Origin: Crocinitomicaceae bacterium
GTDB lineage: Bacteria; Bacteroidota; Bacteroidia; Flavobacteriales_D; Crocinitomicaceae
Direction: 5' to 3'
DNA length: 64,000 bases
Assembly: GCA_029249445.1 (NCBI GenBank)
Contig: JAQWHI010000019.1
Span: forward strand, 186,001 to 250,000
Below the pieces are notes generated by a model that worked only from the letters and a program-made list of their open reading frames with translations, made no database searches and was not told the origin of the DNA. The stretch's first letter is position 1. Every line of letters begins with the position of its first letter. Of this stretch, positions 1 through 64,000 are shown piece by piece. Made by a program: the position numbers and the translations under genes.

Positions 1-220
1 GATTCACAAGGCGCAGTCTTTTGAATTTTCTCTCGCTGGTGCTGTAATGGCTTCCGATGCATTTTTCCCGTTCCCCGATTGTGTTGAAATTGCAGACAAT
101 GTAGGGATTACAGCGGTCATTCAACCAGGAGGATCAATTAAAGACACGTTATCCATTGATTATTGTAATGACCACAACATGTCGATGGTTTTTACAGGAA
201 ATAGACATTTTAAACACTAA
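1..220 (+). CDS. purH: Bifunctional AICAR transformylase / IMP cyclohydrolase, C-terminal end (partial)
   Basis: This is the last 72 codons of a reading frame that enters from the left edge (frame starts at base 2) and stops at 218-220. The peptide contains [18 protein letters not shown], then [13 protein letters not shown], and ends in [11 protein letters not shown]. This is the highly conserved C-terminal signature of PurH, which performs the last two steps of purine synthesis (AICAR to FAICAR to IMP). Only the transformylase end is visible. The stop is followed by an 82-nt gap before mreB. The identification rests on the motif run, which is diagnostic for the family. Confidence 0.93.
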
Positions 221-302
221 AATGAAACCTTTTCTATAAAATACGCCCATACTAAACTAGGAAATTGTATTTTTAACACACCAAGCAATAGAAAGGCAAA
301 AA

Positions 303-1328
303 ATGGGATTATTTAGCTTCTTAACACAAGAAATTGCAATTGACTTAGGAACAGCAAACACACTTATCATTATGAATGATAAAGTTGTTGTTGATGAGCC
401 TTCAATTGTTGCGAAAGACATTCAGTCTGGAAAAGTTGTTGCGATCGGAAAGAAGGCACAGCAAATGCATGGAAAGACCCACAAGCTCATTGAAACAGTG
501 CGTCCCTTGCGTGATGGTGTAATTGCAGATTTTCAAGCTGCGGAACAAATGATCCGAGGCATGATCAAAATGATTGGAACGGGACGAAGTATGTTCAATC
601 CCTCATTGCGTATGGTCATATGTATTCCTTCAGGCATCACAGAAGTGGAAAAGCGTGCTGTTCGAGATTCCGCTGAACATGCGGGTGCAAAAGAAGTGTA
701 TTTAATTCACGAACCTATGGCCGCTTCAATCGGTATCGGTATAGATGTCGAAGAACCAATGGGAAATATGATCATTGATATTGGCGGAGGAACTTCTGAA
801 ATCGCAGTCATTGCACTTGGAGGAATTGTTTGTGACAAATCAATCCGTGTTGCCGGAGATGATTTTACCAAAGACATTGAAGACTACATGCGTCGTCAAC
901 ACAACATTTTAGTTGGAGAACGCACAGCAGAAGAAATTAAAATTAATGTAGGAGCTGCACTTCCGGAGTTGGAAAATCCGCCTGAGGATTGGGCAGTTCA
1001 GGGCCGTGATCTTATGACCGGGATTCCAAAAGAAATTGTGATCACGTATACTGAGGTAGCGCATGCCCTTGACAAAACAATCTCGAAGATAGAAGAAGCC
1101 ATTTTGAGTGCCTTAGAAATGACACCTCCTGAACTCTCTGCTGATATCTACAAGACTGGGATTTATCTGGCCGGTGGTGGATCGATGCTTCGTGGCTTAG
1201 ATCACCGAATTTCAATGAAAACAAAATTACCCGTTCACATCGCAGAAGATCCTTTAAGAGCAGTGGCCCGAGGAACGAGTATTGCCTTGAAGAACATTGA
1301 TCGATTCCAGTTCCTCATCCGGGACTAA
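303..1328 (+). CDS. mreB: Rod shape-determining protein MreB
   Basis: This 341-residue bacterial actin polymerises under the inner membrane and positions the elongasome. The ATP-binding motifs are visible: phosphate 1 DLGTANT (residues 14-20), phosphate 2 DIGGGTSE (159-166), and the adenosine-side LAGGGSML near residue 290. Length and the N-terminal MGLFSFLTQEIAIDLGTA match the family, so the ATG at 303 is the natural start. It leads the morphogenesis cluster mreB-mreC-mreD-mrdA-rodA, but a 134-nt gap with its own promoter-like box separates it from mreC, so mreB may form a separate transcript. Nothing unusual is seen in the protein. Confidence 0.97.
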   Translation: MGLFSFLTQEIAIDLGTANTLIIMNDKVVVDEPSIVAKDIQSGKVVAIGKKAQQMHGKTHKLIETVRPLRDGVIADFQAAEQMIRGMIKMIGTGRSMFNPSLRMVICIPSGITEVEKRAVRDSAEHAGAKEVYLIHEPMAASIGIGIDVEEPMGNMIIDIGGGTSEIAVIALGGIVCDKSIRVAGDDFTKDIEDYMRRQHNILVGERTAEEIKINVGAALPELENPPEDWAVQGRDLMTGIPKEIVITYTEVAHALDKTISKIEEAILSALEMTPPELSADIYKTGIYLAGGGSMLRGLDHRISMKTKLPVHIAEDPLRAVARGTSIALKNIDRFQFLIRD

Positions 1329-1450
1329 TCGTCTCAATTTCATGCGAGAGAGACCAAGTATTTTTTCGTTTTGTGTTTGTTCAGTAATTAATCAACATTA
1401 TTTTTTTAACAAACTATAAATCAATGTGCCCTTTTGCTGGGCGTTATTCG

Positions 1451-1458
1451 TATTTTTG
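1451..1458 (+). promoter_or_regulatory. Consensus -7 box (TATTTTTG) directly in front of mreC
   Basis: TATTTTTG is an exact match to the Bacteroidota -7 consensus TAnnTTTG. It ends 4 nt before the mreC ATG at 1463. If used, transcription would begin at or one base before the start codon. The nearest upstream TTG (1434-1436) is only 14 nt away, shorter than the usual 17-23 nt spacer, so the -33 element is uncertain. Confidence 0.5.
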
Positions 1459-1462
1459 ATAC

Positions 1463-2302
1463 ATGCGTAATTTTCTTGCTTTTATACGGCGGTTTCGTGT
1501 GCTTTTACTGTTTGTCCTTCTTCAAGGACTGGCGTTGTCCATGTATTTTACGTTTTTGACTTTCCCACGTTCACAATACATGACCACAGCCTCTTACATA
1601 TCGGGCCATGCATTTGAATTCACAAACAACATAACGCAATATTTACATCTCAAAAAAAACAATACCGCATTACAAAAAGAGAATGTCCGGTTAAGAAGTA
1701 AACTCCCACAAAACTTACTTCAGCTTGACCGAGAATATATTACGATTAATGACACATTGCATCGAATTCAATACGAATACCTCCCTGCACGCGTGATTAA
1801 TTCTACTCACTCAAAGCGGAATAATTATTTTACGATCGACATCGGTTCTTCCCAGCGCGTTGAGCGGGGTATGGGGGTGATCTCAAGCAAAGGAGTGATT
1901 GGTGTCATTCAAAATGTAAGTGAAAACTTTGCAGTTGTCCGTACATGCTTAACTGAAAAAGTTCGAATCGCAGCCATGATTGAATCGACTGGAGAACATG
2001 GATTTATTGATTGGAAAGGGGAGAATTCAAAGTACGGCACATTAAGTGGAATAAGTAATGATAGCAAAATAAAAAAATGGGATGCTGTCGTGACACGCGG
2101 TAGCGCAGGGATGTTTCCTCAAGGAATTCCTATTGGAAAAATAGTAAGCTCAATAATAATTGAAGGAAAACCGCTTTGGGACATTACCCTCTTATTCGCC
2201 GAAAACTTCCGAACCGTTCAGCGGGTATATGTCGTAAAAAACCAATTGTCAAGAGAACAAGCTCAATTAGAAGCACATCACCAATCCACAAACACACAAT
2301 GA
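1463..2302 (+). CDS. mreC: Rod shape-determining protein MreC
   Basis: This 279-residue bitopic protein links MreB to periplasmic PBP2. One membrane helix spans about residues 12-32. A short coiled-coil stretch follows at about 55-80 (LHLKKNNTALQKENVRLRSK). The MreC beta domain comes next, with the characteristic DIGSSQRVERGMGVISSKG and VVTRGSAGMFPQGIPIG segments. The N-terminus MRNFLAFIRRF is typical of Bacteroidota MreC, which supports the ATG at 1463. The stop codon overlaps the mreD start as ATGA at 2299-2302, implying translational coupling. Length is normal. Confidence 0.94.
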   Translation: MRNFLAFIRRFRVLLLFVLLQGLALSMYFTFLTFPRSQYMTTASYISGHAFEFTNNITQYLHLKKNNTALQKENVRLRSKLPQNLLQLDREYITINDTLHRIQYEYLPARVINSTHSKRNNYFTIDIGSSQRVERGMGVISSKGVIGVIQNVSENFAVVRTCLTEKVRIAAMIESTGEHGFIDWKGENSKYGTLSGISNDSKIKKWDAVVTRGSAGMFPQGIPIGKIVSSIIIEGKPLWDITLLFAENFRTVQRVYVVKNQLSREQAQLEAHHQSTNTQ

Positions 2303-2820
2303 ATCTAACCGTGAAAAATATAGTGCGCTTTGTACTGTTCTTTGTTTTACAGGTGCTTGTCTTGAACCAAATTGAAATCGGAACTGGGGCTCAAATTATG
2401 ATTTATCCTCTTTTTATTTTTTTGCTTCCCGTTGAGCTAAATGTCATCTTTCTAATGGCCATTGGATTTGCCTTAGGAATCTGCATCGATGCGATGTCAA
2501 ACACATACGGTCTGCATGCATCTTCTTTATTAACCATGGCCTATTTAAGGCCAGCAATCTTCAGAATTTTTGCACCCCGTGATGGATATGATGCCTTATT
2601 GGAAACAAATCTGTATACGATGGGAAGCAAATGGTTCGTCAAAACATTTGGAATCTTATTGCTTGTCCATCATTTTTGGTTTTTTATGCTTGAAATGTTT
2701 AAGCTGAATGAAGTTTTGTATGTGTTTCAAAAAACAGGTTTAAGTGCGCTTATCTCGTTTTTAATTTCTGTTTTCTTGCAATTTTTATTTCTACGTAAAC
2801 CGAAGCGAAATGAAGCATGA
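2299..2820 (+). CDS. mreD: Rod shape-determining protein MreD
   Basis: This is a 173-residue polytopic inner-membrane protein. The start is placed at the ATG at 2299 (MNLTVKNIVRFVLFF), because the longer open frame upstream merely overlaps mreC in another phase and would give a non-membrane N-terminus. About five hydrophobic helices are visible, with VLVLNQIEIG and the segment ending LQFLFLRKPKRNEA at the C-terminus. MreD proteins are poorly conserved in sequence, so the call depends on size, topology and position between mreC (4-nt overlap) and mrdA (11-nt overlap). It belongs to the elongasome with MreC, PBP2 and RodA. Confidence 0.9.
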   Translation: MNLTVKNIVRFVLFFVLQVLVLNQIEIGTGAQIMIYPLFIFLLPVELNVIFLMAIGFALGICIDAMSNTYGLHASSLLTMAYLRPAIFRIFAPRDGYDALLETNLYTMGSKWFVKTFGILLLVHHFWFFMLEMFKLNEVLYVFQKTGLSALISFLISVFLQFLFLRKPKRNEA

Positions 2821-4684
2821 TTCGCGAAAATATGTGATTCTCACGTTTTTCATCCTCATCGGGGCAATCTATGTATTGAAGTTGTTTTACATGCAAGTCG
2901 TTGATGATCATTGGAAACTTCGATCCCAACAAATTACGGAACAACGAAGAGAGATTACTCCTCCCCGAGCAATCGTATACGATAGAAATGGAAAAATGGT
3001 CATCTCTAACAATACCCATTACAACCTAATGGTTTGTGAGGCTGAGCTTGAAGATTTCGATATCCAAGCTTTTTCTGAATTAATCGGCTGGACTCAAGAA
3101 CAAATCCGCAAGCGATTTGTTGAAATCCGTGATGGAGAAGGAACATACAAAAACCCACATACTGGCCAAATCGACTCCAATTACCAACGCATCCGATCGT
3201 ATCCATTCATAAAAGAGTTGACCGCAAATGAAATGTCGAAAATTGCGCCCCACCTAGACCGATTTAAGGGATTTTACGAACTTGAAACAAGCATGCGAAG
3301 TTATCCGTTTGGAAACGCCGCAAATATCTTAGGATACCTCAATGAGGTGAATAAAGATGATCTAAGCAAGTACCCTTTCTACAAAGCAGGTGACTATATG
3401 GGTCGATCGGGAATTGAACGCTACTACGACAGTTATTTTCGTGGACAGAAAGGAGTTAAATACATTGTTCAATCAGCACGAAACAATCAGATTGGATCGT
3501 TCGAAAATGGAGCTTACGATACTACTGCGGTTCAAGCTCCACCAATCCATCTCGGTTTGGACGCAGAACTTCAAGGGTATGGTGAACAGCTCATGGCAAA
3601 CAAAAAGGGGTGTATCGTTGCTATTGAACCATCCACAGGTGAAATCCTTGCGCTGATTTCTGCGCCATCTTACGATCCAAACCTTTTGGTTGGACGCAGA
3701 AACATCTCCGAAAATTATCCTGGATTAAAATCCGATAAGAATACTCCTCTCTTCCCTCGTCCATTGGCATCACAATACATGCCAGGATCAACATTTAAAT
3801 TGATCCAATCACTCGTTGGAATGCAAGAAGGTGTAATTACAGCAAATACAGGTTTTGCTTGTAACAAAAACGTAGTTGGATGTCACAATCACCCGTCAGC
3901 ACAAAATGTCGCACAGGCAGTTCAAATGTCGTGCAACCCATACTTTTACGCTGTTACACGAAGAATTATTCAGCAGAAAAAACGAAAAAACCCACGAGAA
4001 GATGCCGCAATCGGTCTGGGAAAATGGGCAGACTATATGTATCGATTTGGTTTGGGTAAGAAGTTAGACACCGATATTACAGGTTTAACATCAGGCTTGA
4101 TTCCGACACCTAAATATTATGACAAATGGTACGGTCATCATCAATGGAAATTTTCAACAATTCAATCCATTTCCATTGGGCAAGGAGAAGTGCAGCTCAC
4201 CCCTCTTCAATTGGCCAATCTTGCCGCTATTATGGCCAATCGAGGTTGGTATTACACACCACATTTTGTCAAATCTATTGGTGATACAGGCCCATTAAAA
4301 AAATATACAAAGAAGAACTACACCTCAATTGATGCATCACATTTCGATGCTGTAATCGAAGGAATGAGACGCTGTGTGCATGAAGAAGGGGGGACAGCGA
4401 GAAGAGCACGTGTAGAGGGCTATACCGTTTGTGGAAAAACTGGAACAATCGAAAACTACATTGGTTCAGTGAAACAAAAAAATCACTCCGCATTCATCTG
4501 TTTCGCTCCAATGAAACAACCAGAAATTGCAATCTCTGTCTTCGTAGAAAATGCTGGAGATAGTGGTGGTACTTGGGCCGCTCCAATTGCAAGTTTAATG
4601 ATTGAAAAATACCTCAACGGAGAAGTTAAAGACACAATAAAAGAACAACGCATATTGGATGCTAAATTGTCGATCTGGAAATGA
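2810..4684 (+). CDS. mrdA: Peptidoglycan transpeptidase PBP2 (class B PBP of the elongasome)
   Basis: This 624-residue DD-transpeptidase cross-links lateral-wall peptidoglycan together with RodA. It has one membrane anchor (about residues 8-28) and a dimerisation/pedestal region up to about 240. The transpeptidase domain shows all three active-site motifs: SxxK in PGSTFKLIQSL (Ser327, Lys330), SxN in SCN (374-376) and KTG at 543-545. The start overlaps mreD by 11 nt and the stop overlaps rodA as ATGA, so the three genes are translationally coupled. Length is typical. The protein acts in the periplasm. Confidence 0.96.
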   Translation: MKHDSRKYVILTFFILIGAIYVLKLFYMQVVDDHWKLRSQQITEQRREITPPRAIVYDRNGKMVISNNTHYNLMVCEAELEDFDIQAFSELIGWTQEQIRKRFVEIRDGEGTYKNPHTGQIDSNYQRIRSYPFIKELTANEMSKIAPHLDRFKGFYELETSMRSYPFGNAANILGYLNEVNKDDLSKYPFYKAGDYMGRSGIERYYDSYFRGQKGVKYIVQSARNNQIGSFENGAYDTTAVQAPPIHLGLDAELQGYGEQLMANKKGCIVAIEPSTGEILALISAPSYDPNLLVGRRNISENYPGLKSDKNTPLFPRPLASQYMPGSTFKLIQSLVGMQEGVITANTGFACNKNVVGCHNHPSAQNVAQAVQMSCNPYFYAVTRRIIQQKKRKNPREDAAIGLGKWADYMYRFGLGKKLDTDITGLTSGLIPTPKYYDKWYGHHQWKFSTIQSISIGQGEVQLTPLQLANLAAIMANRGWYYTPHFVKSIGDTGPLKKYTKKNYTSIDASHFDAVIEGMRRCVHEEGGTARRARVEGYTVCGKTGTIENYIGSVKQKNHSAFICFAPMKQPEIAISVFVENAGDSGGTWAAPIASLMIEKYLNGEVKDTIKEQRILDAKLSIWK

Positions 4685-6087
4685 GAAAAAGTCAATCAAT
4701 AACAAATGGTGTTGACTGGGTATTACTCGGTGCTGTGATCTTATTGATGGCATTAGGGGTTGCAACTGTATACTCAACAGCCTTTGATCCAGAATATCCC
4801 AGTATATTTGACTTTTCTCAAGTCTATGGGAAACAAATTGTTTGGATTTCGATCTCCTTATTCTTAGGTATTCTTGTCTTTTTGATTGATTCTGAAATTT
4901 ATCGAAAATTTGCACTTCCAATTTTTATTTCCAGCATGTTACTTCTCGTTATCGTCCTTTTTATGCCTGCAAAAAATGGGGCAAGGGCCTGGCTAGGTAT
5001 TGGATCACTGGGGATTCAACCCGGAGAGTTCGCTAAAATTGCAGCAGCAATCCTCTTGGCGCGGTATCTCGCTGATTTCAATCAAAAGCTACAAACCATT
5101 CGCAACGTTCTGCTTGCCAATACGATAATACTTGTTCCAATGGCACTGATTCTGCTTCAGCCGGATGCCGGGACCTTCGTCGTATTCACCTCATTTCTAT
5201 TCGTAATGTACCGTGAAGGAGTAACGTATGACCCTCTCGTTTTGAAGGCCGTAAACCTACTTCCAGGAGTAAAATTCAAACAAACATGGGTAGGAGTGCA
5301 CTTTATTCCCATTCTTTTTGTGGTTGTATTCTTGAGTATTGCCACGCTATTGGTAAGTAATGAAACCATTACCGTTGATATGTTCCCAGGAACAACATTT
5401 TCAGGATACTGGGGTGTTTTTGTATTCCTTTTCATCTTCTCGTTGGTTTTTTTCTTTGTGCTGCGATTGCTATTGAGCAAGCGTGATAAAAAACGAGCTA
5501 TAATCATTGCCACAATCGGGTTTATTCTCGCCGTGAGCATTACTAAAACTGTTGATTTTGGATTCCAAAAACTAGCTCCTCATCAAAAAGAGAGAATTGA
5601 ACTCTTTCTTGGTTTGACCGATAATGAACGCGCAAAAGACGGTGTAGACTACAATAGAAATAGAGCAATTACTGCGGTTGGATCAGGCGGTTTCTCAGGG
5701 AAAGGATACATGAATGGGGTTTTGGCCAATGTCCGTAGCAATCATGTTCCAGAGAGCGAAACGGATTTTATTTTTTGTCCTTTTGCAGAAGAATGGGGTT
5801 TTATAGGAACGTCATTTTTAATTTCACTCTATCTTTTCATACTGCTTCGCATTGTTGTTGTCGCTGAGCGCCAAAGATCTACATTCAACCGGGTTTATGC
5901 CTACTCTGTTGCGATGATCTTGTTCTATCACTTTGGAATTAATATCGGAATGAGCATCGAATTTGCCCCTGTCATTGGAATTCCACTTCCCTTTTTTAGC
6001 TATGGAGGTTCTTCTATGATGTCATTTTCTATAATGATGTTTATTTTACTGAAATTGGACAGTCAACGAAAAGATGTTCTTAATTGA
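4681..6087 (+). CDS. rodA: Peptidoglycan glycosyltransferase RodA (SEDS family)
   Basis: This is a 468-residue SEDS-family lipid II polymerase and the partner of PBP2. It has about ten membrane helices. Family signatures include MPAKNGARAWLGIGSLGIQPGEFAKIA in the first half (broken here by no indels) and the C-terminal PLPFFSYGGSSMM. Relative to the shortest RodA proteins there is an extra central segment with additional hydrophobic stretches (about residues 200-270), as also seen in Bacteroides-type RodA. The start overlaps the mrdA stop by 4 nt (ATGA at 4681-4684). It ends 59 nt before the class A PBP gene. Confidence 0.95.
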   Translation: MRKSQSITNGVDWVLLGAVILLMALGVATVYSTAFDPEYPSIFDFSQVYGKQIVWISISLFLGILVFLIDSEIYRKFALPIFISSMLLLVIVLFMPAKNGARAWLGIGSLGIQPGEFAKIAAAILLARYLADFNQKLQTIRNVLLANTIILVPMALILLQPDAGTFVVFTSFLFVMYREGVTYDPLVLKAVNLLPGVKFKQTWVGVHFIPILFVVVFLSIATLLVSNETITVDMFPGTTFSGYWGVFVFLFIFSLVFFFVLRLLLSKRDKKRAIIIATIGFILAVSITKTVDFGFQKLAPHQKERIELFLGLTDNERAKDGVDYNRNRAITAVGSGGFSGKGYMNGVLANVRSNHVPESETDFIFCPFAEEWGFIGTSFLISLYLFILLRIVVVAERQRSTFNRVYAYSVAMILFYHFGINIGMSIEFAPVIGIPLPFFSYGGSSMMSFSIMMFILLKLDSQRKDVLN

Positions 6088-6146
6088 CCTTGTTGTAGCG
6101 CAAAATATAAAGGAGAATCCTTATTTTTAACCCTGAGACGGTAATC

Positions 6147-8666
6147 ATGAGTAAAGTGAAAAAAAGCAACCCCGAGATTCCAAAAGGAAAAAAAACAAAG
6201 GACACGGAGAAATTGAAGTTTACGAAAAAGACACGTGCGCTTCTTTTCATCTGCTGTTGGGTTCTCGCTCTATTGCCGCTATTTGTTATCACCTATTTGT
6301 TTTCCTCGCAGCCAGAAGAAGAGTTGCCATCCGTAGAGATGCTTGAAAATCCTCCCGAGCTTTTGGCCTCTATTATTTTTTCAGACGACGGGAAAACAGA
6401 ATTGGGAAGGTATTGGAGCGTGAATAGAACAAGTGTTGAATACAAAGACATTTCACCTTATGTTTTTGATGCGCTAATCGCCACTGAAGATGAACGGTTT
6501 CATGAACATTCTGGAATTGACTTTAGGGGACTCGCACGAGCGATAGGTAATATGGGGAATAAAGGGGGAGCATCAACAATTACACAACAACTTGCAAAAC
6601 TGCTTTTCACATTGCAAGAACGCCAACGAATTGCCCGACTGCGTGCTGAGGGGAAAGAAATTCCATCTGGCCCATCTGGCATCATGAAGCGATTGAATGA
6701 GAAAATTAAAGAAAATATAATTGCCGTCCGTTTAGAAGAGCGTTACACAAAAGAAGAAATCATAACGATGTACTTAAATCAATTTGATTTTTTACACAAT
6801 GCCGTGGGAATTGAAAACGCCGCAAAAGTATATTTCAACAAAAAACCAATCGACCTTACAAAATCAGAGGCGGCTATGCTGGTCGGAATGTGTAAAAATC
6901 CATCCTTATACAATCCATACACATATCAAATAAAAAATTACCGCCCTGCAGCATCCAAAAAATTCAATGTTACGAGAAAAAATGTCACTGACAGTCAAAT
7001 TCAAACGCTGCGGTCAGAAGACTCAACGCGGGCACATGAACGACGAAATCAAGTACTTTTCCAATGGAAACGAAACACAATAAACGGTAACAAGTCATTA
7101 AAAAACAAAATAAAACAGGCGGAATACGATTCCTTAATTAAAAAATCCTGTAAAACCGATTATCAAGTCGTAGACCACCGTCAGGGTATTGCTCCATACT
7201 TCAGGGAATCGCTACGTGGAGACCTTTCAGTACTTTTTAAAACAAAAAATTCAGACGGATCATACAAATACGCAAAACAAGATGGCACACCATACAACGT
7301 GTACAAAGACGGCCTTAAAATTTACACAACAATCAACGCAGCGATGCAACAACACGCTGAAAATGCTGTTCAAAAACATTTAAAAAAGAACTTACAACCT
7401 GCCTTTGAAAAAAACAATAGAAAACTCAGGAACTTTCCTTTTACCAATCGAATCAGTAATAAAGTTGCAGAAACATTGATGAATTCAGGACGCAAGCAAT
7501 CTGAGCGATGGCGAAAAATGCGACTTGCTGGAATGAATGATGATGACATTCTAAAATCATTTGATTTTCCGATCCCAATGCGGATTTTTTCTTGGGAAGG
7601 AGAGACGGATACGGTAATGACTCCAAACGATTCAATTCGATACTACAAAAGTTTATTGCAGGCAGGAATGATGTCAATCGAACCATCAACTGGATTTGTG
7701 AAAACATGGGTCGGTGGTATTAATTTTCACCATTTTGCATACGACCACGTGAAACAGGGTACACGACAAGTAGGCTCCACAATCAAGCCATTTGTATATT
7801 CCACTGCGCTCTCCATGGGCGTTGTAAAACCTTGTACCCCTTTGGAAGGGGGAACCACAACATGTGTAGATGTTTTCGGACCAGATGGACAAGTGCAAAA
7901 AAGATGGTGCCCAAAAGGGGAACTAAAAACCAATGCCACTGTTGAGAATTGTCTGGCAAACTCGAACAACCCCGGGACAGTTCAGGTAATGTCAAAGATG
8001 GGAGGCTATGCCGGTCCAAAAAATATTTCAAAATTATTGAAAGACCTTGACATTAATTTGCGCCCAGAAGACGAAGTTCCATCGATGTGTCTTGGCGTCA
8101 TGGATTTATCCGTTTACCAGATGGTAGCGGCGCAAGCAATGCTTGTAAATCATGGAATTTACAACAGACCCACAACTGTTTTAAGAATTGAAGATCGGAA
8201 TGGAAATGTAATTTACAGTGCCGAACCGCATTCAAAAGAAGTATTGAATGCCAACCTCTCTCACCGCGTAATTCAGATGATGAAAGGTGTCGTGCAGTAT
8301 GGAACGGGGGCATCACTCCGAGGAACTTGGGTCGGCGATTGGGGCGGAATAAAACACCCGATGGCAGGAAAAACAGGAACAACGCAGAACAACTCTGACG
8401 GCTGGTACATGGGACTAACTCCTGAATTGGTTACTGGAGTTTGGGTTGGTGCAGAAGACAGAGCTGTTCGATTTAAAACAATGAAATGGGGACAGGGAGC
8501 TAGAATGGCACTTCCAATATTTGGCTATTTCATGCAAAGCCTTTACAGTGACAGATCAATTGGCCTATCCACTGCGGATTTTAAAGAACCTGCCGGATAC
8601 GATCCCAACGAATTCGACTGTGAAAACACAGAGGACTCAACAAACAGTAGTTCATTTGGAATTTAA
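6147..8666 (+). CDS. Bifunctional penicillin-binding protein 1A (GT51 transglycosylase + transpeptidase)
   Basis: This is an 839-residue class A PBP. A basic cytoplasmic tail (about 1-27) precedes one membrane helix (about 29-51). The GT51 domain follows, with [12 protein letters not shown] and [15 protein letters not shown]. The transpeptidase domain has STIK (544-547), SNN (606-608) and KTG (742-744). It polymerises lipid II and cross-links the product in the periplasm. The C-terminus is a short Ser/Asn/Asp-rich tail. It follows rodA by 59 nt on the same strand, so it may be co-transcribed with the elongasome genes. Family assignment is secure. The choice among the symbols mrcA, ponA and pbp1A is left open. 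Confidence 0.94.
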
Positions 8667-8671
8667 AAATT

Positions 8672-9367
8672 ATGAATAAAGTTGTAGCAAACCCAGAAGA
8701 AGCACTTAAGGGAGTAGAGAGCAATATGACATTGATGCTTGGAGGTTTTGGCCTCTGTGGAATTCCTGAAAATTCAATCACTCAGTTGGTGAAATTAGGA
8801 GTTACAGGGTTGACATGTATCTCTAACAATGCTGGAGTAGATGATTTTGGTCTTGGGCTCTTACTCCAAGGAAAACAAATCAAAAAAATGATTTCTTCGT
8901 ATGTTGGTGAAAATGATGAATTTGAGCGTCAAATGCTTTCAGGAGAACTCGACGTGGAACTAATTCCTCAAGGCTCTTTAGCTGAACGATGTCGGGCAGG
9001 CGGTGCAGGAATTCCGGCATTTTATACCCCAGCGGGGTATGGAACCGAAGTCGCTGAAGGCAAAGAAGTTCGTGAGTTCAATGGAAAACCGCATATCCTT
9101 GAAAAGGCATTGCATGCAGACTTTGCAATTGTAAAAGCATGGAAAGGGGATACAGAAGGGAACCTAATCTTCAAAGCAACAGCACGCAATTTCAATCCAA
9201 TGATGGCGATGGCCGGAAAAATAACCGTAGCTGAGGTTGAGGAATTGGTCCCTGCAGGAGCACTTGACCCCAATGAAATTCATACTCCTGGTATATTTGT
9301 TCAACGCATTTTTAAAGGATTGAAGTTTGAAAAAAGAATTGAGCAACGAACAGTCCGACAGAAATAA
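8672..9367 (+). CDS. 3-oxoacid CoA-transferase, subunit A
   Basis: This 231-residue alpha subunit belongs to the family I CoA transferases (SCOT, AtoD and PcaI types). Recognisable are [12 protein letters not shown] near the N-terminus, the glycine-rich [12 protein letters not shown] segment and [16 protein letters not shown]. The enzyme moves CoA between succinyl-CoA and a 3-oxoacid such as acetoacetate, a ketone-body or short-chain acid reaction. The exact substrate cannot be read from sequence. The gene begins 5 nt after the class A PBP stop and is followed after 47 nt by subunit B. Confidence 0.92.
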
Positions 9368-9414
9368 CACAAAATGACGGATTCATAATTTTGAATTAAT
9401 AGATCTTTCTTACA

Positions 9415-10077
9415 ATGGCATTAGATAAAAATGGAATCGCACAACGAATTGCACAAGAACTACAAGACGGGTGGTATGTGAACCTAGGTATTGGGATCCC
9501 AACTTTAGTCGCAAATTATATCCCTGATGGAATTGAGGTTGAATTTCAATCTGAAAATGGAATTTTAGGAATGGGTCCGTTTCCTTTCGAAGGCGATGAA
9601 GATGCCGACTTGATTAATGCTGGTAAGCAAACCATTACTGCAACAAAAGGTGCCGTATACTTTGATTCGGCGACATCATTTGCAATGATTCGCGGTCAAC
9701 ATGTTCAGCTCACGGTGCTTGGTGCAATGGAAGTTTCCCAAAATGGAGATATTGCAAATTGGAAAATTCCGGGTAAAATGGTGAAAGGAATGGGTGGAGC
9801 AATGGATTTAGTTGCTTCTGCGGAAAATATCATTGTTGCCATGATGCACACCAACAAGGCAGGAATTTCAAAACTGCTGAAAACATGCACTCTTCCGCTA
9901 ACAGGCGTTGGATGTGTAAAAAAGGTCGTGACCAATTTGGCTGTATTGGAAATCAAGGGAAATCAATTTCATTTACTGGAACGAGCTCCTGGAGTTACTG
10001 TCGAAGAAATCGTAGCTGCCACTGAAGGAACTATTATTGTTCCGGATAATGTGCCAGAAATGAATCTAGAAATCTGA
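9415..10077 (+). CDS. 3-oxoacid CoA-transferase, subunit B
   Basis: This is the 220-residue beta subunit. The catalytic glutamate lies in the family motif SENGILGMGP (about residues 43-52), where it forms the glutamyl-CoA thioester intermediate. LGIGIPTLVANYIPDG precedes it and GGAMDLV follows, as in other SCOT beta subunits. Together with the 8672-9367 gene it makes a complete heteromeric CoA transferase. The reading frame ends 13 nt before the convergent nadD stop, and no clear terminator hairpin is seen between the two. Confidence 0.93.
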   Translation: MALDKNGIAQRIAQELQDGWYVNLGIGIPTLVANYIPDGIEVEFQSENGILGMGPFPFEGDEDADLINAGKQTITATKGAVYFDSATSFAMIRGQHVQLTVLGAMEVSQNGDIANWKIPGKMVKGMGGAMDLVASAENIIVAMMHTNKAGISKLLKTCTLPLTGVGCVKKVVTNLAVLEIKGNQFHLLERAPGVTVEEIVAATEGTIIVPDNVPEMNLEI

Positions 10078-10090
10078 TTCAAAACACCCG

Positions 10091-10699
10091 TTATTTATAA
10101 AAATTCATCTCTGAAAGGTATTTCAATACCGGCTCAGTAAGCAAGTATTCTACATCTTTCCCATTCTTAATTTGATCCCTTATAAAGCTCGAAGAAATTT
10201 TCATAACGGGTACATCTTCGCAAAAATGAACATTCGTGTGCTCCTTAAAATCGATAGAAGTCTCCTTTTTCGATCCCTCCGCATTTTCAGCTTCAGTAAT
10301 TGCTCGAGGGTAAACGTAAATTTGGTGCGCCTGCAAAAGCGCTTCGTAATTTTTCCACTTGTGGAGCGTACGGAGATTGTCCTCTCCCATGATTAAGCTA
10401 AAAATATGTTCTGGATGCTTTTCTTTCAGGTATGCCAGTGTTGTAGTGGTATAACTTGGAATTGGCAATTTAAACTCAATATCACTCACCTTCAGTTTCG
10501 AATTGTTATAAATTCCTTCTTTCACCAAAGCAAGTCGGTGATAGTCGGCAAGTAATGTATGTTTTTTCTTCAATGGGTTATGCGGAGATACAACGAGCCA
10601 AACCTCATCCATATCTGTCATTTCCGCCATATAATTTGCGATAATCAAATGCCCAACATGAATTGGGTTAAATGTTCCAAAATACAATCCAACTTTCAT
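10091..10699 (-). CDS. nadD: Nicotinate-nucleotide adenylyltransferase
   Basis: This 202-residue enzyme converts nicotinate mononucleotide and ATP to deamido-NAD. The nucleotidyltransferase signature GTFNPIHVGH lies at about residues 8-17 and the C-terminal ISSSFIR motif at about 168-174. Its ATG overlaps the gmk stop by one base (TAATG), so the two are translationally coupled. It is the last gene of a long minus-strand run that begins with kynureninase. That position is suggestive because the kynurenine route feeds quinolinate to the same NAD pathway, although the enzymes in between are not in this window. Confidence 0.94.
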   Translation of the reverse strand: MKVGLYFGTFNPIHVGHLIIANYMAEMTDMDEVWLVVSPHNPLKKKHTLLADYHRLALVKEGIYNNSKLKVSDIEFKLPIPSYTTTTLAYLKEKHPEHIFSLIMGEDNLRTLHKWKNYEALLQAHQIYVYPRAITEAENAEGSKKETSIDFKEHTNVHFCEDVPVMKISSSFIRDQIKNGKDVEYLLTEPVLKYLSEMNFYK

Positions 10700-11277
10700 T
10701 ACTTTTCTAAGAAATCAATCACCAATTGCTCCGCTTTTACGCAAGCTTCATAAAGATTATCATTGATAAGAATACAATCAAATTCGCTCGAGAAAGCCAG
10801 TTCTTTTGATGCCTTTTCCATTCGCTGATTGATTTTATCTTCTGACTCTGTACTCCTGCCGCGAAGACGCTTTTCCAGTTCTTCATAGCTTGGTGGTTTA
10901 ACGAATATAGAATATGCATTGTCGCCAAACTGCTTTTTTATATTCAGGCCTCCAATCACATCAACATCAAAAATCACCGCTTTCCCCTCGCTCCAGATGC
11001 GCTCCATTTCAGACTTCAAAGTGCCGTAAAAATTGTTGGTGTATACTTCCTCCCACTCTACAAGTGCTTGTTCTTTGATTTTATCTTTAAACCCATCAAT
11101 TCCTAAGAAATGATAATCTTTCTTGTCCACTTCATTGGGCCTCGGGTCTCTACTGCATGCCGAGATTGAGAATTCTAATCCTAGATTTTTTGACAACAAA
11201 TGATGTACAATTGTAGTTTTTCCCGCTCCTGATGGGGCTGAAAAAATAATGCACTTCCCATTTTGTTTTAATTCCAT
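10699..11277 (-). CDS. gmk: Guanylate kinase
   Basis: This 192-residue kinase phosphorylates GMP to GDP with ATP. The P-loop SAPSGAGKTT lies at about residues 13-22. The GMP-binding SRDPRPNEVDKKDYHF and VIFDVDVIGG segments are conserved. Length is typical. It sits 8 nt downstream of yicC, a neighbour arrangement common in bacteria, and shares one base with nadD at its stop. Nothing unusual is seen. Confidence 0.96.
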   Translation of the reverse strand: MELKQNGKCIIFSAPSGAGKTTIVHHLLSKNLGLEFSISACSRDPRPNEVDKKDYHFLGIDGFKDKIKEQALVEWEEVYTNNFYGTLKSEMERIWSEGKAVIFDVDVIGGLNIKKQFGDNAYSIFVKPPSYEELEKRLRGRSTESEDKINQRMEKASKELAFSSEFDCILINDNLYEACVKAEQLVIDFLEK

Positions 11278-11285
11278 AATCTCTT

Positions 11286-12149
11286 CTAAAGTGTATTGAG
11301 GATTTGTTCCTTGATTTTTTCCAAGTTGTCTTTCATCCCTATAACCAACTTCTGCATTTCTGCATGGTTGCTTTTACTACCAAGCGTATTGATTTCACGT
11401 CCTATCTCTTGCCCTATGAATCCTAATTTCTTCCCTGATTGCTCGAGCTTCATTGTTTCTTCAAAATAGTCGAGGTGATTCGAAAGACGCATTTTTTCTT
11501 CAGAAATATCGAGTTTTTCAATGTAAAAAATCATTTCCTGCTCAAACCTGTTTTCATCATGTCCAGCATCAATGTCTTCAAGACCTTTTTTCATGCGCTC
11601 ACGAATCGTTTGAATTCTTGCATCTTCATATTGATGCACTTCAGATAAAAACCCTCTGATTTCATCAATTCGCTCCGAAAATTCACGCTCCAAATCCTGC
11701 CCTTCTTTTCTGCGAAATTCGTTGAGCTTTTGTGCCGCCTCTTTTACTAGCGCCATTAACCATTGCTTCTCTTCTTCTGACAGGTCTTCTTTTGCATTTT
11801 CGATAACATCAGGCATCCGCATTATTAGAGTGAGATAATCATCTGTTGAAGTGCCAACTGCATCATTTAGTGCTTTGAGTTCTGTGAAATACTTTTTTGC
11901 CAGCCCTTGATTAATTGATACGTTACTTTCTTCGCCGATACTGTCGAGATTGATAAAAACATCTATTTTTCCGCGACCGAGTTCGTTCGAAACAAACTTT
12001 CGGATTGCACTGTCTAATTCTTTAAATAACGAAGGTATCCTAACATTTAAATCCATCGATTTACTGTTTAATGATCGGATCTCAACAGAAATTTTCTTCG
12101 ATTGAAATGTTCCTGAAGCCTTCCCGAAGCCTGTCATTGATTTCAGCAT
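11286..12149 (-). CDS. yicC: YicC/YloC family endoribonuclease
   Basis: This is a 287-residue protein with the diagnostic N-terminus MLKSMTGFGKA and the C-terminal DUF1732 block (IEKLDISEEKMRLSNHL, then IGREINTLGSK). Members of this family have been described as endoribonucleases acting in RNA turnover. That role comes from the family and is not visible in the sequence. It lies directly upstream of gmk with an 8-nt gap, a conserved association. The start is the ATG matching the conserved N-terminus. Confidence 0.93.
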   Translation of the reverse strand: MLKSMTGFGKASGTFQSKKISVEIRSLNSKSMDLNVRIPSLFKELDSAIRKFVSNELGRGKIDVFINLDSIGEESNVSINQGLAKKYFTELKALNDAVGTSTDDYLTLIMRMPDVIENAKEDLSEEEKQWLMALVKEAAQKLNEFRRKEGQDLEREFSERIDEIRGFLSEVHQYEDARIQTIRERMKKGLEDIDAGHDENRFEQEMIFYIEKLDISEEKMRLSNHLDYFEETMKLEQSGKKLGFIGQEIGREINTLGSKSNHAEMQKLVIGMKDNLEKIKEQILNTL

Positions 12150-12188
12150 AAACTCGTTTTTTGGGTAAAGTTAAAAAAAAGCCACTGT

Positions 12189-13127
12189 TTACACCTTCTC
12201 CGCAGATTGTCTGTCCTTTTTACGGAATGCATTGGACGACGTAATGTATACCCCAGCAAAAATAAGAAGCATATATCCAATTTTCTCAAGTGTTATTGAT
12301 CCAGTATAGTCTTCTGTAAGTCCAATTGCACTGAAGGCAAATGCGAAGAACATTACCAATACAGGCTGTAAATAAATGTAAGCACTTGATACTGATGGGC
12401 TCACATGCTGCAATCCATAAACAGTGAGCAAATACGTCAAAAAGGTAACTCCAACAATAACAAAAAGTACAATATAAATAATATCCATTGGTAGCGCCGA
12501 AAAGTCGATGGAATAAGCCTCTATTAGTGTTGGTGGATATATCGAAACGTATGTCAAGCCAAAAGTGAAGACATAAGTAATTACTGTTAATGGTGCATAT
12601 TTCTTCATTAAAGGTTTCACAAGTACTAAATACATTGCATAACTCGCTGCATTTATAAATATGAATACATCTCCAATTGAAGAGTCCCCCGACCCGGCTC
12701 CCGATGTCAAGGTCAAAAGAATGGCGCCAGTTGCTCCAATCAAAACTCCTGTAGCCCGTCTCCAAGTTATAGCCTCTTTCAAGATAACAAAGGAAAGAAG
12801 AACCACAAGTATGGGATTGATCGTCATGATGATCCCAGTATTGACGGGAGATGTTAAACTGAGTCCATGAAAGAAAAAGAGTTGATTTAAAGCAACACCA
12901 AACAAGCCGCACAAGGCCATTAATAACAAGTCCTTCCGTTCGACCTTCTCGCGAATAAAAAGCCACTTAAACAACCAAAAGAGCACTGTTGCGCCGGCTG
13001 CCCGCAACAAAATAAAAACACTTGGAGTCAAATACGTTGGCATTACGCCTTTAGCTACAACATGGTTCGCGCCATAAAGTGCATTCACAGTGAAAAGTGC
13101 AATATGAGCTTTTAAAACATTTGACAT
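12189..13127 (-). CDS. EamA/DMT-superfamily transporter
   Basis: This inner-membrane protein of about 312 residues has ten predicted helices in two EamA repeats of five. Each half contains the usual pattern (LYGANHVVAKGVMP near the start, and ATGAILLTL at the junction). The substrate is unknown, since family members export amino acids, metabolites or nucleotide-sugar-like solutes. The start is set at the ATG giving MSNVLKAHIALF, which resembles relatives. An ATG 27 nt further upstream (13154) is also possible and would add nine residues. It lies 43 nt downstream of the ArsC-like gene and 39 nt upstream of yicC in the minus-strand run. Tail residues are basic and polar (RKKDRQSAEKV). Confidence 0.85.
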   Translation of the reverse strand: MSNVLKAHIALFTVNALYGANHVVAKGVMPTYLTPSVFILLRAAGATVLFWLFKWLFIREKVERKDLLLMALCGLFGVALNQLFFFHGLSLTSPVNTGIIMTINPILVVLLSFVILKEAITWRRATGVLIGATGAILLTLTSGAGSGDSSIGDVFIFINAASYAMYLVLVKPLMKKYAPLTVITYVFTFGLTYVSIYPPTLIEAYSIDFSALPMDIIYIVLFVIVGVTFLTYLLTVYGLQHVSPSVSSAYIYLQPVLVMFFAFAFSAIGLTEDYTGSITLEKIGYMLLIFAGVYITSSNAFRKKDRQSAEKV

Positions 13128-13170
13128 ACGCGTGATCCAAACAATAGAGAACATTGTTTATGATCTGTTG

Positions 13171-13524
13171 TTACGAATTAAAGGATTGAATAGCAGCTTC
13201 CACCACTTTTTTGGAGTTTCCAATAAAAACCTCATCGCCATTAATCATAAAAGGACGTTTTAAGAATGTATATTCTTCGAGCATGTATCTTTTGTAATCC
13301 GTTTCAGAAAGGTCCATTTCATTCAGCCCAAGCGATCGGTACTTCATCGCCTTTTTTGAGAACAAAGCTTCATAAGAACCTACCTTATCTTTTAAGAAGT
13401 CCAATGTTTCACTGTCAATGTTCTTCTCTTTGATGTTTTGTAACTCAACATCACTACTCGGATTAATCTCTTTCAAAATACGCACATTTGTGCTGCACGA
13501 CTTGAGGTGGTATATTTTCTTCAT
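13171..13524 (-). CDS. ArsC/Spx-family thioredoxin-fold protein
   Basis: This is a 117-residue protein. The N-terminus MKKIYHLKSCSTN places a single cysteine (Cys10) at the ArsC/Spx active-site position, and KRPFMINGDEVFIGN near the C-terminus matches the KRP motif of the fold. Asn replaces the second residue found in the CxxC form of Spx. Arsenate reduction, redox signalling or an uncharacterised role are all possible. There is no arsenic-resistance gene nearby, so I would not call it arsC. The start is the ATG at 13524, which overlaps the stop of the upstream gene as TAATG. A longer open frame upstream is overlap with that gene. Confidence 0.82.
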   Translation of the reverse strand: MKKIYHLKSCSTNVRILKEINPSSDVELQNIKEKNIDSETLDFLKDKVGSYEALFSKKAMKYRSLGLNEMDLSETDYKRYMLEEYTFLKRPFMINGDEVFIGNSKKVVEAAIQSFNS

Positions 13525-14462
13525 TATCTTCCTTGTTCGGTCTTTTTGTCCTGTTCGTTGGTAATTCCAGTTGCACAGCCCGATGCTTTCTTCGGGAAAG
13601 CAAACATAAACTTCACATTGACCAGTAAGGGCCAATGTCTTGAAGAAAACCAATGCATTGAAGGCTTCCCAAAACTACTAATTCCATCTTCGTTTCCATT
13701 AATGGTCGGTTGCGTTGATTGATAGCCTAAAATTGGAAGACGTATTCCCGGAACGATGAACGTTCCCCGTTTCGGACTGAACCCGAACCCTAAGCCGTAA
13801 TGCATCTGGAACTGAAAGGGCTTTGAATATTGCTCGTTTGTGGTCATAGGAGGCCAATCGTAATTGGAGGAGGTCTGAACCAGTCGGTACTCAAAATTGA
13901 AGCCGATTGAATGATCAAGGAAGAAATTTAATTTTTCCTTTCTCTTTTTTGATTGGAAATAATTGTTCTTATGCATTGAGAATCGGCCATAAACATTCCC
14001 ATTTGTAAAGGAATAGCTTCTACTTTCAGTTGCTGCAGCCCCTCCGGGCGGATTCATGTAATTGACCTCTATTTGCTCGTTTCCGGAGAAGTACTTGAAC
14101 CCAACACCCCAGTCAACATAACTGAGCAGAACAATTGATTTCTTCTGTGAAATTTTGAGTTTTGGGAATTTCTTCGGGAAATGAAACATTCCCACCTCTC
14201 CATAAAAGCCCAACCTGTTTTTGGGATCAATTGTGTAATTCCCATTGAGCGCATCTGTGTTGGAATAGATATCCATCGTTGGATTTTCCGTTCGATTCAA
14301 AAATGTAGCCCCTCCAAGCTGAAATTGTAGTCCGAACAAATTATAATCTTGAAAACTTTGCGGACCCCCAAACATTTTTTTAATGTTTCGTGGGTTCAAA
14401 CTCTTCTGCGCATGAACAGTTAAACCAGAGCTTAGAAGTACTAAAAAAAAGCTCCATTTCAT
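13524..14462 (-). CDS. Exported outer-membrane-like protein of unknown function
   Basis: This is a 312-residue protein with a signal peptide (MKWSFFLVLLSSGLTVHAQ, cleavage near residue 18). The rest is rich in alternating hydrophobic/aromatic strands with charged turns, which suggests a beta-barrel, but I do not recognise the family. Internal segments include GFYGEVGMFHF and MHYGLGFGFSPKRG. The extreme C-terminus is polar (TNEQDKKTEQGR) and does not end in an aromatic residue as classical barrels do. It starts 3 nt after the kmo stop and overlaps the ArsC-like gene by one base, so it is co-transcribed with the kynurenine genes. A functional link to them is only an inference from position. Confidence 0.7.
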   Translation of the reverse strand: MKWSFFLVLLSSGLTVHAQKSLNPRNIKKMFGGPQSFQDYNLFGLQFQLGGATFLNRTENPTMDIYSNTDALNGNYTIDPKNRLGFYGEVGMFHFPKKFPKLKISQKKSIVLLSYVDWGVGFKYFSGNEQIEVNYMNPPGGAAATESRSYSFTNGNVYGRFSMHKNNYFQSKKRKEKLNFFLDHSIGFNFEYRLVQTSSNYDWPPMTTNEQYSKPFQFQMHYGLGFGFSPKRGTFIVPGIRLPILGYQSTQPTINGNEDGISSFGKPSMHWFSSRHWPLLVNVKFMFAFPKKASGCATGITNEQDKKTEQGR

Positions 14463-14465
14463 AGT

Positions 14466-15815
14466 TTATATCTTTTCTAAAATTTTTGCCATTACTTCAT
14501 CCGAATCCCAATTTTCCTCGATGTTTTTTGTCGAGGCCATTACGTCTTTCATGATTTTATCTTGGCGTTTTCCATTGTTGTACGCATCGCTGTAGCGAAT
14601 GTCGCTGAATGTCACCATCGAATAGAGTGGCATCCATTTTTCTGGGTACAGACTTGAAAATTTTGCTTCTATTTTCTTCTGCAAAAGGAACCTTGGGTCT
14701 GCAACATAGTCACGCATTACGTAATAGTTGTCCAACGACAAATCCTGCAATGCATCTCCATCAGGCTTTCGTGTTCGGCTGTATTCAGGAAAGATTTTGT
14801 CCCAATCTCCATCGTGTTTCTCCATTAAATTGGCCAGGACAGTACAATCTTCAAAGCCGCCGTTCATTCCTTGTCCGTAGAACGGAACCGTTGCGTGCGC
14901 CGAATCACCAATTAAGGCTGTTTTCCCATGGTGCCACGGATACGACCTCATAATTCCGAGTGAAGACAGGGGATGGTCCTCCCATGCATCTGCGATATTT
15001 GGCATCATGTCATAAAAATCAGGGAATGTTGTTTTAAAAAATGCATCAACTTTTTCCTTTGAATTCAGTTTATCGAAAGCATTCTCATTTCCCTCATGAG
15101 GCATGAACAATGTACATGTAAACGAACCATCTTCATTCGCCAATGCAATTAACATGAACCGCCCTCTCGGCCAGATATGAAGTGCATTTTTATCAATCTG
15201 ATACTCTCCATTTTCTGCTGCTGGAAGGAGTATTTCTCGGTATCCATCTTCAATAAACCGCTGACTAAAATTGAACCGATCAAGTTTCTGAAAAGCAGTA
15301 TATCTTATGGAGGAAAATGCGCCATCAGCAGCAAATACGACATCGGCCTGAACTGTTTTGACCTCTCCATTTTCTGCATTTCGGAACGTCACTTCACCTT
15401 GCGCAGTATCCGCAGCAATACACTCCATATTGTAACGAATTGTTGCTCCTCCGTGCTCTTCTGCAATGTCCATCATTTTCGCATTTACACCTCCTCGAGA
15501 GACTGAATAAATTGCTTCATCCTCTTTCCCGTAGGGCTGGTAAGTCAACTTACCATTCACGTCATGCATCATTCTTCCATACATCGGAATCGCGATTTCT
15601 CGAACCTCATCTCCAACACCAACTGCATCAAGTGCTTTCCAACCTCTGTTCGAAAGGGATAAATTAATCGACTTCCCAGCAGAAATCTCTGCCTTTCTGA
15701 TGTCAGATCTTCTTTCGTAAATTGTAACCTTATATCCTGCTTTGGAAAGGTACACTGCCCAGAGCGATCCAACCAAACCTGCTCCTACAATAATTGCTTT
15801 TTTATTTTCTTCCAT
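14466..15815 (-). CDS. kmo: Kynurenine 3-monooxygenase
   Basis: This 449-residue FAD-dependent hydroxylase converts L-kynurenine to 3-hydroxykynurenine with NADPH and oxygen. The FAD dinucleotide motif GAGLVG lies at residues 11-16 with YERRSDIRK after it. The second FAD contact is in LIGDSAHATVPFYGQGMN, a hallmark of the family. SLSNRGWKALDAVG also matches KMO. Length is typical. It is downstream of kynU in the same run, separated by a small membrane-protein gene. kynU uses its product, so the two make consecutive steps of tryptophan degradation toward 3-hydroxyanthranilate. Confidence 0.94.
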   Translation of the reverse strand: MEENKKAIIVGAGLVGSLWAVYLSKAGYKVTIYERRSDIRKAEISAGKSINLSLSNRGWKALDAVGVGDEVREIAIPMYGRMMHDVNGKLTYQPYGKEDEAIYSVSRGGVNAKMMDIAEEHGGATIRYNMECIAADTAQGEVTFRNAENGEVKTVQADVVFAADGAFSSIRYTAFQKLDRFNFSQRFIEDGYREILLPAAENGEYQIDKNALHIWPRGRFMLIALANEDGSFTCTLFMPHEGNENAFDKLNSKEKVDAFFKTTFPDFYDMMPNIADAWEDHPLSSLGIMRSYPWHHGKTALIGDSAHATVPFYGQGMNGGFEDCTVLANLMEKHDGDWDKIFPEYSRTRKPDGDALQDLSLDNYYVMRDYVADPRFLLQKKIEAKFSSLYPEKWMPLYSMVTFSDIRYSDAYNNGKRQDKIMKDVMASTKNIEENWDSDEVMAKILEKI

Positions 15816-15842
15816 TTCGTTCGTCTATAAACACTGACCAAA

Positions 15843-16067
15843 CTATTCCTTTCGTTTCCAACTCTTCGAGTACGGCGTTTCAAAATATGAATTGCGTGAC
15901 CGCTTTGCTTTTTTCCTCTTGTGCATTACATTGCTTGCTCTCCACATGATGATCCCTCCAATTATAACGGCCACTGTCTGTATCGCAACACTGAGGTAAA
16001 CTGATGATTCACTTACGCTCCCGGAAAAGTGCGCTTTAATAATTTGTTGTATTGTCAATTCATCCAA
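15843..16067 (-). CDS. Small single-span membrane protein between kynU and kmo
   Basis: This is a 74-residue open frame. It has an acidic amphipathic N-terminus, one hydrophobic helix (about residues 26-42, AIQTVAVIIGGIIMW) and a strongly basic tail (HKRKKAKRSRN) that ends in YFETPYSKSWKRKE. By the positive-inside rule the tail would be cytoplasmic. The frame has no ATG. The only sensible start is TTG at 16065-16067, since an ATG at 16061-16063 is out of phase and stops after one codon. It fills the interval between kynU (22 nt away) and kmo (27 nt away) with no wasted space, which supports a real gene. Function is unknown. Confidence 0.55.
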   Translation of the reverse strand: MDELTIQQIIKAHFSGSVSESSVYLSVAIQTVAVIIGGIIMWRASNVMHKRKKAKRSRNSYFETPYSKSWKRKE

Positions 16068-16089
16068 ACCGAATCCAATTTAACGTTTT

Positions 16090-17367
16090 CTATTGAATTG
16101 CATTTTGCAGGTACTCTCCAAAACGAAAACAATCCTCAAATGAATTGTACAATGGAGCGGGCGCAATACGAATTACATTTGGTTCTCTCCAATCGGCAAT
16201 TACTCCCTGTCTTGTCAACTCATCGAACAATTCTCTCCCTTGACCATGAACTAAAATTGATAGCTGTGCACCCCTCTTGCTTTTGTCTCTGGGCGTTATG
16301 ATCTCAAACTCGCAACGGTCTGCATTCTTTTTTGAAATGTCCTCGATAACAAACTCCAAAAACGCCGTAAGCGCATCTCGTTTTTCTCCAATTCGTTCCA
16401 TCCCTGCTTCTTCAAAAATATCCAAAGATGCCAAATGTGCTGCCATCCCCAGAACTGGGGCATTACTCAACTGCCATCCTTCAGCTCCATACATGGGTTT
16501 AAAACCGGGCTCCATCAAAAAGCGTGTTTCTTTGTCATAGCCCCACCAACCTGCAAAACGCGGCAATTCGGGACGGTTGGCATGTCGCTCATGGACAAAT
16601 ATTCCGGAAACGCCTCCTGGAGATGAATTTAGGTATTTGTAACCACACCATGCGGCAAAATCAACTCCCCAATCATGCAACTCAAGGTTAATATTCCCCG
16701 CGGCATGCGCAAGATCAAAACCAACTACTGCACCAACAGCGTGTCCCGCTTCCGTAATTTTTTTCATATCGAACAACTGACCCGTGTAGTAGTTCACGCC
16801 CCCAATCATTACCAAAGCAAGTGCATCACCCGCTTCCGCAATCGCTGATAAAATATCATCCTCGTTGATTAGATGTTCTCCATCTCTCGGTGCAATTTCA
16901 ATTAAATCTTCTTCGAGATTCAAACCATGAAATTTGATTTGTGACTCAAGGGCATATGCATCGCTCGGGAAAGCTTTTGCTTCACAAATTATCTTTCTCC
17001 GCTTTCCCTCAGGCTTAAAAAAAGAAACCATCAGAAGATGTAAGTTGGTTGTCAAAGAATGCATCACAACAACTTCTTCAGGCTTCGCTCCCACAACTTT
17101 TGATGCTTTTTCGGTCAAAAATTCATGGTACTCAAACCATGGTTTTTCGGCTAAAAAATGACCCTCAACACCGTATTTCGCCCAGGCATCCAATTCTTTT
17201 TGTATAAACTCCCCTGTCGATTTTGGTTGCAAACCCAAAGAGTTCCCTGTAAAATAGACAACTCCATTTTCATGAAATGAAGGAAAATGAAATTTGTCTC
17301 TGAATCGTTTTAATGAATCTTGATTGTCCATTTCCCTGGAAAAATCCAAGGTGTTCTGATATGACAT
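16090..17367 (-). CDS. kynU: Kynureninase
   Basis: This is a 425-residue PLP enzyme of the fold-type I class. It cleaves 3-hydroxykynurenine (or kynurenine) to 3-hydroxyanthranilate (or anthranilate) and alanine. The conserved N-terminal YFTGNSLGLQP lies at about residues 38-48. Asp218 (GFDLAHAAGN) would contact the PLP ring nitrogen, and Lys244 in CGYKYLNSSPGG is the Schiff-base lysine. It is the first gene of the minus-strand run and has a good promoter box upstream (17390-17397). The pairing with kmo is standard for bacterial kynurenine pathways. Confidence 0.95.
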   Translation of the reverse strand: MSYQNTLDFSREMDNQDSLKRFRDKFHFPSFHENGVVYFTGNSLGLQPKSTGEFIQKELDAWAKYGVEGHFLAEKPWFEYHEFLTEKASKVVGAKPEEVVVMHSLTTNLHLLMVSFFKPEGKRRKIICEAKAFPSDAYALESQIKFHGLNLEEDLIEIAPRDGEHLINEDDILSAIAEAGDALALVMIGGVNYYTGQLFDMKKITEAGHAVGAVVGFDLAHAAGNINLELHDWGVDFAAWCGYKYLNSSPGGVSGIFVHERHANRPELPRFAGWWGYDKETRFLMEPGFKPMYGAEGWQLSNAPVLGMAAHLASLDIFEEAGMERIGEKRDALTAFLEFVIEDISKKNADRCEFEIITPRDKSKRGAQLSILVHGQGRELFDELTRQGVIADWREPNVIRIAPAPLYNSFEDCFRFGEYLQNAIQ

Positions 17368-17389
17368 AACGTTCCTTTAAAATAGGGTT

Positions 17390-17420
17390 CAAAGATAAGC
17401 AAACCTTTGATTACAAAAAA
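17390..17420 (-). promoter_or_regulatory. Promoter of the kynU run (TTG, 16 nt, TATCTTTG)
   Basis: On the minus strand TATCTTTG (17397-17390) matches the Bacteroidota -7 consensus TAnnTTTG exactly. A TTTTTTG tract lies 16 nt upstream (17420-17414) as a -33 candidate. The -7 box ends about 22 nt before the kynU ATG, leaving a short leader. This is the only strong promoter seen for the nine-gene minus-strand run. Confidence 0.6.
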
Positions 17421-17530
17421 TAACGAAAATTGGCATTTAAATTCGTTCATTCCAGCCGCAAAAACGCAGTATAGAATATGAATTTGCTAACTTTATAAAA
17501 ATTTTTGAGGCAGAACCATATCTCCAGTTT

Positions 17531-18826
17531 ATGAAAGGAATCAAAAAAGACAACTCAGAAGCATTATTCGAAACTGCCAAAACCTATTTTCCGGGTGGAG
17601 TAAACTCTCCAGTTCGCGCATTTAAATCAGTAGGTGGTGGTCCCCTTTTCATGAAAAAGGGTGACGGGTGTATGATTTGGGATGAGGATGGAAATGAATT
17701 TATCGATTTTTGTTGTAGCTGGGGTCCATTGATCTTGGGACACAACAATCCGAAAGTATATGAAAATGTCGTTTCAGCCCTTGGCAATGGAGCGAGTTTT
17801 GGTGCGCCAACTGTCCTAGAAAATGAACTTGCATCATTGATCCTATCAAAAAATCCTTTTATTGAGAAAATTCGATTTGTAAGTTCCGGAACTGAGGCTG
17901 TGATGTCAGCATTGCGATTGGCAAGAGGCTATACCGGAAAAACAAAAGTTTTAAAATTTGAGGGATGCTACCATGGTCATGTAGATTCAATGCTTGTAAA
18001 GGCAGGGAGTGGATTGGCAACGTTTGGAACTTCTTCAAGTGCTGGTGTTCCTGAAGAATACGCAAACGAAACCCTTGTATTGCCATTAAACAATATTGAG
18101 GCCTTACGCATTTGTATCAGAGAAAACAAAGATGTTTTGGCTTGTGCAATCATCGAGCCGATTCCAGCAAACAATGGTCTATTGCTTCAAGACAAGTCTT
18201 TTCTTACTGAACTTAGAGAATTGTGTACAGAAAATAATATTTTACTCTTCTTTGATGAAGTCATTTCTGGTTTTAGAGTTGGTTTTAATGGTGCAGCCGG
18301 TTACCTTGGAATCGCACCAGACATTATTACCTACGGAAAGATTATTGGAGGAGGGCTTCCGGTGGGTGCCTATGGTGCACGTGCAGAAATTATGGCGCAT
18401 GTCTCACCTGACGGACCTGTTTATCAGGCAGGAACGCTCTCAGGAAATCCTGTTGCAATGGCAGCTGGAATTGCCGTTCTAACAGAATGTGCAAAACCGG
18501 GATTTTATGAGAACCAAAAAGAGAAAACAGAAACATTTGTCAATCGCATTAATGCGCACGCGAAAAATAAAGGATACAACTTTGAGATGATCACCGTTGG
18601 GTCAATTTTCTGGCTTTCCTTTGATGGAAAGAAAAGAATCCAACGCGCAGACCAAATTGATGGCAACATGGACGGATTTAAAAACCTCTTCTTGGAATTG
18701 TTAGACCGCGGTGTGTATATCGGACCAAGCGGCTATGAAGTTGGCTTCATCTCAGCAGCGCATACACCTGAGAAGTTGGATACTGCGGCACGTGCTTTTT
18801 GCGAAGCGTTGGACTCCATTTTTTAG
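17531..18826 (+). CDS. hemL: Glutamate-1-semialdehyde 2,1-aminomutase
   Basis: This 431-residue PLP-dependent mutase makes 5-aminolevulinate for tetrapyrrole synthesis by the C5 route. YFPGGVNSPVRAF near the N-terminus is diagnostic. FVSSGTEAVMSALRLAR binds the phosphate. FDEVISGFR supplies the ring-nitrogen aspartate. Lys270 in ITYGKIIGGGLP is the PLP lysine. The gene stands alone on the plus strand, with a 163-nt upstream region and a convergent lipoprotein gene 18 nt beyond its stop. Confidence 0.96.
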   Translation: MKGIKKDNSEALFETAKTYFPGGVNSPVRAFKSVGGGPLFMKKGDGCMIWDEDGNEFIDFCCSWGPLILGHNNPKVYENVVSALGNGASFGAPTVLENELASLILSKNPFIEKIRFVSSGTEAVMSALRLARGYTGKTKVLKFEGCYHGHVDSMLVKAGSGLATFGTSSSAGVPEEYANETLVLPLNNIEALRICIRENKDVLACAIIEPIPANNGLLLQDKSFLTELRELCTENNILLFFDEVISGFRVGFNGAAGYLGIAPDIITYGKIIGGGLPVGAYGARAEIMAHVSPDGPVYQAGTLSGNPVAMAAGIAVLTECAKPGFYENQKEKTETFVNRINAHAKNKGYNFEMITVGSIFWLSFDGKKRIQRADQIDGNMDGFKNLFLELLDRGVYIGPSGYEVGFISAAHTPEKLDTAARAFCEALDSIF

Positions 18827-18844
18827 CACTTTAAAAGAGTCTGC

Positions 18845-19135
18845 TTATTTGGGCTCATCCATACAAAGGGCCTGCTTCTCTCGATTTTCATCTCCTGAAA
18901 GTTTCGCGTAAGGTTTACAGAGTTTGTCTTTCTTTGCTCTAAGTTGTTTTACCTCTCGTTCTGCTTGTTTGGTTATTCCGCCATCCATTAGTTTGGATGA
19001 AACTTCATTCAAATCACGGGTAGCGGTCAAGCAGACACAAAATTGATCATCTTTACTTTCCTTTTGTTCGCCAGAGCATGAGATTGCCAATAGGCCCATC
19101 CCGAATAAGATTGATTTAGAGATGACTTTTTTCAA
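18845..19135 (-). CDS. Small cysteine-containing lipoprotein, unknown function
   Basis: This is a 96-residue protein with a lipoprotein signal (n-region KKVISKS, then LLAISC, lipidated Cys20). The mature part is charged and helical. It has further cysteines in FCVCLTATRDL, DKLCKPY and ALCMDEPK, which could form disulfides in the periplasm. The start is a TTG at 19133-19135 that overlaps the end of the upstream gene by 20 nt. The next in-frame ATG would delete most of the signal peptide, so TTG is preferred. It is probably translationally coupled to the 19116-19544 gene. I do not recognise a family. Confidence 0.72.
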   Translation of the reverse strand: MKKVISKSILFGMGLLAISCSGEQKESKDDQFCVCLTATRDLNEVSSKLMDGGITKQAEREVKQLRAKKDKLCKPYAKLSGDENREKQALCMDEPK

Positions 19136-19544
19136 GGTTGTTGTGTTTGTCTTTAATTTTAATTGTTCTTCCCAATGATGCTTTAGCTGACTCCAACTCT
19201 TTTAACTTGTCTTCTGCAGCTTTGCCCTCAAAGACCTCAACAGTAACATTGTCATTTTTGTTCGTAGTCACTGTCAATGTTTTTTGGCCATTGACATCTT
19301 CCATTTTTACCTCTGTTGCCTCCACTTCGAGTTCAGCTAACTTTTGATCTGCAGCTGCACCCGTGTAACGCATTTCACTTGCCTGATTACCATTAAATGT
19401 TGTTACGGTGAGCACTTTGATGTCATTTATTACTTCAACTCTCGCTTCTTTTTCTCCGTATTTTGTTACTTCCCCTTTTTGTGCAAAAGCACAAACAGAT
19501 AGAGCAACGACAAAAAGGACAGTCATTGGTATTGATTTATTCAT
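19116..19544 (-). CDS. Secreted protein with two internal repeats, unknown function
   Basis: This is a 142-residue protein with a signal peptide cleaved near AFA/Q (residue 21). The mature part holds two copies of a module of about 31 residues (about 43-73 and 88-118). Each copy has the pattern TLTVTT, a short turn, a beta strand, then GxAAxxKLxELE. This gives strand-strand-helix units. The C-terminus is basic (GRTIKIKDKHNN). It is transcribed from a clear upstream promoter and overlaps the following lipoprotein gene by 20 nt. No known family is recognised. Confidence 0.75.
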   Translation of the reverse strand: MNKSIPMTVLFVVALSVCAFAQKGEVTKYGEKEARVEVINDIKVLTVTTFNGNQASEMRYTGAAADQKLAELEVEATEVKMEDVNGQKTLTVTTNKNDNVTVEVFEGKAAEDKLKELESAKASLGRTIKIKDKHNNLEKSHL

Positions 19545-19571
19545 CCAGCGTTAATTTTATTGTTTGCACCA

Positions 19572-19601
19572 TAAAGTTACACATTTTCATGATTCACCAA
19601 A
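19572..19601 (-). promoter_or_regulatory. Promoter for the 19116-19544 gene (TTTG, 18 nt, TAACTTTA)
   Basis: On the minus strand TTTG (19601-19598) is followed after 18 nt by TAACTTTA (19579-19572). The second element is one base away from TAnnTTTG. It leaves a leader of roughly 25 nt before the ATG at 19544. Confidence 0.45.
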
Positions 19602-19662
19602 TTAAGGTTCCAAGGATGCAATTGTATTGGATTCCTTACATTTACCTTATAACACAAACGCA

Positions 19663-20790
19663 ATGTCGAAACTACCACAAGTTGCCACAACAATATTTAC
19701 AGTCATGTCAAAACTGGCAAATGAAACTGGAGCCATAAATCTTTCTCAAGGCTTTCCAAATTTTCCTGTAGATCCAAAACTTATTGACCTTCTAGGCAAT
19801 ATGGCAGGTCAAAACATTCATCAATACACTCCAATGGCGGGTGCTCCAGGACTTTTATCACGTCTCAGTGGGCTCATCGCACGACAATATGGACGAAATG
19901 TGGATCCAAACTCTGAATTGCTAATTACAGCTGGCGCAACTCAAGGAATTTTTACAACAATTATGGCTTTGGTTGAAAACGGAGATGAGGTCTGTATCCT
20001 TGATCCGAGCTATGATTGTTATGAACCGGCAGTGGTATTAGCGGGAGGAATTCCCATTCGAATTTCTTTGGATGAAAATTTCATGCCTGATTGGGATCGA
20101 ATTAACGCCAAAGTAAATGAAAAGACAAAATTGATAATTACCAATAACCCGCACAATCCTTCGGGACGGATTTGGGGAACGTCGGACTTTGAGCAGTTGG
20201 AGGCACTCGTTGACAAATACAAAAACATTTTAGTGCTATCCGATGAAGTATATGAATTTATCACGTTTGACCGCCCGCATATCTCTGCAAATCAGCGAGA
20301 AAAACTAAAAGACAGAAGCATCATTACTTCATCCTTCGGGAAGTCTTTTCACATCACAGGTTGGAAGATTGGCTATACAGTCGCCCCGCCCAATCTAATG
20401 AAAGAAATAAAAAAAGTACACCAATACAACGTCTTTTCCGTAAACAGCATTGCACAAGCTTGTTTAAGTGAATACATTGATCAAGTTGATGTGACACAAT
20501 TAGGTGAATTCTACAAAAAAAAGAGAGACCTGTTCTCCGGCCATCTATCAAAGAGCAGATTCAAACTTGACCCTTGTGAGGGAACTTACTTCCAGGTTGC
20601 CGACTACAGCGCCATCTCCTCGGATTCAGATGTTGACTTTTGTAAATTACTTACAACCGAGCATGGAGTTGCAGCCATTCCTATTTCCGTATTTAATGCC
20701 GATCTACGAGATGCCAAAAAAATCCGTTTCTGTTTTGCCAAAGACGATGAAACACTTATTAAAGCAGCAAAAATACTATGCGATATTTAA
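19663..20790 (+). CDS. PLP aminotransferase (methionine/glutamine transaminase type, YbdL-like)
   Basis: This is a 375-residue fold-type I class I/II aminotransferase. The start is set at the ATG at 19663 (MSKLPQVATTIFTVMSKLA), because upstream codons in the same frame do not match relatives. INLSQGFPNFPVDP and the PLP lysine Lys227 in SSFGKSFHITGWKIGY are visible. NNPHNPSG binds the cofactor. The next gene is a nitrilase-type omega-amidase that overlaps it by 13 nt. This pairing is typical of glutamine transaminases acting on 2-oxo-4-methylthiobutanoate in methionine salvage, and I infer the same role here. Confidence 0.9.
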   Translation: MSKLPQVATTIFTVMSKLANETGAINLSQGFPNFPVDPKLIDLLGNMAGQNIHQYTPMAGAPGLLSRLSGLIARQYGRNVDPNSELLITAGATQGIFTTIMALVENGDEVCILDPSYDCYEPAVVLAGGIPIRISLDENFMPDWDRINAKVNEKTKLIITNNPHNPSGRIWGTSDFEQLEALVDKYKNILVLSDEVYEFITFDRPHISANQREKLKDRSIITSSFGKSFHITGWKIGYTVAPPNLMKEIKKVHQYNVFSVNSIAQACLSEYIDQVDVTQLGEFYKKKRDLFSGHLSKSRFKLDPCEGTYFQVADYSAISSDSDVDFCKLLTTEHGVAAIPISVFNADLRDAKKIRFCFAKDDETLIKAAKILCDI

Positions 20791-21548
20791 AAGTTACATT
20801 GGTTCAAGCGAACCAAATATGGGAGGACAAAGAGGCCAATTTTGCCAACTACGAACGCCTCTTAAAACATGTTGAAACTGATCTAATTGTGCTTCCGGAG
20901 ATGTTTCAAACCGGATTCAGCATGAACACACTATCCCTCGCTGAAGATGTCGATTCAAGTGAGAGTTTATTGTGGCTTCAAGAGTTTTCGAAGAAAAAAA
21001 ATGCAGCGATTTATACCTCTCTAATGATCAAAGAAGGGGAAGTCTACCGCAACCAAGGTGTTTTTATTCAAGGAGATCAAAAAGTGATTCGATATAACAA
21101 GAGAAAAACATTTGGTCTGGCAAATGAAAGTGCTTTTTATGCCGCTGGTGATCAAGAAGTAATTGTCGATTACCTTGGTTGGAAGCTTCAGTTACAAATT
21201 TGTTACGACCTTCGATTTCCCGAGATTGTGCGCAATAGACTTCTTCAAGATCATTCTCCTGCTTTTGATGTTATTCTTTATGTTGCAAATTGGCCGATGA
21301 AAAGAGCACGCCATTGGGATGCACTTTTAAATGCTCGAGCTATTGAAAATCAATGCTATGTTGTGGGTGTTAACCGTGTGGGTAGCGATGAAAAGGGATT
21401 GGACTATTCAGGAGGTTCAAAATTGGTGTCCGCACTCGGTGAAACCACTACTTTACCGCAGGAAAACGAAGGTATTCAAACTCTAATTTTAAACCGAGAT
21501 GAACTGCTTGATGTTCGGGCAAAACTCCCTTTTTTGAAAGATCTTTGA
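20778..21548 (+). CDS. Omega-amidase, nitrilase family (YafV/Nit2-like)
   Basis: This is a 256-residue carbon-nitrogen hydrolase. The catalytic triad is visible as Glu41 (VLPEMFQTGFSM), Lys108 (RYNKRKTFG) and Cys142 (QICYDLRFPE). GFSMN after the Glu and NWPMKRARHWDALL match YafV and mammalian Nit2 omega-amidases, which hydrolyse 2-oxoglutaramate to 2-oxoglutarate and ammonia. It starts inside the last codons of the transaminase gene (13-nt overlap). The pair therefore makes transamination from glutamine effectively irreversible. Confidence 0.92.
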   Translation: MRYLKVTLVQANQIWEDKEANFANYERLLKHVETDLIVLPEMFQTGFSMNTLSLAEDVDSSESLLWLQEFSKKKNAAIYTSLMIKEGEVYRNQGVFIQGDQKVIRYNKRKTFGLANESAFYAAGDQEVIVDYLGWKLQLQICYDLRFPEIVRNRLLQDHSPAFDVILYVANWPMKRARHWDALLNARAIENQCYVVGVNRVGSDEKGLDYSGGSKLVSALGETTTLPQENEGIQTLILNRDELLDVRAKLPFLKDL

Positions 21549-21591
21549 TAATATAAATTTAACATATTTTATAATTCTACTTTAAATGCAT

Positions 21592-21599
21592 TATATTTG
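21592..21599 (+). promoter_or_regulatory. Consensus -7 box (TATATTTG) for the T9SS substrate gene
   Basis: TATATTTG matches TAnnTTTG exactly and lies 21 nt before the ATG at 21621. The expected -33 region is AT-rich without a clear TTG. Confidence 0.5.
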
Positions 21600-21620
21600 G
21601 TAGGAATAAATAAAACCAAA

Positions 21621-23477
21621 ATGAAAAAAATTTACGTAAGCCTCCTTTTTATAGGATTGGTGATTAGCAGTGCAGTTGCTCAAAGCAATTCAGCACCGCA
21701 CAGATTAAAAACAGTGAATCATGTTTCAGACGTGACTGTAAAACCAGTGACAAACCATTATGCAAAAAGTGTGCTCTGGACTGAAGATTTCGCTGGCGGA
21801 TTAAACAGTACAAATGGAACTTGGACAGTCGGCGGCACAAATGGTGACATTTGGAAGCATAGCTTTTTCAAGTCGAGCGGAGAGTGGTCATCAGGAACCA
21901 ATCCTATGGCGTCAACGACTGAAGCAAATGGATACATGTTATTTGACGCAGATTCTGTGAATTTCCCAGTATCTCCAAATTACATCAATCTAACAGGAGA
22001 ATTAATTTCTCCAACCATTGATCTTTCGGGAGCAACAAGTGCTTTGTTGGAATTTCAGCAAGATTTTAGATTTTGTTGTGCGGGAAGCCATGACATCACA
22101 GTTTCTGTTTCTAACGATGGAGGAGCAACATGGGGTCCAGCGAGCAACGTGACGAATGGAACACCAACAAATGACGACTTCTATGGTTCAAATGGAGACA
22201 GCTATGTATTCCAATTGAATATTTCAACTGCTGCTGCTGGCAACAGTAATGTAAAACTTAAATTTACATGGGATGGAAACGCTTCTGGAACATCACATTA
22301 TTACTGGACAATTGATGACATCAATATTTCAACATTACCAGATCATGATTTAGTTGCCTTGTCTTCTTGGGTCGTTGGATCTACAAATGATGGTATTGAA
22401 TACGGCAAAACTCCTGAAGATCAAGCGGACGCAAATTGGATTGTTGGAACTGAGGTGTATAACTTCGGAGCGAACGTCGAAACGAACGTTACACTGGATG
22501 CTGATTTTGGAGGGTTTACATCACAGACAATCGAAGCATCTTTTGGTCTTGATACAACAATCTTTATGCAAAGCACTGAGGCGCTTACTTTAACTCCTGC
22601 AGTATACAACGGAACGTACACTGTTACTTCGGATGATGAAACAGCTGCTTCACCACTTTTTGGAAACAATACCCGAACGCGTGAATTCGAAATTACTGCA
22701 GCTTCTACGAACCCAGGATCGATTTATGCACAAGACGGAATTGACGTTTATGCGAATCCAATCCTTTCTTCATTAGGTACAGCTTCATTTACAGGAGCTG
22801 CAGATGCTCTAGTGTGTGCTACAATGTACCATATCAAAGCAACTACTGAAATTTCAGGTATTCGTGTAATGTTAGCAAACGGCTCTACACCAGGCGGGGA
22901 AGTATTCGGAAGCATTAAGGATACTTCATTGTTCTGGCAGAATAACATGACTTCATTATTCAGTACAAATGCATCGATTGTTTCTGGTGCAGATATTAAT
23001 GCAGGATTTATTGATGTATACTTCTCATCTCCTGTTACTTTAACTCCTGGAGCATATTACGCTGCTGTTGAACTGTTCTCGAATAGTAATGCTGGTGACA
23101 TCGTAGTTTTAGATGACCAGACGGTTCCTCAACCATTTGATGCTTCTGCGATCTACATTCCAAATGATCAATCGTACACAAATGGTACCGCTTTGGGAAT
23201 TCGGATGTTGATGGGTAGTTCTTGGTTGAACATCGATCAAGCTGAATTGAATGGCGTATCTGTATATCCAAACCCATCTTCTGGTGTAATTAACATTACA
23301 AATGATGCTGGTTCAGAAAATACAATTGAAGTTTTCAATACAGTTGGACAAGTTGTAACTGAGAAAGAAGTTTCTTCTGACACAACAATTAATTTGTCAT
23401 CTCACGGAACTGGCGTTTATTTCGTCAAAGTTTCGAACGAGACTGGTTCTATCATGGAACGAGTTGTAATTCAATAA
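21621..23477 (+). CDS. Secreted protein with jelly-roll-like domain and T9SS type A sorting domain
   Basis: This is a 618-residue protein. A signal peptide (MKKIYVSLLFIGLVISSAVA) fixes the start at 21621. After a short linker comes a region of about 190 residues starting WTEDFAGGLNS, with LISPTIDLSGATSALLEF and HDITVSVSNDGGATWG. This pattern resembles the choice-of-anchor/MAM-like jelly rolls common in Bacteroidota exoproteins. A beta-rich middle follows. The last 75 or so residues form a T9SS type A tail (VSVYPNPSSGVINI to SIMERVVIQ). It is exported by Sec and then across the outer membrane by T9SS. No catalytic motif is seen, so an adhesive or binding role is an inference. A strong terminator follows. 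Confidence 0.86.
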   Translation: MKKIYVSLLFIGLVISSAVAQSNSAPHRLKTVNHVSDVTVKPVTNHYAKSVLWTEDFAGGLNSTNGTWTVGGTNGDIWKHSFFKSSGEWSSGTNPMASTTEANGYMLFDADSVNFPVSPNYINLTGELISPTIDLSGATSALLEFQQDFRFCCAGSHDITVSVSNDGGATWGPASNVTNGTPTNDDFYGSNGDSYVFQLNISTAAAGNSNVKLKFTWDGNASGTSHYYWTIDDINISTLPDHDLVALSSWVVGSTNDGIEYGKTPEDQADANWIVGTEVYNFGANVETNVTLDADFGGFTSQTIEASFGLDTTIFMQSTEALTLTPAVYNGTYTVTSDDETAASPLFGNNTRTREFEITAASTNPGSIYAQDGIDVYANPILSSLGTASFTGAADALVCATMYHIKATTEISGIRVMLANGSTPGGEVFGSIKDTSLFWQNNMTSLFSTNASIVSGADINAGFIDVYFSSPVTLTPGAYYAAVELFSNSNAGDIVVLDDQTVPQPFDASAIYIPNDQSYTNGTALGIRMLMGSSWLNIDQAELNGVSVYPNPSSGVINITNDAGSENTIEVFNTVGQVVTEKEVSSDTTINLSSHGTGVYFVKVSNETGSIMERVVIQ

Positions 23478-23495
23478 AAACAACAATCATATTTC

Positions 23496-23528
23496 AAAGG
23501 GCCTCGATCGGATCGAGGCCCTTTTTTT
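23496..23528 (+). terminator. Rho-independent terminator after the T9SS substrate gene
   Basis: GGGCCTCGATC and GATCGAGGCCC form an 11-bp perfect stem closing on a tiny loop, flanked by AAA and a run of T residues (CTTTTTTTAT). It begins 19 nt after the stop at 23477. Confidence 0.92.
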
Positions 23529-23597
23529 ATAGATTTTCCTTAACGATAATATTTTCTTTGTTTTTAAATCCCGATATTTGCAGAAAACAATTTGTAC

Positions 23598-24602
23598 ATG
23601 TCAAAGGTTACAACATTACACGAGTTCATCATGGATCGACAAGCAGATTTTCCATTTGCCTCGGGAGAACTTTCTCGGTTGCTTAATGATATTGCTGTGG
23701 CATCGAAAGTGGTGAGTAAAGATGTTCGAAGAGCAGGATTGCTCGAAAACTTTTTGGGTGCTCAAGGCAGCACAAATATACAGGGAGAAGAACAACAAAA
23801 ACTCGATGTAATTGCTGACAACCAATTCATCAACATGTTCAAAGCTGGGGGTGAAGTTTGTGGTATTGCTTCAGAAGAAAATGATGATTTCATGGCGTTT
23901 GATTCAGAATTCTCTAAAAATGGAAAATACGTCGTCTTGTTTGATCCTTTGGATGGTTCATCCAATATTGATGTCAATGTATCCATCGGTACCATCTTCT
24001 CTATTTACCGGAGAAAAAGTGACATTGGAAGTTTGGCGACCATGGAAGATATGCTGCAAATGGGGCAGGAACAAATCGCTGCCGGATATGTTCTTTACGG
24101 ATCCTCAACAATGCTTGTTTATACAACTGGTCGTGGGGTTAATGGGTTTACTCTGGATCCATCTATTGGTGAATTTTGTCTTTCTCATCCAGACATGAAA
24201 ATGCCGGAAACAGGACGAATGTATGCCATGAATGAAGGAAACATCAACATTTGTGAGGAAGGCATAAAAGAATACATCGAAACCTATTGCCAACAGACAC
24301 AACCAGGTCATGCACGCCCATATTCTGGAAGATATATTGGTTCTTTGGTTGCTGATTTCCATCGCAACCTAATTAAGGGAGGCATTTATATCTATCCTGA
24401 CACAAGCGTTGACCCTGAAGGAAAACTTCGTTTACTTTATGAATGCAATCCTTTGGCATTTATCGCCGAGCAGGCCGGAGGTCTTGCAACAGACGGACGC
24501 AACCGCATCATGTCCATAAGCCCTGGTCGACTTCATCAACGCGTTCCTTTTTTTATCGGATCAAAAAAAATGGTGGAGCAAGCAATGAGTTTCTTAAAGT
24601 GA
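23598..24602 (+). CDS. fbp: Class 1 fructose-1,6-bisphosphatase
   Basis: This is a 334-residue sugar phosphatase of gluconeogenesis. The metal-binding loop [11 protein letters not shown] starts at about residue 115 (Asp116, Asp119). ASEENDDF upstream supplies the metal-binding Glu pair. [16 protein letters not shown] and [22 protein letters not shown] match class 1 enzymes. The ATG at 23598 is chosen. A TTG two codons upstream is also in frame but unnecessary. The stop is 15 nt before the mfd start, so the two may be co-transcribed. Confidence 0.95.
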
Positions 24603-24617
24603 GTGAAAGTATAAACT

Positions 24618-27600
24618 GTGATTAAAGATTTAAAGGCCGCATTTTCGAATTTATCGCAAGTCAACACTACTGCGAATGAACTGCAAATTATTGGCTCTAA
24701 AATCGAATGGAAAGGGCACATTGGCTCCTCACGGTCATTAAGTGCTTCGGCCGTTGCAGAGCAAGCTCCTGGCAATCACTTATTTGTACTAAATGACAAA
24801 GAGCAGGCTGCCTATTTTCTCAATGATCTGCAAGGACTTTATCCATCGAGTTCAGCAATTTTATTTTATCCAGCGTCCTATCGCGTTCCCTATGAAATGG
24901 AGAAAACAGACAATGCAAATGTTGTCGCTAGGGCTGAAGTTTTGGAAAAAATAGCATCAGGGAAAAACACTTGGATTGTTACCTATCCAAAAGCACTCTT
25001 CGAAAAAATCCCTTCCAAAAAAACACTGGTCAAAAATACGCTAAAACTAGAGCACGGAAAAAGCTATGGCATCGACTTTATAAATGAACGACTCCTAGAG
25101 CTAAATTTCGACCGTGTCGACTTTGTATATGAGCCGGGGCAATTCTCCATTCGCGGTGGAATAGTTGATGTGTTTTCTTACTCAAATGACCAGCCCTTCC
25201 GTATCGAATTCTTTGGTGACGAAGTGGACAGTATTCGAACCTTTGATGCAAGTACCCAGCTCTCTATCAATACGCATGCATTCTTCAATATTGTACCAAA
25301 TGTGCAAGATAAAACGATCAATGCGGGTAATGTCTCTCTTTTTGACTTCCTCGGAGAACAGGGAACAGTCTGGATGTCATCGTTTGACATTGCCAAAACA
25401 ACTTTGGAACAAGAATACAAAAAGGCCGTAAAAATCCATGATGCCATGACTTCAGAGGTGTCCCATTCGATACCAGACGAATTATTTCTTCATCCAAGCA
25501 ACCTTGAAACGCACCTAAATGACTTGAGCGTTGTTGAATTTGGATCAGAACAGCATTTTGCACCCTCACATCGCGAAGAATTTCATTTCAAACCACAGCC
25601 AAGCTTCAATAAAAACTTTGACTTATTGGCTCAAGACCTCATCCAACGAGCAAAGAACCAATTCACTGTTTCGATTTTTTCAAATCAACCCAAACAGCTC
25701 GTGCGCCTGGAACAAATTTTTAAGGACATCGATCCCAATATCAAATATACTCCTGAGACTATTTCTCTGCACGAAGGATTTATTAGTGAAGACAACAAAC
25801 TCGTCTGCTACACTGACCATCAAATCTTTGAACGGTACCACAGATTCAGATTAAAGGAAGGCTTTCGCCAAGCAAAACAAGCCCTCACACTAAAAGAACT
25901 TTACAACCTTCAGAGTGGAGATTATGTTACTCACATCGACCACGGTGTTGGACGTTTTTCTGGATTGGAAACAATCGATGTGAATGGGAAACCGCAAGAG
26001 GCAATCCGATTGCTATACAAAGACAATGATGTTTTGTACGTCGGGATTCATTCTCTTCATCGCATTTCAAAATTCACGGGAAAAGATGGTGCAGTTCCGA
26101 AAATGAACAAGCTTGGAACAGCAACATGGTCAAACCTCAAGCAAAAGACCAAGAAAAAAATCAAAGAACTCGCTTTCGACCTTATTAAATTATACGCAAA
26201 GCGAAAAGCCCAAGAAGGGTTCTCGTACAGTCCCGATTCTTTTTTACAAAATGAACTTGAAGCCTCATTCATGTATGAAGATACACCCGACCAATTGAAG
26301 GCCACGATTGCCGTCAAAGAGGACATGGAGTCGAGCACACCCATGGATCGATTGGTTTGTGGTGATGTTGGTTTTGGAAAAACAGAAATTGCGATTCGTG
26401 CAGCTTTTAAAGCCGTCACAGACAACAAACAGGTTGCCATTTTAGTGCCAACGACCATTCTATCATTGCAGCACTACCGTAGCTTTAAAGAACGTCTAAA
26501 AGACTTTCCGTGTTCCGTTGATTATATCAATCGTTTCAAAACCGCGAAGGAAATTACCGCAACGTTAAAACGATTGACAGATGGAGATATTGATATCTTG
26601 ATCGGTACGCATGCCATTGTAGGAAATCGAGTGAAATTCAAAGACCTTGGCTTGATGATTATTGATGAAGAACAAAAGTTTGGCGTTTCAGTCAAAGACA
26701 AATTAAAAACACTTCGTGCAACAGTCGACAGCCTAACCCTCACAGCAACGCCAATCCCAAGAACACTTCAATTTTCACTTATGGGTGCTCGAGATTTGAG
26801 CATCATCAATACACCACCCCCAAACAGACAGCCGGTACTCACAGAGATTGTTCAATTCAATGAGGAGGTAATTCGTGATGCGATCGCCTATGAAACGAGC
26901 CGGGGAGGGCAAGTGTTTTTTGTTCACAACCGCCTGCAAAACATTATGGAGGTTTCAGGAATGATTCAACGACTATGTCCTGGAATCCGAGTTGGTATAG
27001 GACACGGCCAAATGGACGGAAAAGAATTGGAAAGGATTATGATGGGATTCATCAATCACGAATATGATGTGCTTTTGGCGACGACCATCATTGAGTCTGG
27101 AATTGACATCTCTAATGCCAATACAATTCTCATCAACAATGCGAATAACTTTGGCATCAGCGATTTACACCAACTCCGTGGGCGTGTCGGAAGGTCAAAT
27201 AAAAAAGGCTTCTGTTACCTAATTGCACCCACACCAAGCGCAATGACTTCTGAAGCACGAAAACGCTTGGAAGCACTTGTACAATTCTCAGACTTGGGCT
27301 CTGGATTCAATATCGCCATGAAAGATTTGGACATTCGAGGTGCCGGAAATATGCTTGGAGGAGAACAAAGCGGATTTATTGCCGATATTGGCTTTGACAT
27401 GTATCAAAAAATATTGAACGAAGCGATCGAAGAATTGCGTGAATCAGAATTCAAAGAACTGTTTGACCAACGCAATTCGGACAACCTCACGCAATTCGTA
27501 AAAGATTGTATACTGGAGACCGATCTCGAAGTTCGTATCCCCGATGACTACGTCAACAATGTAACCGAGCGATTGAGTCTGTATCAAGACATGGACCGCA

Positions 27601-27956
27601 TTAAGGAAGAGAAGGACTTAAACGCCTTTGTAAGTGCGTTAGAAGATCGTTTTGGTCCCGTGCCAGAGCCTGTCAATGAACTTGTCCGGTCATTCAAGTT
27701 GCGGTGGATGGCACAAGACCTCGGGATCGAAAAATTGGTCTTAAAATCAAACAAAATGATTGGGTACTTCATTCTTAATTCCCAATCGCCCTATTATCAA
27801 TCTCCAGTTTTTACAAAAGTTTTGGACTACATGCAGAAAAATCCTTCCGTTGCAAAATTAAGTGAGAAGAACGATCGTTTGCGCATTATTTATGACGGTG
27901 TTCAGACACTTTCTGGTGCTTTCAGCCATCTCGATAGCATTTTAAAAACGAATTAA
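24618..27956 (+). CDS. mfd: Transcription-repair coupling factor
   Basis: This is a 1112-residue DNA translocase that removes stalled RNA polymerase and recruits UvrA. The N-terminal UvrB-like region includes FRIEFFGDEVDSIRTFD. The RNA polymerase-interacting domain follows after GDYVTHIDHGVGRFSGLE. The helicase core has Walker A GDVGFGKTE (Gly582-Lys588) and motif II DEEQ (683-686). LTLTATPIPRTL and QLRGRVGRS are further helicase motifs. The C-terminal TRCF domain is complete. The start is GTG at 24618, since no ATG fits nearby. uvrC, a partner in the same repair pathway, is elsewhere in the window (39010-40809). Confidence 0.95.
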   Translation: MIKDLKAAFSNLSQVNTTANELQIIGSKIEWKGHIGSSRSLSASAVAEQAPGNHLFVLNDKEQAAYFLNDLQGLYPSSSAILFYPASYRVPYEMEKTDNANVVARAEVLEKIASGKNTWIVTYPKALFEKIPSKKTLVKNTLKLEHGKSYGIDFINERLLELNFDRVDFVYEPGQFSIRGGIVDVFSYSNDQPFRIEFFGDEVDSIRTFDASTQLSINTHAFFNIVPNVQDKTINAGNVSLFDFLGEQGTVWMSSFDIAKTTLEQEYKKAVKIHDAMTSEVSHSIPDELFLHPSNLETHLNDLSVVEFGSEQHFAPSHREEFHFKPQPSFNKNFDLLAQDLIQRAKNQFTVSIFSNQPKQLVRLEQIFKDIDPNIKYTPETISLHEGFISEDNKLVCYTDHQIFERYHRFRLKEGFRQAKQALTLKELYNLQSGDYVTHIDHGVGRFSGLETIDVNGKPQEAIRLLYKDNDVLYVGIHSLHRISKFTGKDGAVPKMNKLGTATWSNLKQKTKKKIKELAFDLIKLYAKRKAQEGFSYSPDSFLQNELEASFMYEDTPDQLKATIAVKEDMESSTPMDRLVCGDVGFGKTEIAIRAAFKAVTDNKQVAILVPTTILSLQHYRSFKERLKDFPCSVDYINRFKTAKEITATLKRLTDGDIDILIGTHAIVGNRVKFKDLGLMIIDEEQKFGVSVKDKLKTLRATVDSLTLTATPIPRTLQFSLMGARDLSIINTPPPNRQPVLTEIVQFNEEVIRDAIAYETSRGGQVFFVHNRLQNIMEVSGMIQRLCPGIRVGIGHGQMDGKELERIMMGFINHEYDVLLATTIIESGIDISNANTILINNANNFGISDLHQLRGRVGRSNKKGFCYLIAPTPSAMTSEARKRLEALVQFSDLGSGFNIAMKDLDIRGAGNMLGGEQSGFIADIGFDMYQKILNEAIEELRESEFKELFDQRNSDNLTQFVKDCILETDLEVRIPDDYVNNVTERLSLYQDMDRIKEEKDLNAFVSALEDRFGPVPEPVNELVRSFKLRWMAQDLGIEKLVLKSNKMIGYFILNSQSPYYQSPVFTKVLDYMQKNPSVAKLSEKNDRLRIIYDGVQTLSGAFSHLDSILKTN

Positions 27957-28055
27957 AAAAGCACGAATTGTCGAGCCCAATTGAAATTGAGCCCCATTGA
28001 TAAACTAAATGACAAAAGAATACGTTAAGTACTTTATAAAAACCAATACAAAAAA

Positions 28056-28649
28056 GTGAGAATCATTCTAATCCTTTCGGTAGTATTCGTCCTCGGGTCG
28101 TGTGCAAATAATGGACTTCAATTTGTTCGAACCGCACCCGTTGAAGTGGCTGCAGTTGAGCGCGAACAGCAAATTACCCAAGAACCGCTCCAAACTTCTA
28201 CGCAGGATGCAACGAAAAATGTGCCGATGCGCTCAGAAGTTGAGCCCCTCGAAAATACAACTCTTGATTCGCCTGAAAAACAAGCAATCACGAACCCCAA
28301 ACAACTGCTTTCAACTACTTCATCACAAATTGACATCGCAACAGACGATGAACCAGAACTGCAGCAAGAGACACTTGACGCCGCTTTTTGGGCAGAGCGT
28401 CAAGCAAAACACTCGAGAAATTCATTCATTTTCTCGCTAATTACGTTAACCATTCCTGTATTGGGTCTGCTTGTTTCTCTGATTTTCTTTACCATCGGCT
28501 GGATCTTTTTGAGGCGCGCGGCAAGAGGAAGGTACATCACCAATCGAGGGAAAAAAATTGAATCAACAGCCCGGGTTTTGTGGATCATATACATGGCCAT
28601 AATTGCTGCCATTGCTATTTTGATCGCTTCGGTGTTTTTCCTTTTTTAA
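28056..28649 (+). CDS. Putative lipoprotein with two C-terminal membrane helices, unknown function
   Basis: This is a 197-residue protein. The N-terminus MRIILILSVVFVLGSC looks like a lipoprotein signal with Cys16 lipidated. A Gln/Thr/Glu-rich low-complexity linker of about 85 residues follows. Then come an amphipathic stretch (AAFWAERQAKHSRNS) and two hydrophobic helices (about 128-151 and 173-196) separated by a basic loop RRAARGRYITNRGKK. A lipidated N-terminus with two inner-membrane helices would place the linker in the periplasm. The start is GTG. A 16-codon ATG frame (28009-28059) overlaps it as GTGA. It is followed after 18 nt by glycosyltransferase genes. No family is recognised. Confidence 0.7.
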   Translation: MRIILILSVVFVLGSCANNGLQFVRTAPVEVAAVEREQQITQEPLQTSTQDATKNVPMRSEVEPLENTTLDSPEKQAITNPKQLLSTTSSQIDIATDDEPELQQETLDAAFWAERQAKHSRNSFIFSLITLTIPVLGLLVSLIFFTIGWIFLRRAARGRYITNRGKKIESTARVLWIIYMAIIAAIAILIASVFFLF

Positions 28650-28667
28650 AATTAGTACCTTCGACCC

Positions 28668-29798
28668 ATGTCGAGTCAACCAAGGGCAATTGTATCCGTA
28701 ACAAATGATTTGTATACCGATCAACGTGTGCACAAAGTTTGTACATTTCTCCACGAGAAAGGGTATGATGTTTTTTTGATTGGACGTAAAAAAAGAACAA
28801 GTACAGCCCTCCCCGAAAGAGTCTATAAAACAAAACGGATGCGTTTGCTTTTTGAAACCGGTGCCCTTTTTTACGCATTCTTTAACCTTCGCCTTTTCAT
28901 TTTACTCCTATTCAAGCGTGCAGATGTTCTCGTTTCGAACGACTTGGACACATTACTTGCCAATTATTGGGCATCGAAATTTAAACGCAAGGTGGAACTG
29001 GTCTATGATTCTCATGAATACTTCACGGAAGTTCCTGAATTGATCAACCGGCCGAGAGTTCAAAAAGTTTGGCTGAAAATTGAACAAATGATCTTTCCAA
29101 AATTAACCAAAATCTATACTGTAAACGATTCAATTGCGAAGATCTACGCCGATTTGTATTTCAAAGACATCAAAGTAGTTCGAAATATATCTCCACTTTG
29201 GAAGAACACGGCTATTTTGGATAAAAAATCACTGAATATTCCCGAAAACAAGCGGCTACTAATTCTTCAAGGTGCAGGTATCAATATCGACCGAGGTGCG
29301 GAAGAAATGATTGAAGCAATGACCCAGATCGATGCCGTTCTTATGGTGGTAGGAGATGGAGATGTTGTTCCACAACTAAAAAAACGAGTAGAACATCTTC
29401 AATTGACAGAAAAAGTCATTTTCTATGGTAAGAAACCATACGATAAAATGATGAATTACACGTATCATGCAGAAATAGGATTGACGTTGGATAAGCCTAC
29501 AAATATGAACTACCGCCTATCACTTCCAAACAAAGTATTCGACTACATGCATGCAGGAACTGCTGTGGTAGCCACCGAGATAAAGGAAGTTGTGAAGATT
29601 GTTCGCAACTATGAAATTGGTGAAGTTTTAGAGTCGCTCACAACAGATCAATTAGCAGCGACAATCAATCGTATTTTGTCAGACAAGGACCGACTGAACA
29701 CCTATCAGGAGAACTGTGCAAAAGCAGCACAAGTGGAAAACTGGAACAATGAAACAAAAATTCTGAATTCCATATACCGATACAATCATGGAGAATAA
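28668..29798 (+). CDS. Glycosyltransferase, GT-B fold (GT4-like)
   Basis: This is a 376-residue cytoplasmic or membrane-associated sugar transferase. The N-terminal Rossmann half begins RAIVSVTNDLYTDQRVHK and contains YDSHEYFTEVPEL. The C-terminal donor-binding half has LLILQGAGINIDRGAEE and then LPNKVFDYMHAGTAVVATEI, the GT4 donor-site region. Such proteins build surface polysaccharide, but the sugar is not readable. It overlaps the next glycosyltransferase by 11 nt, so the two probably act in one pathway. A TACCTTCG box ends 4 nt before the ATG. Confidence 0.88.
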   Translation: MSSQPRAIVSVTNDLYTDQRVHKVCTFLHEKGYDVFLIGRKKRTSTALPERVYKTKRMRLLFETGALFYAFFNLRLFILLLFKRADVLVSNDLDTLLANYWASKFKRKVELVYDSHEYFTEVPELINRPRVQKVWLKIEQMIFPKLTKIYTVNDSIAKIYADLYFKDIKVVRNISPLWKNTAILDKKSLNIPENKRLLILQGAGINIDRGAEEMIEAMTQIDAVLMVVGDGDVVPQLKKRVEHLQLTEKVIFYGKKPYDKMMNYTYHAEIGLTLDKPTNMNYRLSLPNKVFDYMHAGTAVVATEIKEVVKIVRNYEIGEVLESLTTDQLAATINRILSDKDRLNTYQENCAKAAQVENWNNETKILNSIYRYNHGE

Positions 29799-30912
29799 AC
29801 GCCTACATATTGTTGCTTTTGATGTTCCCTTCCCCGCAAATTATGGTGGAGCCATAGATGTGTTCTACAAACTAAAAGCGCTGCATCAACTCGGAATACG
29901 TATTACGTTACATTGCTTTGAATATGGTCGCGGAGAACAAAAGGAATTGCTGAAATATGTACACCATGTGCATTACTACAAGCGAAAAAAAACGGTGCTT
30001 GATGCGCTCGATAAAACACCTTTTATTGTCAAGTCACGGGCAACAAAAGCACTACTAAATAACCTACTAAGTGACAAAGACCCCATACTATTTGAAGGTC
30101 TTCACTGCTGCTATTTTTTAGATCATTCTCGTTTGAAAGATCGAATCAAAATTGTTCGGACCCACAATGTAGAACACGATTACTATGCAGCACTTGCTCG
30201 CGCTTCCTCAGGCATGAAAAAATGGTTCCACCTTTCTGAAGCAAGAAAACTCAAAAACTACGAAGCAGTCTTAAAAAATGCAGATGCAATTCTTGCGATT
30301 AAAGAATCAGACGCTGACCATTTTAAACACTATTCGAAAAATGTTCAGGTACTTCCTGCCTGCGCCCCGCAAATTGACTTTATACAAAAACAGGATCCAA
30401 AACCGTATTTCTTATTTCATGGCAACCTGTCCGTAAAAGAAAATGAAACCGGTGCAATTTGGTTGATTGAGCGCGTTTTTTCTGCTATTAATCGTAAAAA
30501 TAAGTTGATAATTGCGGGAAAGTCTCCTTCGAAGGCGTTGATTGAACAGTGCAAAAAAGCGCACATTCAACTCATTCCCACCCCAACTGACCGTGAACTT
30601 GAACAATTGATACAAGAAGCGCACGCCCATGTTTTTTACTCGAACCAAGCCACTGGGGTAAAACTAAAACTCATCAATAGTATGGCCTCTTCTGGTCATA
30701 TCATTGTGAATGAAAAAATGATTCTCGGTTCAGCATTGGGCGATTATTGCACCGTTGTTAAAGATGAAATCCATTTCCGAAATAGCGTCGAACAAGTAGC
30801 TAAAAAGAAACTGTCAGAGGCTAATTTCGCTGCACGAATTGCCTTTTTGAACGATCGATTTGATGCACTTAACAACTGCAAATCCATCCTTGCTCTAATC
30901 AATTCTCAATAG
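29788..30912 (+). CDS. Glycosyltransferase, GT-B fold
   Basis: This is a 374-residue protein. It begins RLHIVAFDVPFPANYGGAID, where the PFPANYGGAID loop is typical of GT4-like acceptor domains. VRTHNVEHDYY and ADAILAIKESDADHF sit in the middle. The C-terminal half contains PYFLFHGNLSVKENE and GVKLKLINSMASSGHIIV, the donor-binding area. It shares an 11-nt overlap with the preceding transferase. Its 3' end overlaps the convergent lamin-tail gene by 7 nt. The acceptor and donor are unknown, and a role in lipopolysaccharide or exopolysaccharide synthesis is an inference. Confidence 0.86.
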   Translation: MENKRLHIVAFDVPFPANYGGAIDVFYKLKALHQLGIRITLHCFEYGRGEQKELLKYVHHVHYYKRKKTVLDALDKTPFIVKSRATKALLNNLLSDKDPILFEGLHCCYFLDHSRLKDRIKIVRTHNVEHDYYAALARASSGMKKWFHLSEARKLKNYEAVLKNADAILAIKESDADHFKHYSKNVQVLPACAPQIDFIQKQDPKPYFLFHGNLSVKENETGAIWLIERVFSAINRKNKLIIAGKSPSKALIEQCKKAHIQLIPTPTDRELEQLIQEAHAHVFYSNQATGVKLKLINSMASSGHIIVNEKMILGSALGDYCTVVKDEIHFRNSVEQVAKKKLSEANFAARIAFLNDRFDALNNCKSILALINSQ

Positions 30913-32699
30913 AGTCTTCCTGCCACAACAAACGCTTTTCGCCGCGCAACGACGTGTCCTCCATCGATATGAAATGCTTCAAAAACACCAACATATGTGC
31001 CAATAGCTGCTTTTGTGCCACTATCAGTTATTCCATCCCAAACAAAAAACCCCTCAACTCCTAAAAGTTCAGATTCCATTACTGAAGCAATTTTTCTTCC
31101 ACGGTCATCGTAAAAAGCGAATCTTCCAACAAAACCAGGAGCCATCATCTTGTAATTGACCTGTAACACATCTTCGAAACCGTCATTGTCAGGTGATACA
31201 GTTTCACTTGTATAGGAAAACTCCCCGTTGTCTAGGGCGGGTCTGTACTGTGAATTCTCCCCGCCTGGCGTCCCGAACCCAATTGCCTCTGCGGCTGTGT
31301 GCCAATTGTTCGAATGCGCTGATTCACCGTTGGGATCCATACGCTCAAGCGACTTTCCTTCGTCGTCATTTAAAAGCTCAAAATGCCAAGTGTCAGCATA
31401 CGGAACCGCATCAATTACAACTCCATCTGAAGTGAGATAAACAGTTCCTTTGTCGTTGTTGTAGGACGGCAAATTGGATTGAAGAAAACGTCCTTCAACT
31501 GCGGCGTGAAATTGTTGAAGTACGTGTGCCGTATCTTCAGACACTACTGCATAACACTCTGGCGACAATAAAAAGTGACTGGATATGACTTGCGCATCAT
31601 TGATGGTATCATTTTTACCATTTGCTAAGCTCCACCCATACAAATCAAAAAATTTATCAGAATTGTTGTACACCTCAACCCAATCACTTCCACCAGTAAT
31701 TGGATTGAAAAGAATTTCATTGATAACAACATCTTTTGGAAGTGGGATTTCTGGAACCATACAGGTCAGTTGTGTCGATTGTGTTCCTTCCCCGTTCAGC
31801 GCCAAATCAGAAATTGATGCGATTGAAACTTGATACGTCTGCCCATTGGTCATCGGTTGAGCGGTACTCAAATGAACAAGTGCTGGATTGACTGTATCCA
31901 AGACGGCGTTGTTAATCGATAAAAAAGGCGAAACATTGTAATTTGACACATTCTCTGCGCTTACTTGATCCACTCCTTCATTGAACAAAAGATCAATCGT
32001 AGATAGCGAATGTGCCTCTGCTGACAATACAATTGGCGGAATAGAATCAATAATTTCATCGCCGATGTAAATATCATCGTAATAAAACTTGGTTGCATTA
32101 CTGATTGTATATTGTTGAAAGATCCCGCTGTGCGTGCCCAACAATGTGCTCGAATCAAAAACAACGCCCGCAGTTACATAATTCGTTCCTCCCGAATCAT
32201 CGATAAAGAGTTCCCACTGCCCTGTGCTATCACGTAGTACTTTTATTCCTATCGAAAAACTAGATGCAATTTGTCCAGTAGCTCCTGACAGCAACTCCAC
32301 AGCGACACCCGAAATGGACTTGTAAAGGCGCACCGCATCCGCCGAGCCTGGTTCGCCCAATTGCAAATACATCCCGTCCGGATCGGATGCCAGATCTGGA
32401 GCTGCTGCCGTTAAATAGATTCGAGCAAAATTATTTCCCGATAGAGAAAACTCCTGTCGTGTGGTCAAATGCCACTCTTTTTTTTCTAATGAGGTAAGTC
32501 CATGCGGCAAGGAGAGGTAAGACGTTGCGGCCACACTGTTGTTCAACTGCAATTCACTCGAATTGTTGACAATATAATCGTTAACTGTTCCCTCCCACGC
32601 AGGGTTTATTGAAAAATTCCCATCCGAAAAGTCATCAATAACTTGCGCATAAATTGGACAATAGATCAAAAAAATAACGGCCGTAAAAAAGGTATTCAT
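30906..32699 (-). CDS. Exported lamin-tail-domain protein with C-terminal Ig-like (FlgD/CHU_C-like) domain
   Basis: This is a 597-residue protein. The start at 32699 gives a signal peptide (MNTFFTAVIFLIYCPIYA). An N-terminal lectin-like beta region covers about residues 20-230 (DDFSDGNFSINPAWEG). An Ig-like segment follows (IDLLFNEGVDQVSAENVSNY). A lamin-tail domain begins at PKDVVINEILFNPITGG. The C-terminal domain of about 95 residues starts SPDNDGFEDVLQVNY and ends ARRKAFVVAGRLY. That last part resembles FlgD/CHU_C-like tails linked to T9SS export, though it does not match the usual type A or B tails exactly. It is probably at the cell surface. It overlaps the convergent glycosyltransferase by 7 nt and is divergent from asd. 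Confidence 0.82.
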   Translation of the reverse strand: MNTFFTAVIFLIYCPIYAQVIDDFSDGNFSINPAWEGTVNDYIVNNSSELQLNNSVAATSYLSLPHGLTSLEKKEWHLTTRQEFSLSGNNFARIYLTAAAPDLASDPDGMYLQLGEPGSADAVRLYKSISGVAVELLSGATGQIASSFSIGIKVLRDSTGQWELFIDDSGGTNYVTAGVVFDSSTLLGTHSGIFQQYTISNATKFYYDDIYIGDEIIDSIPPIVLSAEAHSLSTIDLLFNEGVDQVSAENVSNYNVSPFLSINNAVLDTVNPALVHLSTAQPMTNGQTYQVSIASISDLALNGEGTQSTQLTCMVPEIPLPKDVVINEILFNPITGGSDWVEVYNNSDKFFDLYGWSLANGKNDTINDAQVISSHFLLSPECYAVVSEDTAHVLQQFHAAVEGRFLQSNLPSYNNDKGTVYLTSDGVVIDAVPYADTWHFELLNDDEGKSLERMDPNGESAHSNNWHTAAEAIGFGTPGGENSQYRPALDNGEFSYTSETVSPDNDGFEDVLQVNYKMMAPGFVGRFAFYDDRGRKIASVMESELLGVEGFFVWDGITDSGTKAAIGTYVGVFEAFHIDGGHVVARRKAFVVAGRLY

Positions 32700-32731
32700 A
32701 ACTTGTAAATGGTATCCTGAGTAGAATATAC

Positions 32732-32739
32732 TAAATTTG
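32732..32739 (+). promoter_or_regulatory. Consensus -7 box (TAAATTTG) for asd
   Basis: TAAATTTG matches TAnnTTTG exactly and ends 25 nt before the asd ATG at 32765. No well-spaced TTG is visible upstream. The 65-nt intergenic region must also hold the promoter of the divergent lamin-tail gene, for which the only candidate is a weak TATATTCT on the minus strand. Confidence 0.45.
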
Positions 32740-32764
32740 TCTAAGAACCAGAAAAGAAATAAAA

Positions 32765-33751
32765 ATGAAAATTGCTGTAGTTGGTGCAACGGGAATGGTA
32801 GGACACGTCATGCTAAAGGTTCTGCGAGAACAATCCATTCCAATCACAGAATTAATTCTTGTGGCTTCGGAGCGATCGGTGGGGAAAGTCATCGATTTTG
32901 GAGGGATGGAATGCACTGTTGTCGGACTTCAAACAGCTCTTGAACATGCTCCAGATATTGCTCTATTTTCAGCCGGTGGGTCAACCTCATTGGAGTGGGC
33001 TCCAAAATTTGCTGAAAAAGGCACAATCGTCATCGACAACTCTTCGGTATGGCGAATGGATCCCACAAAAAAATTAGTGGTTCCAGAAATCAATGGAGGC
33101 CTTTTGACAGGAGACGAAAGAATTATCGCAAACCCTAACTGCAGTACAATCCAATTGGTTCTTGCGTTAAAACCGCTGCACGACGCTTATACAATAAAAC
33201 GTGTGGTTGTTTCTACCTATCAATCGATTTCTGGAACAGGTGTGGCAGCAGTTCAACAGATGGAAAATGAGCGAAACGCAATCAAAGGCGAGATGGCTTA
33301 TCCCTATACAATCGATCAAAACTGCTTGCCGCATTGCGACGACTTTACAGAAAATGGGTACACCAAAGAGGAAATGAAGTTGACCAATGAGACCAAAAAA
33401 ATCTTGGATCCTTCGATCAATGTAACCGCAACAGCTGTGCGAGTTCCTGTTCAAGGAGGGCATTCAGAAGCGGTAAATATCGAGTTTGAAAACGACTTTG
33501 ATTTGTCTGAAGTGCGCAGGCTGTTGCATGAACAAAATGGCATTGCCTTAAAAGACGATCCCACCACAAACACCTACCCGATGCCACTATATGCACAGGG
33601 GAAAGATGCTGTTTTTGTTGGACGGATTCGAAGGGATGAATCTCAAGCAAACACACTAAACATGTGGATTGTAGCCGACAACCTCCGAAAAGGAGCTGCC
33701 ACAAATGCCGTGCAAATAGCACAATTGTTAATTGACAAAAACTTGGTGTAA
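32765..33751 (+). CDS. asd: Aspartate-semialdehyde dehydrogenase
   Basis: This is a 328-residue NADPH-dependent enzyme that reduces aspartyl phosphate to aspartate semialdehyde, for lysine/diaminopimelate, threonine and methionine synthesis. The N-terminal Rossmann motif is VVGATGMVG. The catalytic Cys126 lies in ANPNCSTIQLV. YQSISGTGVAA and VRVPVQGGHSEAVN are conserved. Length matches the Gram-positive/Bacteroidota-type enzymes. The gene appears to be a single-gene unit with a hairpin downstream. Confidence 0.95.
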   Translation: MKIAVVGATGMVGHVMLKVLREQSIPITELILVASERSVGKVIDFGGMECTVVGLQTALEHAPDIALFSAGGSTSLEWAPKFAEKGTIVIDNSSVWRMDPTKKLVVPEINGGLLTGDERIIANPNCSTIQLVLALKPLHDAYTIKRVVVSTYQSISGTGVAAVQQMENERNAIKGEMAYPYTIDQNCLPHCDDFTENGYTKEEMKLTNETKKILDPSINVTATAVRVPVQGGHSEAVNIEFENDFDLSEVRRLLHEQNGIALKDDPTTNTYPMPLYAQGKDAVFVGRIRRDESQANTLNMWIVADNLRKGAATNAVQIAQLLIDKNLV

Positions 33752-33823
33752 AACCAATGAACGAAAAATGTTCCCATTCTGCAGCGCAAACGATTTTCTT
33801 TTTTATCGTTTAAAAAAAGTTAG

Positions 33824-33863
33824 AAAGAAACGGTTTTCAAAAAACTGTATTTCTTTATTTTTT
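33824..33863. terminator. Probable bidirectional terminator between asd and the SUFU gene
   Basis: AAAGAAA pairs with TTTCTTT around an inner stem CGGTTTT/AAAACTG (one G-T pair, a 2-nt bulge). It is followed by ATTTTTT on the plus strand and, read on the minus strand, by a T tract within a few bases. It sits between two convergent stops (33751 and 33882). A second weaker inverted repeat, AAACGAT/ATCGTTT, is at 33788-33811. Confidence 0.6.
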
Positions 33864-33881
33864 ACTTTTTAATCAATCAAG

Positions 33882-34490
33882 CTACGATCGAAAAATCCAA
33901 CGTCTTTTTAACGCATTCCCACGAAAATCATCCAATTCCTCGGTGATTCCTTTGTTAATAAACTTCGCAAGTAGTTTTTGCGTTCCTTTCCCTTGTTTGT
34001 AGTCCATTTCATCTCCAAAAATCGGAACGATAAACAAAAAGTTGATTTCCTTTCCATTTGATTTTACAGGAGCCATTTCCTTTTCGAGCAGCATTGGTTT
34101 CACCAAAATAAAATGGTTTTGCTTCATTGTTGAAGAAAGTGACTGCATCTCTTTTCCGCAGGGCATGGTGTGTCCATGTCCGAACCATGTTTCATTTTCC
34201 TGAACGTATTTTGCTAGACGTTGGATCCAATGAAACACCCAATTTGTATTTGGATTTGAGCGGTCTTCCCAATCCCAATATCCAGGCAAACAAAAGCATA
34301 ATTCATTGAATTCTTTGCCTTTTTCCTTTTCATGAACAGGCATCTTATACTTACTTAAACCATTGGTAAGTAGAACATTTACAGGGATTTTGGCTTCAAG
34401 ATCGAGCATTAAAAGCGGCAGCTCTCCATCCTGAACGGGAAGGTCCACCACGCGTTCTTCACCAAAACGTTGTATCAATTCGTTTTTCAC
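33882..34490 (-). CDS. Suppressor-of-fused (SUFU) domain protein
   Basis: This is a 202-residue protein matching the bacterial SUFU-like family. Signatures seen are ELCFCLPGYWDWE, then WVFHWIQRLAKYVQENETWFGHGHT, then LFIVPIFGDEMDY. Bacterial members occur as immunity-like or housekeeping proteins of unknown role. No toxin gene is adjacent, so an immunity role is not supported here. The start is GTG at 34488-34490 and no ATG fits. It lies 45 nt downstream of the DUF6495-like gene on the same strand. Confidence 0.82.
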   Translation of the reverse strand: MKNELIQRFGEERVVDLPVQDGELPLLMLDLEAKIPVNVLLTNGLSKYKMPVHEKEKGKEFNELCFCLPGYWDWEDRSNPNTNWVFHWIQRLAKYVQENETWFGHGHTMPCGKEMQSLSSTMKQNHFILVKPMLLEKEMAPVKSNGKEINFLFIVPIFGDEMDYKQGKGTQKLLAKFINKGITEELDDFRGNALKRRWIFRS

Positions 34491-34535
34491 ACCGCTAAGA
34501 TAACTGAATTAAGTGTTTGTATGCGCATTTTTCAA

Positions 34536-35000
34536 CTAGAGAACCTTCTCCAATTGATACCAAAATGCCTCGTTTGAGTTCACGCAACCCTGTTCCAACA
34601 ATTCGTGAATTTCATCCTCTCGGACTTTGGAATAGGCTTTTTCTGTTTTGAATACCGTCAGTTGTTTTGCGCTGTTCGATAGGGCATCATGAATTGAATT
34701 TGGCGTCGATAGATTTACTGTGTCTGCCGTCGCATTTATGGAAATTAATTCGATGCGGTCGGGCTTCAAATTAAAAACCATGCACGACCTTGTTGTCCGG
34801 TGTTCAATAAAACGGAGGTTCTCATATACTTTTTGCAGGACTGTATCAGAAAACAATTCAACCAATTCAATCGCTTTCTCCGGAGCGGCTGTATTCATCT
34901 GCTCCCATTCGTCTGCATGAATCCCATTAACGATCAAAAAGGCTTTTAAATCTTCTTCCAAAAGTTCCAATTCCTCTTGCGATAACATTCTGTATCTCAT
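34536..35000 (-). CDS. DUF6495-like conserved Bacteroidota protein
   Basis: This is a 154-residue soluble protein of unknown function. The start is placed at the ATG giving MRYRMLSQEELELLEEDLKAF. The longer frame upstream adds an unlikely cysteine-rich leader, and ATG at residue 5 is also possible. The N-terminal helix followed by FLIVNGIHADEWEQM and AIELVELFSDTVLQKVYENL resembles, from memory, the Bacteroidota family DUF6495. No catalytic motif is visible. It is followed by the SUFU-domain gene on the same strand. Confidence 0.72.
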   Translation of the reverse strand: MRYRMLSQEELELLEEDLKAFLIVNGIHADEWEQMNTAAPEKAIELVELFSDTVLQKVYENLRFIEHRTTRSCMVFNLKPDRIELISINATADTVNLSTPNSIHDALSNSAKQLTVFKTEKAYSKVREDEIHELLEQGCVNSNEAFWYQLEKVL

Positions 35001-35119
35001 GCAACAAAGATAGCACATCACATAGGTTTGCCTGCTGTTCGTTTCATTTTTTATTTTCCGATATCACGGCGTCCAGCAGTTCGTGGTTTGAGAATTCGTC
35101 CTACGCATTCAATTTTCTG

Positions 35120-35127
35120 TAAATTTG
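35120..35127 (+). promoter_or_regulatory. Consensus -7 box (TAAATTTG) 4 nt in front of dxr
   Basis: TAAATTTG matches TAnnTTTG exactly and ends 4 nt before the dxr ATG at 35132. A TTCG at 35095-35098, 21 nt upstream, is a possible -33 element. If used, the mRNA would be leaderless. Confidence 0.5.
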
Positions 35128-35131
35128 TGCC

Positions 35132-36289
35132 ATGCAAGAAAAAAAAGGAATCGCCATTCTTGGATCTACAGGATCTATTGGCACACAAGCCCTTGATGTT
35201 ATTGAATCGTATCCAGAGGTTTTTGACCTTCAAGTTATCACAGCCAATACAAGTGCAGACTTACTCATTGAGCAAGCAATAAAGCACCAACCCAATAGTG
35301 TAGTTATCGTGGATGAACATCAATTCAAAAAAGTACAAGACGCCCTGTGGGACCACGACATTCATGTGTATGCTGGGGTGGACGCTCTTTCTCAGGTGGT
35401 GGATTCCAATGATGTGGATACCGTTCTCACCGCTATGGTGGGCTATGCTGGATTGCGACCAACATTGGCGGCAATTCAAGCAAAAAAGACCATTGCTTTG
35501 GCCAACAAAGAAACTTTGGTTGTTGCTGGGGAGTTGATCACGAAAGAAGCGCAAAAAAACGGTGTAAATATTTATCCCGTGGATTCGGAGCATTCCGCCA
35601 TTTTTCAATGTTTGATTGGAGAGTTTCACAACCCGATCGAAAAAATTTACCTGACGGCATCGGGCGGTCCTTTTCGCGGTTATTCACATGAGCAATTGAA
35701 GCACGTGACAAAAGCGCAGGCGCTAAAACACCCAAATTGGGAAATGGGCGCAAAAATTACCATTGATTCGGCATCGATGATGAACAAGGGATTGGAAGTC
35801 ATCGAGGCAAAATGGTTGTTTCATTTGAGGCCCGATCAAATTGATGTGATCGTGCATCCGCAATCCATTGTTCATTCCTTGGTTCAATTTGAAGATGGCA
35901 GTATGAAAGCACAAATGGGACTTCCAGACATGAAACTTCCGATACAATATGCCTTTACTTATCCCGACCGCTTGAAAACTGATTTTCCACGCTTCAACTT
36001 CATGGATTATCCCGAATTGACCTTTGAACAACCCGATTTAAAAACGTTTAGCAACTTGCAGTTGGCCTTTGATGCGCTGCATACGGGAGGAACAGTAGCG
36101 TGTGCGTTGAATGCTGCAAATGAAGTAGCTGTAGATGCCTTTTTAAAAGAACGTATTTCCTTTTTAGACATCTCAAGAATTAATGCCGAAACCATGAATG
36201 CTGTCGCTTCTATTTCACAACCCACACTCGAAGATTACATTGCCGTGGATGCAGAGGCGCGCGCGCATGCCTCCAACTTGTGCAAATAA
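35132..36289 (+). CDS. dxr: 1-deoxy-D-xylulose 5-phosphate reductoisomerase
   Basis: This is a 385-residue enzyme of the MEP isoprenoid pathway. It rearranges and reduces DXP to 2-C-methyl-D-erythritol 4-phosphate using NADPH. The dinucleotide motif GSTGSIG is at residues 11-17. The metal ligands Asp151 and Glu153 lie in PVDSEHSAIFQCL. ASGGPFRGYS and HPNWEMGAKITIDSASMMNK are family hallmarks. Length is typical. A good -7 box lies only 4 nt upstream of the ATG, so the transcript may have no leader. Confidence 0.96.
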   Translation: MQEKKGIAILGSTGSIGTQALDVIESYPEVFDLQVITANTSADLLIEQAIKHQPNSVVIVDEHQFKKVQDALWDHDIHVYAGVDALSQVVDSNDVDTVLTAMVGYAGLRPTLAAIQAKKTIALANKETLVVAGELITKEAQKNGVNIYPVDSEHSAIFQCLIGEFHNPIEKIYLTASGGPFRGYSHEQLKHVTKAQALKHPNWEMGAKITIDSASMMNKGLEVIEAKWLFHLRPDQIDVIVHPQSIVHSLVQFEDGSMKAQMGLPDMKLPIQYAFTYPDRLKTDFPRFNFMDYPELTFEQPDLKTFSNLQLAFDALHTGGTVACALNAANEVAVDAFLKERISFLDISRINAETMNAVASISQPTLEDYIAVDAEARAHASNLCK

Positions 36290-36385
36290 TTTAACGGACA
36301 TTCCAAAGTTCAAGGATACGCTATTTGATTTATGCTACACTTTGGAGTTTAAAGCAGATTAGGAAATAACACGAAATTCATCTTT

Positions 36386-37387
36386 ATGGCCACAACGAAC
36401 TCTGCAGATTTTGAGAAATTAAAATATTTTCTCACAACAAAAATGAGGATGTCTCACATCTATCAACCCGTAATGATATTAGAACTTCTTAAAAGAAATG
36501 GATTGGCCAATAAAAGAGATATTGCTGAGGCTATTTTGTCTTATGATGAGAGCCAAAAGGAATACTACGAAAAAATTACTACTTCAATGGTTGGTAAAGT
36601 GCTCACCAAAAACAACAATATAACTTCGAAAAAAAAAGATCAATACTCATTGAATGGATTTGATGGACTTGAATTGGCTCAAAAAGAAGAATTGAAATTC
36701 ATATGTGAAGAAAAGATACTGCACTATTTAGAGAATAGAAAAAATGTTTGGCAGCATAGAAAAAAGTCATCTGGATACATCTCAGGTTCTATCCGACTTG
36801 AGGTTTTTAAAAGGTCTAAAACTAAATGTGAAATGTGCGGTGTAGACAATAGAGAAAAAGCCCTAGAAGTAGATCATATTATACCGAGAAACAAAGGGGG
36901 TAGTGATGATATTTCTAATCTTCAGGCTCTATGCTACACTTGTAACTCAATTAAAAAAGACAAGGATGATACTGATCTTGTAGCAGTAAGAAAATCATAC
37001 TCTGAAAGAAAAAAAGATTGTATTTTTTGTAATTCCGATTTCGAAATTATATCTGAGAATGAACTGGCATTTATCATATACGACAAATATCCAGTTACTA
37101 AATTTCATACTCTAATTATTCCGAAGAGACACGTCGAAACATATTTTGAACTTTACCAGCCAGAAATTAACGCGATAAATCAATTGATAAACCAACAAAA
37201 ATCAAACCTCGATAAACTAGACAAAAAAATTAGCGGTTATAATATTGGCATAAATAATGGTGAAAGCGCCGGTCAAACGATATTCCACTGCCATATTCAT
37301 TTGATTCCTCGAAGAAATAGTGATACATCCAATCCTACTGGTGGAGTGCGAGGAGTAATTCCAAATAAAATGGATTACTTAAAATGA
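36386..37387 (+). CDS. Fusion protein: winged-helix-like N-terminus, HNH nuclease and HIT nucleotide hydrolase
   Basis: This is a 333-residue protein with three parts. Residues 1-90 form a helical, probably winged-helix region (QPVMILELLKRNGLANKRDI), a likely DNA-binding or regulatory module. Residues 140-195 are an HNH nuclease with zinc pairs CEMC (148-151) and CYTC (183-186) around the core VDHIIPRNKGGSDD (His164). Residues 211-330 are a HIT domain with CIFC (212-215) and the histidine triad HCHIH (301-305), ending in GGVRGVIPNKMDY. HNH cuts nucleic acid, and HIT enzymes hydrolyse or transfer nucleotides. The gene is visibly more AT-rich than its neighbours and sits next to tRNA-Asn, which suggests acquisition. 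A defence role is an inference only. Confidence 0.85.
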   Translation: MATTNSADFEKLKYFLTTKMRMSHIYQPVMILELLKRNGLANKRDIAEAILSYDESQKEYYEKITTSMVGKVLTKNNNITSKKKDQYSLNGFDGLELAQKEELKFICEEKILHYLENRKNVWQHRKKSSGYISGSIRLEVFKRSKTKCEMCGVDNREKALEVDHIIPRNKGGSDDISNLQALCYTCNSIKKDKDDTDLVAVRKSYSERKKDCIFCNSDFEIISENELAFIIYDKYPVTKFHTLIIPKRHVETYFELYQPEINAINQLINQQKSNLDKLDKKISGYNIGINNGESAGQTIFHCHIHLIPRRNSDTSNPTGGVRGVIPNKMDYLK

Positions 37388-37570
37388 AAATAGATTTTAA
37401 ATTGAATAATTGAGTTGGCTGAGAACAAGAAAAACTTCTACAGAATGTAGTTTACCAATTGTCATTCGGAAAAATTGAGAGGAGGATCATTTAGGTTTTC
37501 CTCGTTTTTAGGTTTTTACTGCCAGTAACTGCACTTTTTCGTATATTGTAGTGTCTAACTATAGGTCACA
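37388..37570. other. Non-coding interval between the HNH-HIT gene and the tRNA terminator
   Basis: This 183-nt AT-rich stretch lies downstream of the HNH-HIT stop. I see no open frame, hairpin with T-run, or repeat in it. It ends at the terminator hairpin of tRNA-Asn. Confidence 0.6.
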
Positions 37571-37603
37571 AAAAAACCCTCAACTATTGCTAGTAAAGGG
37601 TTT
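37571..37603 (-). terminator. Terminator of the tRNA-Asn transcript
   Basis: On the minus strand AAACCC and GGGTTT form a stem with an 18-nt loop, followed by a T-run (GGGTTTTTTTGTG). It begins 7 nt after the tRNA 3' end. Confidence 0.7.
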
Positions 37604-37609
37604 CAGTTG

Positions 37610-37683
37610 CGCTCCTTCCAGGGCTCGAACCTGGGACCCTCTGATTAACAGTCAGATGCTCTAACCAACTGAGCTAAAGAAGC
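37610..37683 (-). tRNA. tRNA-Asn (anticodon GTT)
   Basis: This 74-nt gene reads on the minus strand. The acceptor stem GCTTCTT pairs with AAGGAGC (one G-T pair) and the discriminator is G. The D arm is GCTC/GAGC. The anticodon stem TCTGA/TCAGA encloses CTGTTAA, giving anticodon GTT for Asn. The T arm CCAGG/CCTGG encloses TTCGAGC. The 3' CCA is not encoded. It has a good promoter upstream and a terminator downstream, so it is a single-gene unit. Confidence 0.97.
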
Positions 37684-37708
37684 AACTTTAATTGCCGTAA
37701 GGCGAGTG

Positions 37709-37737
37709 CAAATATAGACAAAGAATTTATTTTACAA
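37709..37737 (-). promoter_or_regulatory. Promoter of tRNA-Asn (TTG, 18 nt, TATATTTG)
   Basis: On the minus strand TTG (37737-37735) is followed after 18 nt by TATATTTG (37716-37709), an exact TAnnTTTG match with correct spacing. It ends 25 nt before the tRNA 5' end. It is the cleanest promoter in the window and supports use of this consensus elsewhere. Confidence 0.75.
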
Positions 37738-37742
37738 TAAAA

Positions 37743-37862
37743 ATGAGCAAAAAAATAAACACCCCCTTTGGGCAGCTCAAGTTCGGCGGAATTAAAGTGT
37801 AGTACTACAATCGCTACCTGAAAGAAGACAAATAGATCGAGGGGATTCTTGGCGTTTCAATT
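37743..37862 (+). pseudogene. Short decayed reading frame, unidentified
   Basis: From the ATG at 37743 one frame reads MSKKINTPFGQLKFGGIKV, a stop (TAG, 37800-37802), then YYNRYLKEDK, another TAG, then IEGILGVSI and a third TAG. The peptide composition looks protein-like, and this patch is richer in G and C than the surrounding DNA. That would fit a decayed gene fragment. I do not recognise the family, and chance cannot be excluded for so short a stretch. Confidence 0.3.
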
Positions 37863-37932
37863 TAGACTTGATACTTTTTCGTTTATTTGTGATGGACCTG
37901 TTCAACAAATGAATGAATTATTGCGCACGTAG

Positions 37933-39000
37933 ATGAAATCAAAAACAATTGCACTTATTGAAATCGGTGGCTCTCACGACGAATGCTTGCTCAGTCAAAT
38001 GAACGCAATTAAAGCTTCTCAACGAACTGTTTTGCTCATTACATCACGTGAAATCTTTGAGCGCAACCCCCACTTTCAAGAATATACTGATGCCCCTTTT
38101 TTTGTAAATGCCTCAGGGGAAAAAAACGAACGCCGCAAAACCGTCTCGAAAATCTGGAAAAAAATCAAATCTTCAAATTGCGATAAAGTCGTTTTAAATA
38201 CAGCCGAAGGGAATCTGATTCGGTTGCTCTGCATCAAAGCACTGTTCAACAAAATTGAATTCATCGGAATTGTCCATGATACAAGAAAATTCAAAAACAG
38301 CTTTACACAACGGATCATCAATAAAAAAATAAAAAAGTACTTGATGCTCAGCGAACACCTGGTGAAATCAATTGTTCCAAAAAACGGTCTGACACTGGAT
38401 TATTTCTACCCGATACGGTATGCCGTGCAGCCACATCCAATCGAAACTCCCCGAAAAAAAACAATCGTAATTATTGGTGGTGTTGAAAATCGGAGAAAAG
38501 ATCTCGCTGGCTTTATTCATATGGCACTGCAAGTGCGACAGAAAAATATCCAATTTATTTTCCTTGGAAAAAGCAACCTTGAACTAAAGGAAGTTGCTGA
38601 ATTTCAATCCAAATTGAAAGAACACCAGCTCGATGAAACCGTTACAACCTATTCAGAATTTGTCCCACAAGAAACATTTGATGCGATTGTTCAAAATGCA
38701 GATTTAATTCTGCCCCTAGTACACCCAAATACACAGAGCGCCGAAGAATACTTTGTAAGACGAATGTCCGGGGCAATGTGTGTTTCATTCGGTTATAAAA
38801 TTCCGCTTCTGCTCCATGAAGCATACAAAGGAATTAAAGAAATGCAAACTGCCGGATGCTACTATACCATTGGTTCTTTTGATGCTGATGTATCCAATGC
38901 ATTCGAAATTGCCTCGGAAAAATCGAACCAAATGAAAGAATGCCAATTCTACAATGCAGAATTTCAGGAAAACAAATACCTCTCTTTCTTGGATAGCTAA
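37933..39000 (+). CDS. Glycosyltransferase-like protein, GT-B fold
   Basis: This is a 355-residue protein. The N-terminal half begins KTIALIEIGGSHDECLLSQM and contains FIGIVHDTRKFKN. The C-terminal half has TIVIIGGVENRRKDLAGFI followed by FIFLGKSN, the usual start of a GT-B donor domain. FVRRMSGAMCVSFGYKIPLLLHEAYK near the C-terminus (two motif parts) is where GT4 enzymes bind the nucleotide sugar. Sequence conservation to textbook GT4 motifs is weak, so the activity is tentative. It stands alone on the plus strand and converges with uvrC (9-nt gap). Confidence 0.7.
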   Translation: MKSKTIALIEIGGSHDECLLSQMNAIKASQRTVLLITSREIFERNPHFQEYTDAPFFVNASGEKNERRKTVSKIWKKIKSSNCDKVVLNTAEGNLIRLLCIKALFNKIEFIGIVHDTRKFKNSFTQRIINKKIKKYLMLSEHLVKSIVPKNGLTLDYFYPIRYAVQPHPIETPRKKTIVIIGGVENRRKDLAGFIHMALQVRQKNIQFIFLGKSNLELKEVAEFQSKLKEHQLDETVTTYSEFVPQETFDAIVQNADLILPLVHPNTQSAEEYFVRRMSGAMCVSFGYKIPLLLHEAYKGIKEMQTAGCYYTIGSFDADVSNAFEIASEKSNQMKECQFYNAEFQENKYLSFLDS

Positions 39001-39009
39001 TTATTGCTT

Positions 39010-40809
39010 TTAACCCTCAAAGTGTGCCCTGATTATTTTTGCTTTTGCACTCCCCACAGCAGCAGTCAAATCCTCTAGAGAGGCCCGCTGGACACCACCA
39101 ATGGATTTGAAGGTTTGGATCAGTTGTTCGTAGGTTTTTTCTCCTACACCCTTTATTTCTGTTAGTTCAGAAACCAAAGCGCCTTTGCTTCTTTTGTTCC
39201 TGTGGTGGGCAATCCCAAAACGATGCGCTTCATTTCTTAAATATTGAATCACACGAATGCTTTCCGATCGTTTGTCAATATAAATAGGAATTGAATCTCC
39301 CGGAAAAAATAGTTCCTCCAGTTTCTTCGCGATTCCAACAATGGCAATTTTCCCTCTCAACCCCAACTTTTCGAGTGCTTTCAATGAGGAGCTCAACTGT
39401 CCTTTTCCACCATCAATAACTATGAGCTGAGGCAAAGGCGCTCCCTCTTCCAACAGTCTTTTGTACCTGCGAAAGACGACTTCCTCCATCGAAGCAAAAT
39501 CATCTGCCCCCTCCACCGTTTTGATGTTAAAATGACGGTAATCCTTTTTACTCGGCTTTGCATTTTTAAAAACAACACATGCTGCAACAGCATTGGTACC
39601 GTGAAAATTTGAATTGTCAAAGCACTCAATGTGCACCGGAAGATCCGTCAACCTGAAGTCAATACGAATCTGCTCCAATATGCGCTCTGTATGCCGCTCC
39701 GGGTTTTTAATTTTCTCCTGCTTGGCCTTTTCCAGTTTGTAAAACTTCGCATTTCTCAAAGAAAGATCAATCAACGATTTTTTATCGCCCCGCTGAGGAG
39801 TAAAAAACTGAACGCCATCCAAGCTCAAGTCCAATGCATCTTCAACTAAAATTTCTTTCGATAAGCTCTTGAAACGGTCCCGCAATTCCGGCAACACATA
39901 CCCGATTATACTTGAAGGCGATTCATCAAGTTTTTTCTTTACCTCAACAGTATATCCGTGTATAATGGCTCCGTTGTTTATGACCAAGTAATTAACAAAG
40001 GCTGATTTTGAATCTTGTACCATAGTAATTACATCAACCTGATGGATTGTGGGAGACACCACTGTTGACTTCGCCTTGTACCGTTCAATGACTGTTATTT
40101 TTGCTTTGATTTTCTGTGCTTCCTCAAATTGCAATTGCGCTGAACGCTCCTGCATAAGTAATTTTAGTGATTGAATCACCGCGCCCAGATTTCCCTTCAC
40201 AATGTGCTCGATGTCTTTGATGTATTGATTGTAATCCTCCGCCGTCTCCTCTCCGATGCAAGGTCCTTTGCAATTCCCAATGTGGTATTCCAAACACACC
40301 TTGTGCTTGCCTTCTTTTATCTTCTTTTCTGAAAGGTCAAGTGCACACGTTCGCAACGCATACACATCACGTATCAATTCAAGCAATGTGTTGACGACTT
40401 TTACACTCGGATAAGGTCCAAAGTATTTTGAGCCATCTTTGATCATTCTCCGGGTCGTAAATACACGTGGAAAGGGCTCTTTTTTGATGCAAATCCAAGG
40501 ATAGGTTTTGTCGTCTTTGAGTTGGATGTTGTATTTCGGTTGGTACTTTTTAATCAAATTGTTCTCCAACAATAAGGCATCCAACTCCGTATCCACAACG
40601 ATATACTTAATGTCCTCAATCTGACGGACCAAGACCCTAGTTTTTCCCGAGTCGAGCTTTTTGTTGAAATACGATGCGACCCGTTTTTTTAAATCCTTTG
40701 CCTTGCCAACATAAATTATTGTTCCCGACTTGTCGTAATACTGATAGACCCCCGGCTTGTTTGGGAGTACCTTAAGCTTCAACCGTATGAACTCTTTCTC
40801 TGTGGACAT
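39010..40809 (-). CDS. uvrC: Excinuclease ABC subunit C
   Basis: This is a 599-residue nucleotide-excision repair endonuclease. It makes the two incisions around a lesion once UvrB is loaded. The N-terminal GIY-YIG domain shows PNKPGVYQYY and IIYVGKAKDLKKRV (about residues 16-44). A UvrB-interacting UVR segment with QLQFEEAQKIKAKI lies near 205-220. The RNase H-like C-terminal nuclease contains IECFDNSNFHGTN and VIDGGKGQL. The terminal helix-hairpin-helix pair (LTEIKGVGEKTYEQL, LTAAVGSAKAKII) completes it. It acts in the same pathway as mfd at 24618-27956. Confidence 0.96.
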   Translation of the reverse strand: MSTEKEFIRLKLKVLPNKPGVYQYYDKSGTIIYVGKAKDLKKRVASYFNKKLDSGKTRVLVRQIEDIKYIVVDTELDALLLENNLIKKYQPKYNIQLKDDKTYPWICIKKEPFPRVFTTRRMIKDGSKYFGPYPSVKVVNTLLELIRDVYALRTCALDLSEKKIKEGKHKVCLEYHIGNCKGPCIGEETAEDYNQYIKDIEHIVKGNLGAVIQSLKLLMQERSAQLQFEEAQKIKAKITVIERYKAKSTVVSPTIHQVDVITMVQDSKSAFVNYLVINNGAIIHGYTVEVKKKLDESPSSIIGYVLPELRDRFKSLSKEILVEDALDLSLDGVQFFTPQRGDKKSLIDLSLRNAKFYKLEKAKQEKIKNPERHTERILEQIRIDFRLTDLPVHIECFDNSNFHGTNAVAACVVFKNAKPSKKDYRHFNIKTVEGADDFASMEEVVFRRYKRLLEEGAPLPQLIVIDGGKGQLSSSLKALEKLGLRGKIAIVGIAKKLEELFFPGDSIPIYIDKRSESIRVIQYLRNEAHRFGIAHHRNKRSKGALVSELTEIKGVGEKTYEQLIQTFKSIGGVQRASLEDLTAAVGSAKAKIIRAHFEG

Positions 40810-40886
40810 TTACTCAAAGGTACGCAAAAGACTTCTTCCAATCCTGAGGTCTCCATTTGCATCTTCTCCAAAAGAAGGCGTTCCAG

Positions 40887-41849
40887 TTATTCCGAAATCA
40901 AGTTGAAGAGCTCGTCGAGGTTTGGAGAAATGATGATTTCAATTCGACGGTTCTTCGATTTGTCTGAAGGATCAACAGGATGAAATTCAGACCTCCCTGC
41001 AGCCATCAGCTGTTGTGGACCAATCTCAGAGTTGGATGTCATTATCCCAATTACAGAAGTTGCACGCAACACAGACAATTCCCAATTGTTTTTTGGGTGT
41101 TTCGAGCCCGCCATTTTGTCCGTGTCTGTGTGTCCTTCGACAATAATTTCTAATTCTTTCTCTTGCTCGAGTACTTTTGCCAATTCAATGAGCGCACTTT
41201 TCCCTGCATTTTCGACTGTCGTGCTTCCGGATCCGAATAAGAGTTCGGCCTCAAGACTCACATAGATTTTCCCGTTGCGCTCCTCTACCGATAAACCTTG
41301 GTTTTCAAAATTCTTTAATGCGCGCGCCACTTTCTCTTTTAATAGCCGTGTAGCGGCCTCCTGTTGTTCGATCAATGCATTGAGTTGTGCGAGCTCCTCT
41401 TGCTGCTCCTCAATGTGCTGCTGCTTCATTTGTAAGTCTTGGCTCGTTTTCAACAGCGCGTCCTCCTGTTTCTGCAATTCAATCCGACGTGCCTCAAGAT
41501 CGGCATTTAACGCTGCAACATCGCGTGCACCACTCAGCCGCAGTTTGTCGTAATTGTTCTCAAGCACTTCATTGATCTCCGCGAGTTTGTCGTATTTGGC
41601 AATCAACACTTTGTAGTCACGATGCATCACCGTTGTGTCCTCAATAAGCTCTTTCAACTCCACTTCGGCTTTGGCGTATTTTGTTTTTACATCTTTGAAT
41701 GACGCTTCATAATCCAAGGCGTTATTTTTATATTTCGCCAATTCGTCACTGCACTGTTGTTCTTTGGCCTGGAGTTCCTCGTATTTTTTAATCGGGACAC
41801 AGGAAATCAGTAGGGTTGAGAAAATCAAAAAGGCACAAACTAGTTTCAT
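40887..41849 (-). CDS. OmpA-family lipoprotein with long coiled coil
   Basis: This is a 320-residue outer-membrane lipoprotein with signal MKLVCAFLIFSTLLISC (Cys17 lipidated). Residues 25-185 are a nearly continuous coiled coil rich in Glu, Gln and Lys (EELQAKEQQCSDELAKYKNN). The OmpA-like peptidoglycan-binding domain covers about 200-315, with ELLFGSGSTTV, then IIVEGHTDTDKM, then AGRSEFHPVDPSDKSKNRR. It would tether the outer membrane to the cell wall across the periplasm. A CATCTTTG box with TTG 22 nt upstream (minus strand, 41866-41898 region) is a plausible promoter. It is 77 nt upstream of uvrC. Confidence 0.9.
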   Translation of the reverse strand: MKLVCAFLIFSTLLISCVPIKKYEELQAKEQQCSDELAKYKNNALDYEASFKDVKTKYAKAEVELKELIEDTTVMHRDYKVLIAKYDKLAEINEVLENNYDKLRLSGARDVAALNADLEARRIELQKQEDALLKTSQDLQMKQQHIEEQQEELAQLNALIEQQEAATRLLKEKVARALKNFENQGLSVEERNGKIYVSLEAELLFGSGSTTVENAGKSALIELAKVLEQEKELEIIVEGHTDTDKMAGSKHPKNNWELSVLRATSVIGIMTSNSEIGPQQLMAAGRSEFHPVDPSDKSKNRRIEIIISPNLDELFNLISE

Positions 41850-41973
41850 ATCGATCTATTTTAAACAAAGATGACGAGAACTATAGCTTATTTTCCAACT
41901 TGCAAACAGATTTTATACACACTAACAATTGGATAAACTGCCTTCAGTGAAAAGAAACCACTGAAAAGAATAG

Positions 41974-42012
41974 ACATAAAAAAATGGCTTGTCCAAAAGA
42001 ACAAGCCATTTT
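41974..42012 (-). terminator. Terminator of the secreted CBM protein gene
   Basis: On the minus strand AAAATGGCTTGT and ACAAGCCATTTT form a perfect 12-bp stem around an 8-nt loop, followed by a T-run. It lies 17 nt past the stop of the 42030-43166 gene. Confidence 0.92.
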
Positions 42013-42029
42013 CAATGCTAAAAGATTGT

Positions 42030-43166
42030 TTATTCTTTCAATAAAACGGTGCTGTATTTCGCTCCTTTATTGATTGTTACAATAAACATTCCGCTGTCCA
42101 AATCGCTAACATCAATCGCTGCGCCAGAAGTGTATGCATTGATCGTTTTAACAACTCTTCCAGATAAATCCAAAATCGTTAAGTCTTGTGCATTTCCTTC
42201 GAAATTCACAACTACTTGATCGTTCGCTGGGTTAGGGACCACTTGGAACAATTCCGCGTTGCCCATCTCGTTTAATCCGAGAGCACATGCATCACAACTG
42301 TTCCAACAAACAACAGGAAGTGTTTCATCCACAGTAACAGTGTAAATACGGTTATCGAAACCATCCGAAATTGTATCAACACAAACATCTCCAGGAGTCA
42401 AAGCTTCTTGATCCGTCCAATTGTCTACTGAGAATTTGTACTGGTACGTCCCAGCTGGCATCTGAACCGCTAGTTCGTATACTCCTCCACCCATGTCGGT
42501 CATTGGAGCACAATCTCCACACCATCCATTGAAGTCACCACTAAGGTTAACAGCAGTTCCAATTGTTCCTGTGTATTCAGACATATCAACGCTGAACGTA
42601 ACTATAGGATCTACAACCACTGGAGCAATTGTTCTTTCATACTCAAATCTCCAAAAACCACCACCAGCGATTTCAATATCCACGGTCATGTTGTTGTCGT
42701 TGTTAGAGAATGCCACGATGTACGTAATTGTAGATACAGCGTCAGCAGGTGATGCTAACTCTCCTAAATTGTACACTTTCGCTAAACCAATGTGCGCTCC
42801 CAAACCATTCACAGTTACAGTTCCTGCTGCGGCATCAAAAGAATACGTGTAAGGCGATGCTGGATTTCCATCATGCGGAGCAATAGGAGTCCCACATCCT
42901 TCAGTCACTCCTTGCCATCCTTCAAGCCAAGTAGAACCATCCATATAGTGTGTCATTACACCTGAAGCATCAAAAGTGATTGAATCATCAAAAAGACAAG
43001 CTCTGGTCGTAACATCTGGAAGCGAATTCGACCACCAAGAGATGTCACCCTGACCAGGGCCAACACCCAAAGCACCAGCTTGATCAGCCAAGCGCCAAGT
43101 TCCTTCAATTTGTCCAAACGAAAGCGTCGAACATAGAAGTAATGATAAAGTAAATATTTTTTTCAT
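42030..43166 (-). CDS. Secreted glycan-binding protein: lipocalin-like module, CBM/E-set domain, T9SS type A tail
   Basis: This is a 378-residue protein. The signal peptide is MKKIFTLSLLLCSTLSFG. Residues 20-180 (GTWRLADQAGALGVGPGQGD onward, with CLFDDSITFDASG) form a module that resembles the C-terminal half of the nearby PKD lipoprotein. Residues 190-285 (VTFSVDMSEYTGTIG, LSGDFNGWCG, YQYKFSVDNW) look like a starch/glycogen-binding-type E-set domain. The last 75 residues are a T9SS type A tail (FQVVPNPANDQVVVNF to STVLLKE). It probably captures glycan at or outside the surface for the adjacent SusCD system. It has its own promoter-like element, shared with susC, and its own terminator. Confidence 0.84.
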   Translation of the reverse strand: MKKIFTLSLLLCSTLSFGQIEGTWRLADQAGALGVGPGQGDISWWSNSLPDVTTRACLFDDSITFDASGVMTHYMDGSTWLEGWQGVTEGCGTPIAPHDGNPASPYTYSFDAAAGTVTVNGLGAHIGLAKVYNLGELASPADAVSTITYIVAFSNNDNNMTVDIEIAGGGFWRFEYERTIAPVVVDPIVTFSVDMSEYTGTIGTAVNLSGDFNGWCGDCAPMTDMGGGVYELAVQMPAGTYQYKFSVDNWTDQEALTPGDVCVDTISDGFDNRIYTVTVDETLPVVCWNSCDACALGLNEMGNAELFQVVPNPANDQVVVNFEGNAQDLTILDLSGRVVKTINAYTSGAAIDVSDLDSGMFIVTINKGAKYSTVLLKE

Positions 43167-43185
43167 AGTATATTAATTATAATTT

Positions 43186-43207
43186 GCACTAATATAGTAA
43201 CTTTTAC
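43186..43207 (-). promoter_or_regulatory. Promoter-like element shared with susC, in front of the CBM protein gene
   Basis: On the minus strand this reads GTAAAAG, TTACTATATTAG, TGC. The core TATATTAG differs by one base from TAnnTTTG. The element ends 19 nt before the ATG at 43166. Nearly the same string stands in front of susC (50072-50094), with one nucleotide difference in internal spacing. Elsewhere in the window I saw only single short boxes, not this extended form. Confidence 0.6.
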
Positions 43208-43408
43208 AATAAGTAAAAAGTATTCCTTAAAAAATGTATGAATCACAACAAGCGGTATTCCAGATTAATGGGATCGCTTTAATCATTCTCTAGATCAATG
43301 AGATACGCAAATGTAGTCGACAAAAATCAGTTGTGAAAATGCGGTTGATGCATTTGAGTAGCCTGGCGCATTGCCGCCAACTGCTGCAATGAATAAAAAA
43401 AGAACCTT
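43190..43408. repeat. Diverged direct repeat, copy A (decayed)
   Basis: This copy repeats, at an offset of about 231 nt, the sequence at 43421-43638. Shared blocks include CTTTTACAATAAG (43201 and 43432), ATTCCTTA, AATGGGA-CGCT and TTGATGCATTTG (43345 and 43577). It contains the decayed GH16 3' end and runs into the promoter region of the CBM gene. Confidence 0.85.
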
Positions 43409-43411
43409 TCC
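43295..43411 (-). pseudogene. Decayed fragment of the GH16 C-terminus
   Basis: The minus-strand frame that ends with the stop at 43297-43295 reads KVLFLFIAAVGGNAPG, then YSNASTAFSQLIFVDYICVSH. This aligns with the C-terminus of the intact GH16 (FFFIFNVAVGGNWPG, then NPNASTTFPQSMFVDYVRVFQ). Key residues are changed (W to A, R to C), and no upstream catalytic region accompanies it. It is therefore the relic of a duplication of the GH16 3' end. Confidence 0.8.
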
Positions 43412-43420
43412 TAATCGTTT

Positions 43421-43638
43421 CTATATGGTAGCTTTTACAATAAGAAAGTCGAATTCCTTAGAAAAGGTATTTGAACCGAAAATAGCGGTGCTCCAAATCA
43501 ATGGGAACGCTCGAATTGCTCTCTTATCATTGAAACACACGAACGTAGTCAACAAACATCGACTGTGGGAATGTTGTTGATGCATTTGGGTTGCCTGGCC
43601 AGTTGCCACCAACTGCTACATTGAATATGAAAAAGAAA
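43421..43638. repeat. Direct repeat, copy B (contains the real GH16 3' end)
   Basis: This is the intact partner of the 43190-43408 repeat. It covers the last 37 or so codons of the GH16 gene (from about 43638 to its stop at 43527) and about 105 nt of downstream DNA. The non-coding part is also conserved between copies, which shows that the duplication included the 3' flank. Confidence 0.85.
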
Positions 43639-44612
43639 TTTTGATGAAATTCTGTCAAATCCCCTGCAGTAATCGACAATTCATTGTACTGCACATCATC
43701 GAGCAACCATTTTATCGAATTCTGATCCCAAATAATTGAATAGACATGAAACGCATCAGCTAACTTCCCGCCAGACACTGTAGTAGAATTGCCATAACTC
43801 GCATGGCCATTACTTTCCCAATGCGCCGTGCCATGTGCTGTCGCATCATTCGCCCCAGCACCACCGATCATTTCAAGGATGTCTATTTCACCACAAGCTG
43901 GCCAACCAACACTTTGAAAGCTGTCTCCTAACATCCAGAGTGCAGGCCATATTCCTTGACCATAAGGCATTGCAGCTCGAATATCAATTCTCCCGTACTG
44001 CCATGATTTGAGACCTTGCGTTTTCATGCGTGTAGAGGAGTAATTTGAACCTTCGTTTTTCGCGAAAATTTCCAAGTATCCACCCCCCACGTTGTAATTT
44101 TGATTGGTGTAATTTTGAAGCTCATTGTTTCCCCAGCCCCATGATCCTGTTCCTATATCAAAGGTCCAGTCAGAAGTGAGGGCTGTACCATCAAATTCAT
44201 CGTTCCAAACGAGGGAATACCCTGGATACGAAATTGGCGTTTCATAACCGGACGATGGAGGAACATTCACAAACCCTGAAGCAGCGACATCCACGACATC
44301 GATTTTTTCTATGTAATCCGAATAGGTCGTATGCGCACGTGTAATCACTGTATACGTTCCGCTTTCAGTGTACATATAACTTGCAAACCCATCTGTAGAT
44401 TCCACCACTGTTGTGTTTGCCGCTTCCGAATACGTTACGGTGTAAAAATTTACATTCTCTGCCGACGCTTGAATTTCTACTACCCCATCATTGATTGAAA
44501 CCACTGTTGATAGGTTTGTAGGAAGTGCAGCAGAAGCAGGTTCTTCCTCCTTTTCACAACCTGAGCCGATCAGTGCCGACAAGGCGAAAAAAATTAAAAT
44601 CAATCTATTCAT
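43527..44612 (-). CDS. GH16 family beta-glucanase lipoprotein (laminarinase-like) with PKD domain
   Basis: This is a 361-residue protein. The lipoprotein signal ends IGSGC (Cys19 lipidated). Residues 30-110 form a PKD-like domain (SGTYTVITRAHT). The GH16 catalytic domain covers about 130-361 and begins YSLVWNDEFDGTAL. The active-site strand is GEIDILEMIG, with nucleophile Glu242, Asp244 and acid/base Glu247. WPALWMLGD precedes it. Such enzymes cleave beta-1,3 or beta-1,3/1,4 glucans. It starts 20 nt after the surface-lipoprotein gene and belongs to the susC operon. The 3' end is part of a tandem repeat. Confidence 0.93.
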   Translation of the reverse strand: MNRLILIFFALSALIGSGCEKEEEPASAALPTNLSTVVSINDGVVEIQASAENVNFYTVTYSEAANTTVVESTDGFASYMYTESGTYTVITRAHTTYSDYIEKIDVVDVAASGFVNVPPSSGYETPISYPGYSLVWNDEFDGTALTSDWTFDIGTGSWGWGNNELQNYTNQNYNVGGGYLEIFAKNEGSNYSSTRMKTQGLKSWQYGRIDIRAAMPYGQGIWPALWMLGDSFQSVGWPACGEIDILEMIGGAGANDATAHGTAHWESNGHASYGNSTTVSGGKLADAFHVYSIIWDQNSIKWLLDDVQYNELSITAGDLTEFHQNFFFIFNVAVGGNWPGNPNASTTFPQSMFVDYVRVFQ

Positions 44613-44632
44613 TCTTCTCTACGCTAAAAAAT

Positions 44633-45478
44633 TTATTCTGTCTTTAATAACAAGTACCAGTGCAATCCACCAGCATGGTGATCATATTGCAAAGACATTG
44701 TAGTATCTGATAACTCAAGGATTCGATATTCTTGAAGACCTGTATAAAATCCTAAGAACGCATCTCCCGAAATTGAAAGAATATCATCCGTTCCTTGAGT
44801 CAACAACCACGATTCACCCATTCGATCGGCAAATGGAGCTGTAAAATCCCCCAAGTTTTCAAATGATCCTGGGAAATTCGCCTGCAACTCATTACTTACA
44901 TAGACATCCCCATTCGTGATCATATCAAAGCCAAACGCATCAATACTGAACACATAACGGTCGTCGTACAGTCCGCAGCCTCCTTTATCACCAGGACCAG
45001 CAGCCCACCATTCAGGAACAGGACCTAAGGCGCTTTCTGGATCTGGACCTACTCCCATATGCCCTGAAGATACAGAGTCGATGTACCAAGTTTTAAATCC
45101 TGGACCGGATGTTCCTCCAGTCAACTTGTTGTAAATTGGATTGTTCAGCAATGAAAGGTCATCTTGATCGATGGTAATGTCCTGTGACGAACTTCTACTT
45201 CCCCCATTGTTAAATACCGTAAGCGTAACAGTGTACGTTCCGGCGTACGGATATGTTGCAGATACATTGTTCCCCTGCGCATCACTTCCGTTGCCAAAAT
45301 CCCATCTGCATTGAATGGATTGGTTGTTCGAAGCGAAATCAATAATGTTTGGGTTCGCAGCCGAAACAGTTACGGAAAACTGAGCGTCATCTGCAGTAGG
45401 CGCATCCCCTAATTTCGGATCTTCTTTTTTACATGATAAGAGTGCCGCTGCTACCGATACAAATAATAAATATTTCAT
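44633..45478 (-). CDS. PKD-domain surface glycan-binding lipoprotein (SusE/F position)
   Basis: This is a 281-residue lipoprotein (VAALLSC, Cys15). Residues 30-105 are a PKD domain (CRWDFGNGSDAQGNN, GTYTVTLTVFNNGG). The C-terminal half (about 125-281) starts FKTWYIDSVSSGHMGVGPD, includes CGLYDDRYVFSIDAFG and ends LHWYLLLKTE. This half resembles the N-terminal module of the secreted 42030-43166 protein. Position after susD and surface anchoring suggest it holds glucan for the SusCD importer. It lies 18 nt after susD and 20 nt before the GH16 gene. No enzymatic motif is seen. Confidence 0.85.
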   Translation of the reverse strand: MKYLLFVSVAAALLSCKKEDPKLGDAPTADDAQFSVTVSAANPNIIDFASNNQSIQCRWDFGNGSDAQGNNVSATYPYAGTYTVTLTVFNNGGSRSSSQDITIDQDDLSLLNNPIYNKLTGGTSGPGFKTWYIDSVSSGHMGVGPDPESALGPVPEWWAAGPGDKGGCGLYDDRYVFSIDAFGFDMITNGDVYVSNELQANFPGSFENLGDFTAPFADRMGESWLLTQGTDDILSISGDAFLGFYTGLQEYRILELSDTTMSLQYDHHAGGLHWYLLLKTE

Positions 45479-45496
45479 AATTAAGTCGTTTTAAAA

Positions 45497-46960
45497 TTAA
45501 TAACCTGGGTTCTGTGACCAATTCCCTCCTGCAAGGTCAATTTCAGCTTGCGGTATAGGAAATAATTCATGTTTCCCCGTCTGGAATCCAGGAATTTTTG
45601 AAGCAGCTTGGCCCGTTCGAACCAAATCAAAAAATCGATGCCCCTCTCCAGAAAGTTCAAATCTTCTCTCTCTGTATATATCTTCTATACTGGAAAGATT
45701 AATTCCTTGTATTCCTGCTCTTGATCTAATCTGATTCACTAATTGCTGTGCAAGACCCGTGTTTCCTTTTTGATAGTGCGCTTCTGCAGCCATCAATAAA
45801 ACATCCGCATAACGGATAACTCTGTAGTTAACAGGGCTAGTTAAATCATTGTCTGGCAAACCAATTTCGCCAATTCGCTTAATGTATTTGTTGTTGTAGT
45901 AACCTGTATGTCCTCCTGCTCCAATTGCGTAGCTAATGCTCTCTGCATTTGGCTGTGCGGCGATGAACGCATCCAGATCAAGAATTGATAAATCTCTTCT
46001 CGGATCAGTTGCTGCAAACGCATCGTACAAGTCTTGTGTTGGTAGGTTATAACTGTTCCCATCACCATAAACAGGTCCGTTGTATTGACGAATCCCATGG
46101 AATCCAGGAGCCGCATTTCCTTCAAGGCAAATGTAGCAGCCGTAGCCTCCACCTTCAAGACCACTGTATTCTACGTCAAAAACGGTTTCGGTATTGTTTT
46201 CATTGGCAGCGGTGAACAGCTCGGAATAATCACCAATCAAACTATATCCACCTTCTGCAATGACTTGGTCAAAGGTTGAAGCAGCATCCACAAATTTATT
46301 CTGATACAAATACACCTTACCCAATAACGACAATGCCGCCCCCTTGGTTGCATGCCCCTTAACCAATCCGGTATAGCTCATCACTGCTGCCGCCTCCGTT
46401 AAGTCAGTCTCAATCTGCGCATATACTTCAGACGCTGGAGTTCGATCGAGAGCCAATGCCTCCTCAATTCCAATTCGCTTATCAATAATAAGCGGAACAT
46501 CTCCAAAAAACTTTACCAATTCAAAATAATAATAGGCTCTTAAGAACTTTGCCTCAGCCACGATGACATCTTTACCTACAAAATCAATTTTGTCTTTGTT
46601 TTCTAATAGGTAATTCGCTCGTGTAAGCCCTGCATAATTCCATCGAAACAAACTGCGTAAATCAAGATTTACACCTCCATGAGTCATTTCATCAATTTGG
46701 TGCAACCCTTGCGTATCGTTTACACTTTCTCCCCCTGCAATTGAATTGTCAGAAGCAATTTCTCCAATCCAAAGAGACATAAAGGATCCTTGAAGTAAAT
46801 CATACGCCCCTGTCAACGCTCTTTCATAATCTTCTGCCGTTTGAAAGAAATTTTCCGCATCTTGAGTATACGGAGGGTCAACGGCCAAGAATTTGTCACA
46901 TGCGCTATTCATAAATAGCAACATGCCTAAGATTCCAAAATATAATACTGTCTTTTTCAT
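45497..46960 (-). CDS. SusD/RagB family starch-binding-like outer-membrane lipoprotein
   Basis: This is a 487-residue lipoprotein (LLFMNSAC, Cys21) with the SusD start DKFLAVDPPYTQDAENFF. TPR-like helices follow, with YYYFELVKFFGDVPLI, the typical RagB segment. The C-terminus contains YRVIRYADVLLMAAEAH and ERRFELSGEGHRFFDLVRTG, both family hallmarks. SusD forms the lid of the SusC transporter and captures oligosaccharide at the cell surface. The start is 3 nt after the susC stop, so the two are co-translated as usual. Confidence 0.96.
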   Translation of the reverse strand: MKKTVLYFGILGMLLFMNSACDKFLAVDPPYTQDAENFFQTAEDYERALTGAYDLLQGSFMSLWIGEIASDNSIAGGESVNDTQGLHQIDEMTHGGVNLDLRSLFRWNYAGLTRANYLLENKDKIDFVGKDVIVAEAKFLRAYYYFELVKFFGDVPLIIDKRIGIEEALALDRTPASEVYAQIETDLTEAAAVMSYTGLVKGHATKGAALSLLGKVYLYQNKFVDAASTFDQVIAEGGYSLIGDYSELFTAANENNTETVFDVEYSGLEGGGYGCYICLEGNAAPGFHGIRQYNGPVYGDGNSYNLPTQDLYDAFAATDPRRDLSILDLDAFIAAQPNAESISYAIGAGGHTGYYNNKYIKRIGEIGLPDNDLTSPVNYRVIRYADVLLMAAEAHYQKGNTGLAQQLVNQIRSRAGIQGINLSSIEDIYRERRFELSGEGHRFFDLVRTGQAASKIPGFQTGKHELFPIPQAEIDLAGGNWSQNPGY

Positions 46961-46963
46961 GTC

Positions 46964-49900
46964 TTAAAATGTTATTTGAACTCCACCCATAAATGTTTTT
47001 GCCTGCGGATAGAATCCGTAGTCTACTCCTGCCGATAACGCATTCGAAGCGCCGATATCTGGATCAAATCCTTGGTACCGCGTAAGTGTAAATAAATTGT
47101 TTGCAGAAACATATACTCTTACCGCTTCAACTTTTATTTTTCTCAAAATGGATTTTGGAATGTTGTACCCAAACTGAGCATTACGTAATCGAACAAATGA
47201 ACCGTCTTCTACAAAATAAGACGAGAAAATAGTGTTTCTGGTTGAACCAGTTGTCAATCGCGGATGTTCATTTGATGTTCCTTCTCCAGTCCATCTGTTA
47301 ATTACGTATCCCAATTGATTGGCATACGGCTGTTGTCTTTCGTAATTTCGAATTATTTCCTGACCAACGGCCGCATAAAGATTCGCTGACAAATCAAAGC
47401 CTTTGTATTTTAAATTCAATGAGAATCCCATTGTGAAATCTGGAATGGCTGACCCTAAGTAGGTTCTATCTGAATCATCATTAAAGTTAATCACCCCATC
47501 ACCGTTTTGATCCACAAATCGAATATCTCCAGGCTGCGCCCCTTCTTGAACAACCGTTGCATTGTCGATCTCTTCTTGATTTTGGAAAATCCCATCCATC
47601 TCATGACCGATGAAGTAACCAATTTCATATCCTTCTTCAAATCGAGTAGCGACACCTCCACCAATACTAAATGAAGCTCCCGGAATAAAATCTACTCCTG
47701 ATGGCACTCCTGTTACCTTATTGCGAATCGTTGTAAAGTTTAAATCTACACTTGCGAACAAGTCTTTCCCCGGAAGAGTTCGGTATCCCAATTCAAACTC
47801 AAACCCTTGGTTAGAAACGTCTCCTGCATTAATGATCGGCGGATATCCACCAGCACCATAAGAACCTAATATTGCGGTTACGTCCGGCTGGAACAACAAA
47901 TCAAATGTGTTTTTAACAAAGAAGTTGGTCGTAAAGTCAACCCTTCTCCATGCCGTAAGATCCATACCAAGATTGAACTGACGCGTTGTTTCCCATTTCA
48001 AATCTGGGTTTGACGGTCTTCCAATTGCCACACCTTGAGTAATAATGTCATTGAAAACATATACCCCTTCTCCATTCAAAAGAGCTCTGTATGCAAAATT
48101 GGCAATCTGATCATTCCCTGAAACACCATAGCTCACTCTAAATTTCCAATACTTAATAAAGTCAAGGTTGTAGAAATTTTCTTCTGACATCAACCATGCG
48201 GCTGAACCGGATGGAAACAGACCGTATCTGCTGTTCCCTCCAAATTTACTCGAACCATCACGACGCAAAATCGCAGAAACAAAATACTTTGATTTGTAGC
48301 CATATTCAGCACGTAAAAACGCCGAAAGTAGTCGCTCGTTGAATTCCCAAGAATTCACATTGTTCAAGAAACCTCCTTCCGCTTGGTTTGCTGAAATATC
48401 AGCATAGTCGAGTGAATTGTTTGGGATATTAAACCCTGTTCCATTTAAAGACTCTCCTTTGCGCTGAAAAACAGAAATACCAGCAGTCGATTTTACTCTG
48501 TGAACAGAATCAAACACCCTGTCATAGTTTACGAAACTCTCAAACGTTAAATCGATATAAGATGCGCGTTCTTCGTAAACAGACGCTCCTCTTTCTAAGA
48601 AAATACTATCGGCAATCTCAACAAGAGGCGACTCAAGATCTGCATTTACAGCTGTATTGGCATATTTTCCATCACCATACCAGACGAGTGGAGAGAATAC
48701 CTTTCCTTTTGTTTGCGCGTAGTTGTAATTGAATCGATTTGTAAATGTGAAGTGGTCGTTGAAAGAATATACAAACTCCTCTTTCCCTACAAATTTATCT
48801 GCCCATCCCCAGTTGTACTGATTTTCAATTTGCGCAACTGGATTAATAATGTCACTTACTTCTTCCAAGTATGAGTAATTTCCATCTGGCGTTCTTATCG
48901 GCTCGTTTGGAAATGCATTGATCGTATTGTAAAGCACAGATCCAATTCCGCTTTCAGGAAGCGTATTTCTTAGTTCATTGGAATAAAGAAATACAGAGTT
49001 TAACTTCAACTTCGAAGTAATATCAGTGCTTAAATTAAGTCGCGCATTGTAACGCGAGAAATGCGACTTGTCGCCACCTACGATTCCATCTTGTGTAAAG
49101 TAACCCAATCCGATTGAATACTTTGTGTGTTCCGTTCCTCCCGTCATACTAAAGTTGTGACTTTGTACCGGAGAAGACACAAAAATTGAATCTTGCCAAT
49201 TCGTTCCAACACCAAGAGCAGTATTATTAAATGGCATTTCTTGATCGCCAAATGCAAACGCCTCATTTTTAATTACAGCATATTCTTCAGCTGTCAATAA
49301 ATCCAACCTTCTTGCAGTTTGCTGTACACCGTAGTATCCATTGTACTGAATTTTAGGCTTTGAATTTATCTTCCCGTTTTTCGTTTCAACGATAATTACT
49401 CCATTCGCTGCTCGAACACCATAAATACCTGCTGTTGCATCTTTAAGAACGTTGATCGACTTTATATCGGATGGGTTCAAGGCATTTAAACCCTCAGAGT
49501 CATAAACAACACCATCAACCAATATCAAAGGATCATTGTCTCCAAAAGTAGAAAGTCCACGTATACGAATGTTAGAAGCCCCTCCCGGTGATCCCGAGTT
49601 CGTTGAAATGTTAACTCCTGACACTTGTCCTTGGAGTGCCTGGTCCATCCGAGCTAGGTTCATCTTCTCAATGTCCTCTCCTTTTACTTTGGAAGTTGCT
49701 CCTGTAAGTTCTTTGGTTTTCACCTCACCATATCCTACAACGACTATTTCGTCAATGTCTTGGATCTCTGAAACCAAAACAACATTTATGTTTCGTTGGT
49801 CTCCTACAAGAATTTCTTGCTTCACGTAACCGTTAAAATAGTAAGCCAACGTTAAACCAGCAGTATCTCGAACCGTGATTGAGTAATTCCCATCAAAGTC

Positions 49901-50056
49901 AGTTCTAACACCGTTGTTGGTTCCTTTTACAGAAACAGAAACAAAGGGCAAGGTTTCGTTTTTCTCATTGGACACGAATCCCTGTATTGTTATGTCTTGT
50001 GATAGCGCCGAAAACCCGAAGCTAAAGACCGTAAATAAGAGTAATAATTTATTCAT
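46964..50056 (-). CDS. SusC/RagA family TonB-dependent outer-membrane transporter
   Basis: This is a 1030-residue TonB-linked barrel that imports oligosaccharides. The signal peptide is MNKLLLLFTVFSFGFSALS. Residues 22-95 are a carboxypeptidase-regulatory-like domain (ITIQGFVSNEKNETLPFV). The TonB-box-like DEIVVVGYG follows, then the plug (SNIRIRGLSTFGDNDPLILVDG in two motifs; GVRAANGVIIVETK). The 22-strand barrel ends in GVQITF with a C-terminal Phe. It is the first gene of the PUL and has a 184-nt upstream region with a promoter-like element. With SusD and GH16 it most likely handles laminarin-type beta-glucan. Confidence 0.96.
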   Translation of the reverse strand: MNKLLLLFTVFSFGFSALSQDITIQGFVSNEKNETLPFVSVSVKGTNNGVRTDFDGNYSITVRDTAGLTLAYYFNGYVKQEILVGDQRNINVVLVSEIQDIDEIVVVGYGEVKTKELTGATSKVKGEDIEKMNLARMDQALQGQVSGVNISTNSGSPGGASNIRIRGLSTFGDNDPLILVDGVVYDSEGLNALNPSDIKSINVLKDATAGIYGVRAANGVIIVETKNGKINSKPKIQYNGYYGVQQTARRLDLLTAEEYAVIKNEAFAFGDQEMPFNNTALGVGTNWQDSIFVSSPVQSHNFSMTGGTEHTKYSIGLGYFTQDGIVGGDKSHFSRYNARLNLSTDITSKLKLNSVFLYSNELRNTLPESGIGSVLYNTINAFPNEPIRTPDGNYSYLEEVSDIINPVAQIENQYNWGWADKFVGKEEFVYSFNDHFTFTNRFNYNYAQTKGKVFSPLVWYGDGKYANTAVNADLESPLVEIADSIFLERGASVYEERASYIDLTFESFVNYDRVFDSVHRVKSTAGISVFQRKGESLNGTGFNIPNNSLDYADISANQAEGGFLNNVNSWEFNERLLSAFLRAEYGYKSKYFVSAILRRDGSSKFGGNSRYGLFPSGSAAWLMSEENFYNLDFIKYWKFRVSYGVSGNDQIANFAYRALLNGEGVYVFNDIITQGVAIGRPSNPDLKWETTRQFNLGMDLTAWRRVDFTTNFFVKNTFDLLFQPDVTAILGSYGAGGYPPIINAGDVSNQGFEFELGYRTLPGKDLFASVDLNFTTIRNKVTGVPSGVDFIPGASFSIGGGVATRFEEGYEIGYFIGHEMDGIFQNQEEIDNATVVQEGAQPGDIRFVDQNGDGVINFNDDSDRTYLGSAIPDFTMGFSLNLKYKGFDLSANLYAAVGQEIIRNYERQQPYANQLGYVINRWTGEGTSNEHPRLTTGSTRNTIFSSYFVEDGSFVRLRNAQFGYNIPKSILRKIKVEAVRVYVSANNLFTLTRYQGFDPDIGASNALSAGVDYGFYPQAKTFMGGVQITF

Positions 50057-50071
50057 TTGAATTAATTTTTG

Positions 50072-50094
50072 GCACTAATATACTAAAATTTTAC
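50072..50094 (-). promoter_or_regulatory. Promoter-like element of the susC operon, shared with the CBM gene
   Basis: On the minus strand this reads GTAAAAT, TTTAGTATATTAG, TGC. The core TATATTAG is one base from TAnnTTTG and ends 18 nt before the ATG at 50056. The same extended string occurs at 43186-43207. Upstream the region (50095-50240) is AT-rich, and I see no other clear element in it. Confidence 0.6.
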
Positions 50095-50240
50095 TTATTT
50101 TCTAAAGTACAATAACTACACGGTCCTTCGAGTATTGACTTGCTTCATTGTGCAAAACGGTCTCGAATTTAACCGCCCAAAAACAGTAAATTCGGAGAGC
50201 ATCCTTTGTTCTTTTGAAGCAGGATTTCAAGGGGAAAGGA

Positions 50241-51167
50241 CTAGTCGAAAAGCGGACAATTCGACGTGCCTGTTCGCCTGGGCTTGCACGTGGAAAACCG
50301 AAAAGACAACTCGTGTGTGTTTTTTACTACAGATTGTAGCGCTGTTAGGGTATAATCATACGAATAACTGACAGCAAATTGTTCTTTTATTTTGATACTG
50401 AATACTGCATTGATGGCGTCTCCAATTCTATAACCAAGACCGAATCCAAGCTGATTTTTGTAGTCTGCATATAAATTCACGTCAGCTGAAACTTTGTTTC
50501 CAGGGGGAATGCGAATCACAAGCGCAGGTAAAAAAGACACGTTTTCAGTAAAAGAAGCCCGAAGCCCACCGTTCAAGGCCATGTGAAACCGGTAACGCGA
50601 ATTGTTCCCGATTTCTTCCCACTTGCTTGGAAACAGGTTTCGAAGCGCCATTCCCAAATAGAAATTTTCTGAATTGAACCATGCCCCAAACGATGCGTCC
50701 GGAGAAAGAAAATTGGATTGACGCATCACCGCAGGATCGGGCAACTGAGTCGTAGATGTTGTTGGGTCATAACCGGTCTGAACAACCCCGCCATAAATCC
50801 CGAGAGAAAGACGGTCATTTTCATTAAAGTTGTAATGCCCCGCATACGCCAAATTGATTCGATTTGTAGTGAACTGCCCAATTTGATCTGTCTCGAATTT
50901 AAATCCTGCACCATGACGCGCGCTAAACGCATACTTCCTTTTCACCTGTAGCGGAACTGTGAATGTTAAAAAGCCCGTATTGGGGGCACCTTCAAAGTCT
51001 TGCCACTGGCTGCGATACAAGGTATGAATGTCCACACATGATTTTATCCCTGCATGCGCAGGATTGATTGCAAACTGATGCAAAAACCATTGCGAGTACT
51101 GCGGAATTTGCTGCCCATTCGAATGGAAAACCAACAACAAAAAAAGAACCGTAGCAAACTTCCTCAT
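50241..51167 (-). CDS. PorP/SprF family T9SS membrane protein
   Basis: This is a 308-residue outer-membrane protein with signal MRKFATVLFLLLVFHSNG. The family N-terminus QQIPQYSQWFLHQFAINPAHAG is clear, as are LAYAGHYNFNENDRLSLGIYGG and the C-terminal SYSYDYTLTAL followed by HELSFRF. PorP/SprF proteins are paired with secreted proteins that carry type B tails and help anchor or export them. The gene directly upstream encodes such a type B substrate and overlaps this gene by 4 nt (ATGA), so the two form a cognate pair. The short C-terminal CKPRRTGTSNC has two cysteines. Confidence 0.93.
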   Translation of the reverse strand: MRKFATVLFLLLVFHSNGQQIPQYSQWFLHQFAINPAHAGIKSCVDIHTLYRSQWQDFEGAPNTGFLTFTVPLQVKRKYAFSARHGAGFKFETDQIGQFTTNRINLAYAGHYNFNENDRLSLGIYGGVVQTGYDPTTSTTQLPDPAVMRQSNFLSPDASFGAWFNSENFYLGMALRNLFPSKWEEIGNNSRYRFHMALNGGLRASFTENVSFLPALVIRIPPGNKVSADVNLYADYKNQLGFGLGYRIGDAINAVFSIKIKEQFAVSYSYDYTLTALQSVVKNTHELSFRFSTCKPRRTGTSNCPLFD

Positions 51168-52450
51168 CTCAATAGAGTTAAGGTTCCACGTAAAATTTTG
51201 TCGCTCCCATCGTTGAGTTCTATAATGTAATAGTAAACACCCTCAGGCGACCTCCCCATATTTCCTGTACCGTCCCATGATTTCAAATTGGAATACGATA
51301 AAATGTGAGCCACTTTCTGTCCCCATCGGGAGAAAATAGTAACAGAATTATTCGGAAATGCATCCAATCCATCAATTGCCCACGTGTCATTCAAGTTGTC
51401 GCCATTAGGAGAAAAAGTGTTCGGAATCTCTAACTCTGCGAGTACAGTAGCCGTCATGTAATCCGTCTGTACACAACCATTTTCCTCAGCAGTAAGGGCA
51501 TATGTCGTGGTCTCAGTTGGAGCAACAGATGGATTTAATAGATTTGCCGCCCCAACTGCAAAAGAAGGACTCCAATAAAAAACAGGAGCGGTCGTGCTTC
51601 CGTTGAGGTTAAACTCTTCACCAGCTGAAACGGTAACATCTGAACCAGCATCTACAAACACGGTGTATACACTTATCGCTTGACTCGTTGCTTGGACCGT
51701 TGCAATACACGTTGAATAACAACCCGTTTCAACCGTTACAACAGCACCGTCTGTGAGCGCAGAAGTTTGAAACGTAGGTTCCATCGTTGTTGCGATCAAA
51801 TCACCATTCACATACCACAAAAAAGCAGCAGTGTCTGGACAGTCGGAAAGGTTGCATGTAAATGTGACAAGCTCATTTAAACAGACCGAAAGAGAGCTTT
51901 CCGAAATCGATGCATTCGGAACCACACGATCAATACCCAAACCTGAAATTGTGACCTCAAAAGAGCACTCTGCTGGGGAGGTAATGCCCGGACCAGTAGT
52001 GGCCCCATCAACAACCAAATAATAAAGTGTTGATGGGTTCAGCCCAGCAGCATTGAGAGTAAAATCACCTGTTTCATTCGATAAACAAGCCCCAATCTGC
52101 GTATATGTCCCTGCATCACAAGGAATTCCTGCCTGAATTATTGTTGCCTGCAGTGCATCGCCTTGCCCCGCATTTGTCTCAAAAATCAAATTGCTAAAAT
52201 CTACTTGAACAGCTCCGCCGATCAAACTGGTTGTGAAAGAACACCAAATCGTATTATCAGTTGAAAAACAATAATTGAAATCATCTTCACAATTTGCACA
52301 CGAACTTGAAAACGCCCCAATATTATTTAGTGCATAGGTTTGATTTGGACAAAGTTCTATTGCAGTTGAACATGCATCATATACTTCCTGACTCCAAACA
52401 GCTGGACCTGTCAAAAAAAATAATGCCAATAAAATAATAGCCCGATTCAC
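51164..52450 (-). CDS. Secreted protein with gliding-motility-associated C-terminal (T9SS type B) domain
   Basis: This is a 428-residue protein. The signal peptide is MNRAIILLALFFLTGPAVWS. Residues 25-175 form a cysteine-containing beta domain (YDACSTAIELCPNQTYALNN). Ig-like segments follow up to about 335. The type B tail starts IPNTFSPNGDNLNDTWAI and includes IFSRWGQKV and SPEGVYYYIIEL, the CHU_C signature. It is exported by T9SS and probably held at the surface by the PorP/SprF partner encoded next. The start codon is GTG at 52448-52450. A TAAATTTG box lies 35 nt upstream. Confidence 0.9.
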   Translation of the reverse strand: MNRAIILLALFFLTGPAVWSQEVYDACSTAIELCPNQTYALNNIGAFSSSCANCEDDFNYCFSTDNTIWCSFTTSLIGGAVQVDFSNLIFETNAGQGDALQATIIQAGIPCDAGTYTQIGACLSNETGDFTLNAAGLNPSTLYYLVVDGATTGPGITSPAECSFEVTISGLGIDRVVPNASISESSLSVCLNELVTFTCNLSDCPDTAAFLWYVNGDLIATTMEPTFQTSALTDGAVVTVETGCYSTCIATVQATSQAISVYTVFVDAGSDVTVSAGEEFNLNGSTTAPVFYWSPSFAVGAANLLNPSVAPTETTTYALTAEENGCVQTDYMTATVLAELEIPNTFSPNGDNLNDTWAIDGLDAFPNNSVTIFSRWGQKVAHILSYSNLKSWDGTGNMGRSPEGVYYYIIELNDGSDKILRGTLTLLR

Positions 52451-52485
52451 TTCTTCTAAACCCTCGTTTTTATTAGTTATTGTAA

Positions 52486-52493
52486 CAAATTTA
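52486..52493 (-). promoter_or_regulatory. Consensus -7 box (TAAATTTG) for the type B CTD / PorP pair
   Basis: On the minus strand TAAATTTG matches TAnnTTTG exactly, 35 nt before the GTG start at 52450. The interval to the divergent gene at 52605 also contains TTTG (52554-52557), 16 nt, TACTTTTA (52574-52581) on the plus strand, a weaker promoter candidate for that gene. Confidence 0.5.
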
Positions 52494-52604
52494 AAATAAA
52501 TTTAGCGACTAAACTCTGATAAATACCGCTTCTGCTTTCCAAGACAAGAACTGTTTGGCATAATTATAGAAGGTACTTTTACATAAATATTAAATTGTGT
52601 GCCC

Positions 52605-55600
52605 ATGAAAAAAATTTTTACCCTCGCATTTTTCTTACACCTTGTGCCTTTACTGCATGCACAATACGTAGACTACGAAAATGACTCAAAGTGGTTTTGG
52701 GACCTCAATCTTGGTGGAACTTGGAGCACCACAGACGTTAATGACCAAGTTGATGTTGGTTATGGCTTGTTGATTGGGCGAAGTTTCAACTCAAACTACG
52801 GAAGACAATTGCGCTTTGATCTGCGAATGCGCTACCTTCACGGGCTCTGGTACGGACAAGACTATGATACCACAAACATAGGCAACTACGATCCATTCTA
52901 TTTGCCGACCGAACTCGAGACTTACAAAAACAACCCTGGGTTTACAGTAAATAATTTCCAAACCGATGTACATGAATTGGGACTTGAACTCGCATTGCAT
53001 GCAAATCGAGTGAGAGAGCGCACTGGATGGGACCCTTATATCTTTGGCGGGATCAATATCGCCTGGAATCAAACCTACAGTAACTTGCTGCAAAACGACT
53101 CATCATTCACTGGTGGAAATGGCACCTACGACTATAGCGATCCTGCACTGATTAATGAAGGATATATCAATTCGATTCATGATTACACCTATGATACTCC
53201 CATGAATTTAGGGTCTGAAGGTGGAAACTGGAATGCCGACATTGTACCAAGTCTGGGATTCGGAATTGGATATTATTTTAGTCCTTTCTTCTCTATCGGT
53301 TTTGAGCATAAAACATCATGGGCACGAAAAAATGACTGGGACGGTTTTGAACAGTCATCAGATATGAATGAAGGCCCTTTAAATGATGTCTATCATTATT
53401 CCAGTGGATACCTCCGCTTCCATATCCGTAGTCGGAAAAATGATTTTGTCGAACTACAACCAGAACCAGAACCAACTTCAAATTTTACTCCGTGTGATGA
53501 TCCTGTCGTTCGTTTCGTTCAACCGGGAGCAAATCAATCTGAGGTCGAACAACAAGTAGTTGAATTCATCGCAAACGTCAGCAACGTGGACCAGCGAGAA
53601 AACATTGTTGTTCGAATCAATAACAAAGAAACAACGAACTTTTTCTTTGATGAGAACACAAATGACCTCCGTGGAAATTGTGTCCTTAGTGAAGGGGTGA
53701 ATACCATTCAAATAATTGCCAGTAATGGCTGTGGTAATGATGTAGAAACGATAACCGTAAACTATGTCACATGTAACGATCCCATCGTGAACTTTATCAA
53801 TCCTTCACACGATAACTTCCACGTTGACCAACCAACTTACACGATAAATGCCACGATATCAAACCTAAATGACCCAAACGGCATTAGCTCTGAGTCAAAT
53901 ATTGTCTATTCATTAAACGGTATTCGCTCGAACAGTTTCACTTACAATTCAACCAGTGGAAGCTTTACCGCAAATGCAACCCTTCGAAATGGAAGGAACA
54001 CGATAACAGTCGCTGCAGAGAACAATTGTGGCAGCGTAACCAAGACAATCAACGTGATTTTTACAGATTGTGAAGACCCCTTTATTGAGTTTTCAATTGG
54101 AAATGGCTCAACTTTATCAACAGACCAAGAAGTGACTACGATTTCTGCGTACGTCAGAGATGTAAGCACTGAAAGCGCAATCGGCCTGAGAGTAAATGGA
54201 GTAAATACGCCATTTGGTTTTGAAGGTGCTACAGGACTTTTACAAAGCTCCTTGGCATTGTCTCCTGGTCAAAACACAATTCAGATAACAGCAGGCAATC
54301 GGTGTGGAACAGACACAGAAATGATTACGATTGTTTACACACCATGTACTGATCCCGTTGTTTCAATAATTGCACCAGCAACAAACAATACAACAACCAA
54401 CCGTGGAAGTATATTGGTACGCGCAACTGTAACAAGCATAAGCGCTGCAGATGAGATTCAAATGTATGTGAATGGCGTTGCAATTGGTGGCGGCACCTAT
54501 GCAAATAGCGCACACGTTTTTTCACAAACTGCACCTCTCAATGCTGGACTAAATACCATTCAATTGGTTGCAACAAACGAATGTGGTACAGACACCAAAA
54601 CCATTACAATTAATTACGATGCTCCGTGTCCAGAACCAATGGTTTCAATGGTTTCGAATTCCTCTCTAACCAACGACTCCATCTTTCAACTGCAAGCCGC
54701 AATTCAAAATATTACCTCAGCGAACCAAATCAGTACCGTACTGAACAATGTAACCCAAAACGGAGGGGCGTACACTGCATCAAATCATGTGTTCCAAAAC
54801 ACTGTTGTGCTAAACGAAGGTGTCAATACAATCGTGGTCACTGCAACCAATGACTGTGGAACAGACAATAAAACATTTGTTATTACCTACAGAAAACCAT
54901 GTGATCTCCCCGTTATTGGTTTAATAAATCCAATGTCCTCTCCGCTGCAATCAGCAACTCCAAGCCTCAACCTGCAGGCCTCAATTCAGAACGTCTCGCA
55001 GGCAAACCAAGTGGGCGTGGCAATAAACGGAGTGGTACACAATAGTGGGTATTTCAGCACACGAGCAAATACCTACCAAACCAATGTTCAATTGCAAATG
55101 AGTGAAAATGTAATTGTGATTACAGCAACAAACGGCTGTGGGACAACCACAGAAACGCTTGTTGTAAATTATACGCCATGCCTTGAACCAAGTGTATTGT
55201 TCACCCTGCCGAAATTCACTTTTACACAAAACAATTCAACTCTAATACGGGCGACTATTCAAAATGTGGCCAGTTTGAGCCAAATTCAACTGCTCGTCAA
55301 TGGGGTTGCTTTCTCGGGTTCGTACAGTGCTTTAACAGGAATTTTTCAGAGCAACGTTGCATTGCAATCGGGCGTTAATATTATCCAACTAATTGCGACG
55401 AATGACTGTGGAAATGATGCAAAAATGAAAACCCTTACGTACACTCCCTGTCTGAATCCCCAAATAAATATAATTGCACCGAATACAATTTCTACGCAGA
55501 ACAATACAACAACTGTGCAAGCGTCGATAACAAACATAACGGCTGCGAATCAAGTGCAACTTCTCGTAAACGGTATAGCCGTGCAAGGGACGTACAATGC

Positions 55601-56138
55601 GGTAAAAAATATATACACCAGCAATGTTCCCCTACAAACGGGATCAAATCTCATTTCGATTGTTGCCACAAATAATTGTGGAAGTGATAGCGAGAGAATT
55701 GGTATTCGTTACACTGAACCGTGTGACCCTCCGACAATTTCAATATTTTCTCCTCTCGACAGAACATCGACACGCAATTCTACGATTCGATTAAGTGCAA
55801 CAGTCGCAAACGTAACAGCGGCAACTCAAATTATAACTAAAGTTAATGGCACTGTAGTCTCTGGAGGCCTTTACAATCCAGCGAAAAAAATCTACTCTGC
55901 CACCATCCCATTGAGAAGAGGTTCGAATCGAATAACAATAACTGCAATGAACGCCTGCGGTTCTGTTACGACATCAATTACTGTAATTCGTAACAACCCT
56001 GTTCCAGTTCCCACAGACAAAAACCCTGAAAATGATACAAGAGGGAACACAAAGCAAGGTCCCGAAAACGGCAACAAGGAACCGATAAATAAAGGCTCGA
56101 AGGAAATAAAAACACCTCGACAAGGAGGCGGAATATAA
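52605..56138 (+). CDS. Outer-membrane barrel-like protein with nine Ig-like repeats
   Basis: This is a 1177-residue protein. The start at 52605 gives the signal peptide MKKIFTLAFFLHLVPLLHA (a GTG two codons earlier is in frame but not needed). Residues 20-285 have the strand pattern of an eight-stranded barrel (SKWFWDLNLGGTWS, RQLRFDLRMRYLHG, GFGIGYYFSPFFSIGFEH). From about residue 297 come nine repeats of about 92 residues. Each opens with a Cys-x-x-Pro element and ends NTIxIxATNxCGTD with a second Cys. A polar tail of about 45 residues (VPVPTDKNPENDTRG) closes the protein. I recognise the repeat as Ig-like but not the whole family. It is divergent from the T9SS pair, so a surface or periplasmic scaffold role is plausible. 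Confidence 0.82.
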   Translation: MKKIFTLAFFLHLVPLLHAQYVDYENDSKWFWDLNLGGTWSTTDVNDQVDVGYGLLIGRSFNSNYGRQLRFDLRMRYLHGLWYGQDYDTTNIGNYDPFYLPTELETYKNNPGFTVNNFQTDVHELGLELALHANRVRERTGWDPYIFGGINIAWNQTYSNLLQNDSSFTGGNGTYDYSDPALINEGYINSIHDYTYDTPMNLGSEGGNWNADIVPSLGFGIGYYFSPFFSIGFEHKTSWARKNDWDGFEQSSDMNEGPLNDVYHYSSGYLRFHIRSRKNDFVELQPEPEPTSNFTPCDDPVVRFVQPGANQSEVEQQVVEFIANVSNVDQRENIVVRINNKETTNFFFDENTNDLRGNCVLSEGVNTIQIIASNGCGNDVETITVNYVTCNDPIVNFINPSHDNFHVDQPTYTINATISNLNDPNGISSESNIVYSLNGIRSNSFTYNSTSGSFTANATLRNGRNTITVAAENNCGSVTKTINVIFTDCEDPFIEFSIGNGSTLSTDQEVTTISAYVRDVSTESAIGLRVNGVNTPFGFEGATGLLQSSLALSPGQNTIQITAGNRCGTDTEMITIVYTPCTDPVVSIIAPATNNTTTNRGSILVRATVTSISAADEIQMYVNGVAIGGGTYANSAHVFSQTAPLNAGLNTIQLVATNECGTDTKTITINYDAPCPEPMVSMVSNSSLTNDSIFQLQAAIQNITSANQISTVLNNVTQNGGAYTASNHVFQNTVVLNEGVNTIVVTATNDCGTDNKTFVITYRKPCDLPVIGLINPMSSPLQSATPSLNLQASIQNVSQANQVGVAINGVVHNSGYFSTRANTYQTNVQLQMSENVIVITATNGCGTTTETLVVNYTPCLEPSVLFTLPKFTFTQNNSTLIRATIQNVASLSQIQLLVNGVAFSGSYSALTGIFQSNVALQSGVNIIQLIATNDCGNDAKMKTLTYTPCLNPQINIIAPNTISTQNNTTTVQASITNITAANQVQLLVNGIAVQGTYNAVKNIYTSNVPLQTGSNLISIVATNNCGSDSERIGIRYTEPCDPPTISIFSPLDRTSTRNSTIRLSATVANVTAATQIITKVNGTVVSGGLYNPAKKIYSATIPLRRGSNRITITAMNACGSVTTSITVIRNNPVPVPTDKNPENDTRGNTKQGPENGNKEPINKGSKEIKTPRQGGGI
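53490..55985 (+). repeat. Nine tandem Ig-like coding repeats
   Basis: The encoded repeats begin at TPCDDP, VTCNDP, TDCEDP, TPCTDP, APCPEP, KPCDLP, TPCLEP, TPCLNP and EPCDPP. Each ends near SNGCG, ENNCG, GNRCG, TNECG, TNDCG, TNGCG, TNDCG, TNNCG and MNACG. Each unit is about 275 nt. The DNA copies are well diverged, so this is protein-level repetition and not recent slippage. Confidence 0.88.
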
Positions 56139-56159
56139 GCCGAAATGCACTAAAAAATA

Positions 56160-56197
56160 AACCGCTTGGTAACAGTAAAATGTACCAGCGGTTTTTT
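56160..56197 (+). terminator. Terminator after the Ig-repeat gene
   Basis: ACCGCT-T-GGTA pairs with TACCAGCGGT (one bulged T) around an 11-nt loop, followed by TTTTTT. It starts 22 nt after the stop at 56138. Confidence 0.85.
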
Positions 56198-56221
56198 CCT
56201 TGATCGCCTTGACCTCTTTCG

Positions 56222-56253
56222 TTTGCTTAAATCAATACATCTCGCTATATTCG
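56222..56253 (+). promoter_or_regulatory. Promoter of the PpiD-like gene (TTTG, 20 nt, TATATTCG)
   Basis: TTTG (56222-56225) and TATATTCG (56246-56253) are separated by 20 nt. The -7 box differs from TAnnTTTG at one base. The ATG follows 22 nt later at 56276. Its place right after a terminator supports a real transcription start. Confidence 0.65.
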
Positions 56254-56275
56254 CAGACTCATTTAAGTAATTGGA

Positions 56276-58501
56276 ATGGCAATAATCGGAAAAATCAGAG
56301 AAAAATCATGGTTGCTACTTATCGTTATCGGTGGTGCAATTATTACATTTATATTTACCTCTCAAGGCCCAGGAGGCTCCAGTGGATTAGAGGAACAGTA
56401 CGGAATTGGAACTGTATACGGTGAAAAAGTTGATCGTGATGTGTTTAATGAAAAAGTTGCAATCACTCAAGAAAATGCCCAAAGACAAAAAAACCAGCAA
56501 CTCATGCAACAAGGACGCCAGCCGGGAAGCGAATTGGCTGATCCTGTTGATCGAAGTCTGGTTTGGCAAGGCTATACCGAATCTTTAGTGCTCCAAAAAG
56601 AATACGAAGCGCTCGGTATTGAAGTGGGCGATGATGAATTTGATGCTTTCCTTTTCGGAGATGAAGGGTTTACTGTTTTACCAGACCTTGCACAATCTTT
56701 CCAAGATTCAGCAACGAACTCGTTTGACCGTAACTTATTGCAACAACGAATTGATGAAATGGAAACTTCTGAGGATCCTGAAATCAAAAAGCAATGGGAT
56801 CAAAGCAAAGAATACTACACCGATTTGCGACAAAATCAAAAATACATCGACATCATAAAACAAGGTGTCTATGTTACTGATCTTGAAGCGAAAGACAACT
56901 ACTACGCCCAAAAAACAAAGAAAAATATTTCCTTCATTTCAAAGAGTTATGGAGAAATAAATAACGATGATATCAAAGTCACTGATGCAAAGTTGAAAGC
57001 CTTCTTTGAAAAACACAAAGGCGAAAGAAAATACCAAAACAGCACAAGTAGTCGTGAGATTCGTTTTGCAGACTTACAAATTCAGCCATCTAAAAACGAT
57101 TCCGTTTCTTTTGACAAAGAAGTAATGGCATTAAAATCGAAGTTCGAAAAAACAACCAAAGATTCATTGTTTGTTATCACTTATTCAGAAGTTCCTTACT
57201 ACATTTCGCAAGTTGGTTACAGAGCAGCAAAAGACCAAGACCAAAACAAAAAACAATTTTCTTATCCAGACGAACTGGACACCGTTTTCAAAGCCGCTCA
57301 AATTGGAGATGTGATTGGGCCATATTCTGAGAATGGTTCGAAAAAAATTGCAAAAGTAATCGGTAAAAAGGAAACTTTTCTTTCTGCACGACATATATTG
57401 ATTGCAGCACAACGCGCAGATACAGTCGCTGTAGAAAAAGCAAGAGCAACGACAGATTCAATTATGAGGTTCATCACTACTTCCAATTTTGAAGAGTTCG
57501 TTACAAAATACAGTAAGGATCCTGGCTCAATAGAAAATGGAGGTAAATATGAAGACTTCCTAGAAGGTGATATGGTGCCAGAATTTAGCACTTTTGCTAT
57601 GGAGGAGCCAATTGGAAAAATTGGCTACGTGCAAACCGATTATGGATTCCATATCATGGAAGCCTTGGAGAGAAAGCCGGCCAATGTGCCCAACCTTGCA
57701 ATTGTCCAAAAAACCTTAAAGCCCAGTCCTGAAACCCTTCAAATGACAGAGGATCAAGCCTATCAATTGTTAGAGTCTCTATACAACAAAGTGGAGCGAG
57801 TAAAGGGACTTAGCAACAAAACCGCGATGTTTGATACCCTCGTGAAAAAAGCAGGATCGGTAACTCGTAAAATCGCAATTTTGGATGATAACCCAAAACT
57901 TGATGGTGGCGGTTTTACTTCTGAATTTGCAGAAGCAGAACTTTTCAAACTTGCATTTGCTCCAGAAGCGAAAGCAGGTGATATTATAAGTTCTCCAATT
58001 AGAGATGGTGAAAGATGGGTTGTCGCAATTTTATCAGCGATTAAAGTGAAAGATGAAGCCACTTTTGAAGATGCAAAAGAAGTTGTGAAAGCTGAATACA
58101 TCAAAGATGCGAAGTTCACACGCCTTAAAAATCAATTGAAAGGGAAAACCTTGGAGAACATTCAAGCTGCAAAACAAGGAACAATTCAGAAAGCTGAAGT
58201 CATTTTTGGAAGTGCACAGCTCAACAGAAGTTTCAGCTATGAACCCGCAGTAATCGGAGCCTTGTTCTCTGGTCTTAAAGACGGAAAGATGACGGCGCCA
58301 ATCAAAGGTGAACAGGGAGTTTTTGTTGTGAGAATTGACAAAACCACACCAGCATCTGATGCGAAGAATTATGACGAAGAAAAAGCACAATTAACAGGAA
58401 CACTTCGAGGAGGAATGTCTGGGAAAATCTCAAAAGCGCTTGTGAAACAAGCCAATGTGATTGACAATAGAAAATTCTATGAAATAGGAATTCGAAGATA
58501 A
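56276..58501 (+). CDS. PpiD/SurA-like membrane-anchored peptidyl-prolyl isomerase
   Basis: This is a 741-residue foldase for exported proteins. A short basic N-terminus precedes one membrane helix (about 11-31, LLLIVIGGAIITFIF), which leaves the bulk in the periplasm. A SurA-N-like helical chaperone region covers about 40-220. The parvulin (PPIC) domain is at about 364-470 (SARHILIAAQ, then FVTKYSKDPGS, then YGFHIMEALE). A second helical and beta region completes the protein. Bacteroidota usually carry such PpiD-type proteins, which help outer-membrane protein assembly. The gene is a stand-alone unit with its own promoter and terminator. Confidence 0.92.
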   Translation: MAIIGKIREKSWLLLIVIGGAIITFIFTSQGPGGSSGLEEQYGIGTVYGEKVDRDVFNEKVAITQENAQRQKNQQLMQQGRQPGSELADPVDRSLVWQGYTESLVLQKEYEALGIEVGDDEFDAFLFGDEGFTVLPDLAQSFQDSATNSFDRNLLQQRIDEMETSEDPEIKKQWDQSKEYYTDLRQNQKYIDIIKQGVYVTDLEAKDNYYAQKTKKNISFISKSYGEINNDDIKVTDAKLKAFFEKHKGERKYQNSTSSREIRFADLQIQPSKNDSVSFDKEVMALKSKFEKTTKDSLFVITYSEVPYYISQVGYRAAKDQDQNKKQFSYPDELDTVFKAAQIGDVIGPYSENGSKKIAKVIGKKETFLSARHILIAAQRADTVAVEKARATTDSIMRFITTSNFEEFVTKYSKDPGSIENGGKYEDFLEGDMVPEFSTFAMEEPIGKIGYVQTDYGFHIMEALERKPANVPNLAIVQKTLKPSPETLQMTEDQAYQLLESLYNKVERVKGLSNKTAMFDTLVKKAGSVTRKIAILDDNPKLDGGGFTSEFAEAELFKLAFAPEAKAGDIISSPIRDGERWVVAILSAIKVKDEATFEDAKEVVKAEYIKDAKFTRLKNQLKGKTLENIQAAKQGTIQKAEVIFGSAQLNRSFSYEPAVIGALFSGLKDGKMTAPIKGEQGVFVVRIDKTTPASDAKNYDEEKAQLTGTLRGGMSGKISKALVKQANVIDNRKFYEIGIRR

Positions 58502-58523
58502 GCCCTAATACACACATTTAATA

Positions 58524-58558
58524 ACCTATCTGCTCACTGAAGTGGATGGGTTTTTTAT
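58524..58558 (+). terminator. Terminator after the PpiD-like gene
   Basis: ACCTATC pairs with GATGGGT (with G-T pairs) outside an inner CACT/AGTG stem, followed by TTTTTTAT. The T-run reaches the stop codon of the convergent dprA gene. Confidence 0.7.
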
Positions 58559-59655
58559 ATCGTTTTATATCGCTTCCCTGGCAATTCAATTACAACACCA
58601 GATAAATTCAAATGGAAGAGCTCGGTATTTAATTTCGAAATTGGCCAAGACAACCTCGCAGAAAGAACATCAATGTGCAACGACTCCTCATTACTTATCG
58701 CAGTAACAATTTCTTTTTGAATATCATTTAAACTAGGGAAACATGATCTCTGAACTTCAACTGGAACAGTGTCGGTATTCCATTCCATCCAATCTAAAAA
58801 CTCCAAGGGACTCTGTATGCATCTCGCTTTTTCTTGAGAAATAATTGCATTACAGCCTTGTGATGTTTCTGTATTGACATTCCCAGGGAAAGCAAAAACA
58901 TCACGGTCGTAACCAAATGCCTGATGTGCGGTAATTAATGACCCTCCGGAGATGGTGCTCTCTACAACAATTGTTGCGTCACTAAGCCCCGCAACAATCC
59001 GATTGCGTTTTGTGAAATTCTCTCTATCTGGAGAAGTGCCAGGAACAAACTCAGTAATCAACGCACCATTTTCTAGAATTTTTGAGGCCAACCCTTTATT
59101 TTGACTCGGATAAATTCTATCCAATCCATGGCCCAAAACAGCTACAGTTGGCACATTATAATCAACGCAATACTGGTGAATGAATGAATCAATTCCGAAT
59201 GCCAACCCGCTCACTACAACAATGTCTTTCCCTACAAATGATTCTATTAATCTTCGACAAAGCTCTTTTCCATATGACGTCGCTTTTCGAGTTCCGACAA
59301 CTGAAACCAACTTAGAAGAATTCATGGACAAATTCCCCTTCATAAATAAGGCCGTTGGAGCATCTGAACAATGTGTCAATCGTCTAGGGTAATTCGAATC
59401 CAAATAAAATAACGTTTGTATTTTTTTTGTTTCATGAAATTGCACCGCATGAACCGCTTTTTCTAAAGCATTCATCCGTCGCATTTTTTTAAAAAATGAA
59501 ACGTCAACTCCTGATAAGTGCGCAAGTTTCAAGGGGGGTTCGGTAAACAACTTGTCTACTGAACCTATTTTTCGTATCAGTTTGCGTGCTTTTCTTGGTC
59601 CAATGCCATGGAGCATTGCCAAGCCAGTTTGATAGTGCAGGTAGGTGTAATTCAA
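58555..59655 (-). CDS. dprA: DNA-processing protein DprA
   Basis: This is a 366-residue protein that loads RecA on incoming single-stranded DNA during transformation. The N-terminal helix-hairpin-helix region includes LHGIGPRKARKLIRKIGSVD. The Rossmann-like core has VVSGLAFGIDSFIHQY, AVLGHGLDRIYP and VPGTSPDRENFTKRNRIVAG (in parts), and the conserved VVESTISGGSLITAHQA. A winged-helix domain occupies about 305-366. The start codon is TTG at 59653-59655. A stop lies just upstream and the first in-frame ATG would remove residues that match relatives. Divergent from the TonB receptor gene. Confidence 0.92.
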   Translation of the reverse strand: MNYTYLHYQTGLAMLHGIGPRKARKLIRKIGSVDKLFTEPPLKLAHLSGVDVSFFKKMRRMNALEKAVHAVQFHETKKIQTLFYLDSNYPRRLTHCSDAPTALFMKGNLSMNSSKLVSVVGTRKATSYGKELCRRLIESFVGKDIVVVSGLAFGIDSFIHQYCVDYNVPTVAVLGHGLDRIYPSQNKGLASKILENGALITEFVPGTSPDRENFTKRNRIVAGLSDATIVVESTISGGSLITAHQAFGYDRDVFAFPGNVNTETSQGCNAIISQEKARCIQSPLEFLDWMEWNTDTVPVEVQRSCFPSLNDIQKEIVTAISNEESLHIDVLSARLSWPISKLNTELFHLNLSGVVIELPGKRYKTI

Positions 59656-59700
59656 AATAATTGGTATTTTAGGCTACTTGAATTTACGAATTTTTTTTAG

Positions 59701-62106
59701 ATGAAAAACCTATTACTAGTGCTCTTTTTATGTCCTGTGTTTTTGTTTGCACAAATCACAGGTACAATAATTGAACAAGAAACAAACAACTCGGTTTTTG
59801 GAGCGAAGATTATTTCAAGTAATGGACAAAAAACAATGTCAAATTTAAATGGAGCCTTTTCAATCAAGGCTTCTTCATTTCCATTAACAATCATCTTTTC
59901 TGCTCAAATGATGGAAAACGATACGGTAGTCGTAACTGGTCCCGTTGATCTCAAAGTCATTCTTCGTCGCCCGTTTCAAAACATAAAAACTGTTGTTGTT
60001 ACTTCTGGGCGTAGAAACCAGAACATTGAAGACGTTCCAATATCCATGGAGATTTTAAAACCCAAATTAATTGATAATAAAGGATTCTCGAACCTAGAAG
60101 AGGCCGTTGATCAGAGCCCTGGAGTTTACACAATGGATGGACAAGTTAGTATCCGCGGCGGCAGTGGCTTCGCCTATGGTGCAGGCAGTCGAGTGATGCT
60201 TTTATGGAACGGAATGCCAATACTTTCTGCCGATGCCGGAGATGCAAAATGGAATGCAATTCCGATGGAGGCCACTTCACAAATTGAGATTCTCAAAGGA
60301 GCGTCTTCTGTACTTTATGGATCAGGAGCATTGAACGGTATTATTTCTCTAAATGAACGCCTCCCCTCCTTAAAAGGTGAAACACGTATAAAAGTACAAA
60401 GTGGTATCTATGGGAACCCGCAAAGAGAAACGCTAAAATGGTGGACAACCCCAAGGGTTTTTCATCAGACAGATGCATACTATGGGAAAATGTATAAAAA
60501 TGTCGGATTCACAATTTCCGCAAATGGATACACAAACCCAGGTTATAAGCAAGGAGAAGAAGAGAGTAGAGCAAGAATAAGTGGAACGTTTTATGTCCGC
60601 CCACAAAAATATGATCGGATTAAAGCCGGGATAGGTTACAACTTCCAATATCAAAAGTCGGGGAATTTCATTATTTGGGAAAGCGACACTTTTGCCTATA
60701 CTCCATCGGGAGGAGCAGATACCTCCTTCGCGGAATCTACTCTAACTTATAATTCCGGAAGTCGACTCAGTGTTGATCCATATATCAAATGGCACGACAA
60801 AAAAGGAAACAAACACTCATTAAAGTCACGGCTCTACTCGGTGATAAATACAAACATTACAAATCCGTCTCAGTCTTCCAATGCTTACGTTCTATACGGA
60901 GATTATCAACTGCAAAGAAAATGGGGGGAAAATAATGTTGTAACCAGCGGATTTACAGGAATACGAAATCTGGTTCAGTCCAACTTGTTTGGAGATCACT
61001 ATTCCTCAAACCTGGGCCTTTACAGCCAGTATGAGCGCTCATTTAACAAACTTGATCTTACTGGAGGAATTCGTTTTGAATATTTTGAACAAGACGGGAA
61101 ACAAGGAGATTCTCAATTTTATTTTGGTAACGACGCATCTGCAGCATCAATGCCAATCTATCCAATCTTGCGTGCTGGAGCACACTATGAAATAAAAAAA
61201 TACACCCATTTGAGAGCGTCATTTGGACAAGGAATTCGCTACCCCTCCGTAGCAGAGCGCTACACCACAACCAACGTCGGTGCGCTAAATGTGTTTGCTA
61301 GTCCAAATTTAACCAGAGAAAAAGGTTGGGCAGCAGAGATTGGACTCAAGCAAGGCGTTCGAATTGGTTCAAAATGGAAGGGAATGATTGATATTGCAGC
61401 CTTTGTAAATCAATATAACGATATGATGGAGTTCACTTTTGGAATCTTTAACCCTGAGAATAGTGAACGCTTAGACCCTACATCACCAAATTACAATCAA
61501 CAAATTATCGATATCCTTTTTTCAGGTTACTCGATAGAACAAATGTTTGGTTTTAGTGCCGAAAATGCCGAATCTGCTCGTATTATTGGAACCGAATTTT
61601 CTTTTAATAGCCAAGGAGAAATTGGAGACGTTGAATTGACTTCATTGATTGGATATACATACATGTTGCCAAAAACACTGAATTCTGATTCTGCATATGT
61701 TTCAACCTTTTCGACCTACGAATACGATGAAACAACCCAAACATCCTCATATGATCAAACATTAAAATACCGTTTCAATCACCTCATTAAAGCCGATATT
61801 GAGGCTGCTTGGAAGGGTGCAAGCCTCGGAATGTCAGTACGCTACAACAGTTACATGAAAAATATCGATGATGTTTTTGAAACCGAACTGTCTCCCGGAC
61901 TTTTTATTTTACCTGGACTTCGCGAATACAGAGAACTGAACAACAAAGGAATTGCAGTGCTTGATGCACGCCTCGGATATACATTCAAAGAAAATTATCG
62001 TTTGGGTTTTATTGTTAATAATGTGCTTAATGTAGAATACATTTCTCGTCCCGGTGATGTTCAAGCACCACGATCGTTTATTTTACAGTTGCAACTAAAA
62101 TTTTAG
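59701..62106 (+). CDS. TonB-dependent outer-membrane receptor
   Basis: This is an 801-residue receptor with signal MKNLLLVLFLCPVFLFA. Residues 19-90 form a carboxypeptidase-regulatory-like domain (ITGTIIEQETNNSVFG). The plug covers about 95-225 (DVPISMEILKPKLID, VDQSPGVYTMDGQVSIRGGS in two parts, ILKGASSVLYGSGALNG). The barrel ends in RSFILQLQLKF with terminal Phe. SusD is absent, so this is a FecA/BtuB-type importer of an unknown ligand such as a siderophore or cofactor. It lies 5 nt before kdsB, but a functional link to Kdo synthesis is not evident. Confidence 0.92.
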   Translation: MKNLLLVLFLCPVFLFAQITGTIIEQETNNSVFGAKIISSNGQKTMSNLNGAFSIKASSFPLTIIFSAQMMENDTVVVTGPVDLKVILRRPFQNIKTVVVTSGRRNQNIEDVPISMEILKPKLIDNKGFSNLEEAVDQSPGVYTMDGQVSIRGGSGFAYGAGSRVMLLWNGMPILSADAGDAKWNAIPMEATSQIEILKGASSVLYGSGALNGIISLNERLPSLKGETRIKVQSGIYGNPQRETLKWWTTPRVFHQTDAYYGKMYKNVGFTISANGYTNPGYKQGEEESRARISGTFYVRPQKYDRIKAGIGYNFQYQKSGNFIIWESDTFAYTPSGGADTSFAESTLTYNSGSRLSVDPYIKWHDKKGNKHSLKSRLYSVINTNITNPSQSSNAYVLYGDYQLQRKWGENNVVTSGFTGIRNLVQSNLFGDHYSSNLGLYSQYERSFNKLDLTGGIRFEYFEQDGKQGDSQFYFGNDASAASMPIYPILRAGAHYEIKKYTHLRASFGQGIRYPSVAERYTTTNVGALNVFASPNLTREKGWAAEIGLKQGVRIGSKWKGMIDIAAFVNQYNDMMEFTFGIFNPENSERLDPTSPNYNQQIIDILFSGYSIEQMFGFSAENAESARIIGTEFSFNSQGEIGDVELTSLIGYTYMLPKTLNSDSAYVSTFSTYEYDETTQTSSYDQTLKYRFNHLIKADIEAAWKGASLGMSVRYNSYMKNIDDVFETELSPGLFILPGLREYRELNNKGIAVLDARLGYTFKENYRLGFIVNNVLNVEYISRPGDVQAPRSFILQLQLKF

Positions 62107-62111
62107 AAACA

Positions 62112-62840
62112 ATGAAAATTATTGGAATTATTCCAGCGCGATACGCATCTAGTCGATTCCCTGGCAAACCCTTGATTGATTTGAAAGGAAAATCGATGAT
62201 CGAACGGGTGTACAAAGGAGCGGAAAAATCACAAAAACTGTCCCGAATTATTGTAGCCACTGACGATGAAAGAATTGTTGACGAAGTAAACCGTTTTGGC
62301 GGTGAAGTAATGATGACATCGCCAAATCACTTGAACGGCACCGATCGCTGCTCGGAAGTAATCAATACTATCGACTGTGATGTCGTGGTTAACATTCAAG
62401 GAGACGAACCCTTGATCGATTTTCGTCAATTGGATGCCCTCTGTTCCGCATTCGAAGAAACTTCTGTTGAAATTGCAACCCTCGGAATTAAAGGAGTGAG
62501 CGAGGAAGAACGCAACAATCCAAATCGAATAAAAATTGTTCTCAACCAAAAAGGTGATGCAATGTACTTCTCCAGAAGTGCGATTCCAAGTACTGCCCAT
62601 GCCGACACAACAGTACTAAATGACTTTGATTTTTATCGTCACATTGGTGTTTATGCGTTCCGCGCAAAAACACTCAAAGAATTGCCCTTGCTTCGACCTA
62701 CCGCAATAGAAAAAGTTGAATCCTTAGAACAACTGAGGTGGCTCTACTACGGTTATTCCATTCGAGTCGTTCCAACAACAATTGAGACGCCAAATATTGA
62801 TACACCAGAGGATGTAAAAAAAGTACTTGATTGCTTATAA
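62112..62840 (+). CDS. kdsB: 3-deoxy-manno-octulosonate cytidylyltransferase
   Basis: This is a 242-residue enzyme that activates Kdo as CMP-Kdo for lipopolysaccharide inner core synthesis. IIPARYASSRFPGKPLIDL at the N-terminus is the nucleotide-binding signature. NIQGDEPLID and YRHIGVYAFRAKTLKEL are conserved, as is the C-terminal TPEDVKK. Length is typical. It implies a Kdo-containing LPS. It starts 5 nt after the TonB receptor stop and probably shares its transcript. Confidence 0.95.
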   Translation: MKIIGIIPARYASSRFPGKPLIDLKGKSMIERVYKGAEKSQKLSRIIVATDDERIVDEVNRFGGEVMMTSPNHLNGTDRCSEVINTIDCDVVVNIQGDEPLIDFRQLDALCSAFEETSVEIATLGIKGVSEEERNNPNRIKIVLNQKGDAMYFSRSAIPSTAHADTTVLNDFDFYRHIGVYAFRAKTLKELPLLRPTAIEKVESLEQLRWLYYGYSIRVVPTTIETPNIDTPEDVKKVLDCL

Positions 62841-62866
62841 CTCGATGTACTTATAGAGTTTTTCAT

Positions 62867-62874
62867 TATTTTTG
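62867..62874 (+). promoter_or_regulatory. Consensus -7 box (TATTTTTG) 5 nt in front of the HU-CCDC81/SPOR gene
   Basis: TATTTTTG matches TAnnTTTG exactly and ends 5 nt before the ATG at 62880. No well-placed TTG is seen at -33. If used, the mRNA would have almost no leader. Confidence 0.4.
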
Positions 62875-62879
62875 TTTTG

Positions 62880-64000
62880 ATGACATCAGTTGAACAACTT
62901 ATCGGTGATTTATTGCTTCGGCACAATTGCGTAATTATACCTTCTTTTGGAGGGTTCGTTGCAAAACCTGTTGCTGCACAAATTGATTACACAAAGGGGA
63001 CAATGGTGCCCCCAAAAAAGTCGTTGCTTTTTAACCGCCAATTAATCAACAACGATGGTCTTCTGATCAATGAGCTGTCACAAAGAAACAAGCTTTCATT
63101 CAATGCTGCATCGGTAGTCATAAATGAGACGGTTCATCAATGGAATACATCCCTGAAAAAAGGCGGTCGCATCGAAATTGATCGAGTAGGAAATTTATTC
63201 TTCGATGACGAACGAAACCTTTGTTTCGAACAAGACCGATTTTTCAACCTTTTGTTGGAATCCTTTGGGCTTGGAAGTGTTCATTTTATAACCGAAGAAG
63301 ACGTCCAAATTGTCGAGCAGCAAATAACAATCGAAACAAATCACGAAGTTGCTCCCACAGTCGAAGTCGAAGAACACAAAGCTCCGATTATCGAACTTGA
63401 ACCAACAAGTATTACACATGTTTCTGAATCATCGACAACAGAAACGACACCACGCCATATCGAACAAGCAATGCCTCGCAAGCGCCGAGCATGGCGTTAT
63501 GTTGCAGCAGCCTGCATTCTTCCTATTGCATTTTATTCCATCTGGATTCCTGTCAATACAGATGTCTTAGAATCAGGAATGATCTCTATGCACGATTTCA
63601 ACCCGTTTCATAGATCATCTGAAGCGTTATACGTTAAAAAAACATTTCAACCCGATTTTACTCCCGAAGCAAAACGGGAATCGCTAAAAGATGAAATCGA
63701 AAGTCTAAATGGCGAAAACGCATTTTATTCGTATGAATTTACAAAAGACACCTACTTAAATGTGCGGGTGGCTGATGAGAACAAAGTAGCGCTTGAAAAA
63801 GAAACCCCAGAAGAGACCTCATCGATCTCAACGCAGGAGCGCTCATTTTCTATCGAAGAAAGCAACTACATTGTTGGTTGTTTTGGTAAGAAGTCAAATG
63901 CAGACAAACTCGTTCTGAAATTAAATGAGAGCGGCTTTGATGCGCACGTCCACGACATAAAGAATGGTTTGCATCGAGTTACAGCCGGAACTGCAATGTC
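62880..64000 (+). CDS. HU-CCDC81 and SPOR domain protein (3' truncated by window end)
   Basis: This open frame of 373 codons runs off the right edge without a stop. Residues 1-125 form the HU-CCDC81 region typical of Bacteroidota (IGDLLLRHNCVIIPSFGGFV, then SLLFNRQLINNDGLL). An acidic linker follows, then a basic patch (PRKRRAWR) and one membrane helix (about 205-223). After a periplasmic linker a SPOR domain begins near residue 327 (SNYIVGCFGKKSNADKL). SPOR domains bind denuded septal peptidoglycan, and the HU-like part may bind DNA on the cytoplasmic side. So the protein could link division-site wall and nucleoid, an inference from domains. Confidence 0.88.
   Translation, partial: MTSVEQLIGDLLLRHNCVIIPSFGGFVAKPVAAQIDYTKGTMVPPKKSLLFNRQLINNDGLLINELSQRNKLSFNAASVVINETVHQWNTSLKKGGRIEIDRVGNLFFDDERNLCFEQDRFFNLLLESFGLGSVHFITEEDVQIVEQQITIETNHEVAPTVEVEEHKAPIIELEPTSITHVSESSTTETTPRHIEQAMPRKRRAWRYVAAACILPIAFYSIWIPVNTDVLESGMISMHDFNPFHRSSEALYVKKTFQPDFTPEAKRESLKDEIESLNGENAFYSYEFTKDTYLNVRVADENKVALEKETPEETSSISTQERSFSIEESNYIVGCFGKKSNADKLVLKLNESGFDAHVHDIKNGLHRVTAGTAM

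Follow-up and report, generated by a model that had tools for sequence, protein, structure and literature searches.

The window, a stretch of 64,000 nucleotides from contig JAQWHI010000019.1 of a Crocinitomicaceae bacterium (assembly GCA_029249445.1), carries a gene that encodes an HNH nuclease fused to a HIT nucleotide hydrolase (Table 1). Its flanking open reading frames, dxr before it and a glycosyltransferase-like gene after it, have a tRNA-Asn gene between them. The AT-richness and the nearby tRNA described in the first-pass annotation were both recovered. The gene has the lowest GC content, 32.6% (0.326), among the 44 window ORFs that reach 150 aa, whose mean is 0.411 ± 0.023 (z = −3.8 for the gene). 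The 8-bp inverted repeat that the same annotation had placed around the gene did not hold as a flanking element, since its two arms are both found in the interval separating dxr from the start codon, and a comparable repeat occurs in 4–7% of equal stretches or shuffles, which is near chance. It was consequently ruled out as an element border. Integration anchored at the tRNA was likewise rejected, because the surroundings of the gene showed no duplicated tRNA 3′ end that could represent an attachment site. Upstream of dxr, a gene for a SUFU-domain protein (5e-31; positions 33882-34490, minus strand) adjoins a DUF6495 gene, and its presence varies across the genus. SUFU domains are frequent in immunity proteins of toxin systems.

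Table 1. Features at the HNH-HIT locus (positions within the window)
Feature	Position	Strand	Remarks
8-bp inverted repeat, 29-nt loop	36302-36309 and 36339-36346		Upstream of the gene only
HNH-HIT fusion gene	36386-37387	+	333 aa, ATG start, stop codon included
N-terminal domain, residues 1-118	36386-36739	+	Probable DNA-binding part; winged-helix-like element order (model)
Zinc HNH nuclease domain, residues 148-192	36827-36961	+	Pfam HNH 3.8e-15, HNH_5 3.2e-14
HIT nucleotide hydrolase domain, residues 220-311	37043-37318	+	Pfam HIT 2.5e-19
HIT triad HCHIH, residues 301-305	37286-37300	+	
C-terminal tail of the HIT subfamily	37319-37384	+	Consensus GDxxxPRGGVRGVIPxKxxY
Terminator-like hairpin with T run	37479-37503	+	Downstream of the gene; weak, 1 found against 0.7 expected
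tRNA-Asn	37609-37683	-	3′ end faces the HNH-HIT gene

The three-part architecture with two intact catalytic centers, as originally described, was confirmed by the Pfam matches and by the residues that proved invariant. The HNH motif is complete (C148-C151, D163-H164, N178, C183-C186-N187), as is the HIT triad (H301-C-H303-I-H305), and D163, H164, N178, N187 and the three triad histidines were invariant in 30 aligned homologues. The protein thus has the ββα-metal motif of the HNH superfamily with its catalytic DH, N and zinc cysteines, together with the HxHxH triad in a HIT fold that defines the HIT superfamily. Among 43 scanned loci that carry the N-terminus and HNH module, HxHxH was present in all 41 fused proteins having a HIT domain and the HNH core was absent from L039 only, while L192 escaped the HNH search pattern solely due to an IDH variant. 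The full-length structure model, built on a 30-row alignment, reached a pLDDT of 83.7 and contained a helical N-terminal domain preceding the HNH domain, and its HIT half matched solved HIT structures (Foldseek, 2.4e-7). The C-terminal tail is basic and modeled with low confidence, and the alignment showed it to be conserved in both fused and stand-alone HIT members. A housekeeping HinT-type identity of the HIT domain was rejected, since it is 47–62% identical to an HNH-linked HIT subfamily versus 27–37% to the housekeeping HIT copies of its relatives (33% to that of its own genome).

The proposal of a winged-helix-like N-terminus stood only in part. Modeled alone, the domain had a pLDDT of 87.6 and the order helix-helix-helix-strand-strand-helix, with two short strands and a long last helix, which is compatible with a winged helix; however, a fold search with this model gave no significant match, the weak top ones including winged-helix proteins. 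The domain carries the conserved motif MRMSHIYQPVM. Kinship with the HaeII family (PF09554) was dismissed, the Pfam score of 17.3 bits falling below the cut-off of 25 and the profile–profile probability being 2%. Judging from the model, the N-terminal domain is probably the DNA-binding part of the protein. Winged-helix HNH enzymes sense DNA modification (PMC11037411), and these type IV enzymes, like the window protein, combine a winged-helix-like N-terminal part and an HNH domain in one small protein. Homologues of the window gene also have type IV restriction neighbors. Unlike the window protein, that family has no HIT domain, and the winged helix of the window protein is a putative one. By this analogy the N-terminus may sense DNA modification, which we treat as a lead and not as a result.

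Comparison with close genomes showed the fusion in one of 34 genomes of the genus, that of the window alone, while dxr was found in 33 of the 34. Within the order, three of 199 sampled genomes contained the fusion. A clean empty-site comparison was not obtained, as the gene content after dxr varies among most relatives examined and the tRNA-Asn junction is common to none of them. Because of this rarity, the atypical composition and the variable content after dxr, the conclusion that the gene is accessory and horizontally moved is supported, in agreement with the first-pass annotation. A fixed locus or exclusively housekeeping neighbors would speak against a mobile defense role, and neither was found among the relatives examined.

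About 35 full-length homologues, 40–59% identical, are spread over distant bacterial phyla and viral or proviral contigs. About 20 near-full-length homologues (38–59% identical in the best segment) came from genome contigs of FCPU426, SAR86, Marinimicrobia, Zetaproteobacteria, Acidobacteria, Bacteroidota, and one archaeon; about 15 came from viral or proviral contigs, and there were several more from Bacteroidota. The settings of homologues include prophages, integrase islands and recombinase elements. In the HIT tree, the window protein was placed nearest to a viral contig and SAR86, not to other Bacteroidota, with weak support at that position.

Tabulating the neighbors of the fused homologues brought up restriction genes and prophage, integrase or recombinase settings repeatedly, not housekeeping genes alone. 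A SauUSI-like DUF3427 helicase (PADLOC mREase_IV, 1e-203) lies 3–61 bp away from the fused gene or overlaps it in L035, L037, and L283, the last of which belongs to the same family as the window organism and also contains an integrase and a WYL-like (HTH_11) regulator. The type IV-like restriction neighbors further comprise GmrSD parts in L028 and L284 and an HNH_2 nuclease located 20–21 bp upstream in an operon in L021 and L025. Other neighbors are a type II restriction-modification system, HpaII (L036), Vsr with 5mC methyltransferases (L191), GIY-YIG (L179), Cas9 (L193), and a relaxase (L038). By hand count and with no formal background, a restriction-type or CRISPR nuclease gene adjoins approximately 13 of some 32 inspected fused loci; the PADLOC neighbor tally, in which many models overlapped and diluted the counts, served as a qualitative guide only. 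Several fused loci, namely SAR86 L022 and L023, L027, and L029, had no defense neighbors. Apart from HNH_2 (L021, L025) and the SauUSI-like helicase (three loci), no single conserved partner of the fused form was found among the inspected loci. A defense context of the fused homologues is supported.

The gene had been considered a single-gene system without a companion. This is true of the window, but related HIT domains are encoded by a separate gene paired with that of a different HNH nuclease. Among the stand-alone relatives of the window HIT domain (47–62% identical), a gene for an HNH nuclease of ~340 aa lies 0–30 bp from the HIT gene in 22 of 31 sampled loci, as determined by a profile search (17/25 in an even phylum sample and 5/6 in an order sample). 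By comparison, none of 17 housekeeping HIT loci had such a neighbor (p about 1e-6, an indicative value given that the sampled loci are phylogenetically related). A cluster analysis found the ~340-aa HNH in 19 HIT loci, mostly within 13 bp of the HIT gene or overlapping it, and HNH_4 (10) and HNH (6) ranked first in a Pfam tally of 115 neighbors of stand-alone HIT genes. The ~340-aa family can be aligned with the N-terminus and HNH module of the window protein over the HNH motif only. On plasmids of Polaromonas and Aromatoleum, the two genes are annotated as encoding a HIT protein and an HNH endonuclease. On Nostoc plasmids L291 and L296, an 80-aa hypothetical gene takes the place of HIT after the ~340-aa HNH gene, beside a second HNH gene and DUF262/DUF3696 genes. 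Fused and separate forms are intermixed on the HIT tree, which requires at least five changes of the "fused" label, so fusion and separation of HIT and HNH have recurred.

The hydrolase is exchanged as well. In L160 (1216-2115, minus strand) and L165 (1498-2403, plus strand), the N-terminus and HNH module is fused not to HIT but to an NTP pyrophosphohydrolase, which is 39–52% identical to annotated NTP pyrophosphohydrolases. A match of the pyrophosphohydrolase to TAL effectors in the PDB was a composition artefact, as no single stretch passed. A thermonuclease-like gene comes after the L165 fusion. The ~340-aa HNH gene adjoins the same type of NTP pyrophosphohydrolase gene on plasmids of Lysinibacillus and Rhodococcus; an NTP pyrophosphohydrolase case on a Caulobacter plasmid was discarded, the protein there, of 815 aa, having no HNH motif. 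These fusions and plasmid pairs therefore show two HNH families that each pair with two hydrolase families, the pairs being interchangeable.

Further partners surround the HIT subfamily. In many Bacteroidota it is fused to a methyltransferase resembling the DNA phosphorothioation-associated TIGR04096 (3e-20), and nearly all of these methyltransferase-HIT fusions (L084, L086-L088, L090, L155-L173) adjoin the ~340-aa HNH nuclease; these loci look like modification-restriction units. HIT, MutT/NUDIX and a SauUSI-like DUF3427 helicase form a consecutive operon in L055 (4611-8269), a methyltransferase-HIT fusion occurs with MutT and the same type of helicase in L090 (9476-13957), and MutT/NUDIX, a third hydrolase, is found near the HIT and HNH pair in Hymenobacter. 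Of the proposal that a nuclease is coupled to nucleotide processing, the coupling proved general, and the part played by the hydrolase can be suggested by analogy.

Restriction enzymes of the HNH type are already known, and so are HIT proteins within defense loci. In type II Thoeris, the HIT protein ThsC has been proposed as an off-switch (PMC8565338), and there, too, a HIT hydrolase is attached to a defense module; the PADLOC ThsC model matched the HIT half of the window protein (5e-12). In contrast to ThsC, the window HIT is fused to a nuclease, and membership in Thoeris type II was excluded, as the flanking genes named above include neither ThsA nor ThsB. The SauUSI-like type IV enzymes (PLD, helicase and DUF3427) are recurrent neighbors of both fused and stand-alone HIT genes, but their nuclease fold is different, and no helicase accompanies the window gene. 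Septu PtuB resembles the window protein in its HNH domain (PADLOC, 4e-5) but lacks HIT, and Septu membership was rejected since no PtuA ATPase gene lies beside the window gene. MazG, a nucleotide pyrophosphohydrolase encoded beside the MazEF nuclease toxin, is thought to limit that toxin. The likeness of a hydrolase placed beside a nuclease toxin is one of logic alone, the toxin being an RNase and the hydrolase a different one. PADLOC contains no dedicated model for the HNH-HIT pairing, and no description of the fusion, the two-gene pair or the pyrophosphohydrolase exchange was found in the literature searched, from which subscription papers were mostly absent.

Because the pairing recurs with both partners exchanged, hydrolysis of a soluble nucleotide would be something that the nuclease either requires or makes necessary, and the restriction neighbors, the mobility and the patchy distribution speak for action against invading DNA. 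The locus probably encodes an anti-invader nuclease with a coupled hydrolase. The best explanation as a whole, to which we give an even chance, is a mobile restriction-type nuclease against invading DNA with HIT as its control element. The N-terminal domain would bind the target DNA, the HNH domain would cleave invading DNA, and the HIT domain would be an active nucleotide hydrolase whose function is linked to that of the cutter. The hydrolase may remove a small nucleotide that licenses or raises nuclease activity, such as a dinucleoside polyphosphate or another alarmone, and this hydrolysis could keep the nuclease off in healthy cells or shut it down afterwards. No second-messenger synthesis gene adjoined any member inspected, and the signal would therefore be a general cellular nucleotide. 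Control or limitation is preferred by analogy with MazG and with the ThsC off-switch (PMC8565338), and nuclease control by nucleotide hydrolysis specifically is a tentative proposal that we would sooner doubt than assert. The original suggestion of a defense effector with nucleotide-controlled cutting is thus supported in its defense context, and its mechanism is put forward conditionally. Several points weigh against the anti-invader reading: the loci without defense neighbors, the conserved non-defense context of SAR116 stand-alone HIT members, the housekeeping neighbors in the window, and a phage copy (L183) that is located between small- and large-terminase-like genes and could serve packaging.

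Cutting and hydrolysis might instead be two effector arms, the HNH domain cutting the invader and the hydrolase (HIT, MazG-like or MutT) destroying nucleotides needed by the phage or clearing freed modified nucleotides. This would suit the swapped-in NTP pyrophosphohydrolase, which acts on free nucleotides, the L055 operon of MutT, HIT and SauUSI-like helicase, and the type IV-like neighbors, which suggest modified DNA as the target. HIT enzymes of known activity, however, use AMP-X or ApnA rather than dNTP pools, and we consider two arms unlikely. A still less probable arrangement is an aprataxin-like HIT domain that removes nucleotidyl groups from 5′ ends arising in cutting and re-ligation, by which cut invader DNA would be made unrepairable or host DNA repairable. 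The fusion or linkage of HIT to DNA nucleases and the conserved basic tail are consistent with processing of DNA ends, but an NTP pyrophosphohydrolase replaces HIT in the same scaffold, and the known substrates of that family are free nucleotides rather than DNA ends.

Equally improbable, in our judgment, is a selfish or phage-derived HNH endonuclease of homing or packaging type that acquired HIT and owes its spread to its own mobility and not to host defense. The roughly 15 viral and proviral copies, the terminase-flanked L183 copy and the recombinase-borne L184 copies point in this direction; chromosomal linkage to restriction genes nevertheless recurs, both catalytic centers are conserved across distant phyla, and the two-gene HIT and HNH form had no match in the phage collection. 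The least probable reading is a cellular DNA-repair or stress enzyme spread by transfer with no anti-invader role, for which the housekeeping neighbors in the window and some relatives and an SOS-associated peptidase gene adjoining the Aromatoleum pair speak, and against which stand its presence in 1/34 genus genomes, its atypical composition and its restriction-rich neighborhoods.

Returning to a nuclease that acts on invading DNA under the control of a hydrolase, a broader generalization can be offered with some reserve, at less than an even chance: pairs of HNH and small hydrolase may constitute an undescribed class of anti-invader modules, in which at least two unrelated HNH families and at least two unrelated hydrolase families (HIT and the MazG-like NTP pyrophosphohydrolase) can be exchanged, fused or adjacent, and the cutter's activity is set by hydrolyzing a cellular nucleotide. 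If this is a defense module, a housekeeping-type nucleotide hydrolase would be linked to DNA cutting, and nucleotide metabolism would tune a restriction-type enzyme with no dedicated messenger synthase involved. The HNH-linked HIT subfamily, whose members usually carry just the label "HIT family protein," would gain a concrete functional context.

Several individual members depart from the common form. The archaeal (Nitrosarchaeum) member L039 (2-850) has its HNH core deleted in frame with the HIT half intact, and the HNH-HIT gene of Palleronia L034 (8508-10876) is split by a transposase gene. In L040 (9494-10669), the 3′ part of HNH-HIT follows a primase-like N-terminus in frame, as a chimera or a real fusion. 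The near-identical viral or proviral contigs L184-L188 contain a large serine recombinase gene, HNH-HIT, and then a GIY-YIG-looking gene with no Pfam match, and represent a recombinase element carrying cargo.
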